Assembly: GCF_003946145.1 (NCBI RefSeq)
Contig: NZ_RHOC01000001.1
Span: 310,001 to 374,000 of the forward strand
DNA: 64,000 bases
Source of the DNA: Levilactobacillus huananensis
Lineage (GTDB): Bacteria; Bacillota; Bacilli; Lactobacillales; Lactobacillaceae
Reading direction: 5' to 3'
Position numbers and translations under genes: made by a program. A model generated the notes under the pieces. It was not told the origin of the DNA and ran no database searches. It worked only from the letters and a program-made list of their open reading frames with translations. Position 1 is the first letter of the stretch, and every line of letters begins with the position of its first letter. This document shows positions 1 through 64,000 of the stretch, piece after piece.

Positions 1-612
1 CCACTTCGAGGCAAGGTCTTGAATACTGAAAAGGCCAAGCTACCTGATATCATGAAAAATGAAGAAATCAGCACCATGATTTATACCATTGGTGCCGGTG
101 TCGGCGCTGAATTTAACATTGCAGATGCCAACTACGATAAGATTATTATCATGACCGATGCCGATGATGATGGGGCGCATATCCAGATTCTTTTGCTAAC
201 CTTCTTCTATAAATATATGCGACCAATGATCGATGCTGGGCGGGTCTACATCGCTTTGCCACCGTTATATCGCATCAAGACGACAGGCAAAAAACCAAAG
301 ATCGAATACGCCTGGACCAACGACGAGTTGGCAGCCAAGACCAAAAAGATTGCTAATCATGGCTACAACCTCCAACGTTTCAAAGGGCTAGGGGAAATGG
401 ACGCCGGACAACTTTGGGAAACGACCATGGATCCCGAAAATCGGACGCTGATTCGCGTTCAGATCGACGATGCGGCATTGGCCGAACGCCGTGTGACCAC
501 TTTAATGGGTGACAAGGTTGAACCCCGCCGGAAGTGGATCGAAAATAACGTTCAATTCACGTTAGAGGAAGACAACACGAGTCTGTTGGAATCCTCCGAT
601 CCCGAAAAGTAA
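1..612 (+). CDS. parE: DNA topoisomerase IV subunit B, C-terminal part (partial at window start)
   Basis: This is the C-terminal 203 codons of the ATPase subunit of topoisomerase IV, which decatenates daughter chromosomes together with ParC. The reading frame is open from base 1 (PLRGKVLNTEKAK), so the gene begins outside the window. The TOPRIM acidic motif reads DADDDGAHIQ; this DADDD form is typical of ParE, whereas GyrB usually has DADVD. The closing RFKGLGEM-LWETTMDP block follows. parC starts 31 bases downstream on the same strand, the usual parEC operon. The family and the subunit assignment are secure. Confidence 0.97.
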   Translation, partial: PLRGKVLNTEKAKLPDIMKNEEISTMIYTIGAGVGAEFNIADANYDKIIIMTDADDDGAHIQILLLTFFYKYMRPMIDAGRVYIALPPLYRIKTTGKKPKIEYAWTNDELAAKTKKIANHGYNLQRFKGLGEMDAGQLWETTMDPENRTLIRVQIDDAALAERRVTTLMGDKVEPRRKWIENNVQFTLEEDNTSLLESSDPEK

Positions 613-643
613 ACCAATTACCGGTGAAAGGAGACATCATTTC

Positions 644-3094
644 GTGAGTGAAGGACAGAATATTCAAGAGATAACATTAGAAGAAGTGATGGGTGACCGC
701 TTCGGCCGTTACTCAAAATCCATTATTCAGGAACGGGCTTTGCCGGATATTCGTGATGGCTTAAAACCCGTTCAACGGCGAATTCTTTTCGCAATGAACA
801 AGGATGGCAACACGTACGATAAGGGCTTCCGCAAATCCGCCAAATCCGTTGGGAATGTCATGGGTAATTTTCACCCCCATGGTGACAGCTCGATCTATGA
901 AGCGTTGACTCGGATGAGTCAGGACTGGAAGGTCCGCGAACCCTTAATTGAAATGCACGGAAACAATGGGTCTATGGACGGGGACCCCGCCGCAGCCATG
1001 CGGTATACCGAGGCCCGCCTGAGTAAGTTGGCGGGAGAAATGCTCCGAGACATTGACAAGGACACCGTTGAAATGGTGCTCAACTTCGATGATACGGAAT
1101 ACGAACCCACCGTTTTACCAGCTCGAATTCCTAACCTGCTGGTTAACGGTGCAACCGGGATCTCCGCCGGTTATGCCACGGAAATTCCACCGCACAACTT
1201 AGGGGAGGTCGTCGACGCCTTAATTTATCTGCTCAGCCACCCCAATGCTACGCTTCCCGAACTAATGAATTTCGTTCAGGGGCCTGATTTCCCAACAGGG
1301 GGGATCATCCAAGGAAAAGATGGCATTGTCAAAGCCTATGAAACGGGCCGAGGCCGTATTGTCGTGCGCTCCAAGACGGCCATTGAGCCGTTGCGTGGAA
1401 ACAAAAGTCAGATTACAGTCACCGAGATTCCTTATGAGGTTAACAAAGCGCAGTTAGTTAAAAAAATCGACGAGATCCGTTTGAATAAGAAGGTTGAGGG
1501 ACTCGCCGAAGTTCGTGACGAAACCGACCGCGATGGGTTACGAATCGCGATCGAATTGAAGCGCGACGCCGATGCTCAAGGGGTCCTGAACTATCTGTTC
1601 AAAAATACCGAACTGCAAATCACCTATAACTTCAACATGGTTGCCATTAACCATATGCGACCAGAACATGTTGGTTTGAAGACCATTCTAAGCGCCTACT
1701 TGGAACATCAACGCGATGTCATTACACGACGAACCAAATATGAACTGCAAAAAGCTTTGGATCGACAACACATCGTGGTCGGCTTAATCAAAGCCTTATC
1801 GATTCTGGATCAAGTCATTGCAACCATTAGGGCCAGCAAGGATCGTCGTGATGCCCGGAACAACTTGATGGTCAGTTACGACTTTTCTGAGAAACAAGCC
1901 GATGCCATCGTGGCTCTACAACTCTACCGATTGACTAATACCGATGTCACCCAGCTTGAAGCCGAGTCTGAACGGTTGTCAGCGGCTATCGAGCGTGACC
2001 ACCAAATCTTAGCTGAGAAGAAGACGTTAAACGCTGTCCTCCGCAAGGAACTAAAAGAAGTCGCCAAGACTTACCGTAACCCACGGCGTACTGAGATTCA
2101 GGATAAAATTGAGGATCTCAAGATTAAGACAACCGTTACCGTGGCCGATGAAGACGTAATCGTCTTGGTCAGCCATGACGGTTATCTCAAGCGTTCCGGA
2201 GTACGATCCTACACGGCTTCTGATCCCGAGGATAATGGGTTGAAAGATGAAGATTATCCAATCTTCCTGGAGAAGTTGAGTACCCTGAACCACCTGATGA
2301 TGTTCACCAGCAAAGGAAATCTCATCTACCGGCCTGTTCATGAGATCGCCGACGTTAAGTGGAAAGAAACTGGGGAACATATCTCACAAACAATCGGCTT
2401 AGCCGCAGATGAAGAGATTGTCGCCACATTTGCCTTTAAGACACTTAAAGAACCTGGTCGCTTCCTCATCGCTACCAGCGATGGGTATATTAAGCAAACA
2501 GCCTTCAGTGACCTTACACCAGGGCGAACTTACAAACGACGTGCCATGGTCTTTGAAAAGCTCAAACATGCCGATGCTAGTGTTGTTCAGGTTAAATATC
2601 TGACAAATGATGATAACCAGACCGGAATCTTGCTCTTATCACAGAATGGGTATGCTCTAAGATACCCGATTGACGAGGTTTCAATCAATGGTGCTCGAAC
2701 TACCGGGGTCCGTTCCATGGATCTCCGTGATGAGGATCAAGTCGTCAATTTAGCCTTAGTTACCGATAAAGATACCATCGCCATGGTGACACAACGCGGA
2801 GCCTTCAAGCGTCTCGCAATGAAAGAGTTGTCCGTCACTAGTCGCGCTCGACGTGGGGTCTTAGTGCTACACGAACTCAAGCGTGATCCACACCGAGTGG
2901 TTGACTTTATGACAATTCCAGCCGGTAATCCACCGCTGGAAATTCTCACTAGTCGTGAACGCACTCATGACGTGATACCAACCGATCATCCACTCAGTGG
3001 CCGCTACTCTAACGGTTCGTTTGTGGTCGATACTGATGTGGAAGGGACACCTGTCTCCTTACGTCTCAAACCGACAGAATTAGTTCTGGACTAG
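644..3094 (+). CDS. parC: DNA topoisomerase IV subunit A
   Basis: This is the DNA-cleaving subunit of topoisomerase IV, 816 aa and normal length for the family. It starts at GTG 644 behind GAAAGGAG. The winged-helix region carries HPHGDSSIYEA (residues about 78-87), and the catalytic tyrosine is Tyr121 in AAMRYTEARL. The quinolone-determining positions hold Ser82 and Glu86, the residues normally seen in drug-sensitive enzymes. The C-terminal third is the beta-pinwheel domain that wraps DNA. It forms one operon with parE directly upstream. Confidence 0.98.
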   Translation: MSEGQNIQEITLEEVMGDRFGRYSKSIIQERALPDIRDGLKPVQRRILFAMNKDGNTYDKGFRKSAKSVGNVMGNFHPHGDSSIYEALTRMSQDWKVREPLIEMHGNNGSMDGDPAAAMRYTEARLSKLAGEMLRDIDKDTVEMVLNFDDTEYEPTVLPARIPNLLVNGATGISAGYATEIPPHNLGEVVDALIYLLSHPNATLPELMNFVQGPDFPTGGIIQGKDGIVKAYETGRGRIVVRSKTAIEPLRGNKSQITVTEIPYEVNKAQLVKKIDEIRLNKKVEGLAEVRDETDRDGLRIAIELKRDADAQGVLNYLFKNTELQITYNFNMVAINHMRPEHVGLKTILSAYLEHQRDVITRRTKYELQKALDRQHIVVGLIKALSILDQVIATIRASKDRRDARNNLMVSYDFSEKQADAIVALQLYRLTNTDVTQLEAESERLSAAIERDHQILAEKKTLNAVLRKELKEVAKTYRNPRRTEIQDKIEDLKIKTTVTVADEDVIVLVSHDGYLKRSGVRSYTASDPEDNGLKDEDYPIFLEKLSTLNHLMMFTSKGNLIYRPVHEIADVKWKETGEHISQTIGLAADEEIVATFAFKTLKEPGRFLIATSDGYIKQTAFSDLTPGRTYKRRAMVFEKLKHADASVVQVKYLTNDDNQTGILLLSQNGYALRYPIDEVSINGARTTGVRSMDLRDEDQVVNLALVTDKDTIAMVTQRGAFKRLAMKELSVTSRARRGVLVLHELKRDPHRVVDFMTIPAGNPPLEILTSRERTHDVIPTDHPLSGRYSNGSFVVDTDVEGTPVSLRLKPTELVLD

Positions 3095-3228
3095 GCTTAG
3101 ACAGCGTTTCTGAGCGAAAATCGTTGCGCTTTCAAGTCAAACAGCCTATTATATACTTTAATAGTAACCATTAGGCTGAAGTAGTGTTCGCCAGACGTAC
3201 GCCACGCAGTCAGAAGGAGTAAACGCGG

Positions 3229-4188
3229 ATGAAGACGAAACAAGAGAGCATCTTTTCTTCTAAAACCCTGACGTATTTTCTACAGCTTGCCGAAACTATG
3301 AATTACACGCAAGCTGCTCAAATTCTGGGCATTACCCAGCCGGCGTTAACCCAACAGATTAAAAAGTTGGAACGCACAGTGGGGGCCCCGTTGTTCTATT
3401 CGGTTGGTAAAAAACTTCGCCTATCGGATGCTGGGTACACCATGCTTGATGCCACGCATAAGATTTATGCGATTTTGAATCAAGCCACTGATGAGATCCA
3501 GCAGTCCACCAGTGCAACGCAAGGAGAGATCAACATTGGCCTCCTGGCTTCTATGGAAGATGCTGTTTTTGAGGATTTCGCTATTCTGTCTTACCAGAAG
3601 AATCCGGATGTCAAGATTTCATTCCACATGCTGACCCGTAAAGAAATCTGGGAACGCTTGGAGAATAACAAGATTGACTTGGCGATCATGTATCTACCGG
3701 ATGATTCCATCAAGAATTGGAAACCCTATGAGTCTAAGAAGATTATCTCGGATGACTTGCTGTTTATTCATCACGATGAACGACTTGCAAAGAAACGACG
3801 TATCAAATTTAAAGACACCACTGATCAGGTTTGGGCCATGTACCCTGATGGCTACTACCTGAATCAAACCATTCACGAGGCCTACAAGAACCAGCTGGCC
3901 GACTTTCCGAAAGGCGTCGCTAACTTTACAACGCCGACACAGCTCCTGCATTTTTCCATGCAGACTCAGGCATCCACGGCATTACCAAACTCGTTTATGG
4001 TCGGTCAAGAGGCCCTGCCCCAAACTTGGACAGCCCACTTTGACCCCAACATTCGGTTTGATTTGGCCTTCGTTTTCCGTAAGGGAAAGGCGGAGATCCC
4101 TCGAATCAGCCACTTCCTGGCGCAGTTCGATCAGTATTTAGAAGCTGAGGACTATATTTCACGCCTTAAACATTTGCGTAACAAGTAA
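3229..4188 (+). CDS. LysR family transcriptional regulator
   Basis: A 319 aa LysR-type regulator. The N-terminal winged helix-turn-helix is at residues about 12-70 ([20 protein letters not shown] followed by the KLE-x-x-x-G-x-PLF block). A C-terminal effector-binding domain of about 220 aa follows. The start ATG sits behind AGAAGGAG. It lies alone between parC and the pyrophosphatase gene in the same direction. LysR proteins often regulate a divergent neighbour, but none is present here, so neither the target nor the ligand can be deduced from context. Confidence 0.93.
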
Positions 4189-4222
4189 ACCTAAAAATCT
4201 ATTTGTTAAAGGAGTTTTTTCA

Positions 4223-5152
4223 ATGAGTAAAGCCTTAATTTTTGGTCACCAGAATCCTGATACAGACGCAATTGTTGCTGCTAAAGCATTTGCCTACTAC
4301 CAAACGCAACGTGGTTATGACGTTGAAGCGGTTGCCTTAGGCGAACCTAACATGGAAACCAATTACGTCTTGAACCACTTCGACGAGCCAGCACCACGAG
4401 TCGTTAAGACGGTGTCAAATGAAGTTGACCAAGTCATGTTGGTCGACCACAACGAAGCCCAACAAAGTGTGTCAGACATTGACAAGGTTCAAGTCACTTT
4501 CGTCGTCGACCATCACCGGATCGCCAACTTCCACACTGACGCTCCTCTGTACTATCGTGCAGAACCAGTTGGTTGTGTCAGCACGATCTTAACGGAAATG
4601 TTCGATGAAGCTAAGATTGAAATCCCAGCTAAGTTGGCTGGCTTGATGCTCTCTGCAATCATCTCTGACACCTTGTTATTGCAATCGCCAACCACGACTG
4701 ACAAGGATCGCGAAGCCGTTCGTGCCTTGGCTGAAATTGCCGACATTGACGTTCAAAGCTACGGAATTGCCATGCTTAAGGCCGGTACTAATCTAGCTGC
4801 TAAGAGCGACAAGGAATTGATCGATGGGGACGCTAAGTCCTTTGACATGAACGGTCACAGCGTGCGTATTGGTCAAATCAACACCGTTGATTTGGACGAT
4901 GTCATTTCCCGTCAGGCCGGATTGGAAAAAGCGATGCAAGACGAAATTGCTAGCGAAGGTTACGATTTATTCATCACCTTGGCAACTAATGTCTTGAACA
5001 GCGACTCTGAACTCATCGTTGCTGGTGAACCTAAGACTGTCGTTGAAACTGCCTTTAACACAAAGTTGGCTAACAACCGTGCTAGTCTTCCTGGTGTTGT
5101 GTCACGGAAGAAGCAAGTTGTGCCACCATTAACCGAAGCCTTTAACGCTTAA
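4223..5152 (+). CDS. ppaC: Manganese-dependent inorganic pyrophosphatase (family II)
   Basis: This enzyme hydrolyses pyrophosphate to phosphate in the cytoplasm and so pulls biosynthetic reactions forward. At 309 aa it has the family II (DHH superfamily) layout. The metal-binding motifs GHQNPDTDA at the N-terminus and VDHHR near residue 97 are present. The C-terminal DHHA2 domain ends with the substrate-binding [10 protein letters not shown] segment. The RBS AAGGAG is well placed. A strong terminator follows, so the gene is probably monocistronic or co-transcribed with the LysR gene 34 bases upstream. Confidence 0.97.
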
Positions 5153-5175
5153 TATATCTCGTTAGTCTTGAGATA

Positions 5176-5218
5176 AAACGCTCATTGAAGAAACTATTCT
5201 TCGATGAGCGTTTTTTTT
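5176..5218 (+). terminator. Rho-independent terminator after ppaC
   Basis: Arms AAACGCTCATTGAAG and CTTCGATGAGCGTTT pair almost perfectly around a short loop and run into eight T residues. Confidence 0.93.
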
Positions 5219-5298
5219 CGGTAGGAAAAGCAGACCTTGCTATAATACGGGCCGATGGTAGCCGTTAGGCACATTCCCTTAGAGGAGAGGGATTCTGC

Positions 5299-5877
5299 AT
5301 GACAAGAAGTACATGGTACCGTAAAGCCTTAATAACAGTCGTAACAGTGGGTCTTTTTGTCAGCCAAATTGGGGGGCTTGCTGCTTCAGCCGCAACAACC
5401 ACACCATTCGGGGCGCAGCGGTTCGCAAAAGACCAAGCGACCTATGTGATTTCCACCAAATCGGCTTATTTTAGGTCTATTTGGCGGTCTGCCATCGATG
5501 CCTGGAACGCAACCGGGGCATTCAAGTTTAAGCCTAGTTCTACCAGCAAAGCCCAAATTACTTTGGGGACCGCTTCTAAAAGTGAATCCCAAGCAATGGG
5601 AAACGACGTCGGTTTAACTGAATTCTGGGCCCGAGACAATTACTTTATCTCTGTCCATTCACGACTGAACGCTCGTTTAATTAAGGAATACGATTACTCA
5701 CGGTCTGATGCCATTCACGTGGCCGAGCATGAATTAGGTCACGCCATGGGATTAGCCCACAATCCATCCAAGAAGAGCGTGATGTATTACCGTAACCGTG
5801 CCGTTGGCATTCAGAGAGTGGATATTAACGGTGTCAAAGGGCGTTACCAAACACCCGCTGGGCAGACGACCAACTAG
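5299..5877 (+). CDS. Secreted matrixin-type zinc metalloprotease
   Basis: A 192 aa predicted exported protease. Residues 1 to about 32 form a signal peptide with a basic start, a hydrophobic core (ALITVVTVGLFVSQIGGL) and an AASAA cleavage region. The extended zinc motif HELGHAMGLAH, at about residues 148-158, gives three His ligands and the catalytic Glu. It is followed by SVMYY, which fits the Met-turn of the M10/metzincin family. No wall anchor or repeat domain is visible, so the mature protein of about 160 aa is probably released or loosely wall-associated. It is flanked by terminators on both sides and transcribed alone. The substrate is unknown; the protease class is clear from the motif. 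Confidence 0.9.
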   Translation: MTRSTWYRKALITVVTVGLFVSQIGGLAASAATTTPFGAQRFAKDQATYVISTKSAYFRSIWRSAIDAWNATGAFKFKPSSTSKAQITLGTASKSESQAMGNDVGLTEFWARDNYFISVHSRLNARLIKEYDYSRSDAIHVAEHELGHAMGLAHNPSKKSVMYYRNRAVGIQRVDINGVKGRYQTPAGQTTN

Positions 5878-5893
5878 GGACTTAAACAACTCT

Positions 5894-5932
5894 CAAAAAC
5901 ACCTTGCCGTTACCAATGGTGAGGTGTTTTTG
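5894..5932 (+). terminator. Rho-independent terminator after the metalloprotease gene
   Basis: AAAAACACCT pairs with AGGTGTTTTT across a loop of about 17 bases. The T-rich end serves the plus strand. Confidence 0.85.
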
Positions 5933-6034
5933 TTAGTCATGATTGAATTTTAGAGGCTAATTAATTGCCTTTTATTAGAAAACCTTTAAACTGAGAGAGT
6001 AATAAGTTGTGTACAATCGATTGGAGGAATCCTA

Positions 6035-6487
6035 ATGAATTCAAACGAATCAAAAGAAGACTTGCGACAACGATTGACCACAGAAGAGTTTGCAGTGACT
6101 CAGAATGCGGCCACAGAACCTGCCTTTACTGGAAAGTACGACCAATTTAATGAAGTTGGCATTTACGTCGACGTCGTTAGCGGTCAACCATTGTTCAGTT
6201 CGACTGACAAATACGACGCTGGATGCGGCTGGCCGTCTTTCACGAAGCCGATCGATGCTGCTAACGTTCAGGAGCACACCGACCACTCATTCGGCATGGT
6301 CCGGCAGGAGGTTACAAGTACAGATGCCCATTCCCATCTTGGACATGTTTTTAACGACGGCCCACAGGAACGTGGGGGACTTCGCTACTGTATTAATTCC
6401 GCTGCGCTGAAGTTTATTCCAGCTGATCAATTAGAGGCCAACGGATATCACGGTTTTGAAGACCTTTTTCCGACAAATAAGGAGTGA
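6035..6487 (+). CDS. msrB: Peptide-methionine (R)-S-oxide reductase
   Basis: Reduces the R epimer of methionine sulfoxide in oxidised proteins. The 150 aa chain carries the SelR/MsrB signatures [21 protein letters not shown] and the catalytic cysteine in RYCINSAAL. The two CxxC pairs that bind structural zinc in many MsrB proteins are absent ([13 protein letters not shown] where one would lie), so this is the zinc-free form. Its last codons contain the ribosome binding site of msrA, so the two oxidative repair genes are translated as a pair. Confidence 0.96.
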
Positions 6488-6492
6488 CGACA

Positions 6493-7020
6493 ATGAGTGA
6501 AACACAAACAGCAATTTTTGCCGGCGGTTGCTTTTGGTGCATGGTTCGACCATTCGATACCCAGCCTGGTATTAAGAGCGTGATTTCCGGATATACGGGC
6601 GGTCACACGGTTAATCCAACATATGCGGACGTTGCCAGTCATACGACGGGGCATACTGAAGCCGTTGAGATTACCTTTGATCCCACCATCATTAGTTATG
6701 CCGACTTAGTCGAGATCTATTGGCGGCAAACAGATCCAACTGATGCCAGTGGTCAATTCCAAGATCGTGGTGACAGCTACCGACCCGTCATCTTCGTTAA
6801 TAGTCACGAACAACGCCAAGTAGCCGAGGCTTCTAAAGCCAAGCTAGCCGCGAGTGGCCAGTTTGATGCACCGATCGTAACAACTATTGAGGATGTTCAG
6901 CCATTCTATCCGGCAGAGGAAGAACACCAGGACTTCTACCACAAGAACCCATTTCGCTACCAAATTGAAGAAATGGGTGGCCGTGAGGACTTCATTAAGC
7001 AACACTGGACCCAAGAATAA
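6493..7020 (+). CDS. msrA: Peptide-methionine (S)-S-oxide reductase
   Basis: Reduces the S epimer of methionine sulfoxide. The catalytic motif GCFWC is near the N-terminus ([13 protein letters not shown]), with the conserved GYTGG and GHTEAVEI segments after it. I place the start at ATG 6493 because AAGGAG lies 8-10 bases upstream; a GTG at 6484 is in frame but has no spacing for an RBS. The product is 175 aa, normal for the family. It follows msrB with 5 bases between stop and start. Confidence 0.96.
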
Positions 7021-7027
7021 ACGGAAT

Positions 7028-7061
7028 GAGTGGCCTTACTGGACTAGTAAGGCCACTTTTT
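7028..7061 (+). terminator. Rho-independent terminator after msrBA
   Basis: GTGGCCTTACT pairs perfectly with AGTAAGGCCAC around a 5-base loop and is followed by TTTTT. Confidence 0.93.
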
Positions 7062-7100
7062 GCATGTTACAATTGATTTAAAATTATTGGAGGTCTCTTA

Positions 7101-7544
7101 ATGGGATACGTGTTAGATCTCAGACAAGTAATCGGGTCACGACCTTTAATTGTGGTCGGTGCAGCAGCAGTCGTCATTAACAAGAAACAACAATTATTGC
7201 TAGTTAAACGAACTGATAATCGGCTTTGGGGATTACCGGCCGGGTCTAAGGAACTTAATGAATCATTGGTAACCACCGCGCAGCGTGAATTACACGAAGA
7301 AACTGGAATAGACGGTCAACAGCCAAAATTACTGACGATTGTTAGTGGTACTGGTATGCAATACACATATCCGAATCAGGACCAGATTGATTCGGTGACA
7401 GCCGTCTATGAATTGACAGCAACAAGTCAGCAAGACATCACAAGCTCAGAGATTGAAACGATTGATTATTTTGCGTTGACGGCATTACCAGATAACTTAA
7501 CACCGATTACGAAACGAATTTTAATTGAACTAGAAAAACTTTAA
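7101..7544 (+). CDS. NUDIX hydrolase
   Basis: A 147 aa NUDIX-fold pyrophosphohydrolase. The NUDIX box is complete (GSKELNE, seven residues, then RELHEETGI) at about residues 50-72. The substrate, a nucleoside diphosphate linked to another moiety, cannot be told from sequence. The RBS GGAGG precedes the start. It stands alone after the msrBA terminator. No clear hairpin with a T run follows it. Confidence 0.92.
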   Translation: MGYVLDLRQVIGSRPLIVVGAAAVVINKKQQLLLVKRTDNRLWGLPAGSKELNESLVTTAQRELHEETGIDGQQPKLLTIVSGTGMQYTYPNQDQIDSVTAVYELTATSQQDITSSEIETIDYFALTALPDNLTPITKRILIELEKL

Positions 7545-8448
7545 TTAAAAAGGATTGCGATTTATGGTGAATATAGCTGTTTAAAGAAGTTTGAGTCTAC
7601 TTTTGATAATATATATTATGTAAAGTAGAATGCTTTTCTGTATTTAATCTGAAACTGGCTATTCCCTATTGCCGTAATCCAGCTGCAAACGCTGTTCATG
7701 CTTCGTTGCTAGTCTGCCGACTTTAGCTTGGCGTTTCATCACTAATGAACTTAAAAAAATAAGCCGGATGCAACACACAAGTAACGCTTAACTTGCGTTG
7801 CAAACTGTGCTGACTAAAACAACATCGCCTCGACAACGTCAGTTACTATTTTTTCATTGTATGTGCTCACAGCTTTTAAACTCATCCAAATCACGGAACC
7901 ATTAAAATCACAGGCGGATTCTGCGTTAATTTCATGGTCAGGTCTCCGTCTAATATCTGAACGTGTGCTCAGAATCAACGTTCGAATTGACTACTTTTTG
8001 GGATCAAACAAATAAACGGTATTTGGCGGACTTGCTACCGCCGCCAGGTGCATAACGTTTAAAAAAAGACCTTAAGACCCGGCCACGTGATTTGCAATAT
8101 TCCTGAGAATATGATGGCTAGCCAGTCATAGACTAGCGTCGCTAAAAATATACGTCTTAACTGACCACGAGTTGTTCCGTGACCATAGTATTCTCAACGA
8201 GCCACATTTCAGCAATCGGCATTGTCCGAAAACATTGACATATCAGCATTTACAGAGAATTGGAAACCTATTTTAGGACCATGATTCATGACTGAAGTGG
8301 TTTCCATCGTAGCATGATCGTATTTTTACTACAGTCACCAGAGGTAGTCATCACCAGTTTTGGCCATGAATCGGTTAGATCAGATCAACAATTTTCATTA
8401 AAACAAATATTTTAAAGATAGTAGTACCCAAAATCACAGACGGGGGAC
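7545..8448. other. Gene-free stretch upstream of xerS
   Basis: About 900 bases with no ORF over 60 codons and no recognisable protein remnant. It holds an AT-rich palindrome at 7597-7628, an inverted repeat near 8024-8046 (TTGGCGG / CCGCCGCCA), and several short inverted repeats. Being next to a XerS-type recombinase, it is the natural place to look for its dif-like recombination site. Confidence 0.6.
7597..7628. repeat. 32-bp AT-rich imperfect palindrome
   Basis: CTACTTTT...AAAGTAG flanks a perfect 14-base core ATAATATATATTAT. The only mismatches are the TG/GT dinucleotides between arm and core. There is no T run, so it is not a typical terminator. It could be an operator, a cruciform, or a recombinase site linked to xerS. 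Confidence 0.6.
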
Positions 8449-8477
8449 TTGCTAATTTTTCCATTCACCGGTATCAT
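8449..8477 (+). promoter_or_regulatory. Predicted sigma-A promoter of xerS
   Basis: TTGCTA at 8449-8454 and TATCAT at 8472-8477 are separated by exactly 17 bases. The predicted start lies about 30 bases before the xerS start codon. Confidence 0.6.
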
Positions 8478-8516
8478 ATAGCATATGAGAACATACGTTT
8501 GGAGGCCGCTTCTATT

Positions 8517-9581
8517 ATGGAAAAACAGCACTATTTAAAGTTAATCAACGAAGAACTGGCCATCGCACCCTGGTACGTTCAAGAATACTATCAGGCCAAG
8601 GCCACCGTCCCCTTATCACCTGCCACACTATACCAATACCTCACGGAGTATCGGCGTTTCTTCAACTGGCTCATCAGTGAAGGTTTTACCACGGCTACCC
8701 GCCCCGCCGATATTAACATTCAAGTCTTGGCAAAGTTAAAAAAAGAAACTGTCGAACTGTACAAGTCAGCCCTACTGAACCAGACAAAGCTCACAGGCGC
8801 TCCTGGAAGCCGAACCCATCCGACTATCAATCGTTCCCTAAACGCCCTCTCGTCTCTCTTTAAGTACCTCACGGAGGATACTGAAGATGAACATGGTGAG
8901 GCCTACTTTGACCGTAACGTCATGCATAAAATTGCACTAGTCAGAACTAGCGAGACTTATGCGACCCGAGCGGCCAATCTAAAGACTAAATTGATGCTGG
9001 GAAATACAGATCACGATTACCTTGACTTCATTGACAACAATTATGAAGCTAAGCTTTCCCCCGCTCAGAAACGGTATTTTCACCGTGACAAGCGGCGTGA
9101 CCTCGCTATTAACGCCTTGTTACTGGGCAGTGGTCTGAGGGTATCCGAAGCGGCTAACGCAGATCTACGCCATCTTAACCTAAAGACTGGAACGATTGGT
9201 GTGGTCCGTAAAGGTGGTCAACGAGATACGGTCCCGATTGCCCCATGGACGCTGCCCTACATTCAAGACTACATCGATCAACGAATCGAGATTTATCACG
9301 CTACCAGTAGTGACCGTGCCTTATTTCTCAGCAGTTATCGGGGCCAAGCCTCACGAATGCAAGCCAACTCGATGGAAAAAATGGTCGCTAAGTATTCTTC
9401 AGCATTTAAGGTCCGGGTCACGCCACATAAATTACGGCATACGTTGGCTTCTAAACTCTATCTGGCAACTAAGAATGAACAACTAGTGGCTACACAGTTG
9501 GGACAGAATTCAACTAGTGCAACGGGGCTGTACACGCACATCATCGATGAGGAACAACGTCAAGGATTGGAAAAGATGTAG
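8517..9581 (+). CDS. xerS: Tyrosine recombinase, XerS type
   Basis: A 354 aa integrase-family recombinase that resembles streptococcal/lactococcal XerS along its whole length (APWYVQEYYQAK near the start, RKGGQRDTV, MEKMVAKYS, FKVRVTPHKLRHTLAS). XerS acts alone on a difSL site to resolve chromosome dimers. Catalytic residues are Arg208, Lys232, His304, Arg307 and Tyr339; the usual LGH/W histidine is Gln330 (QLGQNS). I start at ATG 8517, eleven bases after GGAGG, rather than at the in-frame TTG 8499. A lone chromosomal gene without phage neighbours argues for a housekeeping role, but an old integrase is possible. Confidence 0.88.
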   Translation: MEKQHYLKLINEELAIAPWYVQEYYQAKATVPLSPATLYQYLTEYRRFFNWLISEGFTTATRPADINIQVLAKLKKETVELYKSALLNQTKLTGAPGSRTHPTINRSLNALSSLFKYLTEDTEDEHGEAYFDRNVMHKIALVRTSETYATRAANLKTKLMLGNTDHDYLDFIDNNYEAKLSPAQKRYFHRDKRRDLAINALLLGSGLRVSEAANADLRHLNLKTGTIGVVRKGGQRDTVPIAPWTLPYIQDYIDQRIEIYHATSSDRALFLSSYRGQASRMQANSMEKMVAKYSSAFKVRVTPHKLRHTLASKLYLATKNEQLVATQLGQNSTSATGLYTHIIDEEQRQGLEKM

Positions 9582-9602
9582 CTGGTAAAACACAATAAAT
9601 AA

Positions 9603-9664
9603 AAAAGATCGTTATACACTATGGGATGAATTGCGTTCAGCCATAAGGTATATAACGGTCTTTT
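9603..9664. terminator. Long hairpin between xerS and the yjbR-like gene, probable bidirectional terminator
   Basis: AAAAGATCGTTATAC...TATGG pairs with CCATA...GTATATAACGGTCTTTT, with a few unpaired bases. T-rich flank on the right and A-rich flank on the left suit both the plus-strand xerS transcript and the convergent transcript. Confidence 0.8.
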
Positions 9665-9679
9665 ATTTTATTTCAGAGA

Positions 9680-9739
9680 TTAAGTGGCCTCGATAAAAAG
9701 AACATGACTGAACTGATTCGTGTTTATCATGCCACTTAA
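9680..9739 (-). terminator. Stem-loop directly at the stop codon of the YjbR-like gene
   Basis: TTAAGTGGC/GCCACTTAA outer arms and GATAAA/TTTATC inner arms form a long interrupted stem. It ends one base before the minus-strand stop codon. A weak T context makes pure termination uncertain. Confidence 0.55.
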
Positions 9740-9740
9740 T

Positions 9741-10088
9741 TTAATCAGTCAATTGGTAACTCACATCAATAAGTTTTTCCAAGACTTCCTTTGATGGTAC
9801 CTGACTAATGTCCAAAGTGATCCAGTGTTTTTTCGAGAAATGCTGTCCTGGTAAGATGTAAGGCATCATATCAACGAGCTCTTCAATACTTTCCGAGTTA
9901 CATTTCAAATCGAGGTACAAGACGCCTTTCTTCACATAGGCTAGGCCAAATATTTTCTTGCTGGCCGCATGTCGTAAGGCCTCAAAAACAATCCGATTGC
10001 GGCGATCCGGGGCGTTAAACGGTTCATCAACACTAACTTTCTTGCTCTCACAGCTAAATACAATAAGGGCTCCCTTTGTCATTTCCAT
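9741..10088 (-). CDS. MmcQ/YjbR family protein
   Basis: A 115 aa protein of the YjbR/MmcQ family, small CyaY-like alpha/beta proteins of unclear role, some proposed to bind DNA. The C-terminal half shows the family hallmark GQHFSKKHWITLD. Earlier, FGLAYVKKGVLYLDLKCN forms the central strands. No catalytic residues can be pointed out. It is transcribed toward xerS and ends in a hairpin. Functional meaning is unknown; only the fold family is supported. Confidence 0.8.
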   Translation of the reverse strand: MEMTKGALIVFSCESKKVSVDEPFNAPDRRNRIVFEALRHAASKKIFGLAYVKKGVLYLDLKCNSESIEELVDMMPYILPGQHFSKKHWITLDISQVPSKEVLEKLIDVSYQLTD

Positions 10089-10127
10089 AACGATGCCCCT
10101 AAGTTAGGACAATGGTGCTATTAAACA

Positions 10128-10302
10128 TTAGGCGTTATCATACTTGCGCCACAGATAATAATACTGACAATTAGTTCCCCACAGAATCAGAAGTAACAGA
10201 GACAAGATGATATTGCTAAAGACCCGAATGGTCAATTGCCAATCCATTACGATGGTAATCGCCAGCATCACTCCCAAAATGCCGTACATATAGCTCATCA
10301 TG
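10128..10302 (-). pseudogene. Small membrane protein gene with an apparent one-base frameshift
   Basis: Two abutting frames encode what looks like one two-helix membrane protein of about 57 aa. The 5' frame starts ATGATG at 10302 and reads MMSYMYGILGVMLA. After one extra base near 10260 the second frame continues with ITIVMDW and a hydrophobic helix (IILSLLLLILW), then QYYYLWRKYDNA and stop. It begins 16 bases after the preceding operon gene. Either the third gene of the XRE operon is broken here, or only a 40 aa product starting at ATG 10247 is made. Too short to name. Confidence 0.5.
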
Positions 10303-10318
10303 CAGGTATTGTGAACCC

Positions 10319-10552
10319 TTAGTGCAACTGCTTTTCACGTTCATCGTCTACGAAATACAGACCACATACTTTTTTGACACCCAACCGTTTCTGCAGATAC
10401 CAGACTGTGTACCACAATGCTACGGCAGTAACCACCCCGACTACAGGTCCCAGCCAGTTTGGTGAATGTCCCCACAGTAAAATGATGATAACTCCCAAGA
10501 AATAATTATTTACCCAAAAAGTGAAGCGAACAATTTTTTGTGCATGCGTCAT
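10319..10552 (-). CDS. Small membrane protein of the XRE operon
   Basis: A 77 aa protein with two predicted transmembrane helices (YFLGVIIILLWG and VVGVVTAVALWYTVWYL) and a charged tail. Its ATG overlaps the stop of the upstream XRE gene (ATGA), with GAGGGG eight bases before it. Small XRE regulators paired with one or two membrane proteins are common in Firmicutes; I cannot name this family with certainty. The protein is probably a partner or output of the regulator. Confidence 0.75.
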   Translation of the reverse strand: MTHAQKIVRFTFWVNNYFLGVIIILLWGHSPNWLGPVVGVVTAVALWYTVWYLQKRLGVKKVCGLYFVDDEREKQLH

Positions 10553-10758
10553 TTGGCATTCCCCTCCGACTGATAATCAAACAGAACGTCTACCGATGTA
10601 TTCAAAATCTGTGCCAGTTTAAAGGCTAAGGTTAACGACGGATCATACTTATCATTCTCAATGGCATTAATCGTTTGACGCGTTACGGCAGCTAATTCCG
10701 CCACCTCTGCCTGAGACAACTTTAGTTTCTTACGCCGAACGGCAATACTATTTTGCAA
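10549..10758 (-). CDS. XRE family transcriptional regulator
   Basis: A 69 aa single-domain helix-turn-helix protein (RRKKLKLSQAEVAELAAVTR, then QTINAIENDKYDPSL) resembling the YozG group. It starts with TTG at 10758 behind AAGGCGG. It is the first gene of a small operon, overlapping the membrane protein gene by four bases. Three TGTCAA boxes at exact 23-base intervals lie just upstream, which suggests autoregulation. No sensor domain is present. Confidence 0.9.
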   Translation of the reverse strand: MQNSIAVRRKKLKLSQAEVAELAAVTRQTINAIENDKYDPSLTLAFKLAQILNTSVDVLFDYQSEGNAK

Positions 10759-10786
10759 CGTTTCCGCCTTCTCATGTATAACTTAT

Positions 10787-10838
10787 TTGACACTTTAAGT
10801 AAAACATATTTGACATTAACTATAAATACTTTTTGACA
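10787..10838 (-). promoter_or_regulatory. Three phased TGTCAA boxes upstream of the XRE operon
   Basis: On the minus strand TGTCAA occurs at 10833-10838, 10810-10815 and 10787-10792, each 23 bases apart. All three lie 29-80 bases before the XRE start. A plausible promoter (TTTACT, 17 bases, TATACA) overlaps the nearest box. The array fits cooperative binding of a small regulator on one face of DNA. Confidence 0.6.
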
Positions 10839-11076
10839 CTCATTGTGTTGCTCATCAGAAAAATAGCCAAAAATTATAAGCCTAAATGCGTCACTACTTT
10901 GAGAGTACTCCGTTATCGGATTATCAGTCTGACTCTTCATATATATCATTATTGGGTACCACACGCCATGTTTCTGACGCATCTATGGCGCTCCACTCTT
11001 GTCGCACAAACGGATAAACCACCAGGCCTTGAGTGGTCTAGGGGTTGATGAAACGGTGTGAATCACTAATTTTGTC

Positions 11077-12435
11077 TTAATCTGACTTATTAGACTTCAG
11101 CCGCCATGACCACACGACGCCTAGTAGCGACATTATACCCGTGCCAATCATCGTTGCATGGAACCCACTAACAAAGCCTTCGTTCCCAAAATGGTAAAAA
11201 ATGAGCACAGCAATGGTGGTTCCTAACGCCCCACCTAGCAAACGGAAAACATTATAGATTCCAGAGGCTTGTCCAATTGCCAAATGAGGAACAGCCCCTA
11301 GAACCGTCTTCTGCAGCGCCGGGCCAGCCATTGACAACCCAACGCCTGCCAGCATTAGTGGTAAAACTAACCACACATAACTTTTATCAAGAAACAGTGC
11401 CACTAATAAGTAGCCGATGCCTTGGAACAGCAATCCTAACGTGGCTACCCACTTTTCCCCAAATCTATCGACCGCTCGTCCAGCAAAAGGGGCCACCACA
11501 ACTAAGGTCCCTGTCCACGGTAAAAGTTCTAGCCCGGCCGTTAGTGCCGTGGAGCCAGGACTCTTTTGCAGATATTGCGGAAGGAAAAATACCACGCCGT
11601 ACATCGCGCCATAGAGACAGGCGGTTGCAAGATTTCCACCCGTAAAATTTCTTTCCCGAAAAAAGATCGGTGGCATCATCGGCATGTCCTCCCGAAATTG
11701 ACGGTAAACAAACCAAACGCCACACCCCAGACTCACCAAACCAATTACGAGTACCAAGGCCAGCTCACCGTCGCTCTGCCCAGTCGTGGTAGACAAGGCC
11801 CAAATCAATCCAGCCATGGCAAACATAATTAAGAGGTTGTCGACAAAATTAATTGAACTATCCTGACCATGACTTTCTGGTAAATAACGTTGGGACAAGA
11901 CAATTGCCAGGACACCCACCGGAACGTTAATCCAAAAGATCCATTGCCACGTTAACTGGGCCACGATAAATCCACCCAAAGATGGTCCCACAATCAGAGC
12001 TAGTCCCCCAATTCCACTCCAAATTCCCAGTGCTCGGCCCCGTTGATTCTTTGGCAGAGCATTCGTGAGGATCGCCATCGACATTGGCGTCATAACCGAA
12101 GCCCCCAGACCTTCAATAATCCTAGCCAAAATTAACCAATTGATATTGGTTGCTAAAGCACAGAGTATGGACCCGACCGTAAAGATTAAAATGCCCCAGT
12201 TGTAAATTCGCCGTCGCCCCCATCGCTCCCCTAGCGAAACACCAACCAACAGCACAGCTGCAATTGTAATATTATAGGCGTTTAGTGCCCATTGCAGGGT
12301 ACTTACCGAAATATGAAAGTCTGATCGAATTGCAATTGAGGCCGTCGTTACAATCATGGCATCCATCATTGCCATGAAAAAACCTAGCGACGTTAGTAAG
12401 AGGATCCACCTTGATTTAATCTCTTTCCCTACCAT
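11077..12435 (-). CDS. MFS multidrug transporter, DHA2 (14-TMS) family
   Basis: A 452 aa proton-driven efflux permease of the EmrB/QacA type. The family motif A variant (GVSLGERWGRRR) follows the second helix, and motif C-like segments (GIGGLALIVGPSLGGFI, WQWIFWINVPVG) lie near residues 140-170. Hydrophobic segments suggest 14 helices. RBS AAGGAG precedes ATG 12435. A perfect 12+12 palindrome 24 bases upstream and an ArsR gene further upstream suggest ligand-induced control. The drug or metabolite exported is unknown. Confidence 0.92.
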   Translation of the reverse strand: MVGKEIKSRWILLLTSLGFFMAMMDAMIVTTASIAIRSDFHISVSTLQWALNAYNITIAAVLLVGVSLGERWGRRRIYNWGILIFTVGSILCALATNINWLILARIIEGLGASVMTPMSMAILTNALPKNQRGRALGIWSGIGGLALIVGPSLGGFIVAQLTWQWIFWINVPVGVLAIVLSQRYLPESHGQDSSINFVDNLLIMFAMAGLIWALSTTTGQSDGELALVLVIGLVSLGCGVWFVYRQFREDMPMMPPIFFRERNFTGGNLATACLYGAMYGVVFFLPQYLQKSPGSTALTAGLELLPWTGTLVVVAPFAGRAVDRFGEKWVATLGLLFQGIGYLLVALFLDKSYVWLVLPLMLAGVGLSMAGPALQKTVLGAVPHLAIGQASGIYNVFRLLGGALGTTIAVLIFYHFGNEGFVSGFHATMIGTGIMSLLGVVWSWRLKSNKSD

Positions 12436-12458
12436 TTCTCCGTCTCCTTAAAGTCACA

Positions 12459-12486
12459 AAATAGTTCAAATGTTTTTGAACTATTT
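12459..12486. promoter_or_regulatory. Perfect inverted-repeat operator before the MFS gene
   Basis: AAATAGTTCAAA and TTTGAACTATTT are perfect 12-base arms with a 4-base spacer. A TTGACA box on the minus strand (12497-12502) lies just upstream. The likely ligand is the ArsR-type protein encoded at 12573-12860. Confidence 0.75.
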
Positions 12487-12526
12487 AAACATAGCATGTC
12501 AATTTTGACCTGGCAAGAGCCAAAAT

Positions 12527-12557
12527 AAAAAAGAAACAATCTCGATGATCGTTTCTT
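12527..12557 (-). terminator. Rho-independent terminator after the ArsR-type gene
   Basis: AAGAAACGATC pairs with GATTGTTTCTT on the minus strand, followed by TTTTTATTTT. It separates the regulator from the MFS gene, so the latter needs its own promoter. Confidence 0.8.
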
Positions 12558-12572
12558 CATTGGTCTAGGTAA

Positions 12573-12860
12573 CTATAAGTTTTGCCAGAAATGTGTTAGA
12601 TACTGGTCGAATGTCGATCGGTCTAGTGCAACATATTTTTCTCGTGCAATCTTATGCGCCGTGATCAATCCTGCCTCCTGGAGAATTTTAAAATGATAAG
12701 AGCCTGACGTCTTACTAATTCCCATAACTTGGCCCACCTCACCACAAGAGACCTCGTGGTCTAACTGATTCAGATATCCAATGATTTTTAATCGAATCGG
12801 ATCAGCTAGTGCTTTAAAGACCTTTGTACTTTCTTCAATTGTATGCATCTGTTTTGTCAT
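12573..12860 (-). CDS. ArsR family transcriptional regulator
   Basis: A 95 aa winged helix-turn-helix protein (VFKALADPIRLKIIGYL, then DHEVSCGEVGQVMGISKTSGSYH and FKILQEAGLI). It represses until a metal or small molecule binds. The ELCVCD metal motif of classic ArsR is replaced by HEVSCGEV with one Cys, so metal sensing is doubtful. I start at ATG 12860, where homology begins; the frame is open to 12995 but the upstream part has no domain character. It probably controls the MFS gene that follows. Confidence 0.87.
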   Translation of the reverse strand: MTKQMHTIEESTKVFKALADPIRLKIIGYLNQLDHEVSCGEVGQVMGISKTSGSYHFKILQEAGLITAHKIAREKYVALDRSTFDQYLTHFWQNL

Positions 12861-13165
12861 AGTTCCCATCCTACTAGAAATTGAATTTTTCGCAAGAGAT
12901 ACTAATTTAAAAACTAAGGTATCTATGATTTGAAAATCGGTCAAGGTACTAAACACATTGAATGAATTTTCCATTTCAAATACTGTTAATAGCATATCAC
13001 ACCACTGAGCGACTCTGGGATCATTCCCAATTGCTTACCATCTATAACCATTAGAAAATAGATACTTTCTCTAACTAAGCACATTACATCTCGTCGCGCC
13101 AGAAACTCTATAATCATGAAAAAATCATTCTAAAATTTGTTTTTTTTAACCTAACTATCGACATA

Positions 13166-13210
13166 ACGCAGCCCTCTGAATTGGAGGGAATCCAATTTAG
13201 AGGGCTGCGT
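13166..13210. repeat. Strong 20-bp stem-loop without a T run
   Basis: ACGCAGCCCTCTGAATTGGA and TCCAATTTAGAGGGCTGCGT pair with one G-U over a 5-base loop. Neither side carries an adjoining T tract, so it differs from the other terminators. It lies 178 bases past the end of the surface protein gene and may be a 3' stabiliser or terminator variant. Confidence 0.6.
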
Positions 13211-13387
13211 CAAATGTTGAAAAGCTTTTAATCCACATAAACTTATCTAGTTACTACAAAGTTTAAATTTAACTCTGTCTGTTGAGGTCAACTTTCTTAA
13301 GGTGTCCGTAATATCTTACGATTTCACATCTGCTAATAGTTGGATGAACTATCATTTAATTCGTCTTCTATTCTCCTGCTCTTGTTG

Positions 13388-16300
13388 CTAATCACGATCC
13401 CGTCGCTTCTTCCAACCACTAAGTGTGAATACGGCGAACAATGCTCCAATCCAAGCGAGTTGTGACTTCTGCTCGCCAGTCTGTGGCAATGTACTATTAC
13501 CTAGACTGGAACTACTTCCACCACCATAGCCCCCAGAATGACCATAGCTGTTACCAGCTGTATCTGTCACCCCATCTGCTGAATCGTCTTCAAATTCACT
13601 ATCGTCATTAGAACCTGTGGTACTACCACTATCAGAATCGTTGTTATCAGTGCCATCACTGCCGTCAGTACCAGATCCATCGCTACCAGTATCATTACTA
13701 TCATCAGAATCGGAACCAGCCGATCCATCGGAACCGTCTCCGGCGCCACCATCACCTGGTTGACCGTCGTTTCCATTATCACCGCCAGTGCCAGGACCAG
13801 TCACATTACCACCGGATCCGTCACTATCAGAATCACCTTCAGCATCTAGGTCACCATCACCGGATCCTGAGCCGTCGGAGCCATTTCCGCCGTCACCAGA
13901 TCCATCGCCTGGTTGACCACCATTTCCATTACCGTCAGACCCATCGCTATCGGAATCACCATCGCCAGAGCCTGAGCCGTCGGAACCATCTCCGCCGTCT
14001 CCATCACCAGATCCATCACCTGGTTGACCACCGTTTCCATTACCGTCAGACCCATCGCTATCAGAATCGGAATCTCCATCGCCGGATCCTGACCCATCGG
14101 AGCCATCTCCGCCGTCTCCTTCACCGGATCCATCGCCTGGTTGACCACCGTTCCCATTACCATCAGACCCATCGCTATCAGAATCGGAATCACCATCGCC
14201 TGAGCCTGAGCCGTCGGAGCCATTTCCGCCGTCTCCTTCACCGGATCCATCGCCTGGTTGACCACCGTTTCCATTACCGTCAGACCCATCGCTATCAGAA
14301 TCGGAATCTCCATCGCCGGATCCTGACCCATCGGAGCCATCTCCGCCGTCTCCTTCACCGGATCCATCGCCTGGTTGACCACCGTTCCCATTACCATCAG
14401 ACCCATCGCTATCAGAATCGGAATCACCATCGCCGGATCCCGAGCCGTCGGAACCATCGCCGCCGTCTCCTTCACCGGATCCGTCACCTGGTTGACCACC
14501 GTTTCCATTACCGTCAGACCCATCGCTATCAGAATCGGAATCTCCATCGCCGGATCCTGACCCGTCGGAGCCATCTTCGCCGTCACCAGATCCGTCACCT
14601 GGTTGACCACCGTTTCCATTACCGTCAGACCCATCGCCATCGGAATCAGAATCACCATCACCGGATCCCGAGCCGTCGGAACCATCGCCGCCGTCTCCTT
14701 CACCGGATCCGTCACCTGGTTGACCACCGTTCCCATTACCACCGCCAGTACCAGGACCAGTCACATTACCACCAGATCCGTCACTATCGGAATCAGAATC
14801 ACCATCGCCAGATCCCGAGCCGTCGGAACCATCGGAACCGTCTTCAGAGTCTGATCCGTCACTACCGGCATCAGAATCACCGTCACTATCCGAGTCGCCA
14901 TCACCTGAATCTGAGCCATCGGAACCGTCTTCAGAGTCTGATCCATCACTACCGGCATCGGAATCACCGTCACTATCCGAGTCGCCATCACCTGAATCCG
15001 AACCGTCGGAACCGTCTTCAGAGTCTGATCCATCACTACCGGCATCGGAATCACCGTTACTATCCGAGTCGCCATCACCTGAATCTGAGCCGTCGGAACC
15101 GTCTTCAGAGTCTGATCCGTCACTACCGGCATCGGAATCACCGTTACTATCCGAGTCGCCATCACCTGAATCTGAACCATCGGAACCGTCTTCAGAGTCT
15201 GATCCATCACTACCGGCATCGGAATCACCGTTACTATCCGAGTCGCCATCACCTGAATCTGAGCCGTCGGAACCGTCTTCAGAGTCTGATCCGTCACTAC
15301 CGGCATCGGAATCACCGTTACTATCCGAGTCGCCATCACCTGAATCTGAACCATCGGAACCGTCTTCAGAGTCTGATCCATCACTACCGGCATCGGAATC
15401 ACCGTTACTATCCGAGTCGCCATCACCTGAATCTGAGCCGTCGGAACCGCTGCCTGAATCTGAACCATCCGACCCATCGGAACCATTATCGGAGTCGGAA
15501 CCATCCGATCCATCACTGTTGTTGTCGGAACCATCATCACTGTCTTCATCATCTATTTTTTGAAAAATATGGACAACGCTTTGTTCCTTATCAGTAAACT
15601 TTCCTGTTAAGTTCCCTTTAGTTTCCTTGTAAGCATAACCATCAAGATCTTTTGGCTGTGCGTCATAATCTTCACCAAGGCCACCTCTTAGTAATTCATC
15701 CTCACCAATCTTATTACCTTGCGTATCAACATAGGAAACCTTCACTGGTGCCGAATCATCCTTAAGTCGATAATGAACCACAAACGTCCATAAAATCCGA
15801 TTTGGATTAATGCTATCCCGAATTTCACCAATCATCGCATACCGGTCCTTGACGGCGGTCGTGTTCGTAATCTTACCATCTGTAAAGTTATCACGTGGTC
15901 TCACAGCTGCTGGATACTTCATCTTATTAAAGACTAATCCTTGATCACCATCATTTTCGCCTTCACCACCGCTGAAGTGAATCTTGTAAAATGGTGTTTT
16001 TGATAGTAGGGTACCATTTTCTTTTTGTCGCGTTTCTTCAGTATACATAGGGATTGCAAATCGATCGACCGAATCCATAGCATAACGTCGTCGATCAATC
16101 GTAAACGTTTCATTAACAATACGTCCCTCTAGTCGATTATTTGTCAGAACAACCGATTTAGAAATAAACTGATTATCACCATTAAAACTGTCTAGGTCTA
16201 AATGACTTAATACCCCAAAGTCTTCAATTTGACATCCACTTAAATCTAAGTTCTGAATAGAAGTCATACCTGCTAAAGACCGCACGTCGGACAAGCGATT

Positions 16301-16810
16301 GTTAGGCAATTTTAATGTTTTCAAATTTGTTAGTTCTCGTAACGGCTTCACATTGACGACATTACCACGTGGCGAAACGATGGGATGTTCGCCGTACGAT
16401 GTATTCTCATGATTGTCATAGTTTGTTGCCGCACCATCTAAAATTAAAGTATGTAGCTTGGTTGCTTTCTCCAAACCTTCCAAGCTCACCGGAGTTCGAC
16501 TCTGAACCCCATTACCAACAACACTGTCCTTATCAACAATAATTTCTGTAATATCATTCATATATGACGGCTTGATATCTTCGACGGTTTTTATTCGCTT
16601 CCCCATTTGCTGAAGCGTTTTCAAAACAATCTTTTGTAAGTCTGGACTAGGCATCCAATCCCCAATAGATTGCCGTTTTCGACTCACATGACTTGTCTTA
16701 ATCTTATCTGAAACATCGTCATTGGCCGTGGTGACATCCATTGATAACCCCGTCCCCGCCAGTGCTACTGCCGCCGTTAACCAAAGACTCGTTCGTACGT
16801 TTTGTGCCAT
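13388..16810 (-). CDS. LPXTG-anchored LRR/MucBP/Ser-Asp repeat surface protein
   Basis: A 1140 aa wall-anchored adhesin-like protein. I start at ATG 16810, behind GGAGGAG, not at the upstream TTG. Order: signal peptide (residues 1 to about 30, core WLTAAVALAGTGL); leucine-rich repeats about 100-225 (LTNLKTLKLPNNRLSDV, MTSIQNLDLSGCQIEDF); a spacer domain; a MucBP-like domain about 355-417 (VKVSYVDTQGNKIGED); then about 650 residues of Ser/Asp/Gly repeats. It ends in sortase signal LPQTGE, a membrane helix and KKRRDRD. The repeats likely act as a charged stalk carrying the binding head outward. A mucin or host/plant glycan ligand is inference. Confidence 0.95.
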   Translation of the reverse strand: MAQNVRTSLWLTAAVALAGTGLSMDVTTANDDVSDKIKTSHVSRKRQSIGDWMPSPDLQKIVLKTLQQMGKRIKTVEDIKPSYMNDITEIIVDKDSVVGNGVQSRTPVSLEGLEKATKLHTLILDGAATNYDNHENTSYGEHPIVSPRGNVVNVKPLRELTNLKTLKLPNNRLSDVRSLAGMTSIQNLDLSGCQIEDFGVLSHLDLDSFNGDNQFISKSVVLTNNRLEGRIVNETFTIDRRRYAMDSVDRFAIPMYTEETRQKENGTLLSKTPFYKIHFSGGEGENDGDQGLVFNKMKYPAAVRPRDNFTDGKITNTTAVKDRYAMIGEIRDSINPNRILWTFVVHYRLKDDSAPVKVSYVDTQGNKIGEDELLRGGLGEDYDAQPKDLDGYAYKETKGNLTGKFTDKEQSVVHIFQKIDDEDSDDGSDNNSDGSDGSDSDNGSDGSDGSDSGSGSDGSDSGDGDSDSNGDSDAGSDGSDSEDGSDGSDSGDGDSDSNGDSDAGSDGSDSEDGSDGSDSGDGDSDSNGDSDAGSDGSDSEDGSDGSDSGDGDSDSNGDSDAGSDGSDSEDGSDGSDSGDGDSDSNGDSDAGSDGSDSEDGSDGSDSGDGDSDSDGDSDAGSDGSDSEDGSDGSDSGDGDSDSDGDSDAGSDGSDSEDGSDGSDGSGSGDGDSDSDSDGSGGNVTGPGTGGGNGNGGQPGDGSGEGDGGDGSDGSGSGDGDSDSDGDGSDGNGNGGQPGDGSGDGEDGSDGSGSGDGDSDSDSDGSDGNGNGGQPGDGSGEGDGGDGSDGSGSGDGDSDSDSDGSDGNGNGGQPGDGSGEGDGGDGSDGSGSGDGDSDSDSDGSDGNGNGGQPGDGSGEGDGGNGSDGSGSGDGDSDSDSDGSDGNGNGGQPGDGSGEGDGGDGSDGSGSGDGDSDSDSDGSDGNGNGGQPGDGSGDGDGGDGSDGSGSGDGDSDSDGSDGNGNGGQPGDGSGDGGNGSDGSGSGDGDLDAEGDSDSDGSGGNVTGPGTGGDNGNDGQPGDGGAGDGSDGSAGSDSDDSNDTGSDGSGTDGSDGTDNNDSDSGSTTGSNDDSEFEDDSADGVTDTAGNSYGHSGGYGGGSSSSLGNSTLPQTGEQKSQLAWIGALFAVFTLSGWKKRRDRD
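13758..14832 (-). repeat. Gly/Ser/Asp-rich 117-bp tandem repeats within the surface protein gene
   Basis: GGTTGACC marks unit starts at 13758, 13911, 14022, 14139, 14256, 14373, 14490, 14601 and 14718. Spacing is mostly 117 bases (39 aa), twice 111, plus a divergent first unit. Units at 14022 and 14256 look identical in bases, and the units between them differ from these but resemble each other, giving a 234-bp dimer pattern. Confidence 0.9.
14833..15441 (-). repeat. Seven 87-bp tandem repeats encoding Ser-Asp units
   Basis: Seven units of 87 bases (29 aa) start at 14833, 14920, 15007, 15094, 15181, 15268 and 15355. Units 3, 5 and 7 are base-identical, as are units 4 and 6, so the last five copies follow an ABABA pattern (174-bp dimer). 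The encoded peptide is nearly unchanged between A and B units; most differences are synonymous. Confidence 0.93.
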
Positions 16811-17437
16811 TACTTTCTCCTCCAAAGTTATTTAACTTGATTTTGTCTGTTGTTCTATCTCCGATGACTAACATCCTATCAGGCTGACCGGCAGAAGAAA
16901 ATAAAATCAGACGTGCACAATCAAATAGAGAATTATCGCCATCAAACAATGACTCTCCGCGTAACATTAAATGTCGCGCAATTGCTTGAAAACAGCGGGA
17001 TTGGTATACCTTTTAAAAAAAGTCACTTTTTGACCAGAAATACTAGATTCGCTAAAGATGATGTCCATGGTGAATCATGAATACAATTTCAATTTCAACC
17101 ATCAACTTTCAGCTCAAGATATAGTATTTATCAGGTCTTATCCCCGTTTCATGACCGCGGCTAAAAACAACATCAGCAGTCGCACATTCTCCAGCTTAAT
17201 TGAATTCCAGGCTCTCGCTTCAGCAGTCTTTTGTTTAAAAATAGCATTGGTATAGTCCGATGGCTATCTACCACGAATTAAATATGCTTTTTTGTTAACA
17301 ATTTGTCACCCTCCCTATACTCAACCTGTCCACTCCCCATAACTGTTCGGAATGGCAATCATAAGCTTAGCTCCCGGCTAAATTTTTGACGAACTGACCT
17401 AAACTTCGATAAAACTAAATTTTTCACACCGACTAGA
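16811..17437. other. Intergenic region upstream of the surface protein gene
   Basis: About 630 bases with no supported gene. A 65-codon plus-strand frame (17058-17255) has no RBS or family character. AAAAAGT-C-ACTTTTT near 17016 is a small palindrome. The surface protein promoter should lie here, but I see no convincing -35/-10 pair. Confidence 0.5.
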
Positions 17438-17470
17438 CAAAAAAATGCAGTGAGGTTTTCTCCTCACTAC
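17438..17470 (-). terminator. Rho-independent terminator after the DUF915 lipoprotein gene
   Basis: On the minus strand AGTGAGG pairs with CCTCACT and is followed by GCATTTTTTT. Confidence 0.85.
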
Positions 17471-17515
17471 ATCTGTTATCTTAATCGCTTCATTTATACG
17501 CAAAACAAGCATCAC

Positions 17516-18358
17516 TTAACTTCGCAAGAAACGAATCAACAGCTTATCGACCTTCACGTTGTCATGTAACTTGCTGTGTTGTGCCCTGGGACCAACAATC
17601 TTGCGTTCCTGATAGGATTTAGCTCGTCCTGAGACCAAATACCGCAATGATTGAGAGGAAGCATTGCTAACCGAGCCATCTGAATGCGACCCATCATCTT
17701 TATCCCCATAAATATTCAGAATTGAAACCTGTTTAGGATAGGTCTTGCGGAGGGCTAACAGTCGTTTATAATCCGCCTGCATTTTCTCGGGCTTGCCATT
17801 GGCCCGTAACTTCATTCGATTAGGCTCATCATTCATACCTAGAATTCCGTTAAAATGGCCTGCAATGGCGACCTGTTTCTGTAATTTTGGCAAGCTGCGA
17901 TCGTTATGCCGCAAATAATACATAATAGCCATATTACCCATCGAATGGCCAATCACATTAAACTTTTTCGTATGGTAAGTTTGCTGCAGCTTAACTACGG
18001 TTGCTTTAGCCCATTGTCCCCACTGTTGTGCATTGGTATTATGATTGTCCTCAAAACCAACTTCAACGATCGGGCGATAATCCCCTTCACGAAAATGACC
18101 AGATAATATCACCTCTCCATCTTTTCTCACATTTGCCCGCACGATGGTGTGGGTTAGACCGGCATTGACCAGCGCATGAGCCATCTGTTCCTCAGCATGC
18201 GTACTGCTTCCCCAGACGTGGAAAAATAACGTTGGTTCGTACTTACTAGGATTGGCTAGGGAAACAGTATGGTGACGATGTGGCGTTACTCCACATGCTG
18301 CCAAACTCACTAACCCAAACAAAACAATCCCCAAAACCAGAAAACCTCTTTTTTTCAT
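17516..18358 (-). CDS. DUF915-type alpha/beta-hydrolase lipoprotein
   Basis: A 280 aa surface hydrolase. Starting at ATG 18358 (RBS GGGGAG), the first 22 residues form a lipoprotein signal with lipobox LAAC. The domain has FHVWGSS near its start, the nucleophile elbow GHSMGN (catalytic Ser) in the middle, an Asp-rich YGDKDDGSHSDGSV segment and a late His (HSKLHDN), matching the DUF915 branch of alpha/beta hydrolases. The substrate is unknown; carboxylesterase-like activity outside the membrane is plausible. Transcribed alone. Confidence 0.88.
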   Translation of the reverse strand: MKKRGFLVLGIVLFGLVSLAACGVTPHRHHTVSLANPSKYEPTLFFHVWGSSTHAEEQMAHALVNAGLTHTIVRANVRKDGEVILSGHFREGDYRPIVEVGFEDNHNTNAQQWGQWAKATVVKLQQTYHTKKFNVIGHSMGNMAIMYYLRHNDRSLPKLQKQVAIAGHFNGILGMNDEPNRMKLRANGKPEKMQADYKRLLALRKTYPKQVSILNIYGDKDDGSHSDGSVSNASSQSLRYLVSGRAKSYQERKIVGPRAQHSKLHDNVKVDKLLIRFLRS

Positions 18359-18467
18359 AAAATGTATCTCCCCACATTTGTTTAATAGCAAGAGTATAAA
18401 CCCTAATGTGGACTCTAAGACAAGCCTGTTTTCAATAATTAATCGCCTTTGGTCCTTTACTAACTCA

Positions 18468-18500
18468 TAAAAAAAGTTCATCGCGATCGGCGATGAACTT
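18468..18500 (-). terminator. Rho-independent terminator after the isochorismatase-family gene
   Basis: AAGTTCATCG pairs with CGATGAACTT; on the minus strand a run of T residues follows the stem. Confidence 0.9.
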
Positions 18501-18506
18501 GAGATA

Positions 18507-19004
18507 CTAGGCTTCTAGCATTGTGACGAAACGTTGATTCCAAATGCCCTCAAAAAAAGCAATGGTTTGCTTCGCAGTCATAAATTTATTATCCACAGTA
18601 GTCGTTAGCCCCCGTGTCATTTGTAAATCATAACCAATACCATGAGCTACCTTAGTGGTCGTATCGACACAGTACTCAACCTGTGCGCCACAAATCTCCA
18701 ATGACTCTGCCGCAAAGCTCGTTAAAACACGCCGCAAATTAGTGTGGAAAAAGGCATTGGCGTGATGCTTAGAAACGATTGGATCCGTGTCACGATAATC
18801 CAGTTCAGGAATCAATTCCCAATCGTGGGTCCCTTCTACCAAATCCTCATCCGAATGTTGGATGAAAACAATTGGTTTCTTAGCCTTGCGATACGCCGTA
18901 ATTCGAGCGTTAATGCCTGCAATGACTTGGGGCATGTTTGCTGCGGTTTGTTTCCCGTAACAAACACCATTTTGAAGATCAATGACCAGTAAGACGTCTG
19001 CCAT
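18507..19004 (-). CDS. Cysteine hydrolase of the isochorismatase family
   Basis: A 165 aa protein with the Asp-Lys-Cys layout of the family: VIDLQNG near the start (Asp), a central Lys, and the nucleophile Cys in ICGAQVEYCVDTT about residue 112. Members hydrolyse amides such as nicotinamide, N-carbamoyl compounds or isochorismate. No neighbouring pathway gene points to a substrate. RBS AAGGAGG precedes ATG 19004. Confidence 0.88.
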   Translation of the reverse strand: MADVLLVIDLQNGVCYGKQTAANMPQVIAGINARITAYRKAKKPIVFIQHSDEDLVEGTHDWELIPELDYRDTDPIVSKHHANAFFHTNLRRVLTSFAAESLEICGAQVEYCVDTTTKVAHGIGYDLQMTRGLTTTVDNKFMTAKQTIAFFEGIWNQRFVTMLEA

Positions 19005-19097
19005 GTTGATGGCCTCCTTCAGGATTCTTTCAGCTTAATTTCTATCATACGCTATTTACGGTATCCTTCAAACTATAAAAAATTGAATTAGTCTTAT

Positions 19098-19904
19098 TTA
19101 GGGCTCGATAGTTTTGTCCCCGCTAAATAGGTGTTGCTTGACAACCCAATCCTTAGCAAGCACATCACCCGTTTCCGAAAGCGTAAGCGCAAAAATACCG
19201 CCATTTTTGGCTCCTGACCGGCTTCCAGCGTCAATCAAATACCGTGGACAGTCTTGATCATTTGCTTGCATCTTGATATAACCATAACCATTATTCGCGA
19301 TCGTTTGGACCGGCGTATGACCGGTAATGATAATCCGATTGGTTTGGTTACTATGCCACGATCGCGCATGACCATAGTAGTAGTCGTCACGAATCCAGAG
19401 CAAATCATCACGAATCTGCTGATTAAGCGGATAATCCCAATTTATGCCAGCATGAACTGCCAGCATATAATCATTCGACCAAGTCAGTGGCAACTGTGCT
19501 AAGAAATGGGTGTATTGGTGTAATGGCTCTCGACGCAATGCGTCCGCAACAACGATAAAGTTGCTAGAATGGATTCCTAATTTTCGCCAGGTATGTGATC
19601 CCCCATTTACCCGCCAGTTCTGGTAACTGAAATCATCTCCGTATGCCGTTTGTAACCAAAAATCGTCATGATTGCCCAACAAAGCAATATCGTGATGCTC
19701 ATTAACCCTCTCCATAATGAGATCGAGGACGGCTAATGGGTCAATGCTATCTGTTTGTTGGGTACCCATTCGAGTCGATCTGCCATCAATGTAATCGCCT
19801 AAAAATACCAACCGACTATTTTTCAACGACTCGGCTTGCAACAAAATGGCAAGATCGTCAGCGGCAGAATGAATATCGCCAATAAATGTATATTTTGACA
19901 ACAC
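19098..19904 (-). CDS. PPP-type metallophosphoesterase
   Basis: A 268 aa calcineurin-like phosphoesterase. The metal-binding signatures appear in order: GDIHS near the N-terminus, GDYIDGR, GNHDDF, then AVHAGINW and GHTPV. Order and spacing fit the serine/threonine phosphatase or diadenosine tetraphosphatase (ApaH/PrpE-like) group. Start is GTG 19904 behind GGAGCG. The exact substrate is undetermined. Confidence 0.9.
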   Translation of the reverse strand: MLSKYTFIGDIHSAADDLAILLQAESLKNSRLVFLGDYIDGRSTRMGTQQTDSIDPLAVLDLIMERVNEHHDIALLGNHDDFWLQTAYGDDFSYQNWRVNGGSHTWRKLGIHSSNFIVVADALRREPLHQYTHFLAQLPLTWSNDYMLAVHAGINWDYPLNQQIRDDLLWIRDDYYYGHARSWHSNQTNRIIITGHTPVQTIANNGYGYIKMQANDQDCPRYLIDAGSRSGAKNGGIFALTLSETGDVLAKDWVVKQHLFSGDKTIEP

Positions 19905-20057
19905 GACGCGCTCCTTTCCATTTTGATGTCTCCGATTGGACTCCGCAATATAAAGTCTGAGTTTTCATTCTTATCTTATATCATACCGTCTGCTAGTACT
20001 TTATTGCATAATTCAAGCCTTAAAAGATTAGCTTTTACCTTTTGATTCCAACAAACG

Positions 20058-20092
20058 AAAAACAGCATCCGCCACAACTGGATAGATGCTGT
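20058..20092 (-). terminator. Rho-independent terminator after nth
   Basis: ACAGCATC pairs with GATGCTGT across about 15 bases; TTTTTCG follows on the minus strand. Confidence 0.8.
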
Positions 20093-20120
20093 CCCATAAA
20101 CTATTAGTGACTTTCATAAA

Positions 20121-20771
20121 CTAACGTACCGCTTCGTTCTCCTCATTCAAGTTATCACAATCGATAATCAATTGGCAAACTTCTTTATCTGGAGAAAGCT
20201 TCATCGAATACTTCCGACCATATTCGATCATGGTATGATGTGCACGATGTAATTCTTCAGGATTCAAAACACTAACGATCTTCTTTTCCACCTGCAGTGG
20301 GGATGCTGTTTGTCCGACAAAATGTAAACGCTTTGAGATGGCAGAGACATGTGTATCAACAGCAAAGGTCGGCTCGCCAAAGACATCACTCAGAACAACA
20401 TTCGCTGTCTTTCTCCCGGCCCCTGGCAAAGCCATAATTCCCTTACGATCGGTCGGAATCACATCATTCAGTTCTTCATGAACAATTCTAGCAGTCTTGA
20501 TAATGTTCTTCGCCTTGTTGTGGAATAGACCCACACTCTTGATGATCATTTCCACATCAGTAATATTAGCTAACATTAAATCACTTGGATTTGGATATTT
20601 CGCAAATAGTATGGGTGTGACCTTGTTAACCGATACGTCCGTTGCTTGTGCACTAAGGATCACCGAGATCAAATATTGAAAAGGTGTTCTAGAGTCCAAC
20701 GAAGGGCCAACAGGACCAATATCCGCTTCCATTTGATGAATGGCCCAGGCAATCTGTTTATCTTTTAGCAT
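20121..20771 (-). CDS. nth: Endonuclease III with incomplete Fe-S ligand set
   Basis: A 216 aa HhH-GPD DNA glycosylase/AP lyase for oxidised pyrimidines. SAQATD, the helix-hairpin-helix LPGAGRKTANVVL with catalytic Lys, and FAVDTHV with catalytic Asp are intact. The C-terminal [4Fe-4S] loop, normally Cys-x6-Cys-x2-Cys-x5-Cys, reads YGRKYSMKLSPDKEVCQLIIDC: the first two cysteines are Ser and Lys and only the last two remain. It probably folds without the cluster. I start at ATG 20771 (GAGAGG twelve bases before). The locus is not the usual nth position next to dnaD. Confidence 0.92.
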   Translation of the reverse strand: MLKDKQIAWAIHQMEADIGPVGPSLDSRTPFQYLISVILSAQATDVSVNKVTPILFAKYPNPSDLMLANITDVEMIIKSVGLFHNKAKNIIKTARIVHEELNDVIPTDRKGIMALPGAGRKTANVVLSDVFGEPTFAVDTHVSAISKRLHFVGQTASPLQVEKKIVSVLNPEELHRAHHTMIEYGRKYSMKLSPDKEVCQLIIDCDNLNEENEAVR

Positions 20772-20863
20772 AGGTAATGCCAACCTCTCTCGTCCTTCAT
20801 GACGGTATCTTTATAAATCAATCTTACCGCAAAAAGTCAGAGAACAAACTAAATTTGCCGAAT

Positions 20864-21424
20864 TTAGTTACGAACTGTGAATCCAGCACCATGGCCACCA
20901 AACTTATGAAAAACGCCGTTAAGCTCATGAAGACCATGAAGAACGTAGGTGGTATTTCCAACCTGCTTTACCTTTTCCTGCATGAAAGCAATGTCCCCAT
21001 TGGGGAATATGTAATAGTTATGCTCAATATCCGCAGGAACCCTTTGCGCCTTCAACTTTTTTAGTTTAATGACATACTTCTTATTAAGCTTGTTGATCTT
21101 GCGAGTCAGGACTTTCGCCTGTTTTGACGTATAAACGGTTCCTCTTTCCTGAGCGACGACTTTCTTTAGACGTTTGAGTAACTTGATCTTATGTGACACG
21201 ACTTCTTTCCAAGCGATCGATAGCCCCTTCTTGTTCAGCGTCGCCGCCCGAAGTGCTTTTTTATTCTTCTTGATATAATAGGACTTATCGGTTCGTAACT
21301 TTTGTTGGCTTGGTACCTTAGCCGCATCGGCCTTGGTCACGGCTGCCCCTAGACCCAGTGTCAGAATAACTCCCAGAATTGCTAACCAAATTTGAAGCTG
21401 TTTTCTCGTTTTCTCATGTCGCAT
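20864..21424 (-). CDS. Secreted lysine-rich protein of unknown function
   Basis: A 186 aa protein I do not recognise. Residues 1 to about 34 form a signal peptide (IWLAILGVILTLGLGAAVTKADA). The middle (about 50-130) is highly basic and helical with many Lys-Leu-Lys segments, suggesting a coiled or wall-polymer-binding helix. The C-terminal 55 residues look globular (YYIFPNGDIAFMQEKVKQVG, GGHGAGFTVRN). No anchor motif is present, so it is probably secreted or held by charge to the wall. Confidence 0.7.
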   Translation of the reverse strand: MRHEKTRKQLQIWLAILGVILTLGLGAAVTKADAAKVPSQQKLRTDKSYYIKKNKKALRAATLNKKGLSIAWKEVVSHKIKLLKRLKKVVAQERGTVYTSKQAKVLTRKINKLNKKYVIKLKKLKAQRVPADIEHNYYIFPNGDIAFMQEKVKQVGNTTYVLHGLHELNGVFHKFGGHGAGFTVRN

Positions 21425-21904
21425 ATCAATTCCTCCGTTCGATTCAACTCTGCCAATATGCCTGTGTCAGATGTAGCGATCAGATCAATCCGGTCTTTAG
21501 CAGACATATATTAACGAAACGATGTTTAAGAAACTTCTTAATGGCGTAATACAGCTGAAATAGCCACCCGTTTCAGCGATGAAATCTTAGAGCCCCTAAA
21601 CCTTATCATCCAACAGCTCTTCTGGCAAGCATCAAGAATGCGATGCTAGTCTTCCACTGAATTATAATTCATACTGGTCTAACCATCAGAATCCCACCAT
21701 AACAGATTGAACGTCTCATTTTTTTAGACTGGCTTAAACGCAATTATGAATATCTTTGTGCTAACACTATTTGACTCAGCAGTATCCCTTTTCCATGAAC
21801 TATCCTTTTTTCTCTCCCCAAATAGATAACTCTGAAATAATTACCTCTATCAAAGGTGTATACTAAAAATCTAAATTTGATTTCACAATTTAAGGAGGAA
21901 GCTC
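21425..21904. other. Divergent promoter region
   Basis: About 480 bases between two divergent genes. A TATACT box at 21859-21864 lies about 40 bases before the plus-strand gene, with TAAGGAGG as its RBS; its -35 is weak. No ORF or RNA gene is recognised. Confidence 0.5.
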
Positions 21905-22444
21905 ATGCAAAACTTAGACCTAACTAATCTCGTTCTGGGTGCTTGGCTACTATTTGTCGTTATTAAGCGGCAACTGGCGCCTAAAATTATTCGTTTCAAA
22001 ATTGAGTTTTATATTTTAGTCGTTTTATTAGGTGCCGCTTCAATCGGGGACGCTTTTCAGAAACAACATTTACAAATCACTTTACAACAGGCGCTTATTT
22101 TCGGTGGCCTAAGTTTAGCTAGTGCTGTTATCTTCGCTGGACTACGGGCCTGGTCCTACCAGTTTTGGGTAAACGATGCAGGACTCGTCATGCGCCAAGG
22201 CAATTGGCTCACACTAGTCTGGTGGATCATCGGCATTGCCGGCCATCTAGCTGTGGACCGCATTTGGACCGGAAGTTCGGTAACCTTGCTCCTCTATTTA
22301 GGCATAACCTTGCTGGTCCAACGTGGTAGTGTCTGGTTACTGGCGTCGCGACAGTATCCCATGGAAATGCGTCATAACGCTGCTCTACAGACTGAGAATC
22401 GCCACGAGCGCCACGAAAGAAAACGTTCAAAAAGAAATAAATAG
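21905..22444 (+). CDS. Membrane protein of unknown function
   Basis: A 179 aa protein with about five hydrophobic segments (LVLGAWLLFVVI, FYILVVLLGAASI, ALIFGGLSLASAVIFAGL, WLTLVWWIIGIAGHLAVD, VTLLLYLGITLLVQRG) and a strongly basic C-terminal tail. The layout loosely recalls CcdC/DUF1453-type membrane proteins, but I would not assign it. RBS TTAAGGAGG is excellent. The basic tail is presumably cytoplasmic. Confidence 0.75.
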   Translation: MQNLDLTNLVLGAWLLFVVIKRQLAPKIIRFKIEFYILVVLLGAASIGDAFQKQHLQITLQQALIFGGLSLASAVIFAGLRAWSYQFWVNDAGLVMRQGNWLTLVWWIIGIAGHLAVDRIWTGSSVTLLLYLGITLLVQRGSVWLLASRQYPMEMRHNAALQTENRHERHERKRSKRNK

Positions 22445-22521
22445 ATAGCGTGTAAGTTTTCAAAAATTCATTTATTTTCTGAGAAATTTTTGCCATGTAA
22501 CTCTTTAATATCCTATAATGA

Positions 22522-22966
22522 AAATGTATCGAAGCGGCTAGTCAATACTTCAAGCTTCCCTATCACGGCTATGTTCGAACAAGAAAAGCCATGTACGTGG
22601 GTATCTCTCAAAAGCATGAAAAAAATATAGACCCCTTCTCATAAAAAGGGAACAGTACTTCAACTTTACCGTAAAATTGAAAACGGCCATCAAGTCAAAG
22701 CTTCTTTCACACTCCAAAAAGATAGCGACTCTTCGGCACCATTATTTTATCTGACATTAGACAACTATATTCAATATTACAATAAGTCTACGATTGATCG
22801 CTATGACCCTTGTTCCACAGATATAGACGTCTTTGAAGGACTCTAGGACGATATTTACAAACCAACTGCTTCTGCTAAAGCGACAAAAACTACTGTCAAA
22901 GAAAACACGACAACTGTTCAATATCGCCCTGCGATTATAGGAAGAGTGGCTACAACAGGTATCTAA
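22522..22966 (+). pseudogene. Decayed gene of unknown function
   Basis: Two plus-strand frames carry coding-like sequence without a full ORF. The first, to TAA 22642-22644, includes EAASQYFKLPYHGYVRTRK and GISQKHEKNIDPFS. Around 22631-22640 the reading passes to another frame: KKGTVLQLYRKIENGHQ, then FYLTLDNYIQYYNKSTIDRY, with a TAG at 22844-22846 and an end at TAA 22964-22966. No start codon is left. A single frameshift plus one nonsense change would restore about 145 residues. I recognise no domain. Confidence 0.65.
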
Positions 22967-23017
22967 GACTCGTTGTCACACCCCCACTGAGTCATTTCAT
23001 TTAAATGATTCCAAACC

Positions 23018-23060
23018 AAAACTGGTTCCGAAGATCATGACGATCTCCGAAACCAGTTTT
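23018..23060 (-). terminator. Rho-independent terminator after the MutS2-like gene
   Basis: AAAACTGGTTTCGGAGATCG pairs with the facing CGATCTTCGGAACCAGTTTT-type arm with few mismatches. It is nested inside a wider GAGTCATTT/AAATGACTC inverted repeat (22989-23080). Confidence 0.8.
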
Positions 23061-23083
23061 ATTTATCATTCAATCTAAATGAC

Positions 23084-24625
23084 TCATCGACCAGCCTGTC
23101 CCGTCTGAGACTTCTCAGCCAATCGACGTCGTGTGTCCTCTAAAATCGGCTGGGCCAATCCTAAACGTTCCGCTAGCCAAACTGCTTCGCTAGCGCCAAC
23201 CTGATGCAGTAGTAAACGATAAGTTGGCCGTAATGTCTTGGGATCAAAGGCCATGGTAGCCGTCATAAATGTTGGACAATCAACCGCATATTCTTTAATG
23301 GCACTGAAATGAGTTGTCGCAATGATTGTTGCCTGACGTTGGCGGAGGTACTCGATAATCGAAATGCTTAAGGCAGACCCCTCTTCGGGATCAGTTCCAC
23401 TCCCAATTTCATCAAGTAGGACCAACGCATTGGTCTGAATATTAGCGGTCATATCGACCAAGGTTGTCATCTCCGCAGCAAAGGTACTTAACTGAGCGGT
23501 AAGACTTTGATTATCACCAATATCTACCCAGAACTGGCTAAAGACCGCCATCTCTGTACCTTTATCGGCGGGTAATTCCAAACCAAATTGAACCATCAAT
23601 GCAAACAACGCAATCGTTTTAAGCACAACGGTCTTCCCACCAGAATTTGCACCGGTAATCATCAAACCTTGATGGGACGAAAGCTCGATATCCAAAGGCA
23701 CAGCATCCGGTCCAAGCAAGGGATGGCGTCCAGCTATAATCTTAATATATTGGTCCGTATTCAGCTTAGGAAGACGGCTATCCGTTTCCAAACCGTACTG
23801 TCCCTTAGCCATAGTCTGATCAAAGTCACTAAGTAAGTCTTGGTCCTCTTTCAAATCGTCCCAGTGATCAAGAACGTCCCCAGTCAATGTGGCCAGTAAT
23901 TGATAAATTTCATCGCTTTCAGCATTGATCAAGCTGGTCAATACAGCCGATTTCTTCGCAGCCGCTTGGGGTTCAAAAAATACCGTCGAACCTGTCCCGG
24001 ACTGGTCCACAACCTGGCCCGAAAATCGATTCTTATAACTAGCCTTCAACTGCACACAAACCCGGTCATTCCGGGTGATCAGACGATTACTCTGAACCGC
24101 CTTCGAATGTTTCTGAACAAACTGGCTTAACGTCGTTTGTATTTGTTGGCGTTGCTTCTTAATCTGGCGTCGAATATCGGCAAGCTGTGGCGTGGCGTCA
24201 TCCGAAACCTGCCCTCTGACAATCACGTGAGCTAGGCGGCCATGTAAGCCGCTTAGCCCCTTGGCGGAGGCCAACATGGCCGTTAACCCTGGTGCAAGTT
24301 GTTCGTGCTCACGAAGAACCGTCGCCAATCGTTGGAGGTTCGTCAAAAAGTCACTGACCATTCCCAGCTGTTCCGCCGTGAGTAAGAGTCCTTGGTCTAG
24401 TTTAGTTTGTAAAGCTGTCAGCTGATCCAGATCAAAATACGTTAACATGACATCATTGGCGAGTAAACGATGGGCTTCGGCCGTCAATCTTAACTGTTGA
24501 CGGACAGTCTCAATAGCCGTCACGTTGGGGGATGTCTGTAAGGCATTCGCTGCCCGGTCACTATGGGTAAAACTAGCGATGGTGGCGAGGATCTGATCAA
24601 GCTGGGTAATCTGTTTTAAAGTCAT
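23084..24625 (-). CDS. Short MutS2-like ATPase lacking the Smr nuclease domain
   Basis: A 513 aa protein of the MutS family. The lever/clamp helices occupy about 1-280. The ATPase follows with Walker A TGANSGGKTV near 320, LTAQLSTFA, Walker B ALVLLDEIGSGTDP and the switch TTHF. MutS2 is normally near 780 aa with a C-terminal KOW/Smr region; here the chain ends soon after the ATPase. MutS2 acts on branched DNA or collided ribosomes, so this shorter paralogue may bind but not cleave nucleic acid. Start ATG 24625 follows AAGGAG. Confidence 0.88.
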   Translation of the reverse strand: MTLKQITQLDQILATIASFTHSDRAANALQTSPNVTAIETVRQQLRLTAEAHRLLANDVMLTYFDLDQLTALQTKLDQGLLLTAEQLGMVSDFLTNLQRLATVLREHEQLAPGLTAMLASAKGLSGLHGRLAHVIVRGQVSDDATPQLADIRRQIKKQRQQIQTTLSQFVQKHSKAVQSNRLITRNDRVCVQLKASYKNRFSGQVVDQSGTGSTVFFEPQAAAKKSAVLTSLINAESDEIYQLLATLTGDVLDHWDDLKEDQDLLSDFDQTMAKGQYGLETDSRLPKLNTDQYIKIIAGRHPLLGPDAVPLDIELSSHQGLMITGANSGGKTVVLKTIALFALMVQFGLELPADKGTEMAVFSQFWVDIGDNQSLTAQLSTFAAEMTTLVDMTANIQTNALVLLDEIGSGTDPEEGSALSISIIEYLRQRQATIIATTHFSAIKEYAVDCPTFMTATMAFDPKTLRPTYRLLLHQVGASEAVWLAERLGLAQPILEDTRRRLAEKSQTGQAGR

Positions 24626-24810
24626 TTTTTCTCCTTGCAGCAATCAGCATGGAGAAACATTCATTGGTTTGAATTGTCGGTCCTGCTGTTGCTAATTCAT
24701 GTACTGTTTGATATCGGACATTGCACGACAATTAATCACACTCATTAACTTCACTCCTTATTAGCATAGGTTTCCACCTTAGCACACCTTGGTTTTTCGA
24801 GCAAACTGAC

Positions 24811-24846
24811 CTAAAAGCCACCGTCAATTATGACGGTGGCTTTTAG
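24811..24846. terminator. Bidirectional terminator hairpin
   Basis: CTAAAAGCCACCGTC and GACGGTGGCTTTTAG are perfect 15-base arms. It follows the minus-strand MazG-like gene. Confidence 0.88.
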
Positions 24847-24852
24847 GGCCAT

Positions 24853-25182
24853 TCAATCTGACTGACTTTCCTTGAAACGTTCAGTCAGCTTAGTCTCGCT
24901 GGCCGCTAACAGGTCACTGGCATCAATATCATATAGACTACTGATAACTAGAACCTGGTCGAGTACGTCTGCCAGCTCTTCGCGCAGGTTGGCCTGACGA
25001 TCCTCCGGGGTTGTTTGCTTCTCGCCGGGATGATCTCGACCAATTTCAACCGCACGAATGGCCCGCGACACTTCACCAACCTCTTCAGTTAGAAAGTTCA
25101 AATGGACGAAAGGAGAATACTGATACCAGTGTCGACGTTGGTAAAAATCAACCAACCATTGTTGATGCGTCGTAATTGTCAA
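24853..25182 (-). CDS. MazG-like nucleotide pyrophosphohydrolase
   Basis: A 109 aa single-domain protein of the all-alpha NTP-PPase group. The metal-binding pattern EEVGE...EELADVLD is complete (residues about 32-36 and 69-76). Such enzymes cleave non-canonical or surplus NTPs to NMP and pyrophosphate. Start is TTG 25182 with AGGAGG eight bases upstream. Single-domain length separates it from full MazG. Confidence 0.88.
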   Translation of the reverse strand: MTITTHQQWLVDFYQRRHWYQYSPFVHLNFLTEEVGEVSRAIRAVEIGRDHPGEKQTTPEDRQANLREELADVLDQVLVISSLYDIDASDLLAASETKLTERFKESQSD

Positions 25183-25434
25183 TCTGTCTGCCTCCTTTTA
25201 GTGTTCTTTCAACTGTACCAGATTCTAAGTGTGAGTCCAGGACCGACGTCTTACAAATAAATAAATATCTGCAACACCCCGAAAAAGTGTGATGATTCTT
25301 TGACCAACTCCTTATGGTTTCCCTAAAGGAACCAAGAAACCTTAAAACTCCGCTCAAAAATCACCGTACTCGCCAAAACTGTTGTAGTCTAGAAACATGT
25401 TAACAGACAAGCAAATTTTTTTGGAGGTGGTTCG

Positions 25435-25947
25435 ATGCGTTGGGAACCCTTATTACTCATCATCTTACTGGCTGGACTAAGTGGTCTACTCATCGTCGCA
25501 ACCGGCCGCAAGCACCGCTGGTTTGCCCTCTTAGTGCTAGGCTACTTAACAGGTCTAGCCGCCATTCTCTTTACACCAATTTCGTTTTCCGGAACCGCCA
25601 TTTATATCATGCCAATCGGGATTGGTCGCGTCAACTTGACAAATATTGATATTTTCAACCTCGGATTTCTGGAGAACATTGTTCTAACAATTCCACTGGG
25701 ATTACTAGTCAAGTGGGCGTTACCCAAACTTTCACTCCTGGATGTCGGTCTCTTTGGGCTCTTCGTAGGAAGTAGTATCGAAACGATTCAATATGTTCTC
25801 TCCCATCACTGGCTCATCAACCGGAGCAGTGATATCAACGACGTCCTCGCCAACGCCTTGGGAATTCTCATCGGGGGGATTACTGTTGCTATTCTCAATC
25901 GACTAACGGCCACCCGCAAAGCGCATGCAGAACGCGTCATTGCTTAG
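25435..25947 (+). CDS. VanZ family membrane protein
   Basis: A 170 aa protein with four to five membrane helices. VanZ-family marks are FLENIVLTIPLG, the ETIQYV helix and RSSDINDVLANALG. VanZ relatives have been linked to teicoplanin and other lipoglycopeptide tolerance and to phospholipid changes, but most chromosomal copies have no proven role. GGAGGTG precedes the start. A terminator follows directly. Confidence 0.9.
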   Translation: MRWEPLLLIILLAGLSGLLIVATGRKHRWFALLVLGYLTGLAAILFTPISFSGTAIYIMPIGIGRVNLTNIDIFNLGFLENIVLTIPLGLLVKWALPKLSLLDVGLFGLFVGSSIETIQYVLSHHWLINRSSDINDVLANALGILIGGITVAILNRLTATRKAHAERVIA

Positions 25948-25962
25948 CTAAATATCCAGAAC

Positions 25963-26001
25963 AAAAAATGGCATTCGCTTCGAGCAGAATACCATTTTTT
26001 T
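25963..26001 (+). terminator. Rho-independent terminator after the vanZ-like gene
   Basis: AAAAAATGGCATTC pairs with AATACCATTTTTTT with one bulge; a T run follows. Confidence 0.85.
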
Positions 26002-26164
26002 GTGCCTATTTATATTCCAACGGTGTAATTGACTGATACCCTTGGATAAGTCCCTGTCAATGATACCGGTAGTATTTCTTGAATTCCTCAGAGCGCTTAT
26101 TCTCTTCAAAATTTGAACGAATGACCCTTAGCCAACTCAGCGTACCCTGCAATAATTAGGACCA

Positions 26165-26212
26165 AAATAAAAAGCCATCACTAGATATCTAATACCAGTA
26201 ACGGCTTCTAAA
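26165..26212 (-). terminator. Probable terminator after the gtrA-like gene
   Basis: On the minus strand AGCCGTTACT pairs with AGTGATGGCT (two G-U), followed by TTTTTATTTT. Confidence 0.7.
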
Positions 26213-26215
26213 AAG

Positions 26216-26656
26216 CTAATTCTGTTCATTGATTGATGAGGCCTTATTTTTCTTAAACACAAACCACTTACTGAAGAAGTAGTTAGCCAAGACAACCACC
26301 ACTTGATCAACCAGTTTGGTCACCATCTCGTTTTGCTGGAGTAGCGTGACCCCGGCCCACATAATGGCCATATCCATAATCAATGTTGCTCCCCGGGCAA
26401 GAAAGAACGTCACAACTTCGTTAAAAAGTGCTTTAATCGTCGTAAAATGGGAGTGAAACACCCAGACCCGATTGGTCAGATAGGCAAATAATACTGACAA
26501 GAACCAGGCCCAGACATTACCAACCTGATAGTTCCAGCCCCACAGTGTTGCCGTGACATAAAAAACGACCAAATTAACGACCGTTGTGAGTCCGCCGAAT
26601 ATCAGGTAGGCCAGCACGTCCTGATATTTGTAGTAAAGTTGCAGTAATCGTTGCAT
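26216..26656 (-). CDS. GtrA family membrane protein
   Basis: A 146 aa four-helix protein of the GtrA/DPMS family. It opens YLIFGGLTTVVNLVVFY, then WNYQVGNVWAWFLSVLFAYLTNRVWVF, and closes KLVDQVVVVLANYFFSKWFVF, the family's characteristic helices. GtrA proteins help move lipid-linked sugars across the membrane for wall polymer glycosylation. No glycosyltransferase gene is adjacent, so the sugar system is unknown. GGGGGG lies about 9 bases before the start. Confidence 0.9.
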   Translation of the reverse strand: MQRLLQLYYKYQDVLAYLIFGGLTTVVNLVVFYVTATLWGWNYQVGNVWAWFLSVLFAYLTNRVWVFHSHFTTIKALFNEVVTFFLARGATLIMDMAIMWAGVTLLQQNEMVTKLVDQVVVVLANYFFSKWFVFKKNKASSINEQN

Positions 26657-26894
26657 GTTGCTAGTCCCCCCTGAATAATCCTTATCTTCTCTCGTTATAG
26701 CTGAAAACCTTTAATGACGCAAGCTGCCGCCCCTATTTAATAGAAAAAATTAAGGGTTGGAACACTGACCTGTTTTTACCCCCTAGATGTTGTCTGAACA
26801 GTGTTAGCAGGATGGATTGTGTGGCGGTAGTGGTGATATTTGTTTAATATAAGTTAAAGTAATTAATTTATTTATTTCCGGTCAAAGACCATTT

Positions 26895-26929
26895 AAAAAC
26901 ACCGTCTCGGCCTACCCGGAACGGTGTTC
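26895..26929 (-). terminator. Rho-independent terminator after folT
   Basis: GAACACCGTTC faces GACGGTGTTTTTA on the minus strand, ending in T residues. Confidence 0.8.
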
Positions 26930-26936
26930 GTGTCAT

Positions 26937-27479
26937 TTATTGATTTAATCTTTCTTGAATCGTTTGAATCACTCGGCTCTTTAACAAACCGTACACTAGA
27001 ATAATTTGAATGGGCGTCACGATGAGTTGCTTAACCACTCGTAGAGGTAACAGACTCCAAAATGGCGTCCGGTACATCATAGTCACCCACAATGTATTGA
27101 GAAAGGTGTTCACAACCACTGCAATAATCACGGAAGCCAGTGTAATGCGTCCCCAACTCACCGGTTGTTTATAGAGAAACAACGCATAAATCAGCGAACC
27201 AAGAATCGCAGACACCGTAAATCCTGGGAAAAATGGTCCCCCAGTCATTAGTGTTCCCACAACGTCAACTACAGCCGCGGTCATCATGCCCCACCAAGGA
27301 CCGAACCACTTGGCAAGTAACGCCACAATCAGAAAAGTAAAACTAAACTTGATGAAATTATTACCGATTGAGAAACGGCTGATGACTAATTGTAACGCCA
27401 TCAATAATCCCATCGTCACCATACTCAGCGTGTCCAGCTTGGGTAGCTGGGTCTTTGCCATCGTCTTCAATTCAGACAT
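26937..27479 (-). CDS. folT: Folate-specific ECF transporter substrate-binding component
   Basis: A 180 aa S component with six hydrophobic helices that captures folates and docks with the shared EcfAA'T module encoded elsewhere. Homology covers ALQLVISRFSIGNNFIKFSF, GPWWGMMTAAVVDVVGTL and the NTLWVTMMY helix. The folate assignment is supported by a THF riboswitch directly upstream. The start is uncertain: AGGAG touches ATG 27479 with no spacing, while TTG 27470 has a 9-base spacing and ATG 27461 lies 18 bases away. The coordinates give the longest form. Confidence 0.9.
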   Translation of the reverse strand: MSELKTMAKTQLPKLDTLSMVTMGLLMALQLVISRFSIGNNFIKFSFTFLIVALLAKWFGPWWGMMTAAVVDVVGTLMTGGPFFPGFTVSAILGSLIYALFLYKQPVSWGRITLASVIIAVVVNTFLNTLWVTMMYRTPFWSLLPLRVVKQLIVTPIQIILVYGLLKSRVIQTIQERLNQ

Positions 27480-27487
27480 CTCCTAAG

Positions 27488-27599
27488 GGAGTTGCCACAT
27501 TTCTGCGGTCAATGCGGAAATAAGATCGCGGGACACATTCCCTTCGTCCGGTGTTCACATTGCGTTCCACCAGCACTTGACGCCTTATTTCCTACTCCG
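27488..27599 (-). promoter_or_regulatory. Tetrahydrofolate (THF) riboswitch in the folT leader
   Basis: On the minus strand the leader opens GGAGTAG. A perfect 9-bp P2 follows (GGAAATAAG 27592-27584 with CTTATTTCC 27524-27516), then CGTCAAGTGC. P3 is CTGGTG/CACCGG, then ACGAA, and P4 is GGG/CCC. A loop CAATG (27562-27558) can pair with CATTG (27514-27510), the expected pseudoknot. GGAG at the 5' end can pair with CTCC (27491-27488) as P1; the same CTCC also faces the AGGAG Shine-Dalgarno. Class and target fit folate uptake control. Confidence 0.88.
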
Positions 27600-27651
27600 T
27601 AAATTTAATTACAGAAAACAGCATACCATACTCATTCCAGACTTGCACGCG

Positions 27652-28518
27652 TTATGCGCGATCAAAGTCCTTCAACCAAGCTAAAGCTAAGGCCTTTTCA
27701 CCAAGGTGCGTCCCAATGACTGGACCGAAGTAAGACCGCTCTACGGGAATCTCAGGATATTGCGACGCAATTTTTTCCGCCCAAGCTTGTCCGCCATCGG
27801 GATCGTTCGCATCTAAGACCAATGCTCGTAATGGGTAATCCACCTTAGCCTGCGCTTGGACAAACAAGTCCTCAACCCGGGCTAAGGCCTTCTTACGAGA
27901 CCGAACCTTTTCAAAAGCCACGATCTCGTGGGTGTCGTCATCAAACGTCAATAATGGCTTGATCCGTAACACACTACCGATGAATCCGGAAGCATTGGAC
28001 AACCGACCTCCACGAACCAGGTTTTGTAAGTCATCAACAACAAAGTATTCACCGATCGTCGACCGTAGATCATCCAACCGGGCAATAATCTCGTCTGGAT
28101 CAGCACCCTTAGCGGCCATCCGTGATGCTTCAATGGCTAAGTATCCCATCAATTTAACTGTGATTTGTGAATCATAAGGAATGACCTTGATCCGATCAAT
28201 AGTGGGCGCTAATGCCTTTAACTGGTTAACAAACCCAGAAATAGTACTGGCCAAATGAATACTAATAACCGCATCGTAGCCCTCATCAGCCAATTGATCA
28301 TATAAATTAATCATTTCGCCCAAGGGTGGTTGGGACGTACTTGGAAATGATTTGGAATTTCGTAACCGTTCGTAGAATTCACTCGTGGTAATATCAACAT
28401 CTTCATCATAGGAGCGACCATCAATGATCACCGGAATTGGTACGACGTGAATATGATACCGCTCGACCTCTTCTGCGGACAAATAGCTAGTACTATCGGT
28501 GACCACAGCAATCTTCAT
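27652..28518 (-). CDS. DegV family fatty-acid-binding protein
   Basis: A 288 aa two-domain DegV protein (VVTDSTSYLSAEEVERY at the start, FPSTSQPPLGE near residue 60, ISIHLASTISG, VVDDLQNLVRGGRLS). DegV/FakB proteins hold a fatty acid for phosphorylation by FakA. No fakA is adjacent, so membership in that kinase system is inferred from the family. The folT leader lies just downstream but has its own control. Confidence 0.92.
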   Translation of the reverse strand: MKIAVVTDSTSYLSAEEVERYHIHVVPIPVIIDGRSYDEDVDITTSEFYERLRNSKSFPSTSQPPLGEMINLYDQLADEGYDAVISIHLASTISGFVNQLKALAPTIDRIKVIPYDSQITVKLMGYLAIEASRMAAKGADPDEIIARLDDLRSTIGEYFVVDDLQNLVRGGRLSNASGFIGSVLRIKPLLTFDDDTHEIVAFEKVRSRKKALARVEDLFVQAQAKVDYPLRALVLDANDPDGGQAWAEKIASQYPEIPVERSYFGPVIGTHLGEKALALAWLKDFDRA

Positions 28519-28803
28519 TTCTTACACCTACTTTGTTTTTTATCATTTAGAAACTAGAATACCATAAAACGCTGGAATCGCCTAGAAATTGTACGATTGT
28601 GGAAACGCAATCACAACAAATTTAATCACTTTTAACCCCAATTTTATTTGAGAATGACCGTCAAGTGTCCTCGAACAGTCAGCCGATTTATAATTTTTGT
28701 TAAATAGGCTTCCTGCGTCTCATCTTTAAAGACACATCTGAAAACGATCCTATCTAAATTGTAACACCACAAAAACATAGAAGACAATTCGTCCTGTCGT
28801 CCA

Positions 28804-29241
28804 TCAAGCCAACGGTTTCTTTACATGACGCTGACGATCCATGCTTTTATCTAAACGATTCAATAATATTTGTAATAAATTGCGTTCGTCAGTTGACCAG
28901 TGTTCGAAAACTTCATCTGAAAGAGCTTCAAACGCCGTGTTAATGGCCGCTGCCGTTTCAGTTCCCGCGGGAGTGATGCTATAGACCAACTGGCGTTTGT
29001 CACGACCAATGGCCTTCTTAGAAACCATCTTTTTGGTCACCAAGCCCTTTAGTTGGCGACTGAGTGTCGACGTATCCAGCCGGGTCTGTTGGGCAAGAAT
29101 TTCTTGGGTGTTTTCACCGCCACCAATGTGATCCAAGAGTTGCCACTCGGATACGGTTAGGTGCTGCTGCTTGGTCATCCGTTGCAGTAACGTTTGCTGA
29201 ACTTTGTTGATGGCCATAAGCGCCGCTAAACTGGATTTCAT
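28804..29241 (-). CDS. MarR family transcriptional regulator
   Basis: A 145 aa winged-helix regulator. The DNA-binding core spans about 40-100 (LTVSEWQLLDHIGGGENTQE, QQTRLDTSTLSRQLKGLVTK, KKAIGRDKRQLVYSITPAG). It lies divergent to rqcH with 199 bases between, and no transporter is next to it, so the target is unknown. RBS AGGAGTGAGGGG precedes ATG 29241. Confidence 0.9.
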   Translation of the reverse strand: MKSSLAALMAINKVQQTLLQRMTKQQHLTVSEWQLLDHIGGGENTQEILAQQTRLDTSTLSRQLKGLVTKKMVSKKAIGRDKRQLVYSITPAGTETAAAINTAFEALSDEVFEHWSTDERNLLQILLNRLDKSMDRQRHVKKPLA

Positions 29242-29440
29242 TTCCCCTCACTCCTTTGCTTGTATTGTACAACGATCTGGTTGCTAATCACAAGTCAATT
29301 TGATGACGTTTTTATCTCTTCCGCTAGGGTTTTCGAGGAAAGTTCTTTGCACTTCGTCTAACCGCCCGGTATACTTTAAGTTGTGTCGTTTTATTGAACG
29401 AATTATTCAAGACTCTCTAGATAGAAAGGTGTTGTTCTCC

Positions 29441-31153
29441 ATGTCATTTGACGGATCCTTTACCCACGCAATGGTTCAGGAATTGAGTCAAGAACTCACG
29501 ACTGGTCGTGTAAGCAAGATTAACCAACCATACGCCAACGAAGTCGTCCTCACCATTCGGGCTAACAGCCATAACTATCCAATTCTGTTATCGGCTAATC
29601 CCACCTATGCGCGGATTCAAGTCACGCAGATCCCTTACGTGAACCCACCCGTACCCACTAACTTTACCATGATCTTGCGGAAATACTTGCAAGGGGCAAT
29701 CCTCAAGAACATCACTCAGGTTGCCAACGACCGCGTTGTGCACCTGCAATTTACCTCTCGTAATGAATTAGGTGATCAACAAGATCTTCTCCTTATCATC
29801 GAAATCATGGCACGTCACAGTAACGTTATTTTAGTCGACGGAACCGAGGGAAAAATCCTCGACGCCATCAAACATGTTGGTTCCGATCAAAATCGGTATC
29901 GTTTATTGTTACCAGGGGCACAGTATATCAATCCACCAAAGCAAGATCTCACCGACCCCTTTGATGGCCCCCGTTCTGACTTAGCCGAGACGCTTCGCGA
30001 CTTTCCTAACCAGGAAGTCCTGGCACAAACCTTACAGCATCAATATCAGGGGCTCGGTAAGGATACGGTTGCCGCATTAGCTACTGCCCTCCACCAACCT
30101 GGGGATGTAAATCAACACTTTCGGGACTTCTTCGCGACTTTCGACGCCCCAAAACCAACGTTAACCATTTCACCTAAGGGTAAGACTAGCTTCACGGCCT
30201 TCCCTTACCCCGCAGAGGGATCAACGCGTCAAACCGCGGCCACACTCAGTGAACTCCTCGATACTTACTATCAAGACAAGGCTGAGCGAGACCGCGTTCA
30301 GCAACAAGGAAGTGTGCTGATTCGTGTCGTTCGTAATGAGCTCAAAAAGAATCGGACGAAGTTAAAGAAGCTCCAGCGGACTCTCGCCGATACTGAAAAT
30401 GCTGATGACTATCGCATCAAGGGTGAAATTCTAACGACCTACTTGCATCAGGTCAAACGTGGAGAAACCTCAGTTTCACTACCAAACTTCTATGACGACA
30501 ACAAACCGTTAAAGATCACCCTCTCCAACCAATTGTCACCAAATCAAAACGCACAAAAATACTTCAAACGCTATCAAAAGGCCAAAAATGCTGTTATCTA
30601 CGTTAATGAACAGTTAAAGATCACGCAAGCTAACGTCGACTACTTCGACAACATTATGGCCCAGATCGAACTGGCCGCACCCAAAGATCTCGTGGACATT
30701 CGACTCGAACTTCAACAAGGTGGCTACCTACGTGATCACGATCACTTGAAGAAGTCCAAAAAACAACGTCGGCAAAAGGTCAGCAAGCCTGATCGCTTCA
30801 CAGCAACCGATGGCACGAAGATTTCTGTTGGTAAAAATAATCTGCAAAACGATCAGCTTAGCCTTCACACCGCCAAGCGAACTGATATCTGGCTTCATGT
30901 GAAGGACATGCCAGGTTCGCACGTAATCATTCACGCAGACAATCCAAGTGAAGCGACAATCCTTGAAGCTGCTAATTTGGCAGCCTACTTCTCCAAGGGT
31001 CGTGAGTCGAGCAACGTTCCCGTGGATTATCTCCCCGTAAAACGACTTCATAAACCCAACGGCGCAAAACCAGGGTACGTCATTTTCACTGGTCAACGAA
31101 CAGTCTATGTCACACCGGAAAGCGCTCTGGTGGAAAAGCTCGCCGACAACTAA
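29441..31153 (+). CDS. rqcH: Rqc2/NEMF homologue RqcH, ribosome quality control
   Basis: A 570 aa NFACT protein that binds split 50S subunits carrying stalled chains and adds alanine tails with tRNA-Ala; earlier annotated as fibronectin-binding protein Fbp54. The NFACT-N domain starts MSFDGSFTHAMVQEL. HhH and coiled-coil segments follow (about 290-440), then the NFACT-R domain (RTDIWLHVKDMPGSHVII). I start at ATG 29441, where homology begins; the frame runs back to 29300 without domain sequence. It is transcribed alone between MarR and a terminator. Confidence 0.93.
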   Translation: MSFDGSFTHAMVQELSQELTTGRVSKINQPYANEVVLTIRANSHNYPILLSANPTYARIQVTQIPYVNPPVPTNFTMILRKYLQGAILKNITQVANDRVVHLQFTSRNELGDQQDLLLIIEIMARHSNVILVDGTEGKILDAIKHVGSDQNRYRLLLPGAQYINPPKQDLTDPFDGPRSDLAETLRDFPNQEVLAQTLQHQYQGLGKDTVAALATALHQPGDVNQHFRDFFATFDAPKPTLTISPKGKTSFTAFPYPAEGSTRQTAATLSELLDTYYQDKAERDRVQQQGSVLIRVVRNELKKNRTKLKKLQRTLADTENADDYRIKGEILTTYLHQVKRGETSVSLPNFYDDNKPLKITLSNQLSPNQNAQKYFKRYQKAKNAVIYVNEQLKITQANVDYFDNIMAQIELAAPKDLVDIRLELQQGGYLRDHDHLKKSKKQRRQKVSKPDRFTATDGTKISVGKNNLQNDQLSLHTAKRTDIWLHVKDMPGSHVIIHADNPSEATILEAANLAAYFSKGRESSNVPVDYLPVKRLHKPNGAKPGYVIFTGQRTVYVTPESALVEKLADN

Positions 31154-31181
31154 GCTTAATTGCTATATACAACTATATTTA

Positions 31182-31228
31182 AACAAAAAGCGTTCAACAA
31201 TCTAAATATTGACTGAACGCTTTTTGTT
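31182..31228 (+). terminator. Rho-independent terminator after rqcH
   Basis: AACAAAAAGCGTTCA and TGAACGCTTTTTGTT are perfect arms; usable in both directions. Confidence 0.9.
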
Positions 31229-31248
31229 ATCTACAACTTTAAAAAGTA

Positions 31249-31289
31249 AAAAAAGCGAGCTGACCTATTCCTGTCAACTCGCTCTTTTT
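31249..31289 (-). terminator. Rho-independent terminator after the carB-like gene
   Basis: Minus strand AAAGAGCGAGTTGAC faces GTCAGCTCGCTTTTTTTAC with a short loop and a T run. Confidence 0.88.
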
Positions 31290-31296
31290 ACAAATT

Positions 31297-33870
31297 CTAG
31301 ATGGTTCGATTGATGATTCGATCCAGTTCCTCTGTATCACTCAGATTCTGCAACGACAAAGCCTCACTGGAGCCAAATGCGATCGTCGCACCGACTTCCT
31401 GATCGGTCGTCCCTGGTCGATTCAAAACATGCAATTGACGGAATGGAAAGGCAGCATTCATCAGCGCAACCCGTGTACTATTCAGGTCAATTTTAATTTC
31501 GCTGAGTTCCTCATTATCCAAGGTGCCAATGTGCTGACGCGTCAACATTCGAACCCAATTAATCCCAGTAACTTTACTCAAGAAAGCCATTTCGGTCAAC
31601 CGGGTCGGTCGAACCCCTACCACCGTAAGGGCATCGCTCTTGTCTGATTTCGGCGCGAAGAGTACTTGAACCATCCCAGCAATCTGGCGCTCACTTACAG
31701 CTTGCTTGGCCATTTCAACCAATCGAACACGATCGGCCTTAGGCAGCTCAGCGGGCATCCGAAAAGCGGTCACCTGAGCTAGATTCTGATTCATCCCTGG
31801 GGCAATCATATCCATAACCCCCGCCGCAATCTTATGTTGCTCGTGGACAAACAAGCTGACTCCAATCGTCGCACGCTTAGGCTGTGGCTCCCCAGTCTCT
31901 TGATCGGGGGGCAACACATGCAGGTTCAAATCAAGCTTACTCAGCTCTCGTGTCAAGTAATGACGGTTCCCTGGCACGATCACAATGTCGGGATGTTCCA
32001 CCTGAATCACATTACGAACATCCCCTAATTGAATAGGGTCGACATACTGCTTATCGGAGAACTCCGGGGCTACTGCCACGGCATTCGGATTAGTGTTCAT
32101 CAAAATGGTGTGGTAACCCGCACGTTTGAGTTGCTTCAACATTTCTGTTGTAAAGTACTCAGCAGCGGAATTAGGTCCCAACTGGTTTCCGCCTCGGCCA
32201 AGAACTAATGCCGTACGCTCACCCAATGGTTGACTCTCATTTTCAAATTCAAACGTGCTATAGTAGCCACTGGCTTCCTCGTCAAATTCACCCCCGGTGG
32301 GCTCAATCATCTTATAGGTTGGACGAACATCCGCAGAAGCGGACAAGTCACGAATGGCTGCGGTATCTGTTTGCCAGATTCGGGCAATCATCCCATCCCC
32401 AAAGCCATAGTAGCGACCACACTTCAAGGTGTCGACGTCCATCGGATGATCCATGATACGTTTTTCAATTTGTAACAAGTGCTGCAGTTTCACGAAGTAA
32501 AAATTATCAATCTTCGTTAATTCACTCAGTTCGTCGGGATCATATCCCCGGCGTAACGCTTCAATCAGAACCAAAATTCGATTTGCTAGTGGATGAATCA
32601 GCTGACTAATCATTTCACCATCCGTTAAATTGCTAACGCTTGGTAACACATCTCGTGGTGAAAATTGGGAACTTCTAACCGACTTCAGCATTGCCTCTTC
32701 TACCGATCGACCAATGCCCACCGTGGATCCCACGGCCTTCATGGCGGTATTCAGATGTTGATCGGCATCGGGTACCTCTTGAAATGGCCAAATAGGAATT
32801 CGAACGCTCACGTGATCGATGGTGGGCTCCATAATTGCCGTCTGCTTCACATAACGACTAGGAAGTTTGATATCTACCAGGCGCTGCCCCAACATCAGCG
32901 GACCCGCCACCATAGCTACCGGATACCCCGTTGTTCGCGCTGCCAGAGCAACCCCACGCGTGAAATAAGGCGCTAACTTCGTAACATAGAAATGCTGATT
33001 GTCGGGGTTTAGCGCAAAATGAATGTGCATGACCCCAACAATGCCGAGCTCCCGGGCAATGTGGAATGTCGCGTCCCGTAAATCCTGATATTCCCGGTCA
33101 TTTAACGTCTGTGGCGGTGTAATAACAATCGAGTCTCCGGAATGAATTCCCAAAGGATCGACATTTTCGAGTCCGGAAATCAGAATTGTGGTGTCCGCAG
33201 AATCTCGAATAGCGACCATTTCAACTTCTTTGTAACCGACCACACTGCGCTCCAACGTACACTGATCAAATCTTGACTGTTGAAAACCTTGGTTCAAGGC
33301 CACCAACATGTCGTCGACGTTATCACAGATGGTTCGATTGGAGTCGATACGCGGCGCAACTGGCTTCACAATTAGTGGAAACCCAATCGACTCTACCAAC
33401 CCGAGCGCTTCATCTTCGGTCCCAACAATTTGGGCCTCGATGACCGGTTCCTGAATTTCCTTTAATGTCGCATTCAATGCAGCTGGATTGTTAATCTGGC
33501 GAACCGTGCTGGCCGGCATCCCCAAGATAGCAATCCCGAACCGACCGATATCCCCATTTTCAATCAATTCTTGCGTAATTCGGATCGCCAGTAAGCCTCC
33601 CAGACTAGGAAGAATGGCATCTGGCTGGTCACGTTCGATGATGTGGCGGACATTAGCCGTCGTCACCGACTGAACATACATGTTTGTCGGTTGAATCTCC
33701 TCCAAAGCGACAGAGAAGGGATTGTTGTCAATAATCATGGTCTTAATCCCATGACGTTTAAAACTCGTAATAATTTGCACGGTGGCGCTATCTAGCTCAG
33801 TCTCGTGACCAATCTCCGTCGGACCACTCCCAATGATCAAAACCTTTTGTAAGTCATCCAAGTTCTGCAA
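31297..33870 (-). CDS. carB: Degenerate carbamoyl-phosphate synthase large-subunit homologue
   Basis: An 857 aa CarB homologue; active enzymes are about 1060-1070 aa. The first half aligns well (IIGSGPTEIG, SVVGYKEVEM, ENVDPLGIHSGDSIVITPPQ) but catalytic positions are gone: the metal ligands Gln-Glu-Asn (E. coli 285, 299, 301) are His284, Lys298 and Ala300, and the Gly-rich ATP loop is VAPRIDSNRT. The oligomerisation domain remains. The second half keeps a pre-ATP segment, loses about 150-200 residues of ATP-grasp, and has VVGVRPTRLTE for the VIEVNPRASRT motif. The C-terminal MGS-like allosteric domain is absent. Start TTG 33870 follows GGGAGG, two bases after carA. It is unlikely to make carbamoyl phosphate. 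Confidence 0.85.
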   Translation of the reverse strand: MQNLDDLQKVLIIGSGPTEIGHETELDSATVQIITSFKRHGIKTMIIDNNPFSVALEEIQPTNMYVQSVTTANVRHIIERDQPDAILPSLGGLLAIRITQELIENGDIGRFGIAILGMPASTVRQINNPAALNATLKEIQEPVIEAQIVGTEDEALGLVESIGFPLIVKPVAPRIDSNRTICDNVDDMLVALNQGFQQSRFDQCTLERSVVGYKEVEMVAIRDSADTTILISGLENVDPLGIHSGDSIVITPPQTLNDREYQDLRDATFHIARELGIVGVMHIHFALNPDNQHFYVTKLAPYFTRGVALAARTTGYPVAMVAGPLMLGQRLVDIKLPSRYVKQTAIMEPTIDHVSVRIPIWPFQEVPDADQHLNTAMKAVGSTVGIGRSVEEAMLKSVRSSQFSPRDVLPSVSNLTDGEMISQLIHPLANRILVLIEALRRGYDPDELSELTKIDNFYFVKLQHLLQIEKRIMDHPMDVDTLKCGRYYGFGDGMIARIWQTDTAAIRDLSASADVRPTYKMIEPTGGEFDEEASGYYSTFEFENESQPLGERTALVLGRGGNQLGPNSAAEYFTTEMLKQLKRAGYHTILMNTNPNAVAVAPEFSDKQYVDPIQLGDVRNVIQVEHPDIVIVPGNRHYLTRELSKLDLNLHVLPPDQETGEPQPKRATIGVSLFVHEQHKIAAGVMDMIAPGMNQNLAQVTAFRMPAELPKADRVRLVEMAKQAVSERQIAGMVQVLFAPKSDKSDALTVVGVRPTRLTEMAFLSKVTGINWVRMLTRQHIGTLDNEELSEIKIDLNSTRVALMNAAFPFRQLHVLNRPGTTDQEVGATIAFGSSEALSLQNLSDTEELDRIINRTI

Positions 33871-33872
33871 GT

Positions 33873-34949
33873 CTATCCCTCCCGTGCTGTCATTGCTTCC
33901 ATGAATTCATCGAACAAGTCCCGACTCTCGTGGGGACCGGGAGCACCATCTGCGAAGAATTGAACGGAGAACGCCGGAAAATCCCGGTGTCGCAATCCTT
34001 GGACAGTGCCGTTGATCAGGTCAACATAAGTGGTAATTAACCGATTACGATCAATCGACTTGGCCACCACTGCGTAACCCTGACCCTGAGTCGCATAAAT
34101 AATATCATTCGTAATGATTCGGCGAATTGGATGGCTACTCCCATGATATTCCACCGGAAGTGCCGCCAGTGTGGCCCCATTCGCCAGTGCAAAGAGTTCA
34201 TGACCCAATCCGATGGCAAAGAGCGGAATCTCTGCTTGAACCGTACGAATCATCTCCAGCACCCCTTCACCGAGATCTAAAGGTGAACCAGGGCCTGTAG
34301 AGAGCAGAACCCCATCTGGATCCAAATTCAAGACATCCTGAGCACTCGCTGTCCACGGCAATACGGTGACATTACACCGTCTCTCAGACAGTTGCCGTAA
34401 GATACCATGTTTTAACCCAAAATCAATGACCACGACGTTCTTACCGGTATCCGGGTTAGGATACGGCTTTGGTGTCGCTACCTGATCGACTTGCCGATTC
34501 GTCAGAACGGTCGCATTTAGTTGATCAAAGGCATGGGCATCGGCAACGTCGACGATACTTCCCTTGACTGGACCGTCCATCTTCCGCAGCTTGCGAATTA
34601 AGTGTCGCGTGTCAATACCACTAATTCCCGGAATATTGTGCTGCTGAAGAAACTCATCCAGGGATAGGCGGGACAGACGATTGGTCGAGATGTTCGTTAC
34701 ATCTCGCACCACCATCCCCTTAGCCGTGGGCAGAATTGATTCATAACTATCGTGGTTAATACCGACATTACCAATGGCGGGTTGCGAAAAGATAATAATC
34801 TGATTGTGATAAATCTGATCGGTAATCGTTTCCTGATAGCCAAGTAAATTTAAATTGGAAATGACTTCGCCGCTCGTCGTGGCGCCAGCACCAAAACCCT
34901 CACCGGCGTAAGCCGAGCCGTCTTCTAAAATTAAATAGCGTTTTGCCAT
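33873..34949 (-). CDS. carA: Degenerate carbamoyl-phosphate synthase small-subunit homologue
   Basis: A 358 aa CarA homologue of normal length. The N-terminal domain is typical (LEDGSAYAGEGFG, GYQETITD, PGISGIDTRHLIRKLR). The class I glutamine amidotransferase domain keeps its frame (VVVIDFGLKHGILRQL, PGPHESRDLFDEF) but all triad residues are replaced. The GICLGHQ nucleophile motif is AIGLGHE with Gly247, and the YHPEA motif is FFADG with Phe332 and Asp334 for His and Glu. It therefore cannot hydrolyse glutamine by the known mechanism. It lies 23 bases after pyrR and two bases before the carB-like gene, so all three are co-expressed. Confidence 0.87.
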   Translation of the reverse strand: MAKRYLILEDGSAYAGEGFGAGATTSGEVISNLNLLGYQETITDQIYHNQIIIFSQPAIGNVGINHDSYESILPTAKGMVVRDVTNISTNRLSRLSLDEFLQQHNIPGISGIDTRHLIRKLRKMDGPVKGSIVDVADAHAFDQLNATVLTNRQVDQVATPKPYPNPDTGKNVVVIDFGLKHGILRQLSERRCNVTVLPWTASAQDVLNLDPDGVLLSTGPGSPLDLGEGVLEMIRTVQAEIPLFAIGLGHELFALANGATLAALPVEYHGSSHPIRRIITNDIIYATQGQGYAVVAKSIDRNRLITTYVDLINGTVQGLRHRDFPAFSVQFFADGAPGPHESRDLFDEFMEAMTAREG

Positions 34950-34972
34950 GCTAAATCGGCCCCTTCGTCAGT

Positions 34973-35614
<642 letters not shown>

Positions 35615-35630
35615 CTATTCTCGTACGTTT

Positions 35631-35659
35631 AGCATAAAAAAACTAGATTGGTTTGTCAA
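35631..35659 (-). promoter_or_regulatory. Predicted sigma-A promoter of pyrR
   Basis: TTGACA (35659-35654) and TATGCT (35636-35631) are exactly 17 bases apart. The -35 lies inside the 3' end of rluD. The leader would be about 115 bases long. Confidence 0.75.
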
Positions 35660-36566
35660 CTGGTAAACCAGCCTGTAACCGCAAGTGCTTAACCGCTGTG
35701 GCAAAATTTGCCGGAACTGGCGCCGTAAAGACCAGTTGTTCACCAGTGGTGGGCTGTTTGAAGCCTAACTCTCTGGCATGTAAGAATTGTCCCGCACCCT
35801 TTAGGGTCTTCTTGGGACCATATAAAGGATCACCCGCGACGGGATGCTTAATGTAAGCCAAATGAACCCGGATCTGATGCGTCCGTCCCGTTTCCAAGCG
35901 ACAGGCAATCAAGGTGTAATTTCCATACCGTTCCAAGACTCTAAAGTGCGTGACGGCGGGTCGACCATCGGCAACCACCGCCTGCTTCTTGCGGTCCTTA
36001 GGCGAACGGCCTAGTGGTGCGCGAATGACCCCTTCTTCTTCTTTAAAGTTACCGTGAACAATGGCCACATATTCCCGCAAGTTGGTCTTGGCCTGAAGCT
36101 GTGCTGAAAGACTTTGATGGGCATGATCGTTCTTGGCAACCATGAGTAATCCCGAGGTATCCTTGTCAATCCGGTGAACGATTCCTGGCCGCAACGTTCC
36201 GTTAATGCTGGAGAGCGGACTATGATACAGGAGCGCGTTCACTAACGTCTTATCTGGATGCCCTGGTGCGGGATGAACCACCATCCCCTGAGGTTTGTTC
36301 ACGACAATCACGTCATCATCCTCATAGACGATGTCTAAGGGAATATTTTCGGCAACGAGATCCAACGGTTGTGGATCAGGGAGACTAATGGTAACTGTGG
36401 CACCCACCGCCGGCTTGTCCTTCGGCCGGGCGTCTTGCCCGTCAACCTTGACTTGACCAGCTTCAATAGCTCCCTTGGCCTGCGATCGTGAAATCGTAGG
36501 TACCGTCTCGGCAACCAATTTGTCTAACCGAGCACTCGCTGTCACTTTAAACTCTTCATTTTGCAT
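35643..36566 (-). CDS. rluD: RluD-type 23S rRNA pseudouridine synthase
   Basis: A 307 aa pseudouridine synthase. The N-terminal S4 domain (residues about 8-70, RLDKLVAETVPTISRSQAKG) precedes the catalytic domain with RIDKDTSGLLMVAK (catalytic Asp) and the ALETGRTHQIRVH-like block. Start ATG 36566 overlaps the lspA stop by one base (TAATG), giving translational coupling. This is the YlyB branch often found between lspA and pyrR in Firmicutes; the exact modified uridines are not established from sequence. Confidence 0.94.
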   Translation of the reverse strand: MQNEEFKVTASARLDKLVAETVPTISRSQAKGAIEAGQVKVDGQDARPKDKPAVGATVTISLPDPQPLDLVAENIPLDIVYEDDDVIVVNKPQGMVVHPAPGHPDKTLVNALLYHSPLSSINGTLRPGIVHRIDKDTSGLLMVAKNDHAHQSLSAQLQAKTNLREYVAIVHGNFKEEEGVIRAPLGRSPKDRKKQAVVADGRPAVTHFRVLERYGNYTLIACRLETGRTHQIRVHLAYIKHPVAGDPLYGPKKTLKGAGQFLHARELGFKQPTTGEQLVFTAPVPANFATAVKHLRLQAGLPVDKPI

Positions 36567-37030
36567 TACTGGGCCTCCCGGCGATCGGCAAGAAAGACGC
36601 CGACCGCGATTAGAATCACGCCAACTGTTAAGCAACTGTCGGCGAAGTTAAAGATTGGAAAATTAATAAAGGTGAGCTGGAACATGTCAACCACGTAACC
36701 ATTCATCAGTCGATCGATAAAGTTCCCGATCGTCCCGGCCATCATCAAGGCCAAACCAAGTTCCTCCACCCAGGACTCCCGCTGGTTGCGGTATTGCCAG
36801 AAGAAGAAGCCCATGATACCCAAGGCGATCACGGCGATGACCGCAAAGAACCACATCTGTCCCTGCAGGATACTCCAGGCTGCCCCATCATTACGCAGAT
36901 GCGTTAGGGACATGATCCCAGGGATGAAGGGCTTCTCACCACCTAACGCGATGTTTAAGACCACCGCGTGCTTGATCCACTGATCAATTCCGACCAGGAC
37001 CACTATTAAAATAATATTGGCAATCAGCAT
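36566..37030 (-). CDS. lspA: Lipoprotein signal peptidase (signal peptidase II)
   Basis: A 154 aa membrane aspartyl protease that removes the signal peptide of prolipoproteins after diacylglyceryl transfer. Four helices are visible. The catalytic aspartates are in GNFIDRLMNGYVVDM and FNFADSCLTVG. Start is ATG 37030 (MLIANIILIVVLVGIDQWIK), where the first helix begins; the frame upstream to 37162 has no domain content. It is the promoter-proximal gene of lspA-rluD and would process the DUF915 lipoprotein encoded in this window. Confidence 0.94.
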   Translation of the reverse strand: MLIANIILIVVLVGIDQWIKHAVVLNIALGGEKPFIPGIMSLTHLRNDGAAWSILQGQMWFFAVIAVIALGIMGFFFWQYRNQRESWVEELGLALMMAGTIGNFIDRLMNGYVVDMFQLTFINFPIFNFADSCLTVGVILIAVGVFLADRREAQ

Positions 37031-37215
37031 AAGTTTATGAAACACCTTTCCTATAAGTCGTTGTTGAAAAGTATACCAGAAAACCGGCGAGTTCGGCGGC
37101 TTCAGACCCAGAAAAGTTCGGGAAAAGAGCCGATTGGGAAAGTCATTCGCACTGCTACCCATTTGTGGCCCTGTACACCCTCGCCAAACGCTGGTTTAAT
37201 ACCATTCTATACGAT

Positions 37216-37247
37216 CAAAAAAACGAGACCCCTTTTCAGGCCTCGTC
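37216..37247 (-). terminator. Rho-independent terminator after fhs
   Basis: Minus strand GACGAGGCC faces GGTCTCGT and runs into TTTTTTT. Confidence 0.88.
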
Positions 37248-37285
37248 TTTCATTTCAATCACTTTGAAAGGTCGGTTAGCAAAGA

Positions 37286-38950
37286 CTAAAACAACCCGGT
37301 AATTTTTCCATCGGCATCAATGTCCATATCGAGAGCCGCTGGGTGGCTCGGTAGGCCAGGCATTGTCAAAACGTTCCCCGTCAGTGCGACGACGAACCCT
37401 GCCCCTAGACGTGGCGCAAACTCACGTACATGAATCGTGAAATCCGTTGGTGCGCCCAACTGCTGGGCATCATCCGTCAGTGAATACTGTGTTTTGGCCA
37501 TGCAGACCGGTAACTTGTCCCAGCCCCGTTTCGCAAACGTCTTCAACTGACGTTGTGCCTTGCCGGACAACTCAACTCTGGCACCCCCATAAACTTTCTG
37601 GGTAATAGCTGTCATCTGTGTCATCAGGTCAGCGCCTTCCGGTACCAACCGATGGAAATCCTTAGCTTGTTGTGTGGCCATGACGACCTTTTCCGCCAAA
37701 TCAGCAGCACCTGCCCCACCATCGGCCCAAACTGTCGTGGTGGCCACGGGAATAGCCAATGCAGCCACCTCAGCAGTCAGGGCGGCTACTTCAGCATCGG
37801 TATCGCTAGTGAAGCGATTGATGGCCACAACGACTGGGACACCATACTGTTGCATGCTCTTGATATGACGTTTCAAATTGGAACTACCTTGTCTCAAGGC
37901 GGCAATATTCTCTTGTTCGAGATCGGCACGTTTGACACCCCCGTTGTACTTGAGAGCCCTGATCGTCGCGACAACCACTACGGCATCCGGTGTCTTACCT
38001 AAAACCGGCGTCTTAATGTCCATGAACTTCTCGCCACCCAGGTCAGCCCCAAAACCGGCTTCAGTCACCGCAAAATCCCCAAGTTGCAGGGCCGTCTGTG
38101 TTGCTAACACGGAATTACAGCCGTGAGCGATATTGGCAAATGGTCCCCCATGGATAATCGCAGGGTTATGTTCTAAAGTCTGCACCAGGTTGGGTTTAAT
38201 CGCATCCTTTAAGAGTAAGGTGATGGCACCGCCGACCTTCAGATCGGCCACCGTGACGGGTTCACGGTCATAAGTATACCCGATGAGGATCCGATTGACC
38301 CGACGTTTCAGATCCGTCAGGTCTTCGCTGAGACACAGCACTGCCATCAATTCACTTGCTACGGTGATGTCAAACCCATCTTGACGCGGGGTACCAGAGG
38401 TTCGACCACCCAGGCCAACGACGGTCTGGCGCAACTCACGATCGTTGATATCTAAAACCCGTTTCCACACAATCTGACGGGGATCCAGGTTTAATGCATT
38501 ACCATGGTGAATATGATTATCAATCAGAGCTGCCAGGGTGTCGTGGGCCTCGGTCAAGGCGTGCATATCCCCTGTAAAGTGAAGGTTAATATCTTCCATT
38601 GGCACAACCTGGGCGTACCCTCCTCCGGTAGCGCCCCCCTTCATCCCCATCACAGGCCCCATTGAGGGCTCACGCAGAGCTAGTACGGTCTGATGACCGG
38701 CACGATTCAGAGCATCCCCTAAACCAACAACCACCGTGGACTTCCCTTCACCGGCTGGTGTGGGATTGATAGACGTCACGAGCACCAATTTACCCAATTC
38801 ATGTTTCTCAGGCAGTGGTAAGGTAATCTTAGCTTTAGTGTGGCCGTAAGGTTCGATATCGGCAGGATTGAGACCCACCTTAGCCGCAATCTTTTCGATC
38901 GGCTCCAACGGCGTTGCCTGTGAAATTTCAATATCCTTCAAATTAGTCAT
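37286..38950 (-). CDS. fhs: Formate-tetrahydrofolate ligase
   Basis: A 554 aa ATP-dependent enzyme making 10-formyl-THF from formate, feeding purine and formyl-Met synthesis. The P-loop [18 protein letters not shown] is near residue 65, followed by [33 protein letters not shown] and the C-terminal [19 protein letters not shown] 38950 overlaps the 3' end of ebsA by eight bases, with GAGAGG directly before it, an unusually tight spacing that suggests translational coupling. Confidence 0.96.
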
Positions 38951-39359
38951 CCTCTCGTTCAACTTGCTCGGGCATAGCCGCACGAATCAGTGCAGCTAAC
39001 TCGATCACAGAATTTTGTGGTAATAAGAATTGATAGATTCGTCCTTGAGCCACGATTCCTAAGCGAAACCGGGCCACGCGAACACCCTTGACATCTGCCA
39101 AAGGGATCACCAGGTGATGATGATTGAGCACCCGACTAACGGTTAACATGCCGTCGGCCATGGTGATATTACGGAAGTGAATCTCAATCCAGCTAAGTAA
39201 GGCGAAGGCCACAAAGAAGGCCAGTGTCATCCAGTTAAAATGCGTCACTTCAAGCCAGAAAATGACACCGAGTAGAAAAACAATCAGCGTCCAGCTCCAG
39301 TTAATGATGCTTCCTAGTGGATAGGGTTGATACAAAAAGCGTCGTTGTTGCGTTATCAT
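38943..39359 (-). CDS. ebsA: EbsA family membrane protein
   Basis: A 138 aa protein like lactobacillar EbsA. Start ATG 39359, where homology begins ([18 protein letters not shown]). Two membrane helices follow ([20 protein letters not shown] and [18 protein letters not shown]), then a cytoplasmic PH-like domain about 60-130 that looks like a bacterial PH/DUF304 fold. Enterococcal ebsA was named with aggregation-substance expression genes, but its biochemical role is unknown. Operon with fhs. Confidence 0.82.
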
Positions 39360-39397
39360 TAGTTTCAACACCTCACGAAAAAATTGGAGTGATTCTT

Positions 39398-39805
39398 GTG
39401 TATTCATTGTATACGGATGCGGCAACCCAACCACAAAGTGGACTGAGTGCCGGAGGTATCCTCATTATCCACGATCATCAGCAGACACAATTGAAGGTCC
39501 CCCTATTGGCTAAGACCAACCACGCGGCCGAGTTTGAAGTCGCGCGGCTGGGATTTGAAAAACTCAGCCAACTAGTGGGACCCACAAGTGCATCGACTAC
39601 CGTTTTATTTTACACCGATAGTCAGATCGTTAACGACAGTTTAACCAAACATTATGCAAAACATTACCAAAACCAGGTAGACCGCTTGTTAGCAGCTCAA
39701 GCATCCTTTCAATTGGTTCTGACCCAGTGGGTCCCCGAGAAACAAAATCAAGGGGCTCACACCTTAGCCAATCAGGCGCTTCACTCCGCAGAGGTGGCCA
39801 AGTAA
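39398..39805 (+). CDS. RNase HI-like protein
   Basis: A 135 aa ribonuclease H fold protein. GTG 39398, with GGAG eight bases before it, starts at YSLYTDAATQ. The catalytic carboxylates appear as Asp in YTDAA, Glu in HAAEFE and Asp in FYTDSQ. The fourth position, in NQGAHTLANQAL, is His where RNase HI has Asp. Divergent from ebsA with 38 bases between; its last 25 bases overlap the convergent FAD oxidoreductase gene. It may act on RNA-DNA hybrids or be a YpeP-type relative with altered activity. Confidence 0.82.
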   Translation: MYSLYTDAATQPQSGLSAGGILIIHDHQQTQLKVPLLAKTNHAAEFEVARLGFEKLSQLVGPTSASTTVLFYTDSQIVNDSLTKHYAKHYQNQVDRLLAAQASFQLVLTQWVPEKQNQGAHTLANQALHSAEVAK

Positions 39806-40905
39806 GTCGTGAGCGGCTTCTCGTAGTCACTCCAGTCAGGAGTGCCACCATACAGGGCAGATCCGGCAAGCAGGCGACCGATCTGAACACCGGTTGTCAG
39901 GCCCGAGGAACCCAAACCGGATGCCACTAAAATGGCTTCGTGTTCAGGTACCGGCCCGAAGAATGGGGCAAAGTCACGGGTATAGGCTCGTGTGCCAACT
40001 CGGGTCGCCGTGACATTGTCGGCCGTCAATCCACTCATTAATCGTTGAGCACTGCCCAACAGATCGGCGGTCACTTCTGGTGTCGCCTTCAAGTCAAATT
40101 TACCTTCGTCATCATGTGTCGCCCCCACAAGGAGCTTCCCGTGACCGAATGGAATAAAGTCCCGTTCGCCCTCAGGCATCACGACTGGCATCCGTTCTTG
40201 AGACTCAAAGTCTTTGACAGCTAGTTCGATCAATTGCCCCTTCTGTGGTCGTACATCAGCAATCACACCCAGCGGGGCTAGGAGTTCCTTGACCCAGGCA
40301 CCAGCGGCCACAATGACCCGGTCAAACTGTTTGCGTCCAACCGAAGTCATGACATTGCCCTGGCCATCGAGTGTGACCCGTTCTCGCCGAATCGTTAAAT
40401 TCTGTGACGTGGCTTGTTTTAACAGTCCATCCACCAATGCGGCACCATCGACACGGGCACCCCCGCTAATAAAGACGCCAGGGTGACTCGTCGTTAACAG
40501 CGGCACCTTTGCTTGAACCTCGGCGGCACTGAGTGCGGTGACATCCCCCATGGTTGCGGCATCTTGCCGCCGTTTTTGAGCCAAGGCAAACAGTGCTTCG
40601 AGGTCGCTGTCATCCGATCGCGTAACGATGGTTCCCGTCTGCTGATAAACGGCTGTCCCCAGCTTGGCATCATGGATAAGTTCTGGGTAAAGGTCGGCCC
40701 CCGCTTTGGCTAAGCGGTACCATTGCTGGTTACGACGCTTAGAAAGCCATGGCGAAATGATGCCGGCTGCGGCACTGGTGGCTTGCCCCACGCCGTCGTC
40801 AAACAGCGTCACTTTCACGTTCTGCCCGCCGGGTAATTGACTAAGATAATAAGCTGCGGTGGCACCGACAATACCGCCGCCAATAATAGCAATTCGTTTT
40901 TGCAT
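39781..40905 (-). CDS. FAD-dependent oxidoreductase, DadA/glycine oxidase type
   Basis: A 374 aa flavoprotein. The N-terminal Rossmann motif is IAIIGGGIVGATAAYYL, then SAAAGIISPWLSKR, with the C-terminal FAD-contact block VASGLGSSGLTTGVQIG. The family oxidises amino acids or related amines. Substrate is unknown; no thiamine or amino acid gene is adjacent to decide between glycine oxidase and D-amino acid dehydrogenase. GGAGG lies upstream of ATG 40905. The 3' end overlaps the RNase H-like gene. Confidence 0.88.
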   Translation of the reverse strand: MQKRIAIIGGGIVGATAAYYLSQLPGGQNVKVTLFDDGVGQATSAAAGIISPWLSKRRNQQWYRLAKAGADLYPELIHDAKLGTAVYQQTGTIVTRSDDSDLEALFALAQKRRQDAATMGDVTALSAAEVQAKVPLLTTSHPGVFISGGARVDGAALVDGLLKQATSQNLTIRRERVTLDGQGNVMTSVGRKQFDRVIVAAGAWVKELLAPLGVIADVRPQKGQLIELAVKDFESQERMPVVMPEGERDFIPFGHGKLLVGATHDDEGKFDLKATPEVTADLLGSAQRLMSGLTADNVTATRVGTRAYTRDFAPFFGPVPEHEAILVASGLGSSGLTTGVQIGRLLAGSALYGGTPDWSDYEKPLTTYLATSAE

Positions 40906-41005
40906 GCTGACCTTGACCTCCGATAATTAAAAGATTCTGTTCTAGCCCTCATTTTAGCATACTTATATCTAAAACACGTGACCGCCCCTCGACGATTATT
41001 CATAG

Positions 41006-41054
41006 AAAAGGGAGCCTGCCCAACACCAAAATAGTGCGGACAGGCTCCCTTTTT
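41006..41054 (-). terminator. Rho-independent terminator after the nitroreductase gene
   Basis: AAAAGGGAGCCTGCC and GGACAGGCTCCCTTTTT pair strongly; the run of A on the left serves the minus strand. Confidence 0.9.
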
Positions 41055-41060
41055 GCAGGC

Positions 41061-41663
41061 CTATTTAAAGATCAAGAAGCGGTCGCCATCAGACATGTAG
41101 TCTTTCGCGTCGGCCGGTGCTTCGATTGATCCGAAGTCCATCTCGGCCCGTAACCGCCAGCTAGCTGGAATGTCAAAAGTGCGACGAACATCATCATCGA
41201 TCAGTGGATTGTAATGTTGCAGGTTGGCGCCAATCCCATTCTCCGCCAGCGCCGTCCAAACAGCATACTGCGCATTTCCTTGAGATTGTTCTGACCAATC
41301 CTGGAAGTTAGCCGCATAGAGTGGGAAGTCGTGTTCAAATTTTGCGACCGTCTTAGTTTCAGTAAAGAACAAGACCGTTCCATAAGCCGCTTTGAACCCA
41401 TTAATCTTGGCTTCGGTTCGCTTAAAAGCGTCGGCGTCAGGTACCTCTTGCTTCAGACGATTGATCACGATGTTCCAAAGTTCTTCGTGTGAATCGCCGA
41501 ATAAGATGGCAACCCGTGTTGTCTGATTGTTAAAGGATGATGGGCCCTGCTTCACACTGTTTTTAATCAGAGTAACCAGGTCGTCTTGGCTGAGCTTTAC
41601 ATCGCGACCCAAAGCATAAATACTCCGTCGTTTCTTGGCAAGTTCTAAAAATTTAGTCTCCAT
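41061..41663 (-). CDS. Nitroreductase family protein
   Basis: A 200 aa FMN-dependent oxidoreductase fold. Start ATG 41663 behind GAGGCC. Features include KKRRSIYALG, VKQGPSSFNNQTTRV, the GNAQYAVWTALAENGIGANLQHYNP block and WRLRAEMDFG. The family reduces nitro compounds, quinones or flavins with NAD(P)H. It resembles the fatty-acid-repression nitroreductase HBN-like subgroup of lactic bacteria. The TetR gene directly upstream on the same strand may control it. Confidence 0.9.
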   Translation of the reverse strand: METKFLELAKKRRSIYALGRDVKLSQDDLVTLIKNSVKQGPSSFNNQTTRVAILFGDSHEELWNIVINRLKQEVPDADAFKRTEAKINGFKAAYGTVLFFTETKTVAKFEHDFPLYAANFQDWSEQSQGNAQYAVWTALAENGIGANLQHYNPLIDDDVRRTFDIPASWRLRAEMDFGSIEAPADAKDYMSDGDRFLIFK

Positions 41664-41772
41664 ATTTAATGGCCTCATTTCAAGTCCCAGATACCGGGAG
41701 CTTAGTTTTATATTTTGTTTCAGTTTATCACTTACTTTTTGAAAGTAAAGTGTTTTCCACCGGTCGTTCCAG

Positions 41773-42294
41773 CTAGTCCCCCAGTAAGTATTTCAGCTGG
41801 GTGGTGATCCACTCTGCCGTCAGATCTGAGTCATGAACCAACAGAATCCCCAATAGAAACAACCAGCAGGCCTGTGCCGGGTTCTGGGGAGCCCTCGCGG
41901 CAGGATGTTGGGCTGTATAGAGAGTGACCACTGTTTGTAAGCTCTGCGGGACCTCTAATGGTTTCGTGAGGACAAAGACGATTGCTTGGGGATGTTGGGT
42001 GGCATAGGCCAACAAATTGGCCACCATCCGGGTCAACATAATCGTGGCATCCGCCGAATCCAGGACGCCTTCACGTAAAGTCGCTGTCAATTCATCGGTG
42101 ATCGTTTCTCTGAGTTGAGCCAATAGGCTTGCTTTATCCGGATAATGCCGATAGACGGCGGCCGGCGTCACATCCAAAAACCGCGCGATTTGTCGTAGAG
42201 AGAGTTGTTCCGCCCCGTTGGTCTCCAACTGCATTCGTGCCTGTTGTGCAATCGCTGCCGCTAAATTTTCTCGATGATAGGGTCGTTCTGCCAT
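41773..42294 (-). CDS. TetR/AcrR family transcriptional regulator
   Basis: A 173 aa regulator with an N-terminal HTH (LSLRQIARFLDVTPAAVYRHYPDKASLLA, residues about 25-52) and a TetR_C-like ligand domain. It is divergent to the CPBP gene and precedes the nitroreductase, so either may be a target. AGGAGG lies just before ATG 42294. The ligand is unknown. Confidence 0.92.
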   Translation of the reverse strand: MAERPYHRENLAAAIAQQARMQLETNGAEQLSLRQIARFLDVTPAAVYRHYPDKASLLAQLRETITDELTATLREGVLDSADATIMLTRMVANLLAYATQHPQAIVFVLTKPLEVPQSLQTVVTLYTAQHPAARAPQNPAQACWLFLLGILLVHDSDLTAEWITTQLKYLLGD

Positions 42295-42480
42295 CTAAGT
42301 CGTCCTCCTTTAAAATCCCGTAAAAACGCTGTTCACACCTCATGTTAACACCGATTACTTCAAATGTATACACTGATAACATTGTCTGTAATTGATGATC
42401 CTTACTCAAATTTTACAATCAATTCGATCGAAGTGTTCTACAATATGTGTAAACCTTTATTTTAGAAAAGAGTGTCGTCC

Positions 42481-43146
42481 ATGTCACATTCAATCACTAC
42501 TCGACGATTGGCCCTCAATCTCATTGGCTTTTGGCTAGTTTGGTTAATCGTTCAGATCGCCCTCAATGTTCCCATTGAAAATCATCTTGCCGGCTGGCCG
42601 CAGGAACTTGTCTTAGATGCCATCAAACTTATTGTTTGGTTAGGCGCGGGTGCTTGGTTCCTGCATCAGACAGCGCCCAGTGACCTGTATTTAGTCAACC
42701 GTGATCAATGGCAACCCAGCTGGCGATTCATCCCTGGTTACTTGGTCTTAGCCTTGGTCATCATCTACCTCATTGGCCAATTTATGTTGACCCATCATGG
42801 GCTGCGCATCAGTCACAGCTTTCGTCCCGAATTCTGGGGCCGCTACTTCCTAGTGGTTGGCATCAGTGAAGAGTTTGTCTTCCGAGGCTACTTCCTAAAC
42901 GTTTTGTTGACCCGCTATTCCTTAGCCACGGCCAATACCATTCAGGCTTTGGCCTTCGCCAGTCTACATATCCCCCGTTACCTCACGACGATTCCAGCAA
43001 TGAGTCCAATGGCCTGGATCAGCAACCTTGTTTCTGTTGCCGCCCTCGGGGCTCTCTTCGGTTGGCTTTACGCCCGCAGCAAGTCCCTCTGGCCCGGAAT
43101 TGTTGTTCATATGACCTGGGATATTCTGGTAACCCTCTTCTCCTGA
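42481..43146 (+). CDS. CPBP family intramembrane metalloprotease
   Basis: A 221 aa protein with about six helices and the CPBP/Abi motifs: EEFVFRGYF (glutamates), FASLHIPRY and HMTWD (histidines), the glutamyl/histidine set of Rce1-like proteases. In lactic acid bacteria such proteins are linked to bacteriocin self-immunity or protein maturation, but no bacteriocin gene is near. I start at ATG 42481, not GTG 42472. The upstream region has a TACAAT box at 42439-42444 and a TTCGATCGAA palindrome at 42423-42432. Confidence 0.9.
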   Translation: MSHSITTRRLALNLIGFWLVWLIVQIALNVPIENHLAGWPQELVLDAIKLIVWLGAGAWFLHQTAPSDLYLVNRDQWQPSWRFIPGYLVLALVIIYLIGQFMLTHHGLRISHSFRPEFWGRYFLVVGISEEFVFRGYFLNVLLTRYSLATANTIQALAFASLHIPRYLTTIPAMSPMAWISNLVSVAALGALFGWLYARSKSLWPGIVVHMTWDILVTLFS

Positions 43147-43191
43147 TTTGGGTCACACCGGTCAGTAATTTTCATCAATTCCAGTCAATTA

Positions 43192-43237
43192 AAAGGCGTC
43201 GAACACTTATTCTTGAGGATAAGTGTTCGACGCCTTT
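43192..43237. terminator. Bidirectional terminator after the CPBP gene
   Basis: AAAGGCGTCGAACACTTAT and ATAAGTGTTCGACGCCTTT are perfect 19-base arms around an 8-base loop. Confidence 0.92.
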
Positions 43238-43296
43238 GTTTATAAATTAAAATTATGGTCCGTGATCAACACCGATTAACGCCTAACTTGCGACGC

Positions 43297-43638
43297 TTAG
43301 ATCAAGCGACGCAGGTAACCCAGCAGTACTACTAAAAACGTCAGTGGCAATAAGAATTCCAGGAAGGTCAGGAACAACGCCGGCGTCATGAGGGCCACGA
43401 CCAAGTCTAAGAGAACCAGTCCGCCACCTACAACGACCAGTGCCAGCCACCACCCCCGAGCCAACCGGGATTGATAACTAATCCCATAAGTCAGCAGGGT
43501 TACAGCGGTCGTCAGAATTAACGCACGCTCCACTAAGGATAATGGTAGTAGTCCCGCCAAGAGCAGGGCAAGAACGCTCAAACCAATGAAGAAGTAGCCA
43601 TACCACCGTTGGGTCCGTCTCGTTGTTTTCATCATCAT
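43297..43638 (-). CDS. Small multi-helix membrane protein
   Basis: A 113 aa protein with four hydrophobic segments (YFFIGLSVLALLLAGLLP, ALILTTAVTLLTYGI, WWLALVVVGGGLVLLDLVVAL, ALFLTFLEFLLPLTFLVVLL). The start is one of three consecutive ATG codons; AAGGA lies 5 bases before 43638 and about 11 before the third. I cannot assign a family. Confidence 0.72.
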   Translation of the reverse strand: MMMKTTRRTQRWYGYFFIGLSVLALLLAGLLPLSLVERALILTTAVTLLTYGISYQSRLARGWWLALVVVGGGLVLLDLVVALMTPALFLTFLEFLLPLTFLVVLLGYLRRLI

Positions 43639-43706
43639 CGCTTCCTTTATCTCAATTATACACGTTTTCAATAATTGAGAGGTTCAGGGCGCCTGAAATT
43701 TTCGCC

Positions 43707-44177
43707 CTAAACTTGCCACCCGGCATCCGCTGACAATTCACCATTCCACTCGTTACTGACGATCGCTGGAAGCTCATGGTTAAAGACGCGTAACAACGTC
43801 ATCAGACTAGAGGCACTGTTTGCCGCCGTCAATTCCGACAAAGGCAACCACGAATTGGGACCCTCATCACTGTCACGCAACTCACCCGTGAAATCGTTGC
43901 TGCGGTACAGCAGACCCAATTTACGCTTTTCCCGAGTTGGGTCAAACCATTCACAAGTGCCACAAAAGCTCAAACTATGTAAGTGTAGACCCGTCTCCTC
44001 GGCCACCTCCCGCATTGCCGCCGTCGCACAACTCTCGCCGACCTCCACGTGACCGCCGGGAAAACTATGACCAGCTTTCCAAGGGACATTTAATTTATCC
44101 TCCACCAAGACGTGCTTAGTAACAGGGTTTGTTACAAGAATCATTGTCACAAGTTCTACCGGTTGTGTTCTGTCCAT
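43707..44177 (-). CDS. NUDIX hydrolase, MutT-like
   Basis: A 156 aa NUDIX protein with a complete box GHVEVGE...REVAEETGL at about residues 41-63. The layout resembles 8-oxo-dGTP diphosphatase-like proteins. Its start lies inside the last 22 bases of the acyltransferase gene, with AGGAGG well placed, so the two are co-transcribed and translationally coupled. Substrate is unproven. Confidence 0.9.
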   Translation of the reverse strand: MDRTQPVELVTMILVTNPVTKHVLVEDKLNVPWKAGHSFPGGHVEVGESCATAAMREVAEETGLHLHSLSFCGTCEWFDPTREKRKLGLLYRSNDFTGELRDSDEGPNSWLPLSELTAANSASSLMTLLRVFNHELPAIVSNEWNGELSADAGWQV

Positions 44178-45256
44178 GGTTGTCTCCTCCTTTTGACTAT
44201 ATCAATACACCGAGCGATCAGGGCACTAAAGCTAAACGATACAATCCAAGTCAATCCGTAACATACGAGAATTCCCAGACCCAGGTGGGCTTGCGTCAGC
44301 ACAGCACCACCACCCCGCCAAATGAGCTGTAGCCAAAATACATTGGCGAGATACGAGGGATAGGCTAACTGTGCGAGACCATGAACCAGCCCCAGTGACC
44401 GAGATCTCCGTCGTATCTGGTTACCGGCTAACGCCAGAACCAATCCGATGACACTTAAATCAAAAATAACAGTTGCCGGCAGGTAGTAACTCGTCTGGGC
44501 AAAGTCGACCGTCGACCCCCACTGCCGCAACACCCAGTTCTGGCCCCCCCACGTCGCACAAGCCACCAGGACCAAGAGTCCCCAAATACGTGACAACCAG
44601 TGTTGCCAGGCGGCCCAATATTGCCAGCACAGAACGCCCAATACCGCATACAGAAGAAAGCCCAAGAAGATCCGATCCAAGAGGTACCAGCGGACAAAGT
44701 AACGGGTTGGATAGACCAATAAGGTAAACCCGATCATCGCCAAAACAGAGAGACTCCCGATACCCCATCCCCAGTGTTTAGCCGCTTGTAATCGAGTCGT
44801 CCGATCACGCAACCACCAAAAGACGGGCATCAACAGAATAAATTGGAGCATCATGGTGTTATACCACAGATGAGGGGCCGCATTACCACTCACAGCCTGC
44901 CAAAAGAATGATCTCCAGCTGTGACCCGCGCCATGCTGCTGAACATCGGGCATCACCCATAGATAGAGCCCTGTCCAGATCACGGTCGGCAAAAAAAGCG
45001 TCGGTATCTGCTGCTTCAAGTAAGTGCCATAGCCACTAATCGATTGGGTCGTTCGACTGGTCGTGAAGAGAATCCCCCAGATAAAGGCGGGCGCCGTAAA
45101 CTTCACTGCTAAATAAAGACCAGCCATCACTGCCTGATCTCTTAGCGCCGGTTGCACCGTTAAGGCAAGGCTCAACACCGATTGTCCCATAACTGCCGTG
45201 CAGGCGGCCACCTTCAGAAAATCACCAGCATCCGCTTCGTCTCCTTGCCAATTCAC
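44156..45256 (-). CDS. Membrane acyltransferase, acyltransferase_3 type
   Basis: A 366 aa polytopic protein with about ten helices in the Acyltransferase_3/OafA-like arrangement (TAPAFIWGILFTTSRTT, TLFLPTVIWTGLYLWV, PHLWYNTMMLQFILLMPVFWW). Such enzymes O-acetylate wall or exopolysaccharide sugars. The family's catalytic His near helix 1 is not evident, since the N-terminus reads FLKVAACTAVMGQSV, so activity is uncertain. Start GTG 45256. Confidence 0.8.
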   Translation of the reverse strand: MNWQGDEADAGDFLKVAACTAVMGQSVLSLALTVQPALRDQAVMAGLYLAVKFTAPAFIWGILFTTSRTTQSISGYGTYLKQQIPTLFLPTVIWTGLYLWVMPDVQQHGAGHSWRSFFWQAVSGNAAPHLWYNTMMLQFILLMPVFWWLRDRTTRLQAAKHWGWGIGSLSVLAMIGFTLLVYPTRYFVRWYLLDRIFLGFLLYAVLGVLCWQYWAAWQHWLSRIWGLLVLVACATWGGQNWVLRQWGSTVDFAQTSYYLPATVIFDLSVIGLVLALAGNQIRRRSRSLGLVHGLAQLAYPSYLANVFWLQLIWRGGGAVLTQAHLGLGILVCYGLTWIVSFSFSALIARCIDIVKRRRQPWTEHNR

Positions 45257-45315
45257 ATCGCGTCATCGTCCTTTACTCGTTCATTTTACCAAGTCACTCG
45301 GATAACGTAAACCAC

Positions 45316-45342
45316 GAAAAAAGAGGCTCACTGGCCTCTTTA
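45316..45342 (-). terminator. Rho-independent terminator after the small membrane protein gene
   Basis: Minus strand AAGAGGCC-AGTGA-GCCTCTT followed by TTTT. Confidence 0.85.
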
Positions 45343-45351
45343 TTTTTACGA

Positions 45352-45546
45352 TTAAGCTTTGCGCTCACTGCGCTGTTGTTTTTTATTTTCGATGATTCCC
45401 TCTACGCCGTAACATACGGCACCCAGAGCGGCAAACGCCAGTGGGAATGCCAACCATAGTGGTGACTTCATTAAAACGAGCACCAGGCTTAAGAACATGA
45501 CCGCAAAGACGACCAATGTCGTTAAGACAATCCGATCTTTTTTCAT
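45352..45546 (-). CDS. Small two-helix membrane protein
   Basis: A 64 aa protein with two adjacent helices (IVLTTLVVFAVMFLSLVLVL and WLAFPLAFAALGAVCYGV) and a basic tail. RBS AAGGGGGAG is strong, supporting real expression. It sits between amt and the acyltransferase gene with its own terminator. No function can be assigned. Confidence 0.8.
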   Translation of the reverse strand: MKKDRIVLTTLVVFAVMFLSLVLVLMKSPLWLAFPLAFAALGAVCYGVEGIIENKKQQRSERKA

Positions 45547-45661
45547 TTTAAACTCCCCCTTAGCTTAATTAAATTCGCGTGGCCCCTAACCACAAAGCTA
45601 GCTTATCAGTTTCCATTCAAAATAACCACTACTTCGGCTAACCTTAAGAAAGTCACTAACT

Positions 45662-47005
45662 TTAGCGACCGTGCAAACCAGATCGAGAGGAATCGTGGGA
45701 AGTCAGATGTTGAAGTTGCCCCCGAAATTCGGGTTCGAAACGTTCCTGTTCCGGACGAAAAGCCGCCAATTGTGCCTGGCGAGCCACCGTCGAGTCCACC
45801 CGTTCCCCGTGCTCACCAAGATCAAGTCCCGTCTCTTCTTCGGCAACGCTAACACGCATCGAGCAAACCTGGCGAAGACTCCAAACTAAGAGACTGACAC
45901 CGGCAGCTACTAACACAATCGTAACCACCGTCGCGCCAACCTGAATCCCCAGCAAGCGACCGCCACCACCATACAGGAGTCCATTGGTCGTGACCACCGG
46001 ATTGACAGACTTCGTGGCAAAGACACCCACTAGTACGCTACCAACAATGCCGCTCACCCCGTGACAACCGAAGGCATCCAGCGCATCGTCAATTCCCAAA
46101 TGTGGCTTGATCCAGGTCACAAAGGCGTAGCTGGTCAAGGTGGCAATGGCTCCGATAGCCACAGCTCCCATGATCGTCACGTATCCAGCTCCGGGCGTAA
46201 TCCCCACCAGCCCACACAGGGTCCCGGTACAGACACCCACCAACGTTGGCTTCCCATGACGCCAGATGTCGAGTCCCATCCAGACCACCATTGCGGTGGC
46301 CGTGGCTACGGTACTGGTCAACGCAGCCTGTAAGGCAATATCATTGACTGCCAGCGCACTCCCAGCATTGAAACCATACCAACCAATCCACAGAATTGCG
46401 GTCCCCAGTAGCACCCAGGGTAAATTATAGTGAGGATTGCCGGTGTTGCTCTTCAGCCGAGGTCCCAGCCAAACTGACAATACCAAGGCGGTGACCCCGG
46501 CATTAATGTGGACCACCGTCCCACCGGCAAAATCCAAAACACCCCAACGTGCTAGCCAACCAGCTGGACTCCACACTAAGTGAACTAATGGGTAGTACAG
46601 GAGTAGTGACCAGCCGACCAGAAAGAGTAAAAGAAATTTAAATCGAATTCGACCAACCACGGCCCCAACGAATAAGGCCGGGGTAATAATGGCAAACATC
46701 ATTTGAAATAAGGCGTACGCCCCTACGGGAATCTGGCCCGTCGTCAACGTTGACACCCGTACGCCATGAAAGAAGGCTTCTCGCAGATTCCCAATAATCC
46801 CGGCAAAGTCACCCGAGAAACTTAACGAATACCCCACAAATACCCAGAGGAGAATGGCCATTCCCGTCATGATAAACACCGACAGCAGAGTATTAACCAC
46901 GTTTTTCTCCGAAACCAATCCCCCGTAAAAGAATGCCAAACCAGGAGTCATGAATAAAACCAAGATACTTGCCACTAACACAAATGCTGTGTTGGCTAAA
47001 TTCAT
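45662..47005 (-). CDS. amt: Ammonium transporter
   Basis: A 447 aa Amt/Mep channel with eleven helices. Signatures include TPGLAFFYGGLVSEKNVVN, the DFAGGTVVHINAGVTALVLS segment with the pore His, and FGCHGVSGIVGSVLVG with the second His. I choose ATG 47005 (GAGGG nine bases before) over 47023. The long C-terminal tail is cytoplasmic. No glnK/PII gene is adjacent, so the usual block by PII may be missing or provided from elsewhere. Confidence 0.95.
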   Translation of the reverse strand: MNLANTAFVLVASILVLFMTPGLAFFYGGLVSEKNVVNTLLSVFIMTGMAILLWVFVGYSLSFSGDFAGIIGNLREAFFHGVRVSTLTTGQIPVGAYALFQMMFAIITPALFVGAVVGRIRFKFLLLFLVGWSLLLYYPLVHLVWSPAGWLARWGVLDFAGGTVVHINAGVTALVLSVWLGPRLKSNTGNPHYNLPWVLLGTAILWIGWYGFNAGSALAVNDIALQAALTSTVATATAMVVWMGLDIWRHGKPTLVGVCTGTLCGLVGITPGAGYVTIMGAVAIGAIATLTSYAFVTWIKPHLGIDDALDAFGCHGVSGIVGSVLVGVFATKSVNPVVTTNGLLYGGGGRLLGIQVGATVVTIVLVAAGVSLLVWSLRQVCSMRVSVAEEETGLDLGEHGERVDSTVARQAQLAAFRPEQERFEPEFRGQLQHLTSHDSSRSGLHGR

Positions 47006-47160
47006 TTGCGTCGCCCTCTTCATCTTTTAATGTTATAAATCCTAACACTAAGCACTAAATATGTCGATGGCTGATTAGTATATTCGTAAATTGACCTTTT
47101 GGAGCCCGTATTCTTACTGTTGATCACTTTTGGCGTTATATTTTCTGACATTTTGATCAT

Positions 47161-47194
47161 AAAAAAAGAGTTTCGGCAACGTTACCGAAACTCT
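47161..47194 (-). terminator. Rho-independent terminator after the HIT gene
   Basis: AGAGTTTCGG pairs with CCGAAACTCT; on the minus strand seven T residues follow. Confidence 0.92.
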
Positions 47195-47201
47195 CATGTC
47201 T

Positions 47202-47582
47202 TTATTTTAGAAATCGTTTTACGGCTGCGGGAATGAGTTTCCGAACCCCACCACGGGGATCGGGCACATCACCCGTATACCGTGGAATCAAATGAACATG
47301 GGCATGCATCACCGTTTGACCAGCCGCCGCCCCAACATTAATCCCAATGTTATAACCAGCTGGCTGATAGGTTTGGTCCAATAAGACCTTTCCCTCAGCC
47401 AATAGGGCATCCATGGCCTGCTTGGTTGGCCCAGGAATATCAAAATAGGTGGCATAATGTTGCTTAGGAACGATCAATAGATGTCCCTTGCGCACCGGAT
47501 GAAGGTCCCAAAAGGCCTTCGCCAGATCATTTTCCAGAACAATCTCGTTCTTCTGACAGAAAATGCAATCCGCCTTAATCAC
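47202..47582 (-). CDS. HIT family nucleotide hydrolase
   Basis: A 126 aa histidine-triad protein with HAHVHLIPRY (catalytic His triad) near residue 95 and CIFC at the N-terminus. HIT proteins hydrolyse AMP-linked or dinucleoside substrates. Start GTG 47582 follows AAGGAG located in the end of the methyltransferase gene, five bases away. The pair is a likely operon. Confidence 0.93.
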   Translation of the reverse strand: MIKADCIFCQKNEIVLENDLAKAFWDLHPVRKGHLLIVPKQHYATYFDIPGPTKQAMDALLAEGKVLLDQTYQPAGYNIGINVGAAAGQTVMHAHVHLIPRYTGDVPDPRGGVRKLIPAAVKRFLK

Positions 47583-47587
47583 GTTAC

Positions 47588-48733
47588 CTACTCCTTTGAC
47601 CGTCGTGGTTGCCGTTGTGCCCAGAACTGGAAGTAATCCGTCCGGAGGGCCCCGTTATAGAGTTTCCGCGTCTTCGTGGCTTTCTTACCATAGAAGTGTT
47701 CGAATTCCAGATCGGCTGTCAGCACATAGGTTGACCAGTCCGTCATTGGCCGGAAAACCTCACCCATTTGCTTGTAAAGCTCCCGTACGCTGGCCTGATC
47801 ACTCAACCGTTCCCCGTAAGGTGGGTTGGCAACGATAACCCCGTGTTTGAGTTCGGTTTCAAAGTCTTGAACCGCTAATTGACGGAAAGTGATGTCTTGT
47901 GACAGCCCAGCCTCTTGCGCGTTCTTTTTAGCGATAGCGACCATATTCTCATCAATATCACTTCCAAAAATCTGTAAGGGGGTGTCATAGTCGGCCTTGG
48001 CATCGGCCTCGTCACGAACTTGGTCACTCAGTTCTTGCGGCACCCAGTCCCAACTCTCACAGGTGAAATCCCGATTGAAACCAGGAGCCAAGTTACGGCC
48101 GATCAGCGCTGCCTCAATTGGAATGGTTCCGGACCCACAGACAGGATCCCAGAATGGCATATCCTTATGCCAGCTAGTCAAAGCAATCAATGCCGCCGCC
48201 ATATTTTCCTTGATAGGCGCGCCACCTTTGCCAACCCGATAGCCTCGTTTAAAGAGACTCGGACCTGTTGTATCAAGGGTTAGCATCACGTGATCCTTAT
48301 CAATCATCACTTCCAAAGGATACGTCGCACCCGTTTCAGGCATTCGCGTCCGCCGGTGATAGACAGCGGCTAGCTTGGTCGCCACGGCCTTCTTCACAAT
48401 TGCTTGCGCGTCAGGCACACTATGTAGCTGAGACTTCTTGGAGCGGCCTTCAACGGGGAAAGCTGCATCCATGGGCAGCAATTCATCCCAAGCGACGGCC
48501 TTGGTGGCTTCGAATAACTCGTCAAATGTCACGGCATCGAATTCAGCCACGATGATCCGAACACGGTCAGCCGTTCTGAGCCAGAGATTCGTTCGTAAGA
48601 TATCTTCGATCGTTCCATCAAAGCGAACCCGACCATTTTCGACTTGGGTCTCATAACCCATATCTCGTAATTCCCGTCCAGCGATGGCTTCGATACCACT
48701 CGCAGTGGCGGCATATAAATGAAATTTTTTCAT
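47588..48733 (-). CDS. THUMP-domain 23S rRNA N2-guanine methyltransferase (YpsC/RlmL type)
   Basis: A 381 aa SAM-dependent RNA methyltransferase. The THUMP domain covers about 50-160. The methyltransferase domain has DPVCGSGTIPIEAAL for SAM, FGSDIDENMVAIA, and the target-base motif IVANPPYGERL. ATG 48733 follows AAGGAGG. It lies next to rnpB, the conserved ypsC-rnpB-gpsB order known from Bacillus. The modified base is inferred from RlmL homologues. Confidence 0.92.
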   Translation of the reverse strand: MKKFHLYAATASGIEAIAGRELRDMGYETQVENGRVRFDGTIEDILRTNLWLRTADRVRIIVAEFDAVTFDELFEATKAVAWDELLPMDAAFPVEGRSKKSQLHSVPDAQAIVKKAVATKLAAVYHRRTRMPETGATYPLEVMIDKDHVMLTLDTTGPSLFKRGYRVGKGGAPIKENMAAALIALTSWHKDMPFWDPVCGSGTIPIEAALIGRNLAPGFNRDFTCESWDWVPQELSDQVRDEADAKADYDTPLQIFGSDIDENMVAIAKKNAQEAGLSQDITFRQLAVQDFETELKHGVIVANPPYGERLSDQASVRELYKQMGEVFRPMTDWSTYVLTADLEFEHFYGKKATKTRKLYNGALRTDYFQFWAQRQPRRSKE

Positions 48734-48862
48734 AACATCCTCCTTGTTTCTGACGCAACGGTACAACGCTTTAAATTAGCGAACGCTGTCGATCGCTACC
48801 GCGACAAATCGACTTTACCCTCAGTGTACCACCGAAGACCTTTCGCCCCATAAATTAGCTAT

Positions 48863-48889
48863 AAAAAAAGGTGGGAGCAAGCTCCCACC
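48863..48889 (-). terminator. Rho-independent terminator of rnpB
   Basis: GGTGGGAGC-TT-GCTCCCACC followed by TTTTTTT on the minus strand, directly after the RNA's 3' end. Confidence 0.93.
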
Positions 48890-48898
48890 GACCTGACA

Positions 48899-49295
48899 TG
48901 GTGTAAATCCCTGTAAGCCATGTTTTGTACCACCCAACCGTTTCAGGCAAACGATTGACTGGCAGTAATCATCTATCTCGAGAGTTTCCTCTCCCCCCAC
49001 ATTTCGTTCATTTCCATATGTGAAGCGCCCCTACCAAAAGTTTGGGTTGCCCGCTCGAGGGGTTTACCGCGTTCCACCGCCTAGGTTTCCCTGGACGTAT
49101 CGTCACTGTGGCACTTTTCAGGGATACTCAAGCATAGCCGAAGCCTTAGCCATTTTTTCCCGCCGTAACGTTATTGCTAACGTTCCCCGGCTTATTTTTT
49201 CACCGAGCACGAACACTACAGACATCTCAGTCTGTGCGAGCATGGACTTTCCTCAGCCGACATAAGCCGACCGCGATTACTCAGGATTTACACCA
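48899..49295 (-). ncRNA. rnpB: RNase P RNA, type B
   Basis: The catalytic RNA of ribonuclease P, which trims tRNA 5' leaders with protein RnpA. The universally conserved block GAGGAAAGTCCATGCTCGCA is present, followed by CTGAGATG and TAGTGTTCGTGCTCGGTGAA. Later come GTGCCACAGTGACG, GGAACGCGGTAAACCCCTCGAG and, near the 3' end, AAAACATGGCTTACAG. The closing P1 helix is TGGTGTAAATCC with GGATTTACACCA. The ends given are those of P1; the length of about 400 bases is normal for the Bacillus-type fold. Confidence 0.96.
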
Positions 49296-49307
49296 GTCTT
49301 TATAATT

Positions 49308-49661
49308 CTACAAACGATGTGACTCGTTTGGATCATTATCTAATTGTGAACCGAAAACGTGACGTTCCAAATTGGATAAACGTTTGAGAATATCCATATT
49401 AGTCACACTGGACGTCGGTTGGCTGGTTGTCGAAGCTTGTGGTTGACTAACGCCAACTTGCACTTGCTTCGTTAATTCATCAACCTTCGCTAACAACCGT
49501 TCGTTTTCATCTTGCAGGCGTTGATTTTCCTTAACAAAGGTGTCGTAGTCCTTGATCACGTTGTCTAAGAAAGTATCAACGTCATCTGGATCATAGCCAC
49601 GCATCTTTTGTCGAAATTGCTTTTGCAAAATTTCTTTTGGAGTGAACTTAATGTTTTCCAT
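49308..49661 (-). CDS. gpsB: Cell-cycle protein GpsB
   Basis: A 117 aa cytosolic membrane-associated coiled-coil protein that links penicillin-binding proteins to division sites. The DivIVA-like N-domain reads [28 protein letters not shown] (residues about 6-33), with a coiled coil to about 70. A flexible Gln/Ser/Thr linker follows and the C-terminal helical trimer motif [14 protein letters not shown] ends it. It lies just upstream of rnpB on the same strand and near ponA, its known partner class. Confidence 0.95.
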
Positions 49662-49716
49662 CGATTATTTACACCTCGTTGTCATATCAAACCGGCAATA
49701 TTAATAATACCAGTTT

Positions 49717-50286
49717 TCATTCAAATTGGGAACCATTATTTAAATTTTCTTGATATTCGTTGGCACTTTCTTGTAGCCATTCCATATCAACCATCGTCAG
49801 GGGATAAGTATGTTGCTCCTGGAACTGTTCAATCGCTCGGTAATCATACTTAGGTTTGCCTTCAACCTCTAAATCATAAACCATCACGGCTTCATCTGTA
49901 TGGGTCAACATAAATTCTTGATAGTTTCTTAACTGTTGGGGGCTATGATAAGGTTGCGCACTGACTGGTTCATGGAAGTCCGTTCGACTCATGAGACTAG
50001 CTAGTTGGGCCTGATTGGCCTCGTTCCAGTTGTTGCCGAACTCCGCAAACGGCGTCATCATCGCAATTTTGAGTTCCGGATAGTCCTCTTTCAGGGTCAG
50101 AGCCACCTCGATGACCCACTGTTCTACCCCGAGTTGACCACCGGTAATCAACCAGTCGGTGCCATTTTCAATTTTACTAATAAGAACCTTCTTTAAGGCA
50201 TCCTTTAAGACCAGAAGTTTCTTGTCCTCGGTACCAAAGACGCCGAGTTCATAGCTTCGATAACCCGTCACCCACAGTCGACTCAC
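49717..50286 (-). CDS. ypsA: DUF1273/YpsA family SLOG protein
   Basis: A 189 aa Rossmann-like protein of the YpsA group, related to SLOG nucleotide-binding proteins and reported to affect division in Bacillus. The start region LWVTGYRSYELG, GTDWLITGGQLGVEQW and MMTPFAEFGNNWNE are typical. GTG 50286 follows GGGGG at eight bases, better than the TTG before it. The neighbour gpsB fits a division link. Confidence 0.92.
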   Translation of the reverse strand: MSRLWVTGYRSYELGVFGTEDKKLLVLKDALKKVLISKIENGTDWLITGGQLGVEQWVIEVALTLKEDYPELKIAMMTPFAEFGNNWNEANQAQLASLMSRTDFHEPVSAQPYHSPQQLRNYQEFMLTHTDEAVMVYDLEVEGKPKYDYRAIEQFQEQHTYPLTMVDMEWLQESANEYQENLNNGSQFE

Positions 50287-50477
50287 CAAAATTCCCCCTT
50301 TGTTCTTCCTATAGTTTAGCGAAGATTTTCGGTGGGAGCAATGAAAAGACGTTAAATTATTGGAAAAGTCTGACGTCCAATCTGCTTGGGAGTTTTTATT
50401 TCTGCCCTACCTTGGTATAATGTCAATAACTGGGCCACAAATGCGAGCCAGCTTTCGACAAGGAGTGTGAGGAGTCG

Positions 50478-51095
50478 ATGACTATTCGGTATCCCAATGG
50501 GAATGCCTATCAAACACCAGTGACACCGTCGGGGCCCAAGTTTCCCAGTTCCTATACTAACTATGGGAAACGGGGCATGACGCTAGAAGAAGAGCTCAAC
50601 CAGAGTAACACGTATTATGAGACCCGTGGTTTGGCGGTGGTTCACAAGAAACCTACCCCAATTCAAATCGTCAAGGTCGATTATCCGAAACGCAGTGCAG
50701 CAGTCATTAGGGAAGCCTATTTCAGTACCGCGTCCACGACCGATTACAACGGGGTCTATCGGGGCCACTACCTCGACTTCGACGCGAAGGAAACCAAGAA
50801 TAAGTCCTCCTTCCCGTTGAAAAACTTTCATCAACACCAGATCGATCACATGCGGGCTTGTACGGCCCAGGGTGGCATTTGTTTTGCTATTATTAAGTTT
50901 GTCAGTCGCCATGAAACCTACCTGTACCGTGCTGAAGACCTCTTCACCTTCTGGGATCAACAAATTCAAGGCGGCCGTAAGTCCGTCCCCTATACGGACA
51001 TCGCCGCCAAGGGAATCCTTTTACCTGCGCAATTGCAGTTGCCGGTTCCCTATCTCAAAGCCGTGGATCAGCTGCTTAGCAGCGAACACGTTTAA
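50478..51095 (+). CDS. recU: Holliday junction resolvase RecU
   Basis: A 205 aa endonuclease that cleaves four-way junctions in recombination repair. The signature GKRGMTLEEELNQSN region and catalytic core DYNGVYRGHYLDFDAKETKN (Asp, Glu, Lys) are intact, with FFPLKNFHQHQ-like helix. Divergent from ypsA; 18 bases before ponA, the classic recU-ponA operon. Confidence 0.97.
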   Translation: MTIRYPNGNAYQTPVTPSGPKFPSSYTNYGKRGMTLEEELNQSNTYYETRGLAVVHKKPTPIQIVKVDYPKRSAAVIREAYFSTASTTDYNGVYRGHYLDFDAKETKNKSSFPLKNFHQHQIDHMRACTAQGGICFAIIKFVSRHETYLYRAEDLFTFWDQQIQGGRKSVPYTDIAAKGILLPAQLQLPVPYLKAVDQLLSSEHV

Positions 51096-51113
51096 AACGC
51101 AAAGGAGATTAAC

Positions 51114-53390
51114 ATGTCTAGTAACAATTCTACCGGTGGTACGCGGATGAGTCGCCATAGCGCAACCACCCCCGGCCCCAAGCGACCACACAACGGTTGG
51201 CGTACCTTCCGCCGAGTGCTGTTCATTATCGTGGCAATCGGTGTTCTAGGAATCTTGGCTGGTGCCGGGCTTTTCTTCTTCTACGCCCAGAGCGCCCCGA
51301 AGATTACCCAATCCGCCCTTTCCAGTGACACCTCGACGCGAGTCTATGACGCTAACGGTAAGGTCATCTCACGATTGGGTGCCCAGAACCGAAACTATGT
51401 CAGGAATAATGGCATTCCCGAAACCTTAAAGCAAGCCGTAGTTTCCACTGAAGATCGGCGTTTCTACAAGAACAACGGGGTTGATCCCATCCGGATCGTC
51501 GGTGCTGCATTTGCCAACGTCACCGGATCGTCTCTGGGGATGCAAGGTGGGAGTACCTTAACCCAACAACTGGTTAAGCTGTCCGTCTTCTCGACAGCTG
51601 CTGCCGATCGAACCTTGAAGCGTAAGGCCCAAGAAGCCTGGCTGGCCCTCAAGGTCGATCACAACTACTCCAAGGATCAAATTCTAGAATACTACATTAA
51701 CAAGGTTTACATGGGTAACGGGGTCTATGGGATGCAAACGGCCGCTGAATACTATTATGGTAAAGATCTGAAAGACCTGGAATTACCACAGTTGGCCCTC
51801 CTTGCCGGGATGCCTCAAGCGCCGAACGACTATGACCCAACCACCTACCCACAGTATGCTGAAAAACGGCGTAATCTGGTGTTAGGCGCCATGGCCAAGA
51901 ACAATGCCATTACGTCCGCCCAAGCTGCGCAGGCCAAGGCGACCAACATTAAGACCGGTTTGGTTAAGACACACCATTCAACTACCACTGATGCCAAGAC
52001 CACTAAGGTCATCGACGCTTACTTAAAGCAAGTCTACGCCGAGCTCAAGGCTAAGGGTTACAACACCACTACTGGAGGTCTGAAGGTCTACACCAACCTC
52101 GACATGGGCGCCCAGAAGACACTTTACAATATCGTCAACTCAGGGAACTATGTCAACTTCCCTTCCAGTAAGTTCCAAGTAGGGTCCACCATTGTGAACC
52201 CCAATAATGGTCAAGTGGTTGCCATGATCGGTGGTCGAAAGACCGGAAACGTCACCTTCGGGTTAAACCGTGCCGTCCAAACGGACCGCTCCAGTGCTTC
52301 AACGGCCAAGCCTCTGATGGATTACGGGCCAGCCATTGAGCACCTCTATTATCCAACTTACGAACCCGTTAAGGATACAGCATTTACGTACCCAGGGACC
52401 GACAAGAGCCTCTATGATTGGGATAAACAATATCAGGGAACCATTACCATGCGTAAAGCCCTCTATGAATCTCGGAATATTCCAGCGGTTCGAACCTTAC
52501 AAAATGTCGGCATTTCTAAAGCCACTAAGTTCCTCGAAGGTTTAGGAATGACATTTGATAAGACATTGACCTTACAAAATGGGATTGGGTTGTACATTTC
52601 CTCCGAACAGGAAGCAGCTGCCTATGCGGCCTTCGCCAACGGCGGAACCTACTACAAACCTTATCTGGTCTCCAAGGTAGTTACTCAGGATGGTAAAAAA
52701 CACAACTATGCTTCTACCGGTAAACGTGCAATGAGCGCTGCTACGGCCTTCATGTTGACTGATATGATGAAGGATGTCATGACCAACGAGAATGGTTCTG
52801 GACGTTCAGCTGCCATCTCTGGGCTTTACCAAGCCGGTAAGACTGGGACCGACTCCTACCCTGACGATTATGCCGACAAGGTGCCCGATGGCGCCACGAT
52901 GGACTCCTGGTTCACGGGTTACACCAAGAACTACGCTGTTTCCGTCTGGACGGGTTACGATAAACAATTCCAGACCGGTCACTATGTCAGCGAGTCACAA
53001 ACCACAATTGCTCAAGAAATTTACAAATACGAAATGAGCTATCTTGCCGGTAAGAGCACCAATACCGATTGGACGGCCCCAAGTACCGTCACGCGCACCA
53101 CGCAAAACGGGAAAACAGAATACTACGTCACCGGCCATCCTGGTACTGTCACGGATACTACGGCAACCAGCCAATATGGGTCGACAAACAATACGAATTC
53201 CTCGGCCTACAGCAGTAACAACCAGGCGACGACCAGCTCCAGCACTTCCAAGACGGAATCTTCAACGACGGAATCCAGTACTAGTAAGGAATCCTCGAGC
53301 ACGGAACAAAAACCAAGTGGTAATGGCAATGACGATGAAAACAGTACCCAAACGTCATCCACAACTAACACCGACGACAACAAAAAGTAA
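51114..53390 (+). CDS. ponA: Class A penicillin-binding protein 1A
   Basis: A 758 aa bifunctional peptidoglycan synthase. A cytoplasmic tail and one membrane helix (about 35-60) precede the GT51 glycosyltransferase with STEDRRFYKNNGVD (catalytic Glu) and QGGSTLTQQLVK. The transpeptidase has the SxxK nucleophile motif STAK, and KTGT further on. A Ser/Thr/Asn-rich tail of about 80 residues ends the protein. It is co-transcribed with recU and closed by a strong terminator. Confidence 0.97.
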   Translation: MSSNNSTGGTRMSRHSATTPGPKRPHNGWRTFRRVLFIIVAIGVLGILAGAGLFFFYAQSAPKITQSALSSDTSTRVYDANGKVISRLGAQNRNYVRNNGIPETLKQAVVSTEDRRFYKNNGVDPIRIVGAAFANVTGSSLGMQGGSTLTQQLVKLSVFSTAAADRTLKRKAQEAWLALKVDHNYSKDQILEYYINKVYMGNGVYGMQTAAEYYYGKDLKDLELPQLALLAGMPQAPNDYDPTTYPQYAEKRRNLVLGAMAKNNAITSAQAAQAKATNIKTGLVKTHHSTTTDAKTTKVIDAYLKQVYAELKAKGYNTTTGGLKVYTNLDMGAQKTLYNIVNSGNYVNFPSSKFQVGSTIVNPNNGQVVAMIGGRKTGNVTFGLNRAVQTDRSSASTAKPLMDYGPAIEHLYYPTYEPVKDTAFTYPGTDKSLYDWDKQYQGTITMRKALYESRNIPAVRTLQNVGISKATKFLEGLGMTFDKTLTLQNGIGLYISSEQEAAAYAAFANGGTYYKPYLVSKVVTQDGKKHNYASTGKRAMSAATAFMLTDMMKDVMTNENGSGRSAAISGLYQAGKTGTDSYPDDYADKVPDGATMDSWFTGYTKNYAVSVWTGYDKQFQTGHYVSESQTTIAQEIYKYEMSYLAGKSTNTDWTAPSTVTRTTQNGKTEYYVTGHPGTVTDTTATSQYGSTNNTNSSAYSSNNQATTSSSTSKTESSTTESSTSKESSSTEQKPSGNGNDDENSTQTSSTTNTDDNKK

Positions 53391-53401
53391 CCCGGTCATC
53401 T

Positions 53402-53448
53402 AAAACCACCCCACCGCAACCATAAACGATTGCGGTGGGGTGGTTTTT
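53402..53448 (+). terminator. Rho-independent terminator after ponA
   Basis: ACCACCCCACCGCAA and TTGCGGTGGGGTGGT are perfect arms followed by TTTTT. Confidence 0.93.
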
Positions 53449-53568
53449 CTAATTTAGTCAAACTGCCAGGGACTCTCTAAACTTTAACTTGATTAAGCCC
53501 GGTAGCTTATCGTATATAGTTCTGTCAGGATTACCCCATTGACTTGTATGAAATGGCCTCACGGCCAA

Positions 53569-53615
53569 AGAATCCCCACCAATCGTCAATTTGCAACGAT
53601 TGGTGGGGATTCTTT
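53569..53615. terminator. Bidirectional terminator after dnaD
   Basis: AAGAATCCCCACCAATCGT and ACGATTGGTGGGGATTCTT are perfect 19-base arms around an 8-base loop. It closes the dinG-dnaD operon and faces ponA. Confidence 0.9.
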
Positions 53616-53625
53616 CTTTGTTTAT

Positions 53626-54330
53626 CTAATTATCTGTCAGCTTAAAGATTGGGACGTCAGGTACCTCACCACCAGGCGTCGTCAGTTTAGCACTTCGTCG
53701 TGGTTGTTGCCGTTCCTTGTCACGTTGGACTTGGATCGCCGTTGTGAGGTTTTTCTTTTCCCAATTTAATAAGATTCGGTCCATATACTTGAGGTTATAG
53801 ACTTGGTTGAGGACAGCTTCTTTCAAGGCGAGTTGGATTAACTCAGGCTTGTAGTGGTCGTCATCTAACCAGTGGTTGATACTTTCCATTTCCAAGGGTG
53901 AAAGTGGTCGACCAAATTCAGTTTCGATCTGACCAAACACGGTAGCACGATCGGTGGTTTCAGCCTGTTTAGTGGCCTTGGCCACCACCGTTTTCTCCTG
54001 AACTGATAGTTGGCTGAGCTTCTCCACCAACAGGCGAAAATCATAGGCATCCTGACTCTGCCCCTGGGATGTCGTGACACTCTCAATCGTCATCAGCTTA
54101 TTTTCAATCATCTCATGTAACACCTGATAGACACGTTGCTGGTTCCAACCCAGCTTCTTGGCAAGTTCATCGGCATCGGGCATCAGCACCCCTTGATCCA
54201 TCTTTCGTCGTAACTGGATGTAAACCAACAACTGATCCGTGGTCATTCCCACCGCCCGAAAATTGTCGAGGAGGTAGTTGGCCACACTGGTCTGACCATC
54301 TTGAATATAGCGGTGCATAAAATCATCCAT
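53626..54330 (-). CDS. dnaD: DNA replication initiation/restart protein DnaD
   Basis: A 234 aa protein with an N-terminal winged-helix domain (DQLLVYIQLRRKMDQG to about 110) and a C-terminal DnaB_2 domain ending PLSPLEMESINHWLDDDHYKPELIQ. DnaD recruits the replicative helicase at oriC or stalled forks in Firmicutes. It lies 103 bases after asnS on the same strand. The usual next gene nth is missing here. Confidence 0.95.
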   Translation of the reverse strand: MDDFMHRYIQDGQTSVANYLLDNFRAVGMTTDQLLVYIQLRRKMDQGVLMPDADELAKKLGWNQQRVYQVLHEMIENKLMTIESVTTSQGQSQDAYDFRLLVEKLSQLSVQEKTVVAKATKQAETTDRATVFGQIETEFGRPLSPLEMESINHWLDDDHYKPELIQLALKEAVLNQVYNLKYMDRILLNWEKKNLTTAIQVQRDKERQQPRRSAKLTTPGGEVPDVPIFKLTDN

Positions 54331-54433
54331 TTTTCATGACCCCCTGTCACTGACGCATTGCGACTCGCAAGTCGCCATATAAATGAAACGACCGAACGCC
54401 CAAAGGCAGTCCGGTCGTATGATCCGTTAATTT

Positions 54434-55729
54434 CTATGGGTAAATACGGTTCAACAACCGTGGGAATGGAATTGCCTCACGGACGTGTTCCTCACCCGTA
54501 ATCCAAGTCAGGAAGCGTTCGAGACCCATCCCGAAACCTGAGTGCGGCACAGATCCGTACTTCCGCAAGTCAAGGTACCAACTGTATTCCTCTGGATCGA
54601 GGCCAGCCTTCTTAACTTGCTCGAGTAACTTATCGTAGTCCACTTCACGTTCAGACCCACCGATGATTTCCCCGTAGCCTTCTGGGGCTAAGAGGTCAGC
54701 ACAGATGTAAACGTCATCACGAGTTGGGTGTGGCTTCATGTAGAATGGCTTGATAGCCTTAGGATAGTTCAACACGAAGACCGGCTTGTCAAAGTGATCC
54801 GCCAAGAAAGTTTCTTCCGGTGACCCGAAGTCAACACCCCAGTCCACGTCAAACCCGTTAGCTTTCAACAGCTCAATGGCTTCATCATAGCTGATACGTG
54901 GGTAAGGCAAGTGTGTATACTTCTTTAGAACTTCAACGTCACGATCCAAGGTTTTTAAGTCAGCGGCACAGTTGTCGATAACGTTTTGAACCAAGAAAGC
55001 CACGTATTGTTCTTGAACCTCAAGGCTTTGTTCTTGGTGCATGAAGGCCATTTCGGGTTCAATCATCCAGAATTCGATCAAATGACGCCGCGTTTTGGAC
55101 TTTTCAGCCCGGAACGTTGGGCCAAAGGTGAAGACCTTGTTGAAGGCCATGGCCCCGGCCTCGGCGTAGAGTTGACCAGATTGTGACAGGTAGGCATCAC
55201 GATCGAAGTATTCCGTGTGGAACAGGTCGGTCGTTCCTTCAGGCGCACTCCCAGTCAAGATTGGGGAATCGATCTTGGTGAAACCTTCCTTATTATAGAA
55301 TTCGTAAGTGGCTCGGATGACCTCGTTACGAATCCGCATCAAAGCATGTGGCTTGGATGAACGCAACCAAAGGTGACGATGGTCCATTAAAAAGTCAACC
55401 CCGTGTTCCTTAGGGGTAATTGGATAGTCTTCACTCTCACCAATAACTTCAATTGTTTCAACTTCGATTTCATAACCAAAGTGTGAACGGTCATCCTGGT
55501 GAATGATCCCTGTGACCCACATACTGGTTTCTTGACGGATTTCCTTCGCTAATTCAAAGGTTGCTTCGTCAACGGCTTTTTTGAGAACGACCCCTTGGAA
55601 AAAGGCGGTTCCGTCTCGTAATTGTAGGAAAGCAATCTTCCCACTGGAACGCTTATTGGTGAGCCAGACACCAATTTTTACTTTTTCATCGACGTGCTTG
55701 CTGGCATCAATAATGTTGATCTGTTCCAC
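54434..55729 (-). CDS. asnS: Asparaginyl-tRNA synthetase
   Basis: A 431 aa class IIb synthetase charging tRNA-Asn. The OB-fold anticodon-binding domain covers about 15-105. The catalytic domain has motif 2 [21 protein letters not shown] and motif 3 [14 protein letters not shown] start at GTG 55729: GGAGG lies 7 bases upstream of it, while ATG 55735 is only one base from that RBS. It sits in the dinG-ypmB-aspB-asnS-dnaD operon. Confidence 0.95.
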
Positions 55730-55758
55730 AATCATTCCTCCATCTCACAATAAATTTT

Positions 55759-56937
55759 TTAATCTTGCATAAACTGTTTTAATCGATCCATCGCCGTCAA
55801 AAGCACAGGCAGACTAGATGCGTAACTGAGGCGAATGTAGCCAGGCATGCCGAAGGCCTCTCCCGCAACAACCGCCACGTGAGCCTCTTCCAACACCTTA
55901 GCGACAAATTCACTAGATGTGGTCACTTGTTTGATAGCCATGGCTGCCGTGACATCTGGAAAGAAGTAGAAGGCCCCCTGGGGCTTAGTGGCTAAATGAA
56001 AGCCGGGTAAGGCCGTCAAAAGTGGGTAAATCGCATCACGTCGCCGTTTAAAATCAGCGCGCATGCTAGCTACCGAAGCTTGATCCATGGTCAGCGCCGC
56101 CTGGGCAGCCACCTGGCTCACAGCTGCCGCGTTCCCCGTCATATGAGATAACACGGTCTTCATCGCCTGAATCAAAGCAGGCTGGCCAATGGCATAACCA
56201 ATTCGCCAACCGGTCATCGCGTAAGTCTTGGAGACCCCACCGATTAACACGGTCTGCGCTGTAATAGCCGGCGTAATCCCCACGATCGATGGTGCCACTG
56301 CCGAACCATCGTAGACGAGTTCGCCATAAATGTCATCAGCAATGATCAGCACATCTCTGGCAACCGCCCATTGACCAATTGCCTGTAGTTCCTCACGAGT
56401 GTAAACGACACCGCTTGGATTTTGAGGCGAGTTGAGGATCAGTGCCCGGGTTCGTGGCGTATAGGCTTGCGCCAATTGGACCGGTGTTACCTTCAGATTA
56501 GCATTAGAATCGACCGTCACTGGTCGACCACCCGCTAACCCCACCTGTTCAGCATAACTGACCCAGTAGGGTTTTGGCAAGAGGACTTCGTCACCGGGAT
56601 CCAACAAAACTTGGCAGAGCGCGTACAATGCTAATTTTGCCCCCGTTGTCACGACTACCTGATCGGCGGACACGTCGACCCCGTGTAGTCGCTGAACTTG
56701 TTGACTGACAGCCTCACGAAGCGGCAAAATCCCCGCCGTATCTGTGTAACCATCAACCCTTCCAGCGTTAATGGCCGACACTGCCTGTGCCTTGATTGGT
56801 GCTGGCGTCGGGAAGTCCGGCTGACCGACACTCAGGTTGATCACATCGACCCCCGCCGCTTGAAGTTCCCTAGCCCGTTGACCGGTTGCCAGCGTTGCTG
56901 AGGGCCGTACCGCTTGTGCTCGCTTAGAAAGTCGCAT
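55759..56937 (-). CDS. aspB: Aspartate aminotransferase-like PLP enzyme
   Basis: A 392 aa class I aminotransferase. The PLP-binding lysine is in GVSKTYAMTGWRIGYA; NSPQNPSGVVYTREEL, ADDIYGEL and the phosphate-binding RLSYASSLP Arg are present. It probably interconverts aspartate and oxaloacetate, supplying aspartate for the neighbouring asnS pathway; activity on other amino acids is possible. RBS AAGGAGG. Confidence 0.93.
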   Translation of the reverse strand: MRLSKRAQAVRPSATLATGQRARELQAAGVDVINLSVGQPDFPTPAPIKAQAVSAINAGRVDGYTDTAGILPLREAVSQQVQRLHGVDVSADQVVVTTGAKLALYALCQVLLDPGDEVLLPKPYWVSYAEQVGLAGGRPVTVDSNANLKVTPVQLAQAYTPRTRALILNSPQNPSGVVYTREELQAIGQWAVARDVLIIADDIYGELVYDGSAVAPSIVGITPAITAQTVLIGGVSKTYAMTGWRIGYAIGQPALIQAMKTVLSHMTGNAAAVSQVAAQAALTMDQASVASMRADFKRRRDAIYPLLTALPGFHLATKPQGAFYFFPDVTAAMAIKQVTTSSEFVAKVLEEAHVAVVAGEAFGMPGYIRLSYASSLPVLLTAMDRLKQFMQD

Positions 56938-56951
56938 CGTTATCCTCCTTG

Positions 56952-57455
56952 CTAAATGTTGGCGATCTGCTGGAGAACCTTTCCATTACTATATTGGAAG
57001 GTCACGTAGCAGAGCTTCCCACTCTGATTGAGGTAACCCACCTGCCAGGCTGGCTTGCCGTTAAAGATCCGCAAAGCTGCCGACAGAACCTTCTTGGGAT
57101 TACGCTTCCAGACCTGCTGGAGTGCCGTATTTCGCGACATTCCCGCGCTTTGTTTCAACACGGTAACCTCTTTGCCGGACTTGGAAATAACCGCATAAAC
57201 ATCTTGTTTCTGCTTGTTTTTACCAGCTACTGTGTAGTAAGTGGAATTTAAATTCGTCCAGTAAAAATCACTGGTACTCGTCAGATGTCCCGATTTTTTG
57301 GCGATTCGTTCCGCCCGAACCTGGTCCTGACTGAGCGGCTTAGTGGCCCGGCGAATCACTATGCCCGCGCTGATTAACAGCACCAGGACAACGACCAGTA
57401 TGCTCAGGAGCACCCAGTGACGTGGCCGACGACGCCGTTGATATTGTTGTCTCAT
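56952..57455 (-). CDS. ypmB: YpmB-type DUF5590 membrane-anchored protein
   Basis: A 167 aa protein with a basic N-terminus, one membrane helix (HWVLLSILVVVLVLLISAGI) and an extracellular domain of two related PepSY-like repeats (FYWTNLNSTYYTVAGKNKQKQ and IFNGKPAWQVGYLNQSGKL). I use ATG 57455; a TTG at 57488 is in frame. The family sits between dinG and aspB in many Firmicutes. Its role is not established. Confidence 0.85.
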   Translation of the reverse strand: MRQQYQRRRRPRHWVLLSILVVVLVLLISAGIVIRRATKPLSQDQVRAERIAKKSGHLTSTSDFYWTNLNSTYYTVAGKNKQKQDVYAVISKSGKEVTVLKQSAGMSRNTALQQVWKRNPKKVLSAALRIFNGKPAWQVGYLNQSGKLCYVTFQYSNGKVLQQIANI

Positions 57456-57503
57456 CAATTCTCTTCGTACTCCCTTATCAGAATTCAATCTTTTCCAATT
57501 ATA

Positions 57504-60347
57504 TCAAACTTCCGGGGGCGTCACCGGATTGTTCGGCTTTTTTTCAAAAAATTTAACCAAGCCTTGCGAAATGGTGGTAATGTCGCCATCCGTGCGGCTG
57601 AGATCGGCGGGTAAGGCCCGAAGAATACTCTTGCCATACTGCCGTTCAAGGAGCCGTTGATCTAGAATCACGATAGCCCCGCGATCGGTCGGTGTCCGAA
57701 TAAGACGACCTACCCCTTGACGCAGGCGTAAGGTGGCCGCAGGAAGCGCCGCATTGTAGAACGGATTCTTCCCTGCAGCTTCCAAACGGGCATAATTGGC
57801 CTTTACGAAGACGCGGTCAGGCGAATCGAATGGCAGCCGTGTCACAATCAGAAGTTCCAGTTGTTCCGCGGGCAGGTCAATGCCTTCCCAGAAACTAGCT
57901 GCACCTAACAAGATGGCGCCATGACTAGTTGCAAATCGTTTGGCAATTCGCTCACGACTCCCACTAATCCCTTGCGCAAAGATCTCTCGATTGGCAAATT
58001 CTGGTTGTTTGATCAACTGCTGGTAGACCTGTTCGATCACGCTCAACGAGTTGAAAAGTACCAGCGTTTGCTTATTCACAGCCCCCGCCAGTTGGGTTAT
58101 TGCAGTTGACAAATAGACAATATAGTCACGTGTCGACACCTTGCTGAGGTCTGGACCATCATCTGCCACGAATAATTCGGCCTGTTCGCCGTAATCAAAG
58201 CTCGATCGCATGCGATGTGTGGTTGTTTCATCCCGCTCAAGATCGAATTGGTCGAGAATATATTGCGAACGTCCCGAGGAGAATAGTGTCGCCCCGGTTA
58301 ACAGAACTGGCTGAAAATGCGTGTAAATCTGACGCCGCAAGAAGCCTTCCGTGGCTAATAGCCCACTGGCTAGTTGCAGACTATTTCGATCTCCAACGTG
58401 ATTAATCGTCAACCAGAACAAGCTGGCCGGCCCCTGCTGGGTCACCTGATCGAAAATATCCACCAGCTGGGCCACGTTCTCATCAATCACATGAACCCGA
58501 GTGTCGACTTGTTCGAAGATGTAACGTTCCGAAGGTGCAAAACGGTCGCGATGTTGTTCAAATTGCTGACGTAGCCGGCCCAACTGGATCAGTAAGGTGG
58601 TATTATCCTTCTGTACCGTATCCAAAAGGGGCTGGGTCTGTTGACTCATCGCCTCTAATTTGGCTGTCGGAATAAGCTGTTCAATGACTTGGTTCTGAGT
58701 ATTTCCACGTTGCCCAGCCAAGAACGTTAAGAAGAGTTGGTTCACCAACTGGTGAAGGGTCTTCTCCAGGTTTTGACTAGTGACCAACAGACTATTGAGA
58801 TTCCGGACTGCGGCAGCATTCCCACTGAACAATCGTAGCAGACTTGTCCCCATCTCACGACTGATCTCGCGTTGAATGTGGTGGAGTTCATTGATAATGT
58901 TGGCAAATTTTACCTGAGTCCGTCGTTGACGTAGCGTACTGTCAGCCAGATGCTGAGCCTCATCGATGACCAGATAAGGCTGCGAAAGCTGCTGACCTAA
59001 ATCACTGGCATGTTCGCTCAGATAAGCATGGTTAACAATAATAATCTGAGCCTGTGCGACGCGCTGATCCCGACGACGTACAAAATCATCCTCGTAGAAT
59101 GGATTATTGCTAGCCACGGCCCCTTCGTGAACAATCTCTTGGAAGTATGGGGCACGATACGTGGCCAAATGCAACTCATCGAGGTCACCTGTGGTCGTCA
59201 TAGTCAGCCAGACCAACAATCTTAACTTTAGAAGTTGCGTCTGCTTGGAGCTTTCGGCAACTTTGAGGGTCGTGGCGAAGCGTTGTAAATCCAAGTAATG
59301 CCGCCCCCCCTTGACCAGAACAGCATTCATGGTAAAGGGCACAATCTGGTTAAGCAGTGGCACTGTTTGCGTTAACAGCTGTTCCTGTAGGAGCGTCGTG
59401 GCCGTACTAATCACGACTGGTCGATTACCCTGCGTCAGGTAAGCCATTGGTAAGAGATACCCGAGACTCTTCCCAATCCCCGTTGGGGCCTCCACAATCA
59501 TCTGTTTAACCGGGTGAAGGTCGCTGTGGGCATAATTGTTATAGATGTAATTCATCATTTTGGCTTGTTCCGGACGCCATTCCAGATTATCCGGCATCAG
59601 TCGTTGCTTTTGTTTCTTTGTTTTCGGATACGTGCTGGGTTCGGCTAACGTCGCTGTTGGTAACGGCTGCGTCTGACGTAAAGCCAACCCATTCTTTACA
59701 TAAAGGTAGTCCGGCAGTTTACGTGGTGTCGCTGTATTCAAGCGTAAGGCCACGTCAAAAAGAGCCGCCGTTTGGAGCGGTAGTTCCGGTTGTAAATCAA
59801 TCATTTGCTGAAGGGTCACCAGTGGCAAGCCACGTAACCGACGGAAGAGGAAGATAAACAATTCGGCCGTCGCTCCAGCATCGCTATCCGCCGAATGTGG
59901 ATTGTCGTGTTCGATGTTGAAGTAGCTACTCAGATCCCGTAACCGAAAGCTCGGTGCCGTCGGTAAGAGAATCTGGCTGAGAGAAACGGTATCCACTGCC
60001 GCAATGTCTAATTCTGGATAACCTACCCGAGCGAACTCTGAATTAATGAAAGGTAAATCAAAATTAACATTGTGGGCCACAAACACCGTATCCGTCAACA
60101 AGCTATACAGGGTCCCGGCCACATCGTCGAAGAGTGGCGCGTGACGGACCCGCTTGTTGGTGATTCCCGTTAGCCTTGAGATAGCTGCGGGGATCTCTCG
60201 AAGTGGATTCACATCCGTTTCAAAGTGATTGATCACCTGATTATGCTGGACGAAGACGCACCCAATTTGGATAATGCGGTCGCCATCTTTCACACTGGTC
60301 CCGGTAGTTTCAATATCCACCACCGCATAAACCGTGTCTTTATCCAT
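57504..60347 (-). CDS. dinG: DinG-type ATP-dependent helicase/3'-5' exonuclease
   Basis: A 947 aa two-part protein. The N-terminal DEDD exonuclease has VDIETTG, VAHNVNFDLPF and NPHSADSDAGATAEL. The XPD-like helicase has Walker A APTGIGKSLGYL, DEAQH, and motif VI QGVGRLIRTPTDRGA. The Fe-S cysteines of Gram-negative DinG are not evident, as in other Firmicutes. ATG 60347 follows GGTGAG. It leads the operon toward dnaD. Confidence 0.94.
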   Translation of the reverse strand: MDKDTVYAVVDIETTGTSVKDGDRIIQIGCVFVQHNQVINHFETDVNPLREIPAAISRLTGITNKRVRHAPLFDDVAGTLYSLLTDTVFVAHNVNFDLPFINSEFARVGYPELDIAAVDTVSLSQILLPTAPSFRLRDLSSYFNIEHDNPHSADSDAGATAELFIFLFRRLRGLPLVTLQQMIDLQPELPLQTAALFDVALRLNTATPRKLPDYLYVKNGLALRQTQPLPTATLAEPSTYPKTKKQKQRLMPDNLEWRPEQAKMMNYIYNNYAHSDLHPVKQMIVEAPTGIGKSLGYLLPMAYLTQGNRPVVISTATTLLQEQLLTQTVPLLNQIVPFTMNAVLVKGGRHYLDLQRFATTLKVAESSKQTQLLKLRLLVWLTMTTTGDLDELHLATYRAPYFQEIVHEGAVASNNPFYEDDFVRRRDQRVAQAQIIIVNHAYLSEHASDLGQQLSQPYLVIDEAQHLADSTLRQRRTQVKFANIINELHHIQREISREMGTSLLRLFSGNAAAVRNLNSLLVTSQNLEKTLHQLVNQLFLTFLAGQRGNTQNQVIEQLIPTAKLEAMSQQTQPLLDTVQKDNTTLLIQLGRLRQQFEQHRDRFAPSERYIFEQVDTRVHVIDENVAQLVDIFDQVTQQGPASLFWLTINHVGDRNSLQLASGLLATEGFLRRQIYTHFQPVLLTGATLFSSGRSQYILDQFDLERDETTTHRMRSSFDYGEQAELFVADDGPDLSKVSTRDYIVYLSTAITQLAGAVNKQTLVLFNSLSVIEQVYQQLIKQPEFANREIFAQGISGSRERIAKRFATSHGAILLGAASFWEGIDLPAEQLELLIVTRLPFDSPDRVFVKANYARLEAAGKNPFYNAALPAATLRLRQGVGRLIRTPTDRGAIVILDQRLLERQYGKSILRALPADLSRTDGDITTISQGLVKFFEKKPNNPVTPPEV

Positions 60348-60572
60348 AATATGCTCACCAATTTCTGCACAATTGCGATTATAACTGGCACTATGATACA
60401 CCACTTAGCCAGGCAACGCTATCGTCGCGTTACCCCGATCGCTCGGTAATTCTATAGAAAGGGTTAATTTTTGACAGATTGGTAGTTTTTCAGGGGCAAA
60501 GCTAGCGCAATAGTTATCAGTAGAGTATGATGTTCTGGTAGATAATTTCATGAAGAAAGCGAGCGAGTAGAC

Positions 60573-61520
60573 GTGGCTAGAACCGTTACCGGGCAAAGTA
60601 GTGCCAAAATTATTCTTATTGGTGATCACAGCGTTGTTTATGGACAACCGGCCATCGCCTTACCCCTTCCCTCGGTCCAAACCAATGTGACAATGCGTGC
60701 TACCACCAGCGGTCAACTGATCTCGAGTCGCTACTTTGACGGCCCGATCGACGAGCTGGGACAAAACTTAGCCGGTGTCGCGAAGCTAATTCACACCCTT
60801 TTAGACCGATTTAACGGCCAGAAGACGCCATTTTCCATGCGAATTGAGAGTGACTTGCCTGCCGAACGTGGCATGGGGTCCTCGGCCGCCGTGGCCGTGG
60901 CGATCACACGCGCGATGACTGCTTTTTTTGATCGAACCATGACTCGTGATCAGCTATTGGACACCGCTGCCATTGCCGAAAAGATTACCCATGGTAATCC
61001 GAGTGGGATCGACGCGGCAACGGTCAGTTCGGCCGTGCCAATTTGGTTCGTGCCTCATCAAGCTATTACCCAAATCCCTTTCGCCTTAAACGGTACTCTG
61101 GTCATTGCTGACAGTGGAATCAAGGGGCAAACGGGTAAAGCCGTGGCCGCCGTGGCACAGCGCAAAACCTTGTTCCCACAAGAGACTAATCAGCAGATCA
61201 CCACGTTAGGTCAACTCGCTCAAAAAGCCAGAGTAACCTTGGCTAAGCCAGACCTTCCCGAACTCGGACGTATCATGAGTGCCGCTCAGGATCAGCTCAC
61301 TGGCCTAGGTGTCAGTTCACCGGAACTGAACCAGTTAACGGCCGTTGCCACTGCTAATGGCGCCCTAGGGGCCAAACTAACCGGTGGTGGCATGGGAGGC
61401 TGTCTGATTGCTCTGTGTGCCGACCTACCAACTGCTAAACACGTGCAACAAGCGCTAACAACCGCCGGAGCCACTCAAACCTGGCTGGAAAGCTTTAATT
61501 TAGAGGAGGAACACGAATGA
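60573..61520 (+). CDS. mvk: Mevalonate kinase
   Basis: A 315 aa GHMP kinase converting mevalonate to 5-phosphomevalonate. The ATP motif PAERGMGSSAAVAVA is at about residues 93-107, and GNPSGIDAATV and KLTGGGMGGCLIAL follow. Start GTG 60573 has a weak RBS. First gene of the isoprenoid operon; its last bases overlap mvaD by four. Confidence 0.95.
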   Translation: MARTVTGQSSAKIILIGDHSVVYGQPAIALPLPSVQTNVTMRATTSGQLISSRYFDGPIDELGQNLAGVAKLIHTLLDRFNGQKTPFSMRIESDLPAERGMGSSAAVAVAITRAMTAFFDRTMTRDQLLDTAAIAEKITHGNPSGIDAATVSSAVPIWFVPHQAITQIPFALNGTLVIADSGIKGQTGKAVAAVAQRKTLFPQETNQQITTLGQLAQKARVTLAKPDLPELGRIMSAAQDQLTGLGVSSPELNQLTAVATANGALGAKLTGGGMGGCLIALCADLPTAKHVQQALTTAGATQTWLESFNLEEEHE

Positions 61521-62494
61521 TGCCCGCTGTTACAGCTCGTGCTCACACCAACATCGCTCTCGTTAAATATTGGGGGAAAGCCGATACCGAGTTCATCTTG
61601 CCTCAGACTAGCAGTCTTTCCCTAACCCTCGATCAGTTTTACACCGACACAACCGTCGAGTTTGACGATCGTCTATCTGCCGATGACGTTATCCTAAACG
61701 ACCAACGGCTCTCGCCACAGGCCAGTCAAAAAGTTCATACGTTTCTTAACCTGGTGCGCCAAATGACTGCGGGCACCTCTTTTGCGCGAGTAACCTCAAC
61801 GAACCACGTCCCCACTTCGGCTGGCCTTGCATCTTCGGCCTCAGCTTTTGCAGCCTTGGCTGGTGCGGCTAGTAAGGCTGCTGGCCTCAATTTGGATAAA
61901 CCCGCCTTGTCACGCCTTGCGCGTCGCGGCTCTGGATCGGCAACTCGGTCCATCTATGGCGGCTTCGTTGAATGGCAAGCGGGTCACAATGACACCGATT
62001 CCTACGCTGTGCCAATTGCTGAACATGTCGATTGGCCCATAGCGGTCGTGGCCCTCGTCTTAGATCCCCACCATAAGAAAGTAAGCTCACGACAAGGAAT
62101 GCAGAGTAGTGTGGCCACATCGCCCTACTACGCAACCTGGCGCGACGTTGTGGCTCAGGACCTGGCGGCCATCAAGCCAGCCATCCGCGACCATGACTTC
62201 CAAACACTCGGTGAAATTCTCGAGAGCAATGCCATGCGGATGCATGCCTTAACCCTGAGCGCTCAGCCTCCCTATACTTATTTTAACGGGGATACACTGA
62301 AAGCCATGGACGCCGTCCGGAAGCTTCGCGACCAAGGAATCCCTTGTTATTACACCCTGGACGCCGGTCCCAACCTCAAAATTTTCTGTGAGGAGCCAGC
62401 TGTCCCCACCATCAAGCAGTCTTTCGGTAAACTCTTCGGCGCCACCAATGTTATCGTCGCCCACCCGGGCCCCGGTCTGAAATTCTTAGTCTAA
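61517..62494 (+). CDS. mvaD: Diphosphomevalonate decarboxylase
   Basis: A 325 aa GHMP enzyme that makes isopentenyl diphosphate. It opens ARAHTNIALVKYWGKAD, carries PTSAGLASSASAFAAL (about 95-110), SGSATRSIYGGFVEW, and ends YYTLDAGPNLKIFCEEP. GAGGAGG lies before the ATG, which overlaps the mvk stop. Substrate comes from MvaK2, encoded next. Confidence 0.96.
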   Translation: MMPAVTARAHTNIALVKYWGKADTEFILPQTSSLSLTLDQFYTDTTVEFDDRLSADDVILNDQRLSPQASQKVHTFLNLVRQMTAGTSFARVTSTNHVPTSAGLASSASAFAALAGAASKAAGLNLDKPALSRLARRGSGSATRSIYGGFVEWQAGHNDTDSYAVPIAEHVDWPIAVVALVLDPHHKKVSSRQGMQSSVATSPYYATWRDVVAQDLAAIKPAIRDHDFQTLGEILESNAMRMHALTLSAQPPYTYFNGDTLKAMDAVRKLRDQGIPCYYTLDAGPNLKIFCEEPAVPTIKQSFGKLFGATNVIVAHPGPGLKFLV

Positions 62495-62536
62495 ACCAAC
62501 AAATTTATTGAATAGTAACAGAAGGGACCTGATCTT

Positions 62537-63610
62537 TTGATTTCCGCGCAAGCACCCGGAAAACTTTATATTGCTGGCGAATACGCCGTTGTTGAACCCG
62601 GTTATCCGGCAATTATTGTCGCACTTAACCAGTTCGTTACGGTAACTATCACGCCTAGCCACGACTACGGGCGAATTGCCTCCAAGCAGTACCAAGAAAA
62701 CTCACTCTATTGGCAACGCCAAGGAAACGAGTTAGTCTTCGACAACCGGGACAATCCCTTTCACTACATCTTATCGGCCATCCGACTTACAGAACAGTAC
62801 GCCCAATCTCTGGGTAAGCCCCTGGCCATCTATCATTTAAACGTCAACAGTGACCTCGACAGTGCCGATGGCAAGAAGTACGGTCTAGGTTCTTCAGCCG
62901 CCGTTACCGTTGCCACGATCAAGGCACTATGCCAATTCTATGGCCTTGAGATGAGTAAGGACCGACTTTTTAAGTTAGCCGCCATCGCCCACCTCGACGT
63001 CCAAGGAAACGGATCACTGGGTGACATTGCCGCCTCCGTTTACGGCGGTTGGATCGCCTACCAGGCCTTTGACCGCGATTGGTTGGCCTCCGCCCGGCGT
63101 GAACTCAGCCTAACGGACCTCTTAAATACTGACTGGCCAGGTCTCCAGATTGAACTGTTGACCCCGCCAGAATCCCTACGCCTGATGATTGGATGGACCG
63201 GAACACCCGCCTCCACCTCACATCTCGTCGACAAGGTGGCCCTCTTCAAAGCTACCCAACGACACGAATATCATACCTTCCTTCGGGAAAGCAAGGCCTG
63301 TCTGCAACGCATGATTGATGGCTTCCACGATCAAGATCTTCAGGCCATCCAACGTGAAATTGCGGTTAACCGTAACCTGCTGGATCACCTGGCTACCCTG
63401 AGTCATGTCACCATTGAAACCCAATTACTCAAGACGATGTGTGACATTGCCGTGGGTATCGGTGGTGCCGCCAAGTCCTCTGGTGCCGGCGGTGGTGACT
63501 GCGGAATTGTCATCATTAATGCCGCCCAAGAACTCGCCAACCTACTTCACGAGTGGGAAAAGCGCGGGATTGAACCGTTGAAATTAAACGTCCATCACGT
63601 GATCGAATAA
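62537..63610 (+). CDS. mvaK2: Phosphomevalonate kinase
   Basis: A 357 aa GHMP kinase producing 5-diphosphomevalonate. [21 protein letters not shown] starts it, [16 protein letters not shown] binds ATP, and [11 protein letters not shown] lies near the end. Start is TTG 62537, with AAGGGACC upstream. It follows mvaD after 42 bases and precedes fni by 11. Confidence 0.95.
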
Positions 63611-63621
63611 GGAGTTTTATC

Positions 63622-64000
63622 ATGGAAATTTCACGCCACGCCCACCGCAAGGACGAACACCTGTCGCTGGCGGAAAAATTTTATGCACCGGTGGCCACTA
63701 GCCAATTTGACGCGCTGCGTTTCATTCACCAAAGTCTGCCAGAAATGGCCGTGGCGGATGTCGACCTCACGACACACCTTGGCCCCTTGTCTCTGCCGGT
63801 ACCCCTGCTGATTGAAGCCATGACCGGTGGATCACCACGAACGGGCAAGGTCAACGCGAGCCTGGGACGAATTGCCGCTCGGACCGGCATGGCCGTGGCT
63901 AGTGGTTCCCAAAGTATTGCGCTCAAGGATTCGCAAGCCATCGCCACCTTCACGCCTTTGCGGGAGAACAATCCTGACGGCCTGGTCTTCGCCAATATCG
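63622..64000 (+). CDS. fni: Type 2 isopentenyl-diphosphate delta-isomerase, N-terminal part
   Basis: The first 126 codons of the FMN/NADPH-dependent isomerase that balances IPP and [36 protein letters not shown] and [12 protein letters not shown] are family marks. ATG 63622 follows AAGGAG. The gene continues past the window end and completes the mevalonate operon. Confidence 0.95.

Follow-up and report, generated by a model that had tools for sequence, protein, structure and literature searches.

Pseudoenzymes that act as allosteric partners form a general class of proteins, in which catalytic residues are lost while the fold is kept under strong selection. One regulator that matters here is PyrR2, whose gene, when deleted in the original 2006 work, reportedly left cells in need of high CO2 or of both arginine and pyrimidine. 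In excerpts of two further papers, PyrR2 of L. plantarum is described as a pyr regulator linked to inorganic carbon (PMC3582564), and pyrR2 (lp_1782) as reduced 2.1-fold by butanol in one strain, with no change in the other (PMC7911632). These excerpts name PyrR2 and do not mention the pair of dead carbamoyl-phosphate synthase (CPS) genes described below, and the passages of the literature covered hold no explanation for the tie of L. plantarum PyrR2 to inorganic carbon. Among the literature matches listed, there was neither a paper on the dead pair nor an example of a CPS pseudoenzyme; key subscription papers outside this scope may mention the pair.

A pyrR-linked CPS pair in Levilactobacillus huananensis

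The window analyzed here, a stretch of 64,000 nucleotides of the Levilactobacillus huananensis genome, carries homologues of both CPS subunits, carA' and carB', directly behind pyrR. The order is lspA, rluD, pyrR, carA', and carB', all on the minus strand, and then a convergent fbpA/rqcH-type gene.

31297..33870, minus strand: carB', dead homologue of the CPS large subunit, 857 aa, TTG start; domains are pre-ATP-grasp, ATP-grasp 1 with ligands lost, D3, and a collapsed second synthetase half, with MGS absent
33873..34949, minus strand: carA', dead homologue of the CPS small subunit, 358 aa
34973..35506, minus strand: pyrR (pyrR2 type), 177 aa, ATG at 35506
35507..35645, minus strand: leader between rluD and pyrR, containing a GC-rich hairpin conserved within Levilactobacillus
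35643..36566, minus strand: rluD-type pseudouridine synthase, given from its ATG, with the frame open upstream to 36635; conserved upstream neighbor
36566..37162, minus strand: lspA frame, conserved neighbor that marks the ancestral pyr locus
29300..31153, plus strand: fbpA/rqcH-type gene, convergent, downstream of carB'

carB' is present in all 15 Levilactobacillus genomes drawn, including that of the window, at 84 to 100% identity, and the closest named loci are those of L. paucivorans and L. humaensis, with a CarA' identity of 100%. The window PyrR passes NCBIfam NF003548 (267.9 bits versus a cut-off of 218). The leader hairpin is possibly an attenuator or expression element; one of its 19 predicted pairs has a two-sided change, a weak covariation, and an Rfam scan of this leader gave no family match. 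By eye, an upstream ACGGG could pair with CCCGT of the hairpin in an attenuator-like manner.

Both subunits have lost their catalytic sites

We set 27 dead copies against E. coli CarAB and against homologues of the working type from the same order (30 for CarA and 29 for CarB). In the window CarA', Gly247, Phe332, Ile46, and Glu251 stand in place of E. coli Cys269, His353, Ser47, and Gln273, respectively. Cys269, the glutaminase nucleophile in E. coli, and His353 are gone from all 27 dead copies and present in 31 of 31 controls; Ser47 is changed in 27 and Gln273 in 25 of the 27. The window CarB' has Lys298, Ala300, and Tyr302 at the positions of Glu299, Asn301, and Arg303, which are intact in 30 of 30 controls and which in E. 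coli serve as Mg ligands (Glu299 and Asn301) and as part of the bicarbonate site (Arg303). Arg129, Gly176, Glu299, and Arg303 are missing from every dead copy, with Glu299 replaced by Lys in 24 and by Arg in 3, and Asn301 and the Gly-rich loop vary from copy to copy. At the second site, Arg675, Arg715, and Leu756 are gapped and Glu841, Asn843, Arg845, and Arg848 are absent, in 27 of 27. The same loss of Cys269, His353, Glu299, and Arg303 is found in a wider set of 50 dead copies, and the catalytic residues are retained in every working-type control compared. The MGS domain gives no Pfam match in the window CarB', and the best superposition on CPS stops at CarB residue 933, with the fold retained over residues 3 to 933. 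A preliminary description of this DNA had read carB' as a truncated 857-aa homologue in one open frame, with a dead first ATP site (including Lys298 and Ala300), a gutted second ATP-grasp, and no C-terminal MGS domain; all of these readings, now placed on the minus strand, agree with the comparison.

At 166 CarB positions conserved at 95% or more in the controls, that residue is kept in less than one-fifth of the dead copies, 62 positions are conserved alike in dead copies and controls, and others have become near-invariant in dead CarB' (e.g., Gly179 to Arg). CarA' has a newly conserved block at about residues 131 to 153. Its monomer model, of middling confidence (pLDDT of 73 and TM of ~0.5 to CPS small subunits), was left out of the interface analysis; pLDDT is below 50 at residues 139 to 167, and the newly conserved block, poorly placed in this model, might be interface-like.

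The window CarB' fails TIGR01369 (555.2 bits versus a curated cut-off of 1027; the L. plantarum and L. brevis copies score 582.5 and 550.1 bits), and CarA' passes TIGR01368 (324.6 bits versus 307.35). That CarA' clears the NCBIfam cut-offs for the CPS small subunit could be taken to mean that the pair still makes carbamoyl phosphate, but the nucleophilic Cys, the Glu299 metal ligand, and the second ATP-grasp site are all lacking, and the window's genome has no ATCase or OTCase match (PF02729), hence no carbamoyl-phosphate user by this measure. Continued synthesis is scarcely credible, and the pair, judged by its sequence, should be unable to make carbamoyl phosphate.

Parts of the first ATP pocket remain in CarB', namely, Glu215 in 25 of the 27 dead copies, His243 in 24, and Lys or Arg at position 169 in all. 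Because Lys or Arg stands at both 299 and 169 and because Glu215 and His243 are mostly retained, the pocket looks as if it had been remodeled for metal-free binding of a phosphate group. The same remnants, together with new near-invariant positions such as Gly179 to Arg, might also point to a new catalysis, with the rebuilt first ATP-grasp site serving, e.g., as another ligase, kinase, or ATPase. Against this stand the Lys or Arg at position 299 throughout, the variable Asn301 and Gly-rich loop, and the absence of Arg129 and Arg303 from all 27 copies, and we consider new catalysis unlikely.

One origin and a place inherited from the pyr operon

A profile of the degenerate C-terminal part of CarB' was run on 301 Lactobacillaceae genomes, and the matches were split by eye into dead (best E value no worse than 2.3e-22) and not dead (no better than 2.7e-14, or no match at all). 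By this split, 174 of the 301 genomes, from 21 of 40 genera, carry dead CarB; an additional dead-copy fragment in G261 (1.1e-16) lies outside the 174. The residues were verified in 17 of the 21 genera; for g2, g7, g8, and g39, the assignment comes from the profile and short open frames, and the genus names of g3 and g6 were taken from similar named loci. The named sequence sets, each with the window added, comprised 57 of 78 usable carB' sequences (set A4) and 43 of 80 carA' sequences (set A5). In an order-wide search of 295 genomes, 247 of them non-family, no non-family small subunit like the dead ones was found among the matches listed, where non-family matches reach 536.2 bits at most and 22 of 23 dead copies score at least 578 bits. 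The pair is likely absent outside Lactobacillaceae, although one dead copy (G026) scores only 515.6 bits in the same search. In the CarA tree, which took in 27 of the more than 100 dead copies, these form one clade (SH-aLRT of 99.7). Eight genera are represented by two or more copies, which group by genus in seven of them, whereas the two g20 copies are unresolved. One clade and genus-wise grouping indicate that the dead pair has one origin and descended mostly vertically.

The gene order is equally readable across named loci: lspA-rluD-(pyrR)-carA' and an intact carB' are seen in 77 of 80, and the exceptions are L087 and L137, cut by contig ends, and the broken L098. A readable pyrR is in place at 73 of the 80, across genera, with gaps of 18 to 46 nt between pyrR and carA' (73 loci) and of -23 to +36 nt between carA' and carB' (78 loci). 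Pair-less relatives were read at nine loci chosen for a known place of carA or carB (five from Lactobacillaceae and four from other families, with active-site residues verified in five of the nine). All nine show rluD-pyrR-...-carA-carB, with lspA in view in eight and with 3.5 to 3.9 kb from pyrR to carA. The live pyr genes of pair-bearing genomes, where read, lie elsewhere (e.g., in G227 and G111). Since the pair occupies the place of the working pyr operon in relatives, pyrR-carA'-carB' is best seen as a remnant of the ancestral pyr operon, still in its original position, a conclusion supported by sequence, synteny, tree, and model.

In one genome, a full-length pyrR-carA-carB set lies only ~4 kb from the dead pair (L231, 2965 to 15153). 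In the divergent genus g28 (L241, 5001 to 9172), pyrR-carA'-carB' is present without a neighboring lspA or rluD being found.

Purifying selection on open reading frames

Both carA' and carB' are under strong purifying selection, on par with neighboring housekeeping genes. From pairs with a dS of 0.15 to 1.2 among 28 to 30 Levilactobacillus sequences per gene, the median dN/dS is 0.018 for carA' (71 pairs) and 0.017 for carB' (21 pairs), with 0.020 for the most degenerate part of carB'; the values for pyrR, rluD, and fbpA are 0.023 (52 pairs), 0.021 (27 pairs), and 0.030 (25 pairs), respectively.

The great majority of the dead carB' copies listed have open frames of about 820 to 900 aa. Stop codons occur inside 18 dead-copy matches; because 16 of these have open frames of 814 to 906 aa, the stops there probably sit at the match ends, and the C-terminal stretch is stop-free in 16 of those 18 genomes, the other two being absent from the listing. 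Sporadic frameshifts across relatives, which the preliminary description had said would count against its reading, are largely lacking, with one broken carB' (L098) and one running off its contig (L137) at the 80 named loci. The former, in a draft of Secundilactobacillus similis (3466 to 5984), is spread over several frames; lspA is also split there, and the breaks are possibly draft errors. At an Apilactobacillus micheneri locus (L129, 9441 to 9955), pyrR is in two frames, and carA' and carB' are open.

Decaying pseudogenes would be expected to show the lost catalytic sites and domains, the several frames of L098, and the short carB' frames of G165 and G295 (~720 aa), but a dN/dS of ~0.02 and long open frames in most listed copies are at odds with decay, which we reject on the dN/dS as next to impossible. 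Judged by sequence and fold, the pair is a pseudoenzyme, with catalytic residues lost and with frame and fold kept under purifying selection; the earlier idea of a paired pseudoenzyme thus gains from site loss in all copies examined, a single CarA' origin, a fixed order, and strong purifying selection.

Carbamoyl-phosphate supply in pair-bearing genomes

We scored two CarB candidates per genome, with "no full CarB" defined as a best E value other than 0. CarB is over the cut-off in 236 of the 301 genomes. No full CarB is found in 63, 39 of which bear the pair; two of the 39 (G291 and G295) have partial CarB matches, leaving 37 pair-bearing genomes without full CarB, some of them incomplete drafts (lowest completeness of 87%, 91%, and 93%). 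A real CarB is present alongside the pair in 135 of the 174 pair-bearing genomes. Within Levilactobacillus, 14 of 15 genomes have no full CarB: 13 of the 14 others and that of the window, where the second, normal carAB that the preliminary description had proposed to look for was not found. No other CPS-type CarB domain protein is encoded in the latter genome, in which two further matches, in frames of 389 and 385 aa, are weak. Of the 37, at least 12 are also without an ATCase/OTCase match, as counted from 20 listed of the 25 match-less genomes. Retention of the pair without full CarB or ATCase/OTCase speaks for a function distinct from supplying carbamoyl phosphate, which the pair can hardly do.

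The fold kept over CarB residues 3 to 933 and the frequent company of a real CarB would allow the pair to tune or chaperone the genome's real CPS via mixed assembly. Yet the 37 genomes without full CarB include the window's own and 13 other Levilactobacillus genomes, and the pair is selected in this genus as strongly as neighboring housekeeping genes, which makes mixed assembly quite improbable. Regulation of a live CPS is disfavored as the common role by the same 37 genomes.

PyrR and its RNA elements

PyrR is found in 49 of 49 pair-bearing genomes scored; as a count within pair-bearing genomes alone, this is not an association test, and the nine pair-less loci read also have pyrR. The 49 were chosen from the 174 to include genomes without neighboring pyrR or real CPS, and the PyrR set also took in G174 (76% complete), where no dead CarB was found. 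PyrR2 differs from other PyrRs at six diagnostic positions (3, 9, 10, 48, 144, and 159; 67 module sequences versus 21 others), and with only six, no clear sign of a new interface is seen on PyrR.

PyrR-type RNA elements occur in all 20 Levilactobacillus genomes scanned, half of which (10/20) have one above the Rfam cut-off. At the 31 element loci read, what follows is a nucleoside deoxyribosyltransferase and/or NCS1 permease in 17 cases, a uracil permease in 7, a second pyrR in 2, and no gene of these kinds in 5. The window's genome has two RF00515 matches, both under the cut-off of 54 (53.1 and 42.7 bits, with E values of 1.6e-6 and 1.4e-4), which precede the deoxyribosyltransferase-NCS1 pair and uracil permease. 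One lies before a nucleoside deoxyribosyltransferase and an NCS1-type permease at L036 (1501 to 3106), a salvage operon that is probably under PyrR control in Levilactobacillus. At L203, L213, L216, L217, and L219, elements precede genes matching none of four queries, and further targets may exist. The Lactiplantibacillus module leader is weakly attenuator-like; the two scanned loci score 26.4 and 30.9 bits, under the cut-off of 54. PyrR accompanying the pair and elements before uptake genes make PyrR-centered control of pyrimidine acquisition the likely setting of the pair.

A possible regulatory role

With moderate confidence, we propose that the pair is a regulatory pseudoenzyme module. Inferred to partner with PyrR, it would modulate the control that PyrR exerts on pyrimidine genes, which in the window's genome would be uptake genes. 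Sequence, synteny, tree, and model support an ancestor in which the middle of the pyr operon was lost and both CPS subunits shed glutaminase and synthase chemistry while retaining CPS architecture. CarA' and CarB' may still assemble, and the first ATP-grasp pocket, with Lys or Arg for the metal ligand, may hold a nucleotide, PRPP, or carbamoyl phosphate. This ligand state could be reported to PyrR via contact and alter its action on attenuator RNAs. PyrR targets in the window's genome would probably be the nucleoside deoxyribosyltransferase and NCS1 permease, and the uracil permease. The targets in L. plantarum would be pyr genes, on which PyrR2 reportedly acts together with inorganic carbon.

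Alternatively, the pair could scaffold or regulate a target that has nothing to do with PyrR, its pyrR neighborhood being simply inherited. At Paucilactobacillus (L111, L119, L121, and L123) and Limosilactobacillus (L134 and L142) loci, pyrR is missing beside the pair. The PyrR tree, which has many long branches and low resolution and was used only for placing such copies, groups the PyrR copies of the corresponding Paucilactobacillus- and Limosilactobacillus-like genomes with the pyr-operon type; thus, the pair there appears to have outlived PyrR2 and to serve PyrR1 or something else. This persistence favors an unrelated target, as does the ancestral locus, because of which the linkage is partly inertia. 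The tight pyrR-carA' spacing at 73 of 80 loci across genera and the presence of PyrR in every pair-bearing genome scored speak against it, and we regard an unrelated target as rather doubtful. A regulatory or scaffold role with PyrR, which the preliminary description had raised in part, is a plausible proposal.

The same description had suggested sensing, on the ground that CarB binds bicarbonate and nucleotides. The ground for this idea is weak here, with Arg303 gone and Lys or Arg at 299, while Glu215, His243, and Lys or Arg at 169 are mostly still present. Because Arg303 is lost in 27 of 27 copies, the old site is unlikely to sense bicarbonate. A tentative and rather doubtful extension of the PyrR-modulating module is that the dead CPS acts as the sensing component of a two-part RNA regulator and tells PyrR2 of inorganic carbon or energy supply; a former consumer of bicarbonate, ATP, and glutamine, which once fed the PyrR-controlled pathway, would then have been kept for control of pyrimidine uptake even without the pathway.

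Comparison with known systems

At the L. plantarum locus (L109), the genes are arranged as in the window (lspA-rluD-pyrR-carA'-carB'). The PyrR encoded there groups in the tree with the module PyrRs of other Lactiplantibacillus loci and presumably is PyrR2 (lp_1782). The CO2 idea of the preliminary description gains from this context, since the L. plantarum dead pair lies directly behind the presumed pyrR2, though the ancestral bicarbonate site is gone. A dead CPS in the pyrR2 operon is an obvious and directly testable candidate for the missing inorganic-carbon sensor. Unlike in the L. plantarum PyrR2 system, the window's genome is without full CarB and without ATCase/OTCase. CarA' clears the cut-offs by which an active subunit is annotated, so Levilactobacillus may be given, in metabolic models, a carbamoyl-phosphate synthesis that most of its genomes seem to lack.

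Compared to CarAB/PyrAaAb (TIGR01368 and TIGR01369; E. coli 1BXR family), the pair is homologous over CarA and CarB residues 3 to 933 and has the same order, but it lacks Cys269, His353, Glu299, Arg129, Arg303, the second active site, and the allosteric MGS domain. It shares site and flanks with the PyrR-regulated pyr operon of Firmicutes, from which it differs in the missing 3.5- to 3.9-kb pyrR-carA stretch and in the inactive CPS. Compared to the general class of pseudoenzymes that act as allosteric partners, the pair differs in that the two subunits of a heterodimeric enzyme went dead jointly, an unusual case in which a central enzyme became a pseudoenzyme as a whole and was then retained across 21 genera.
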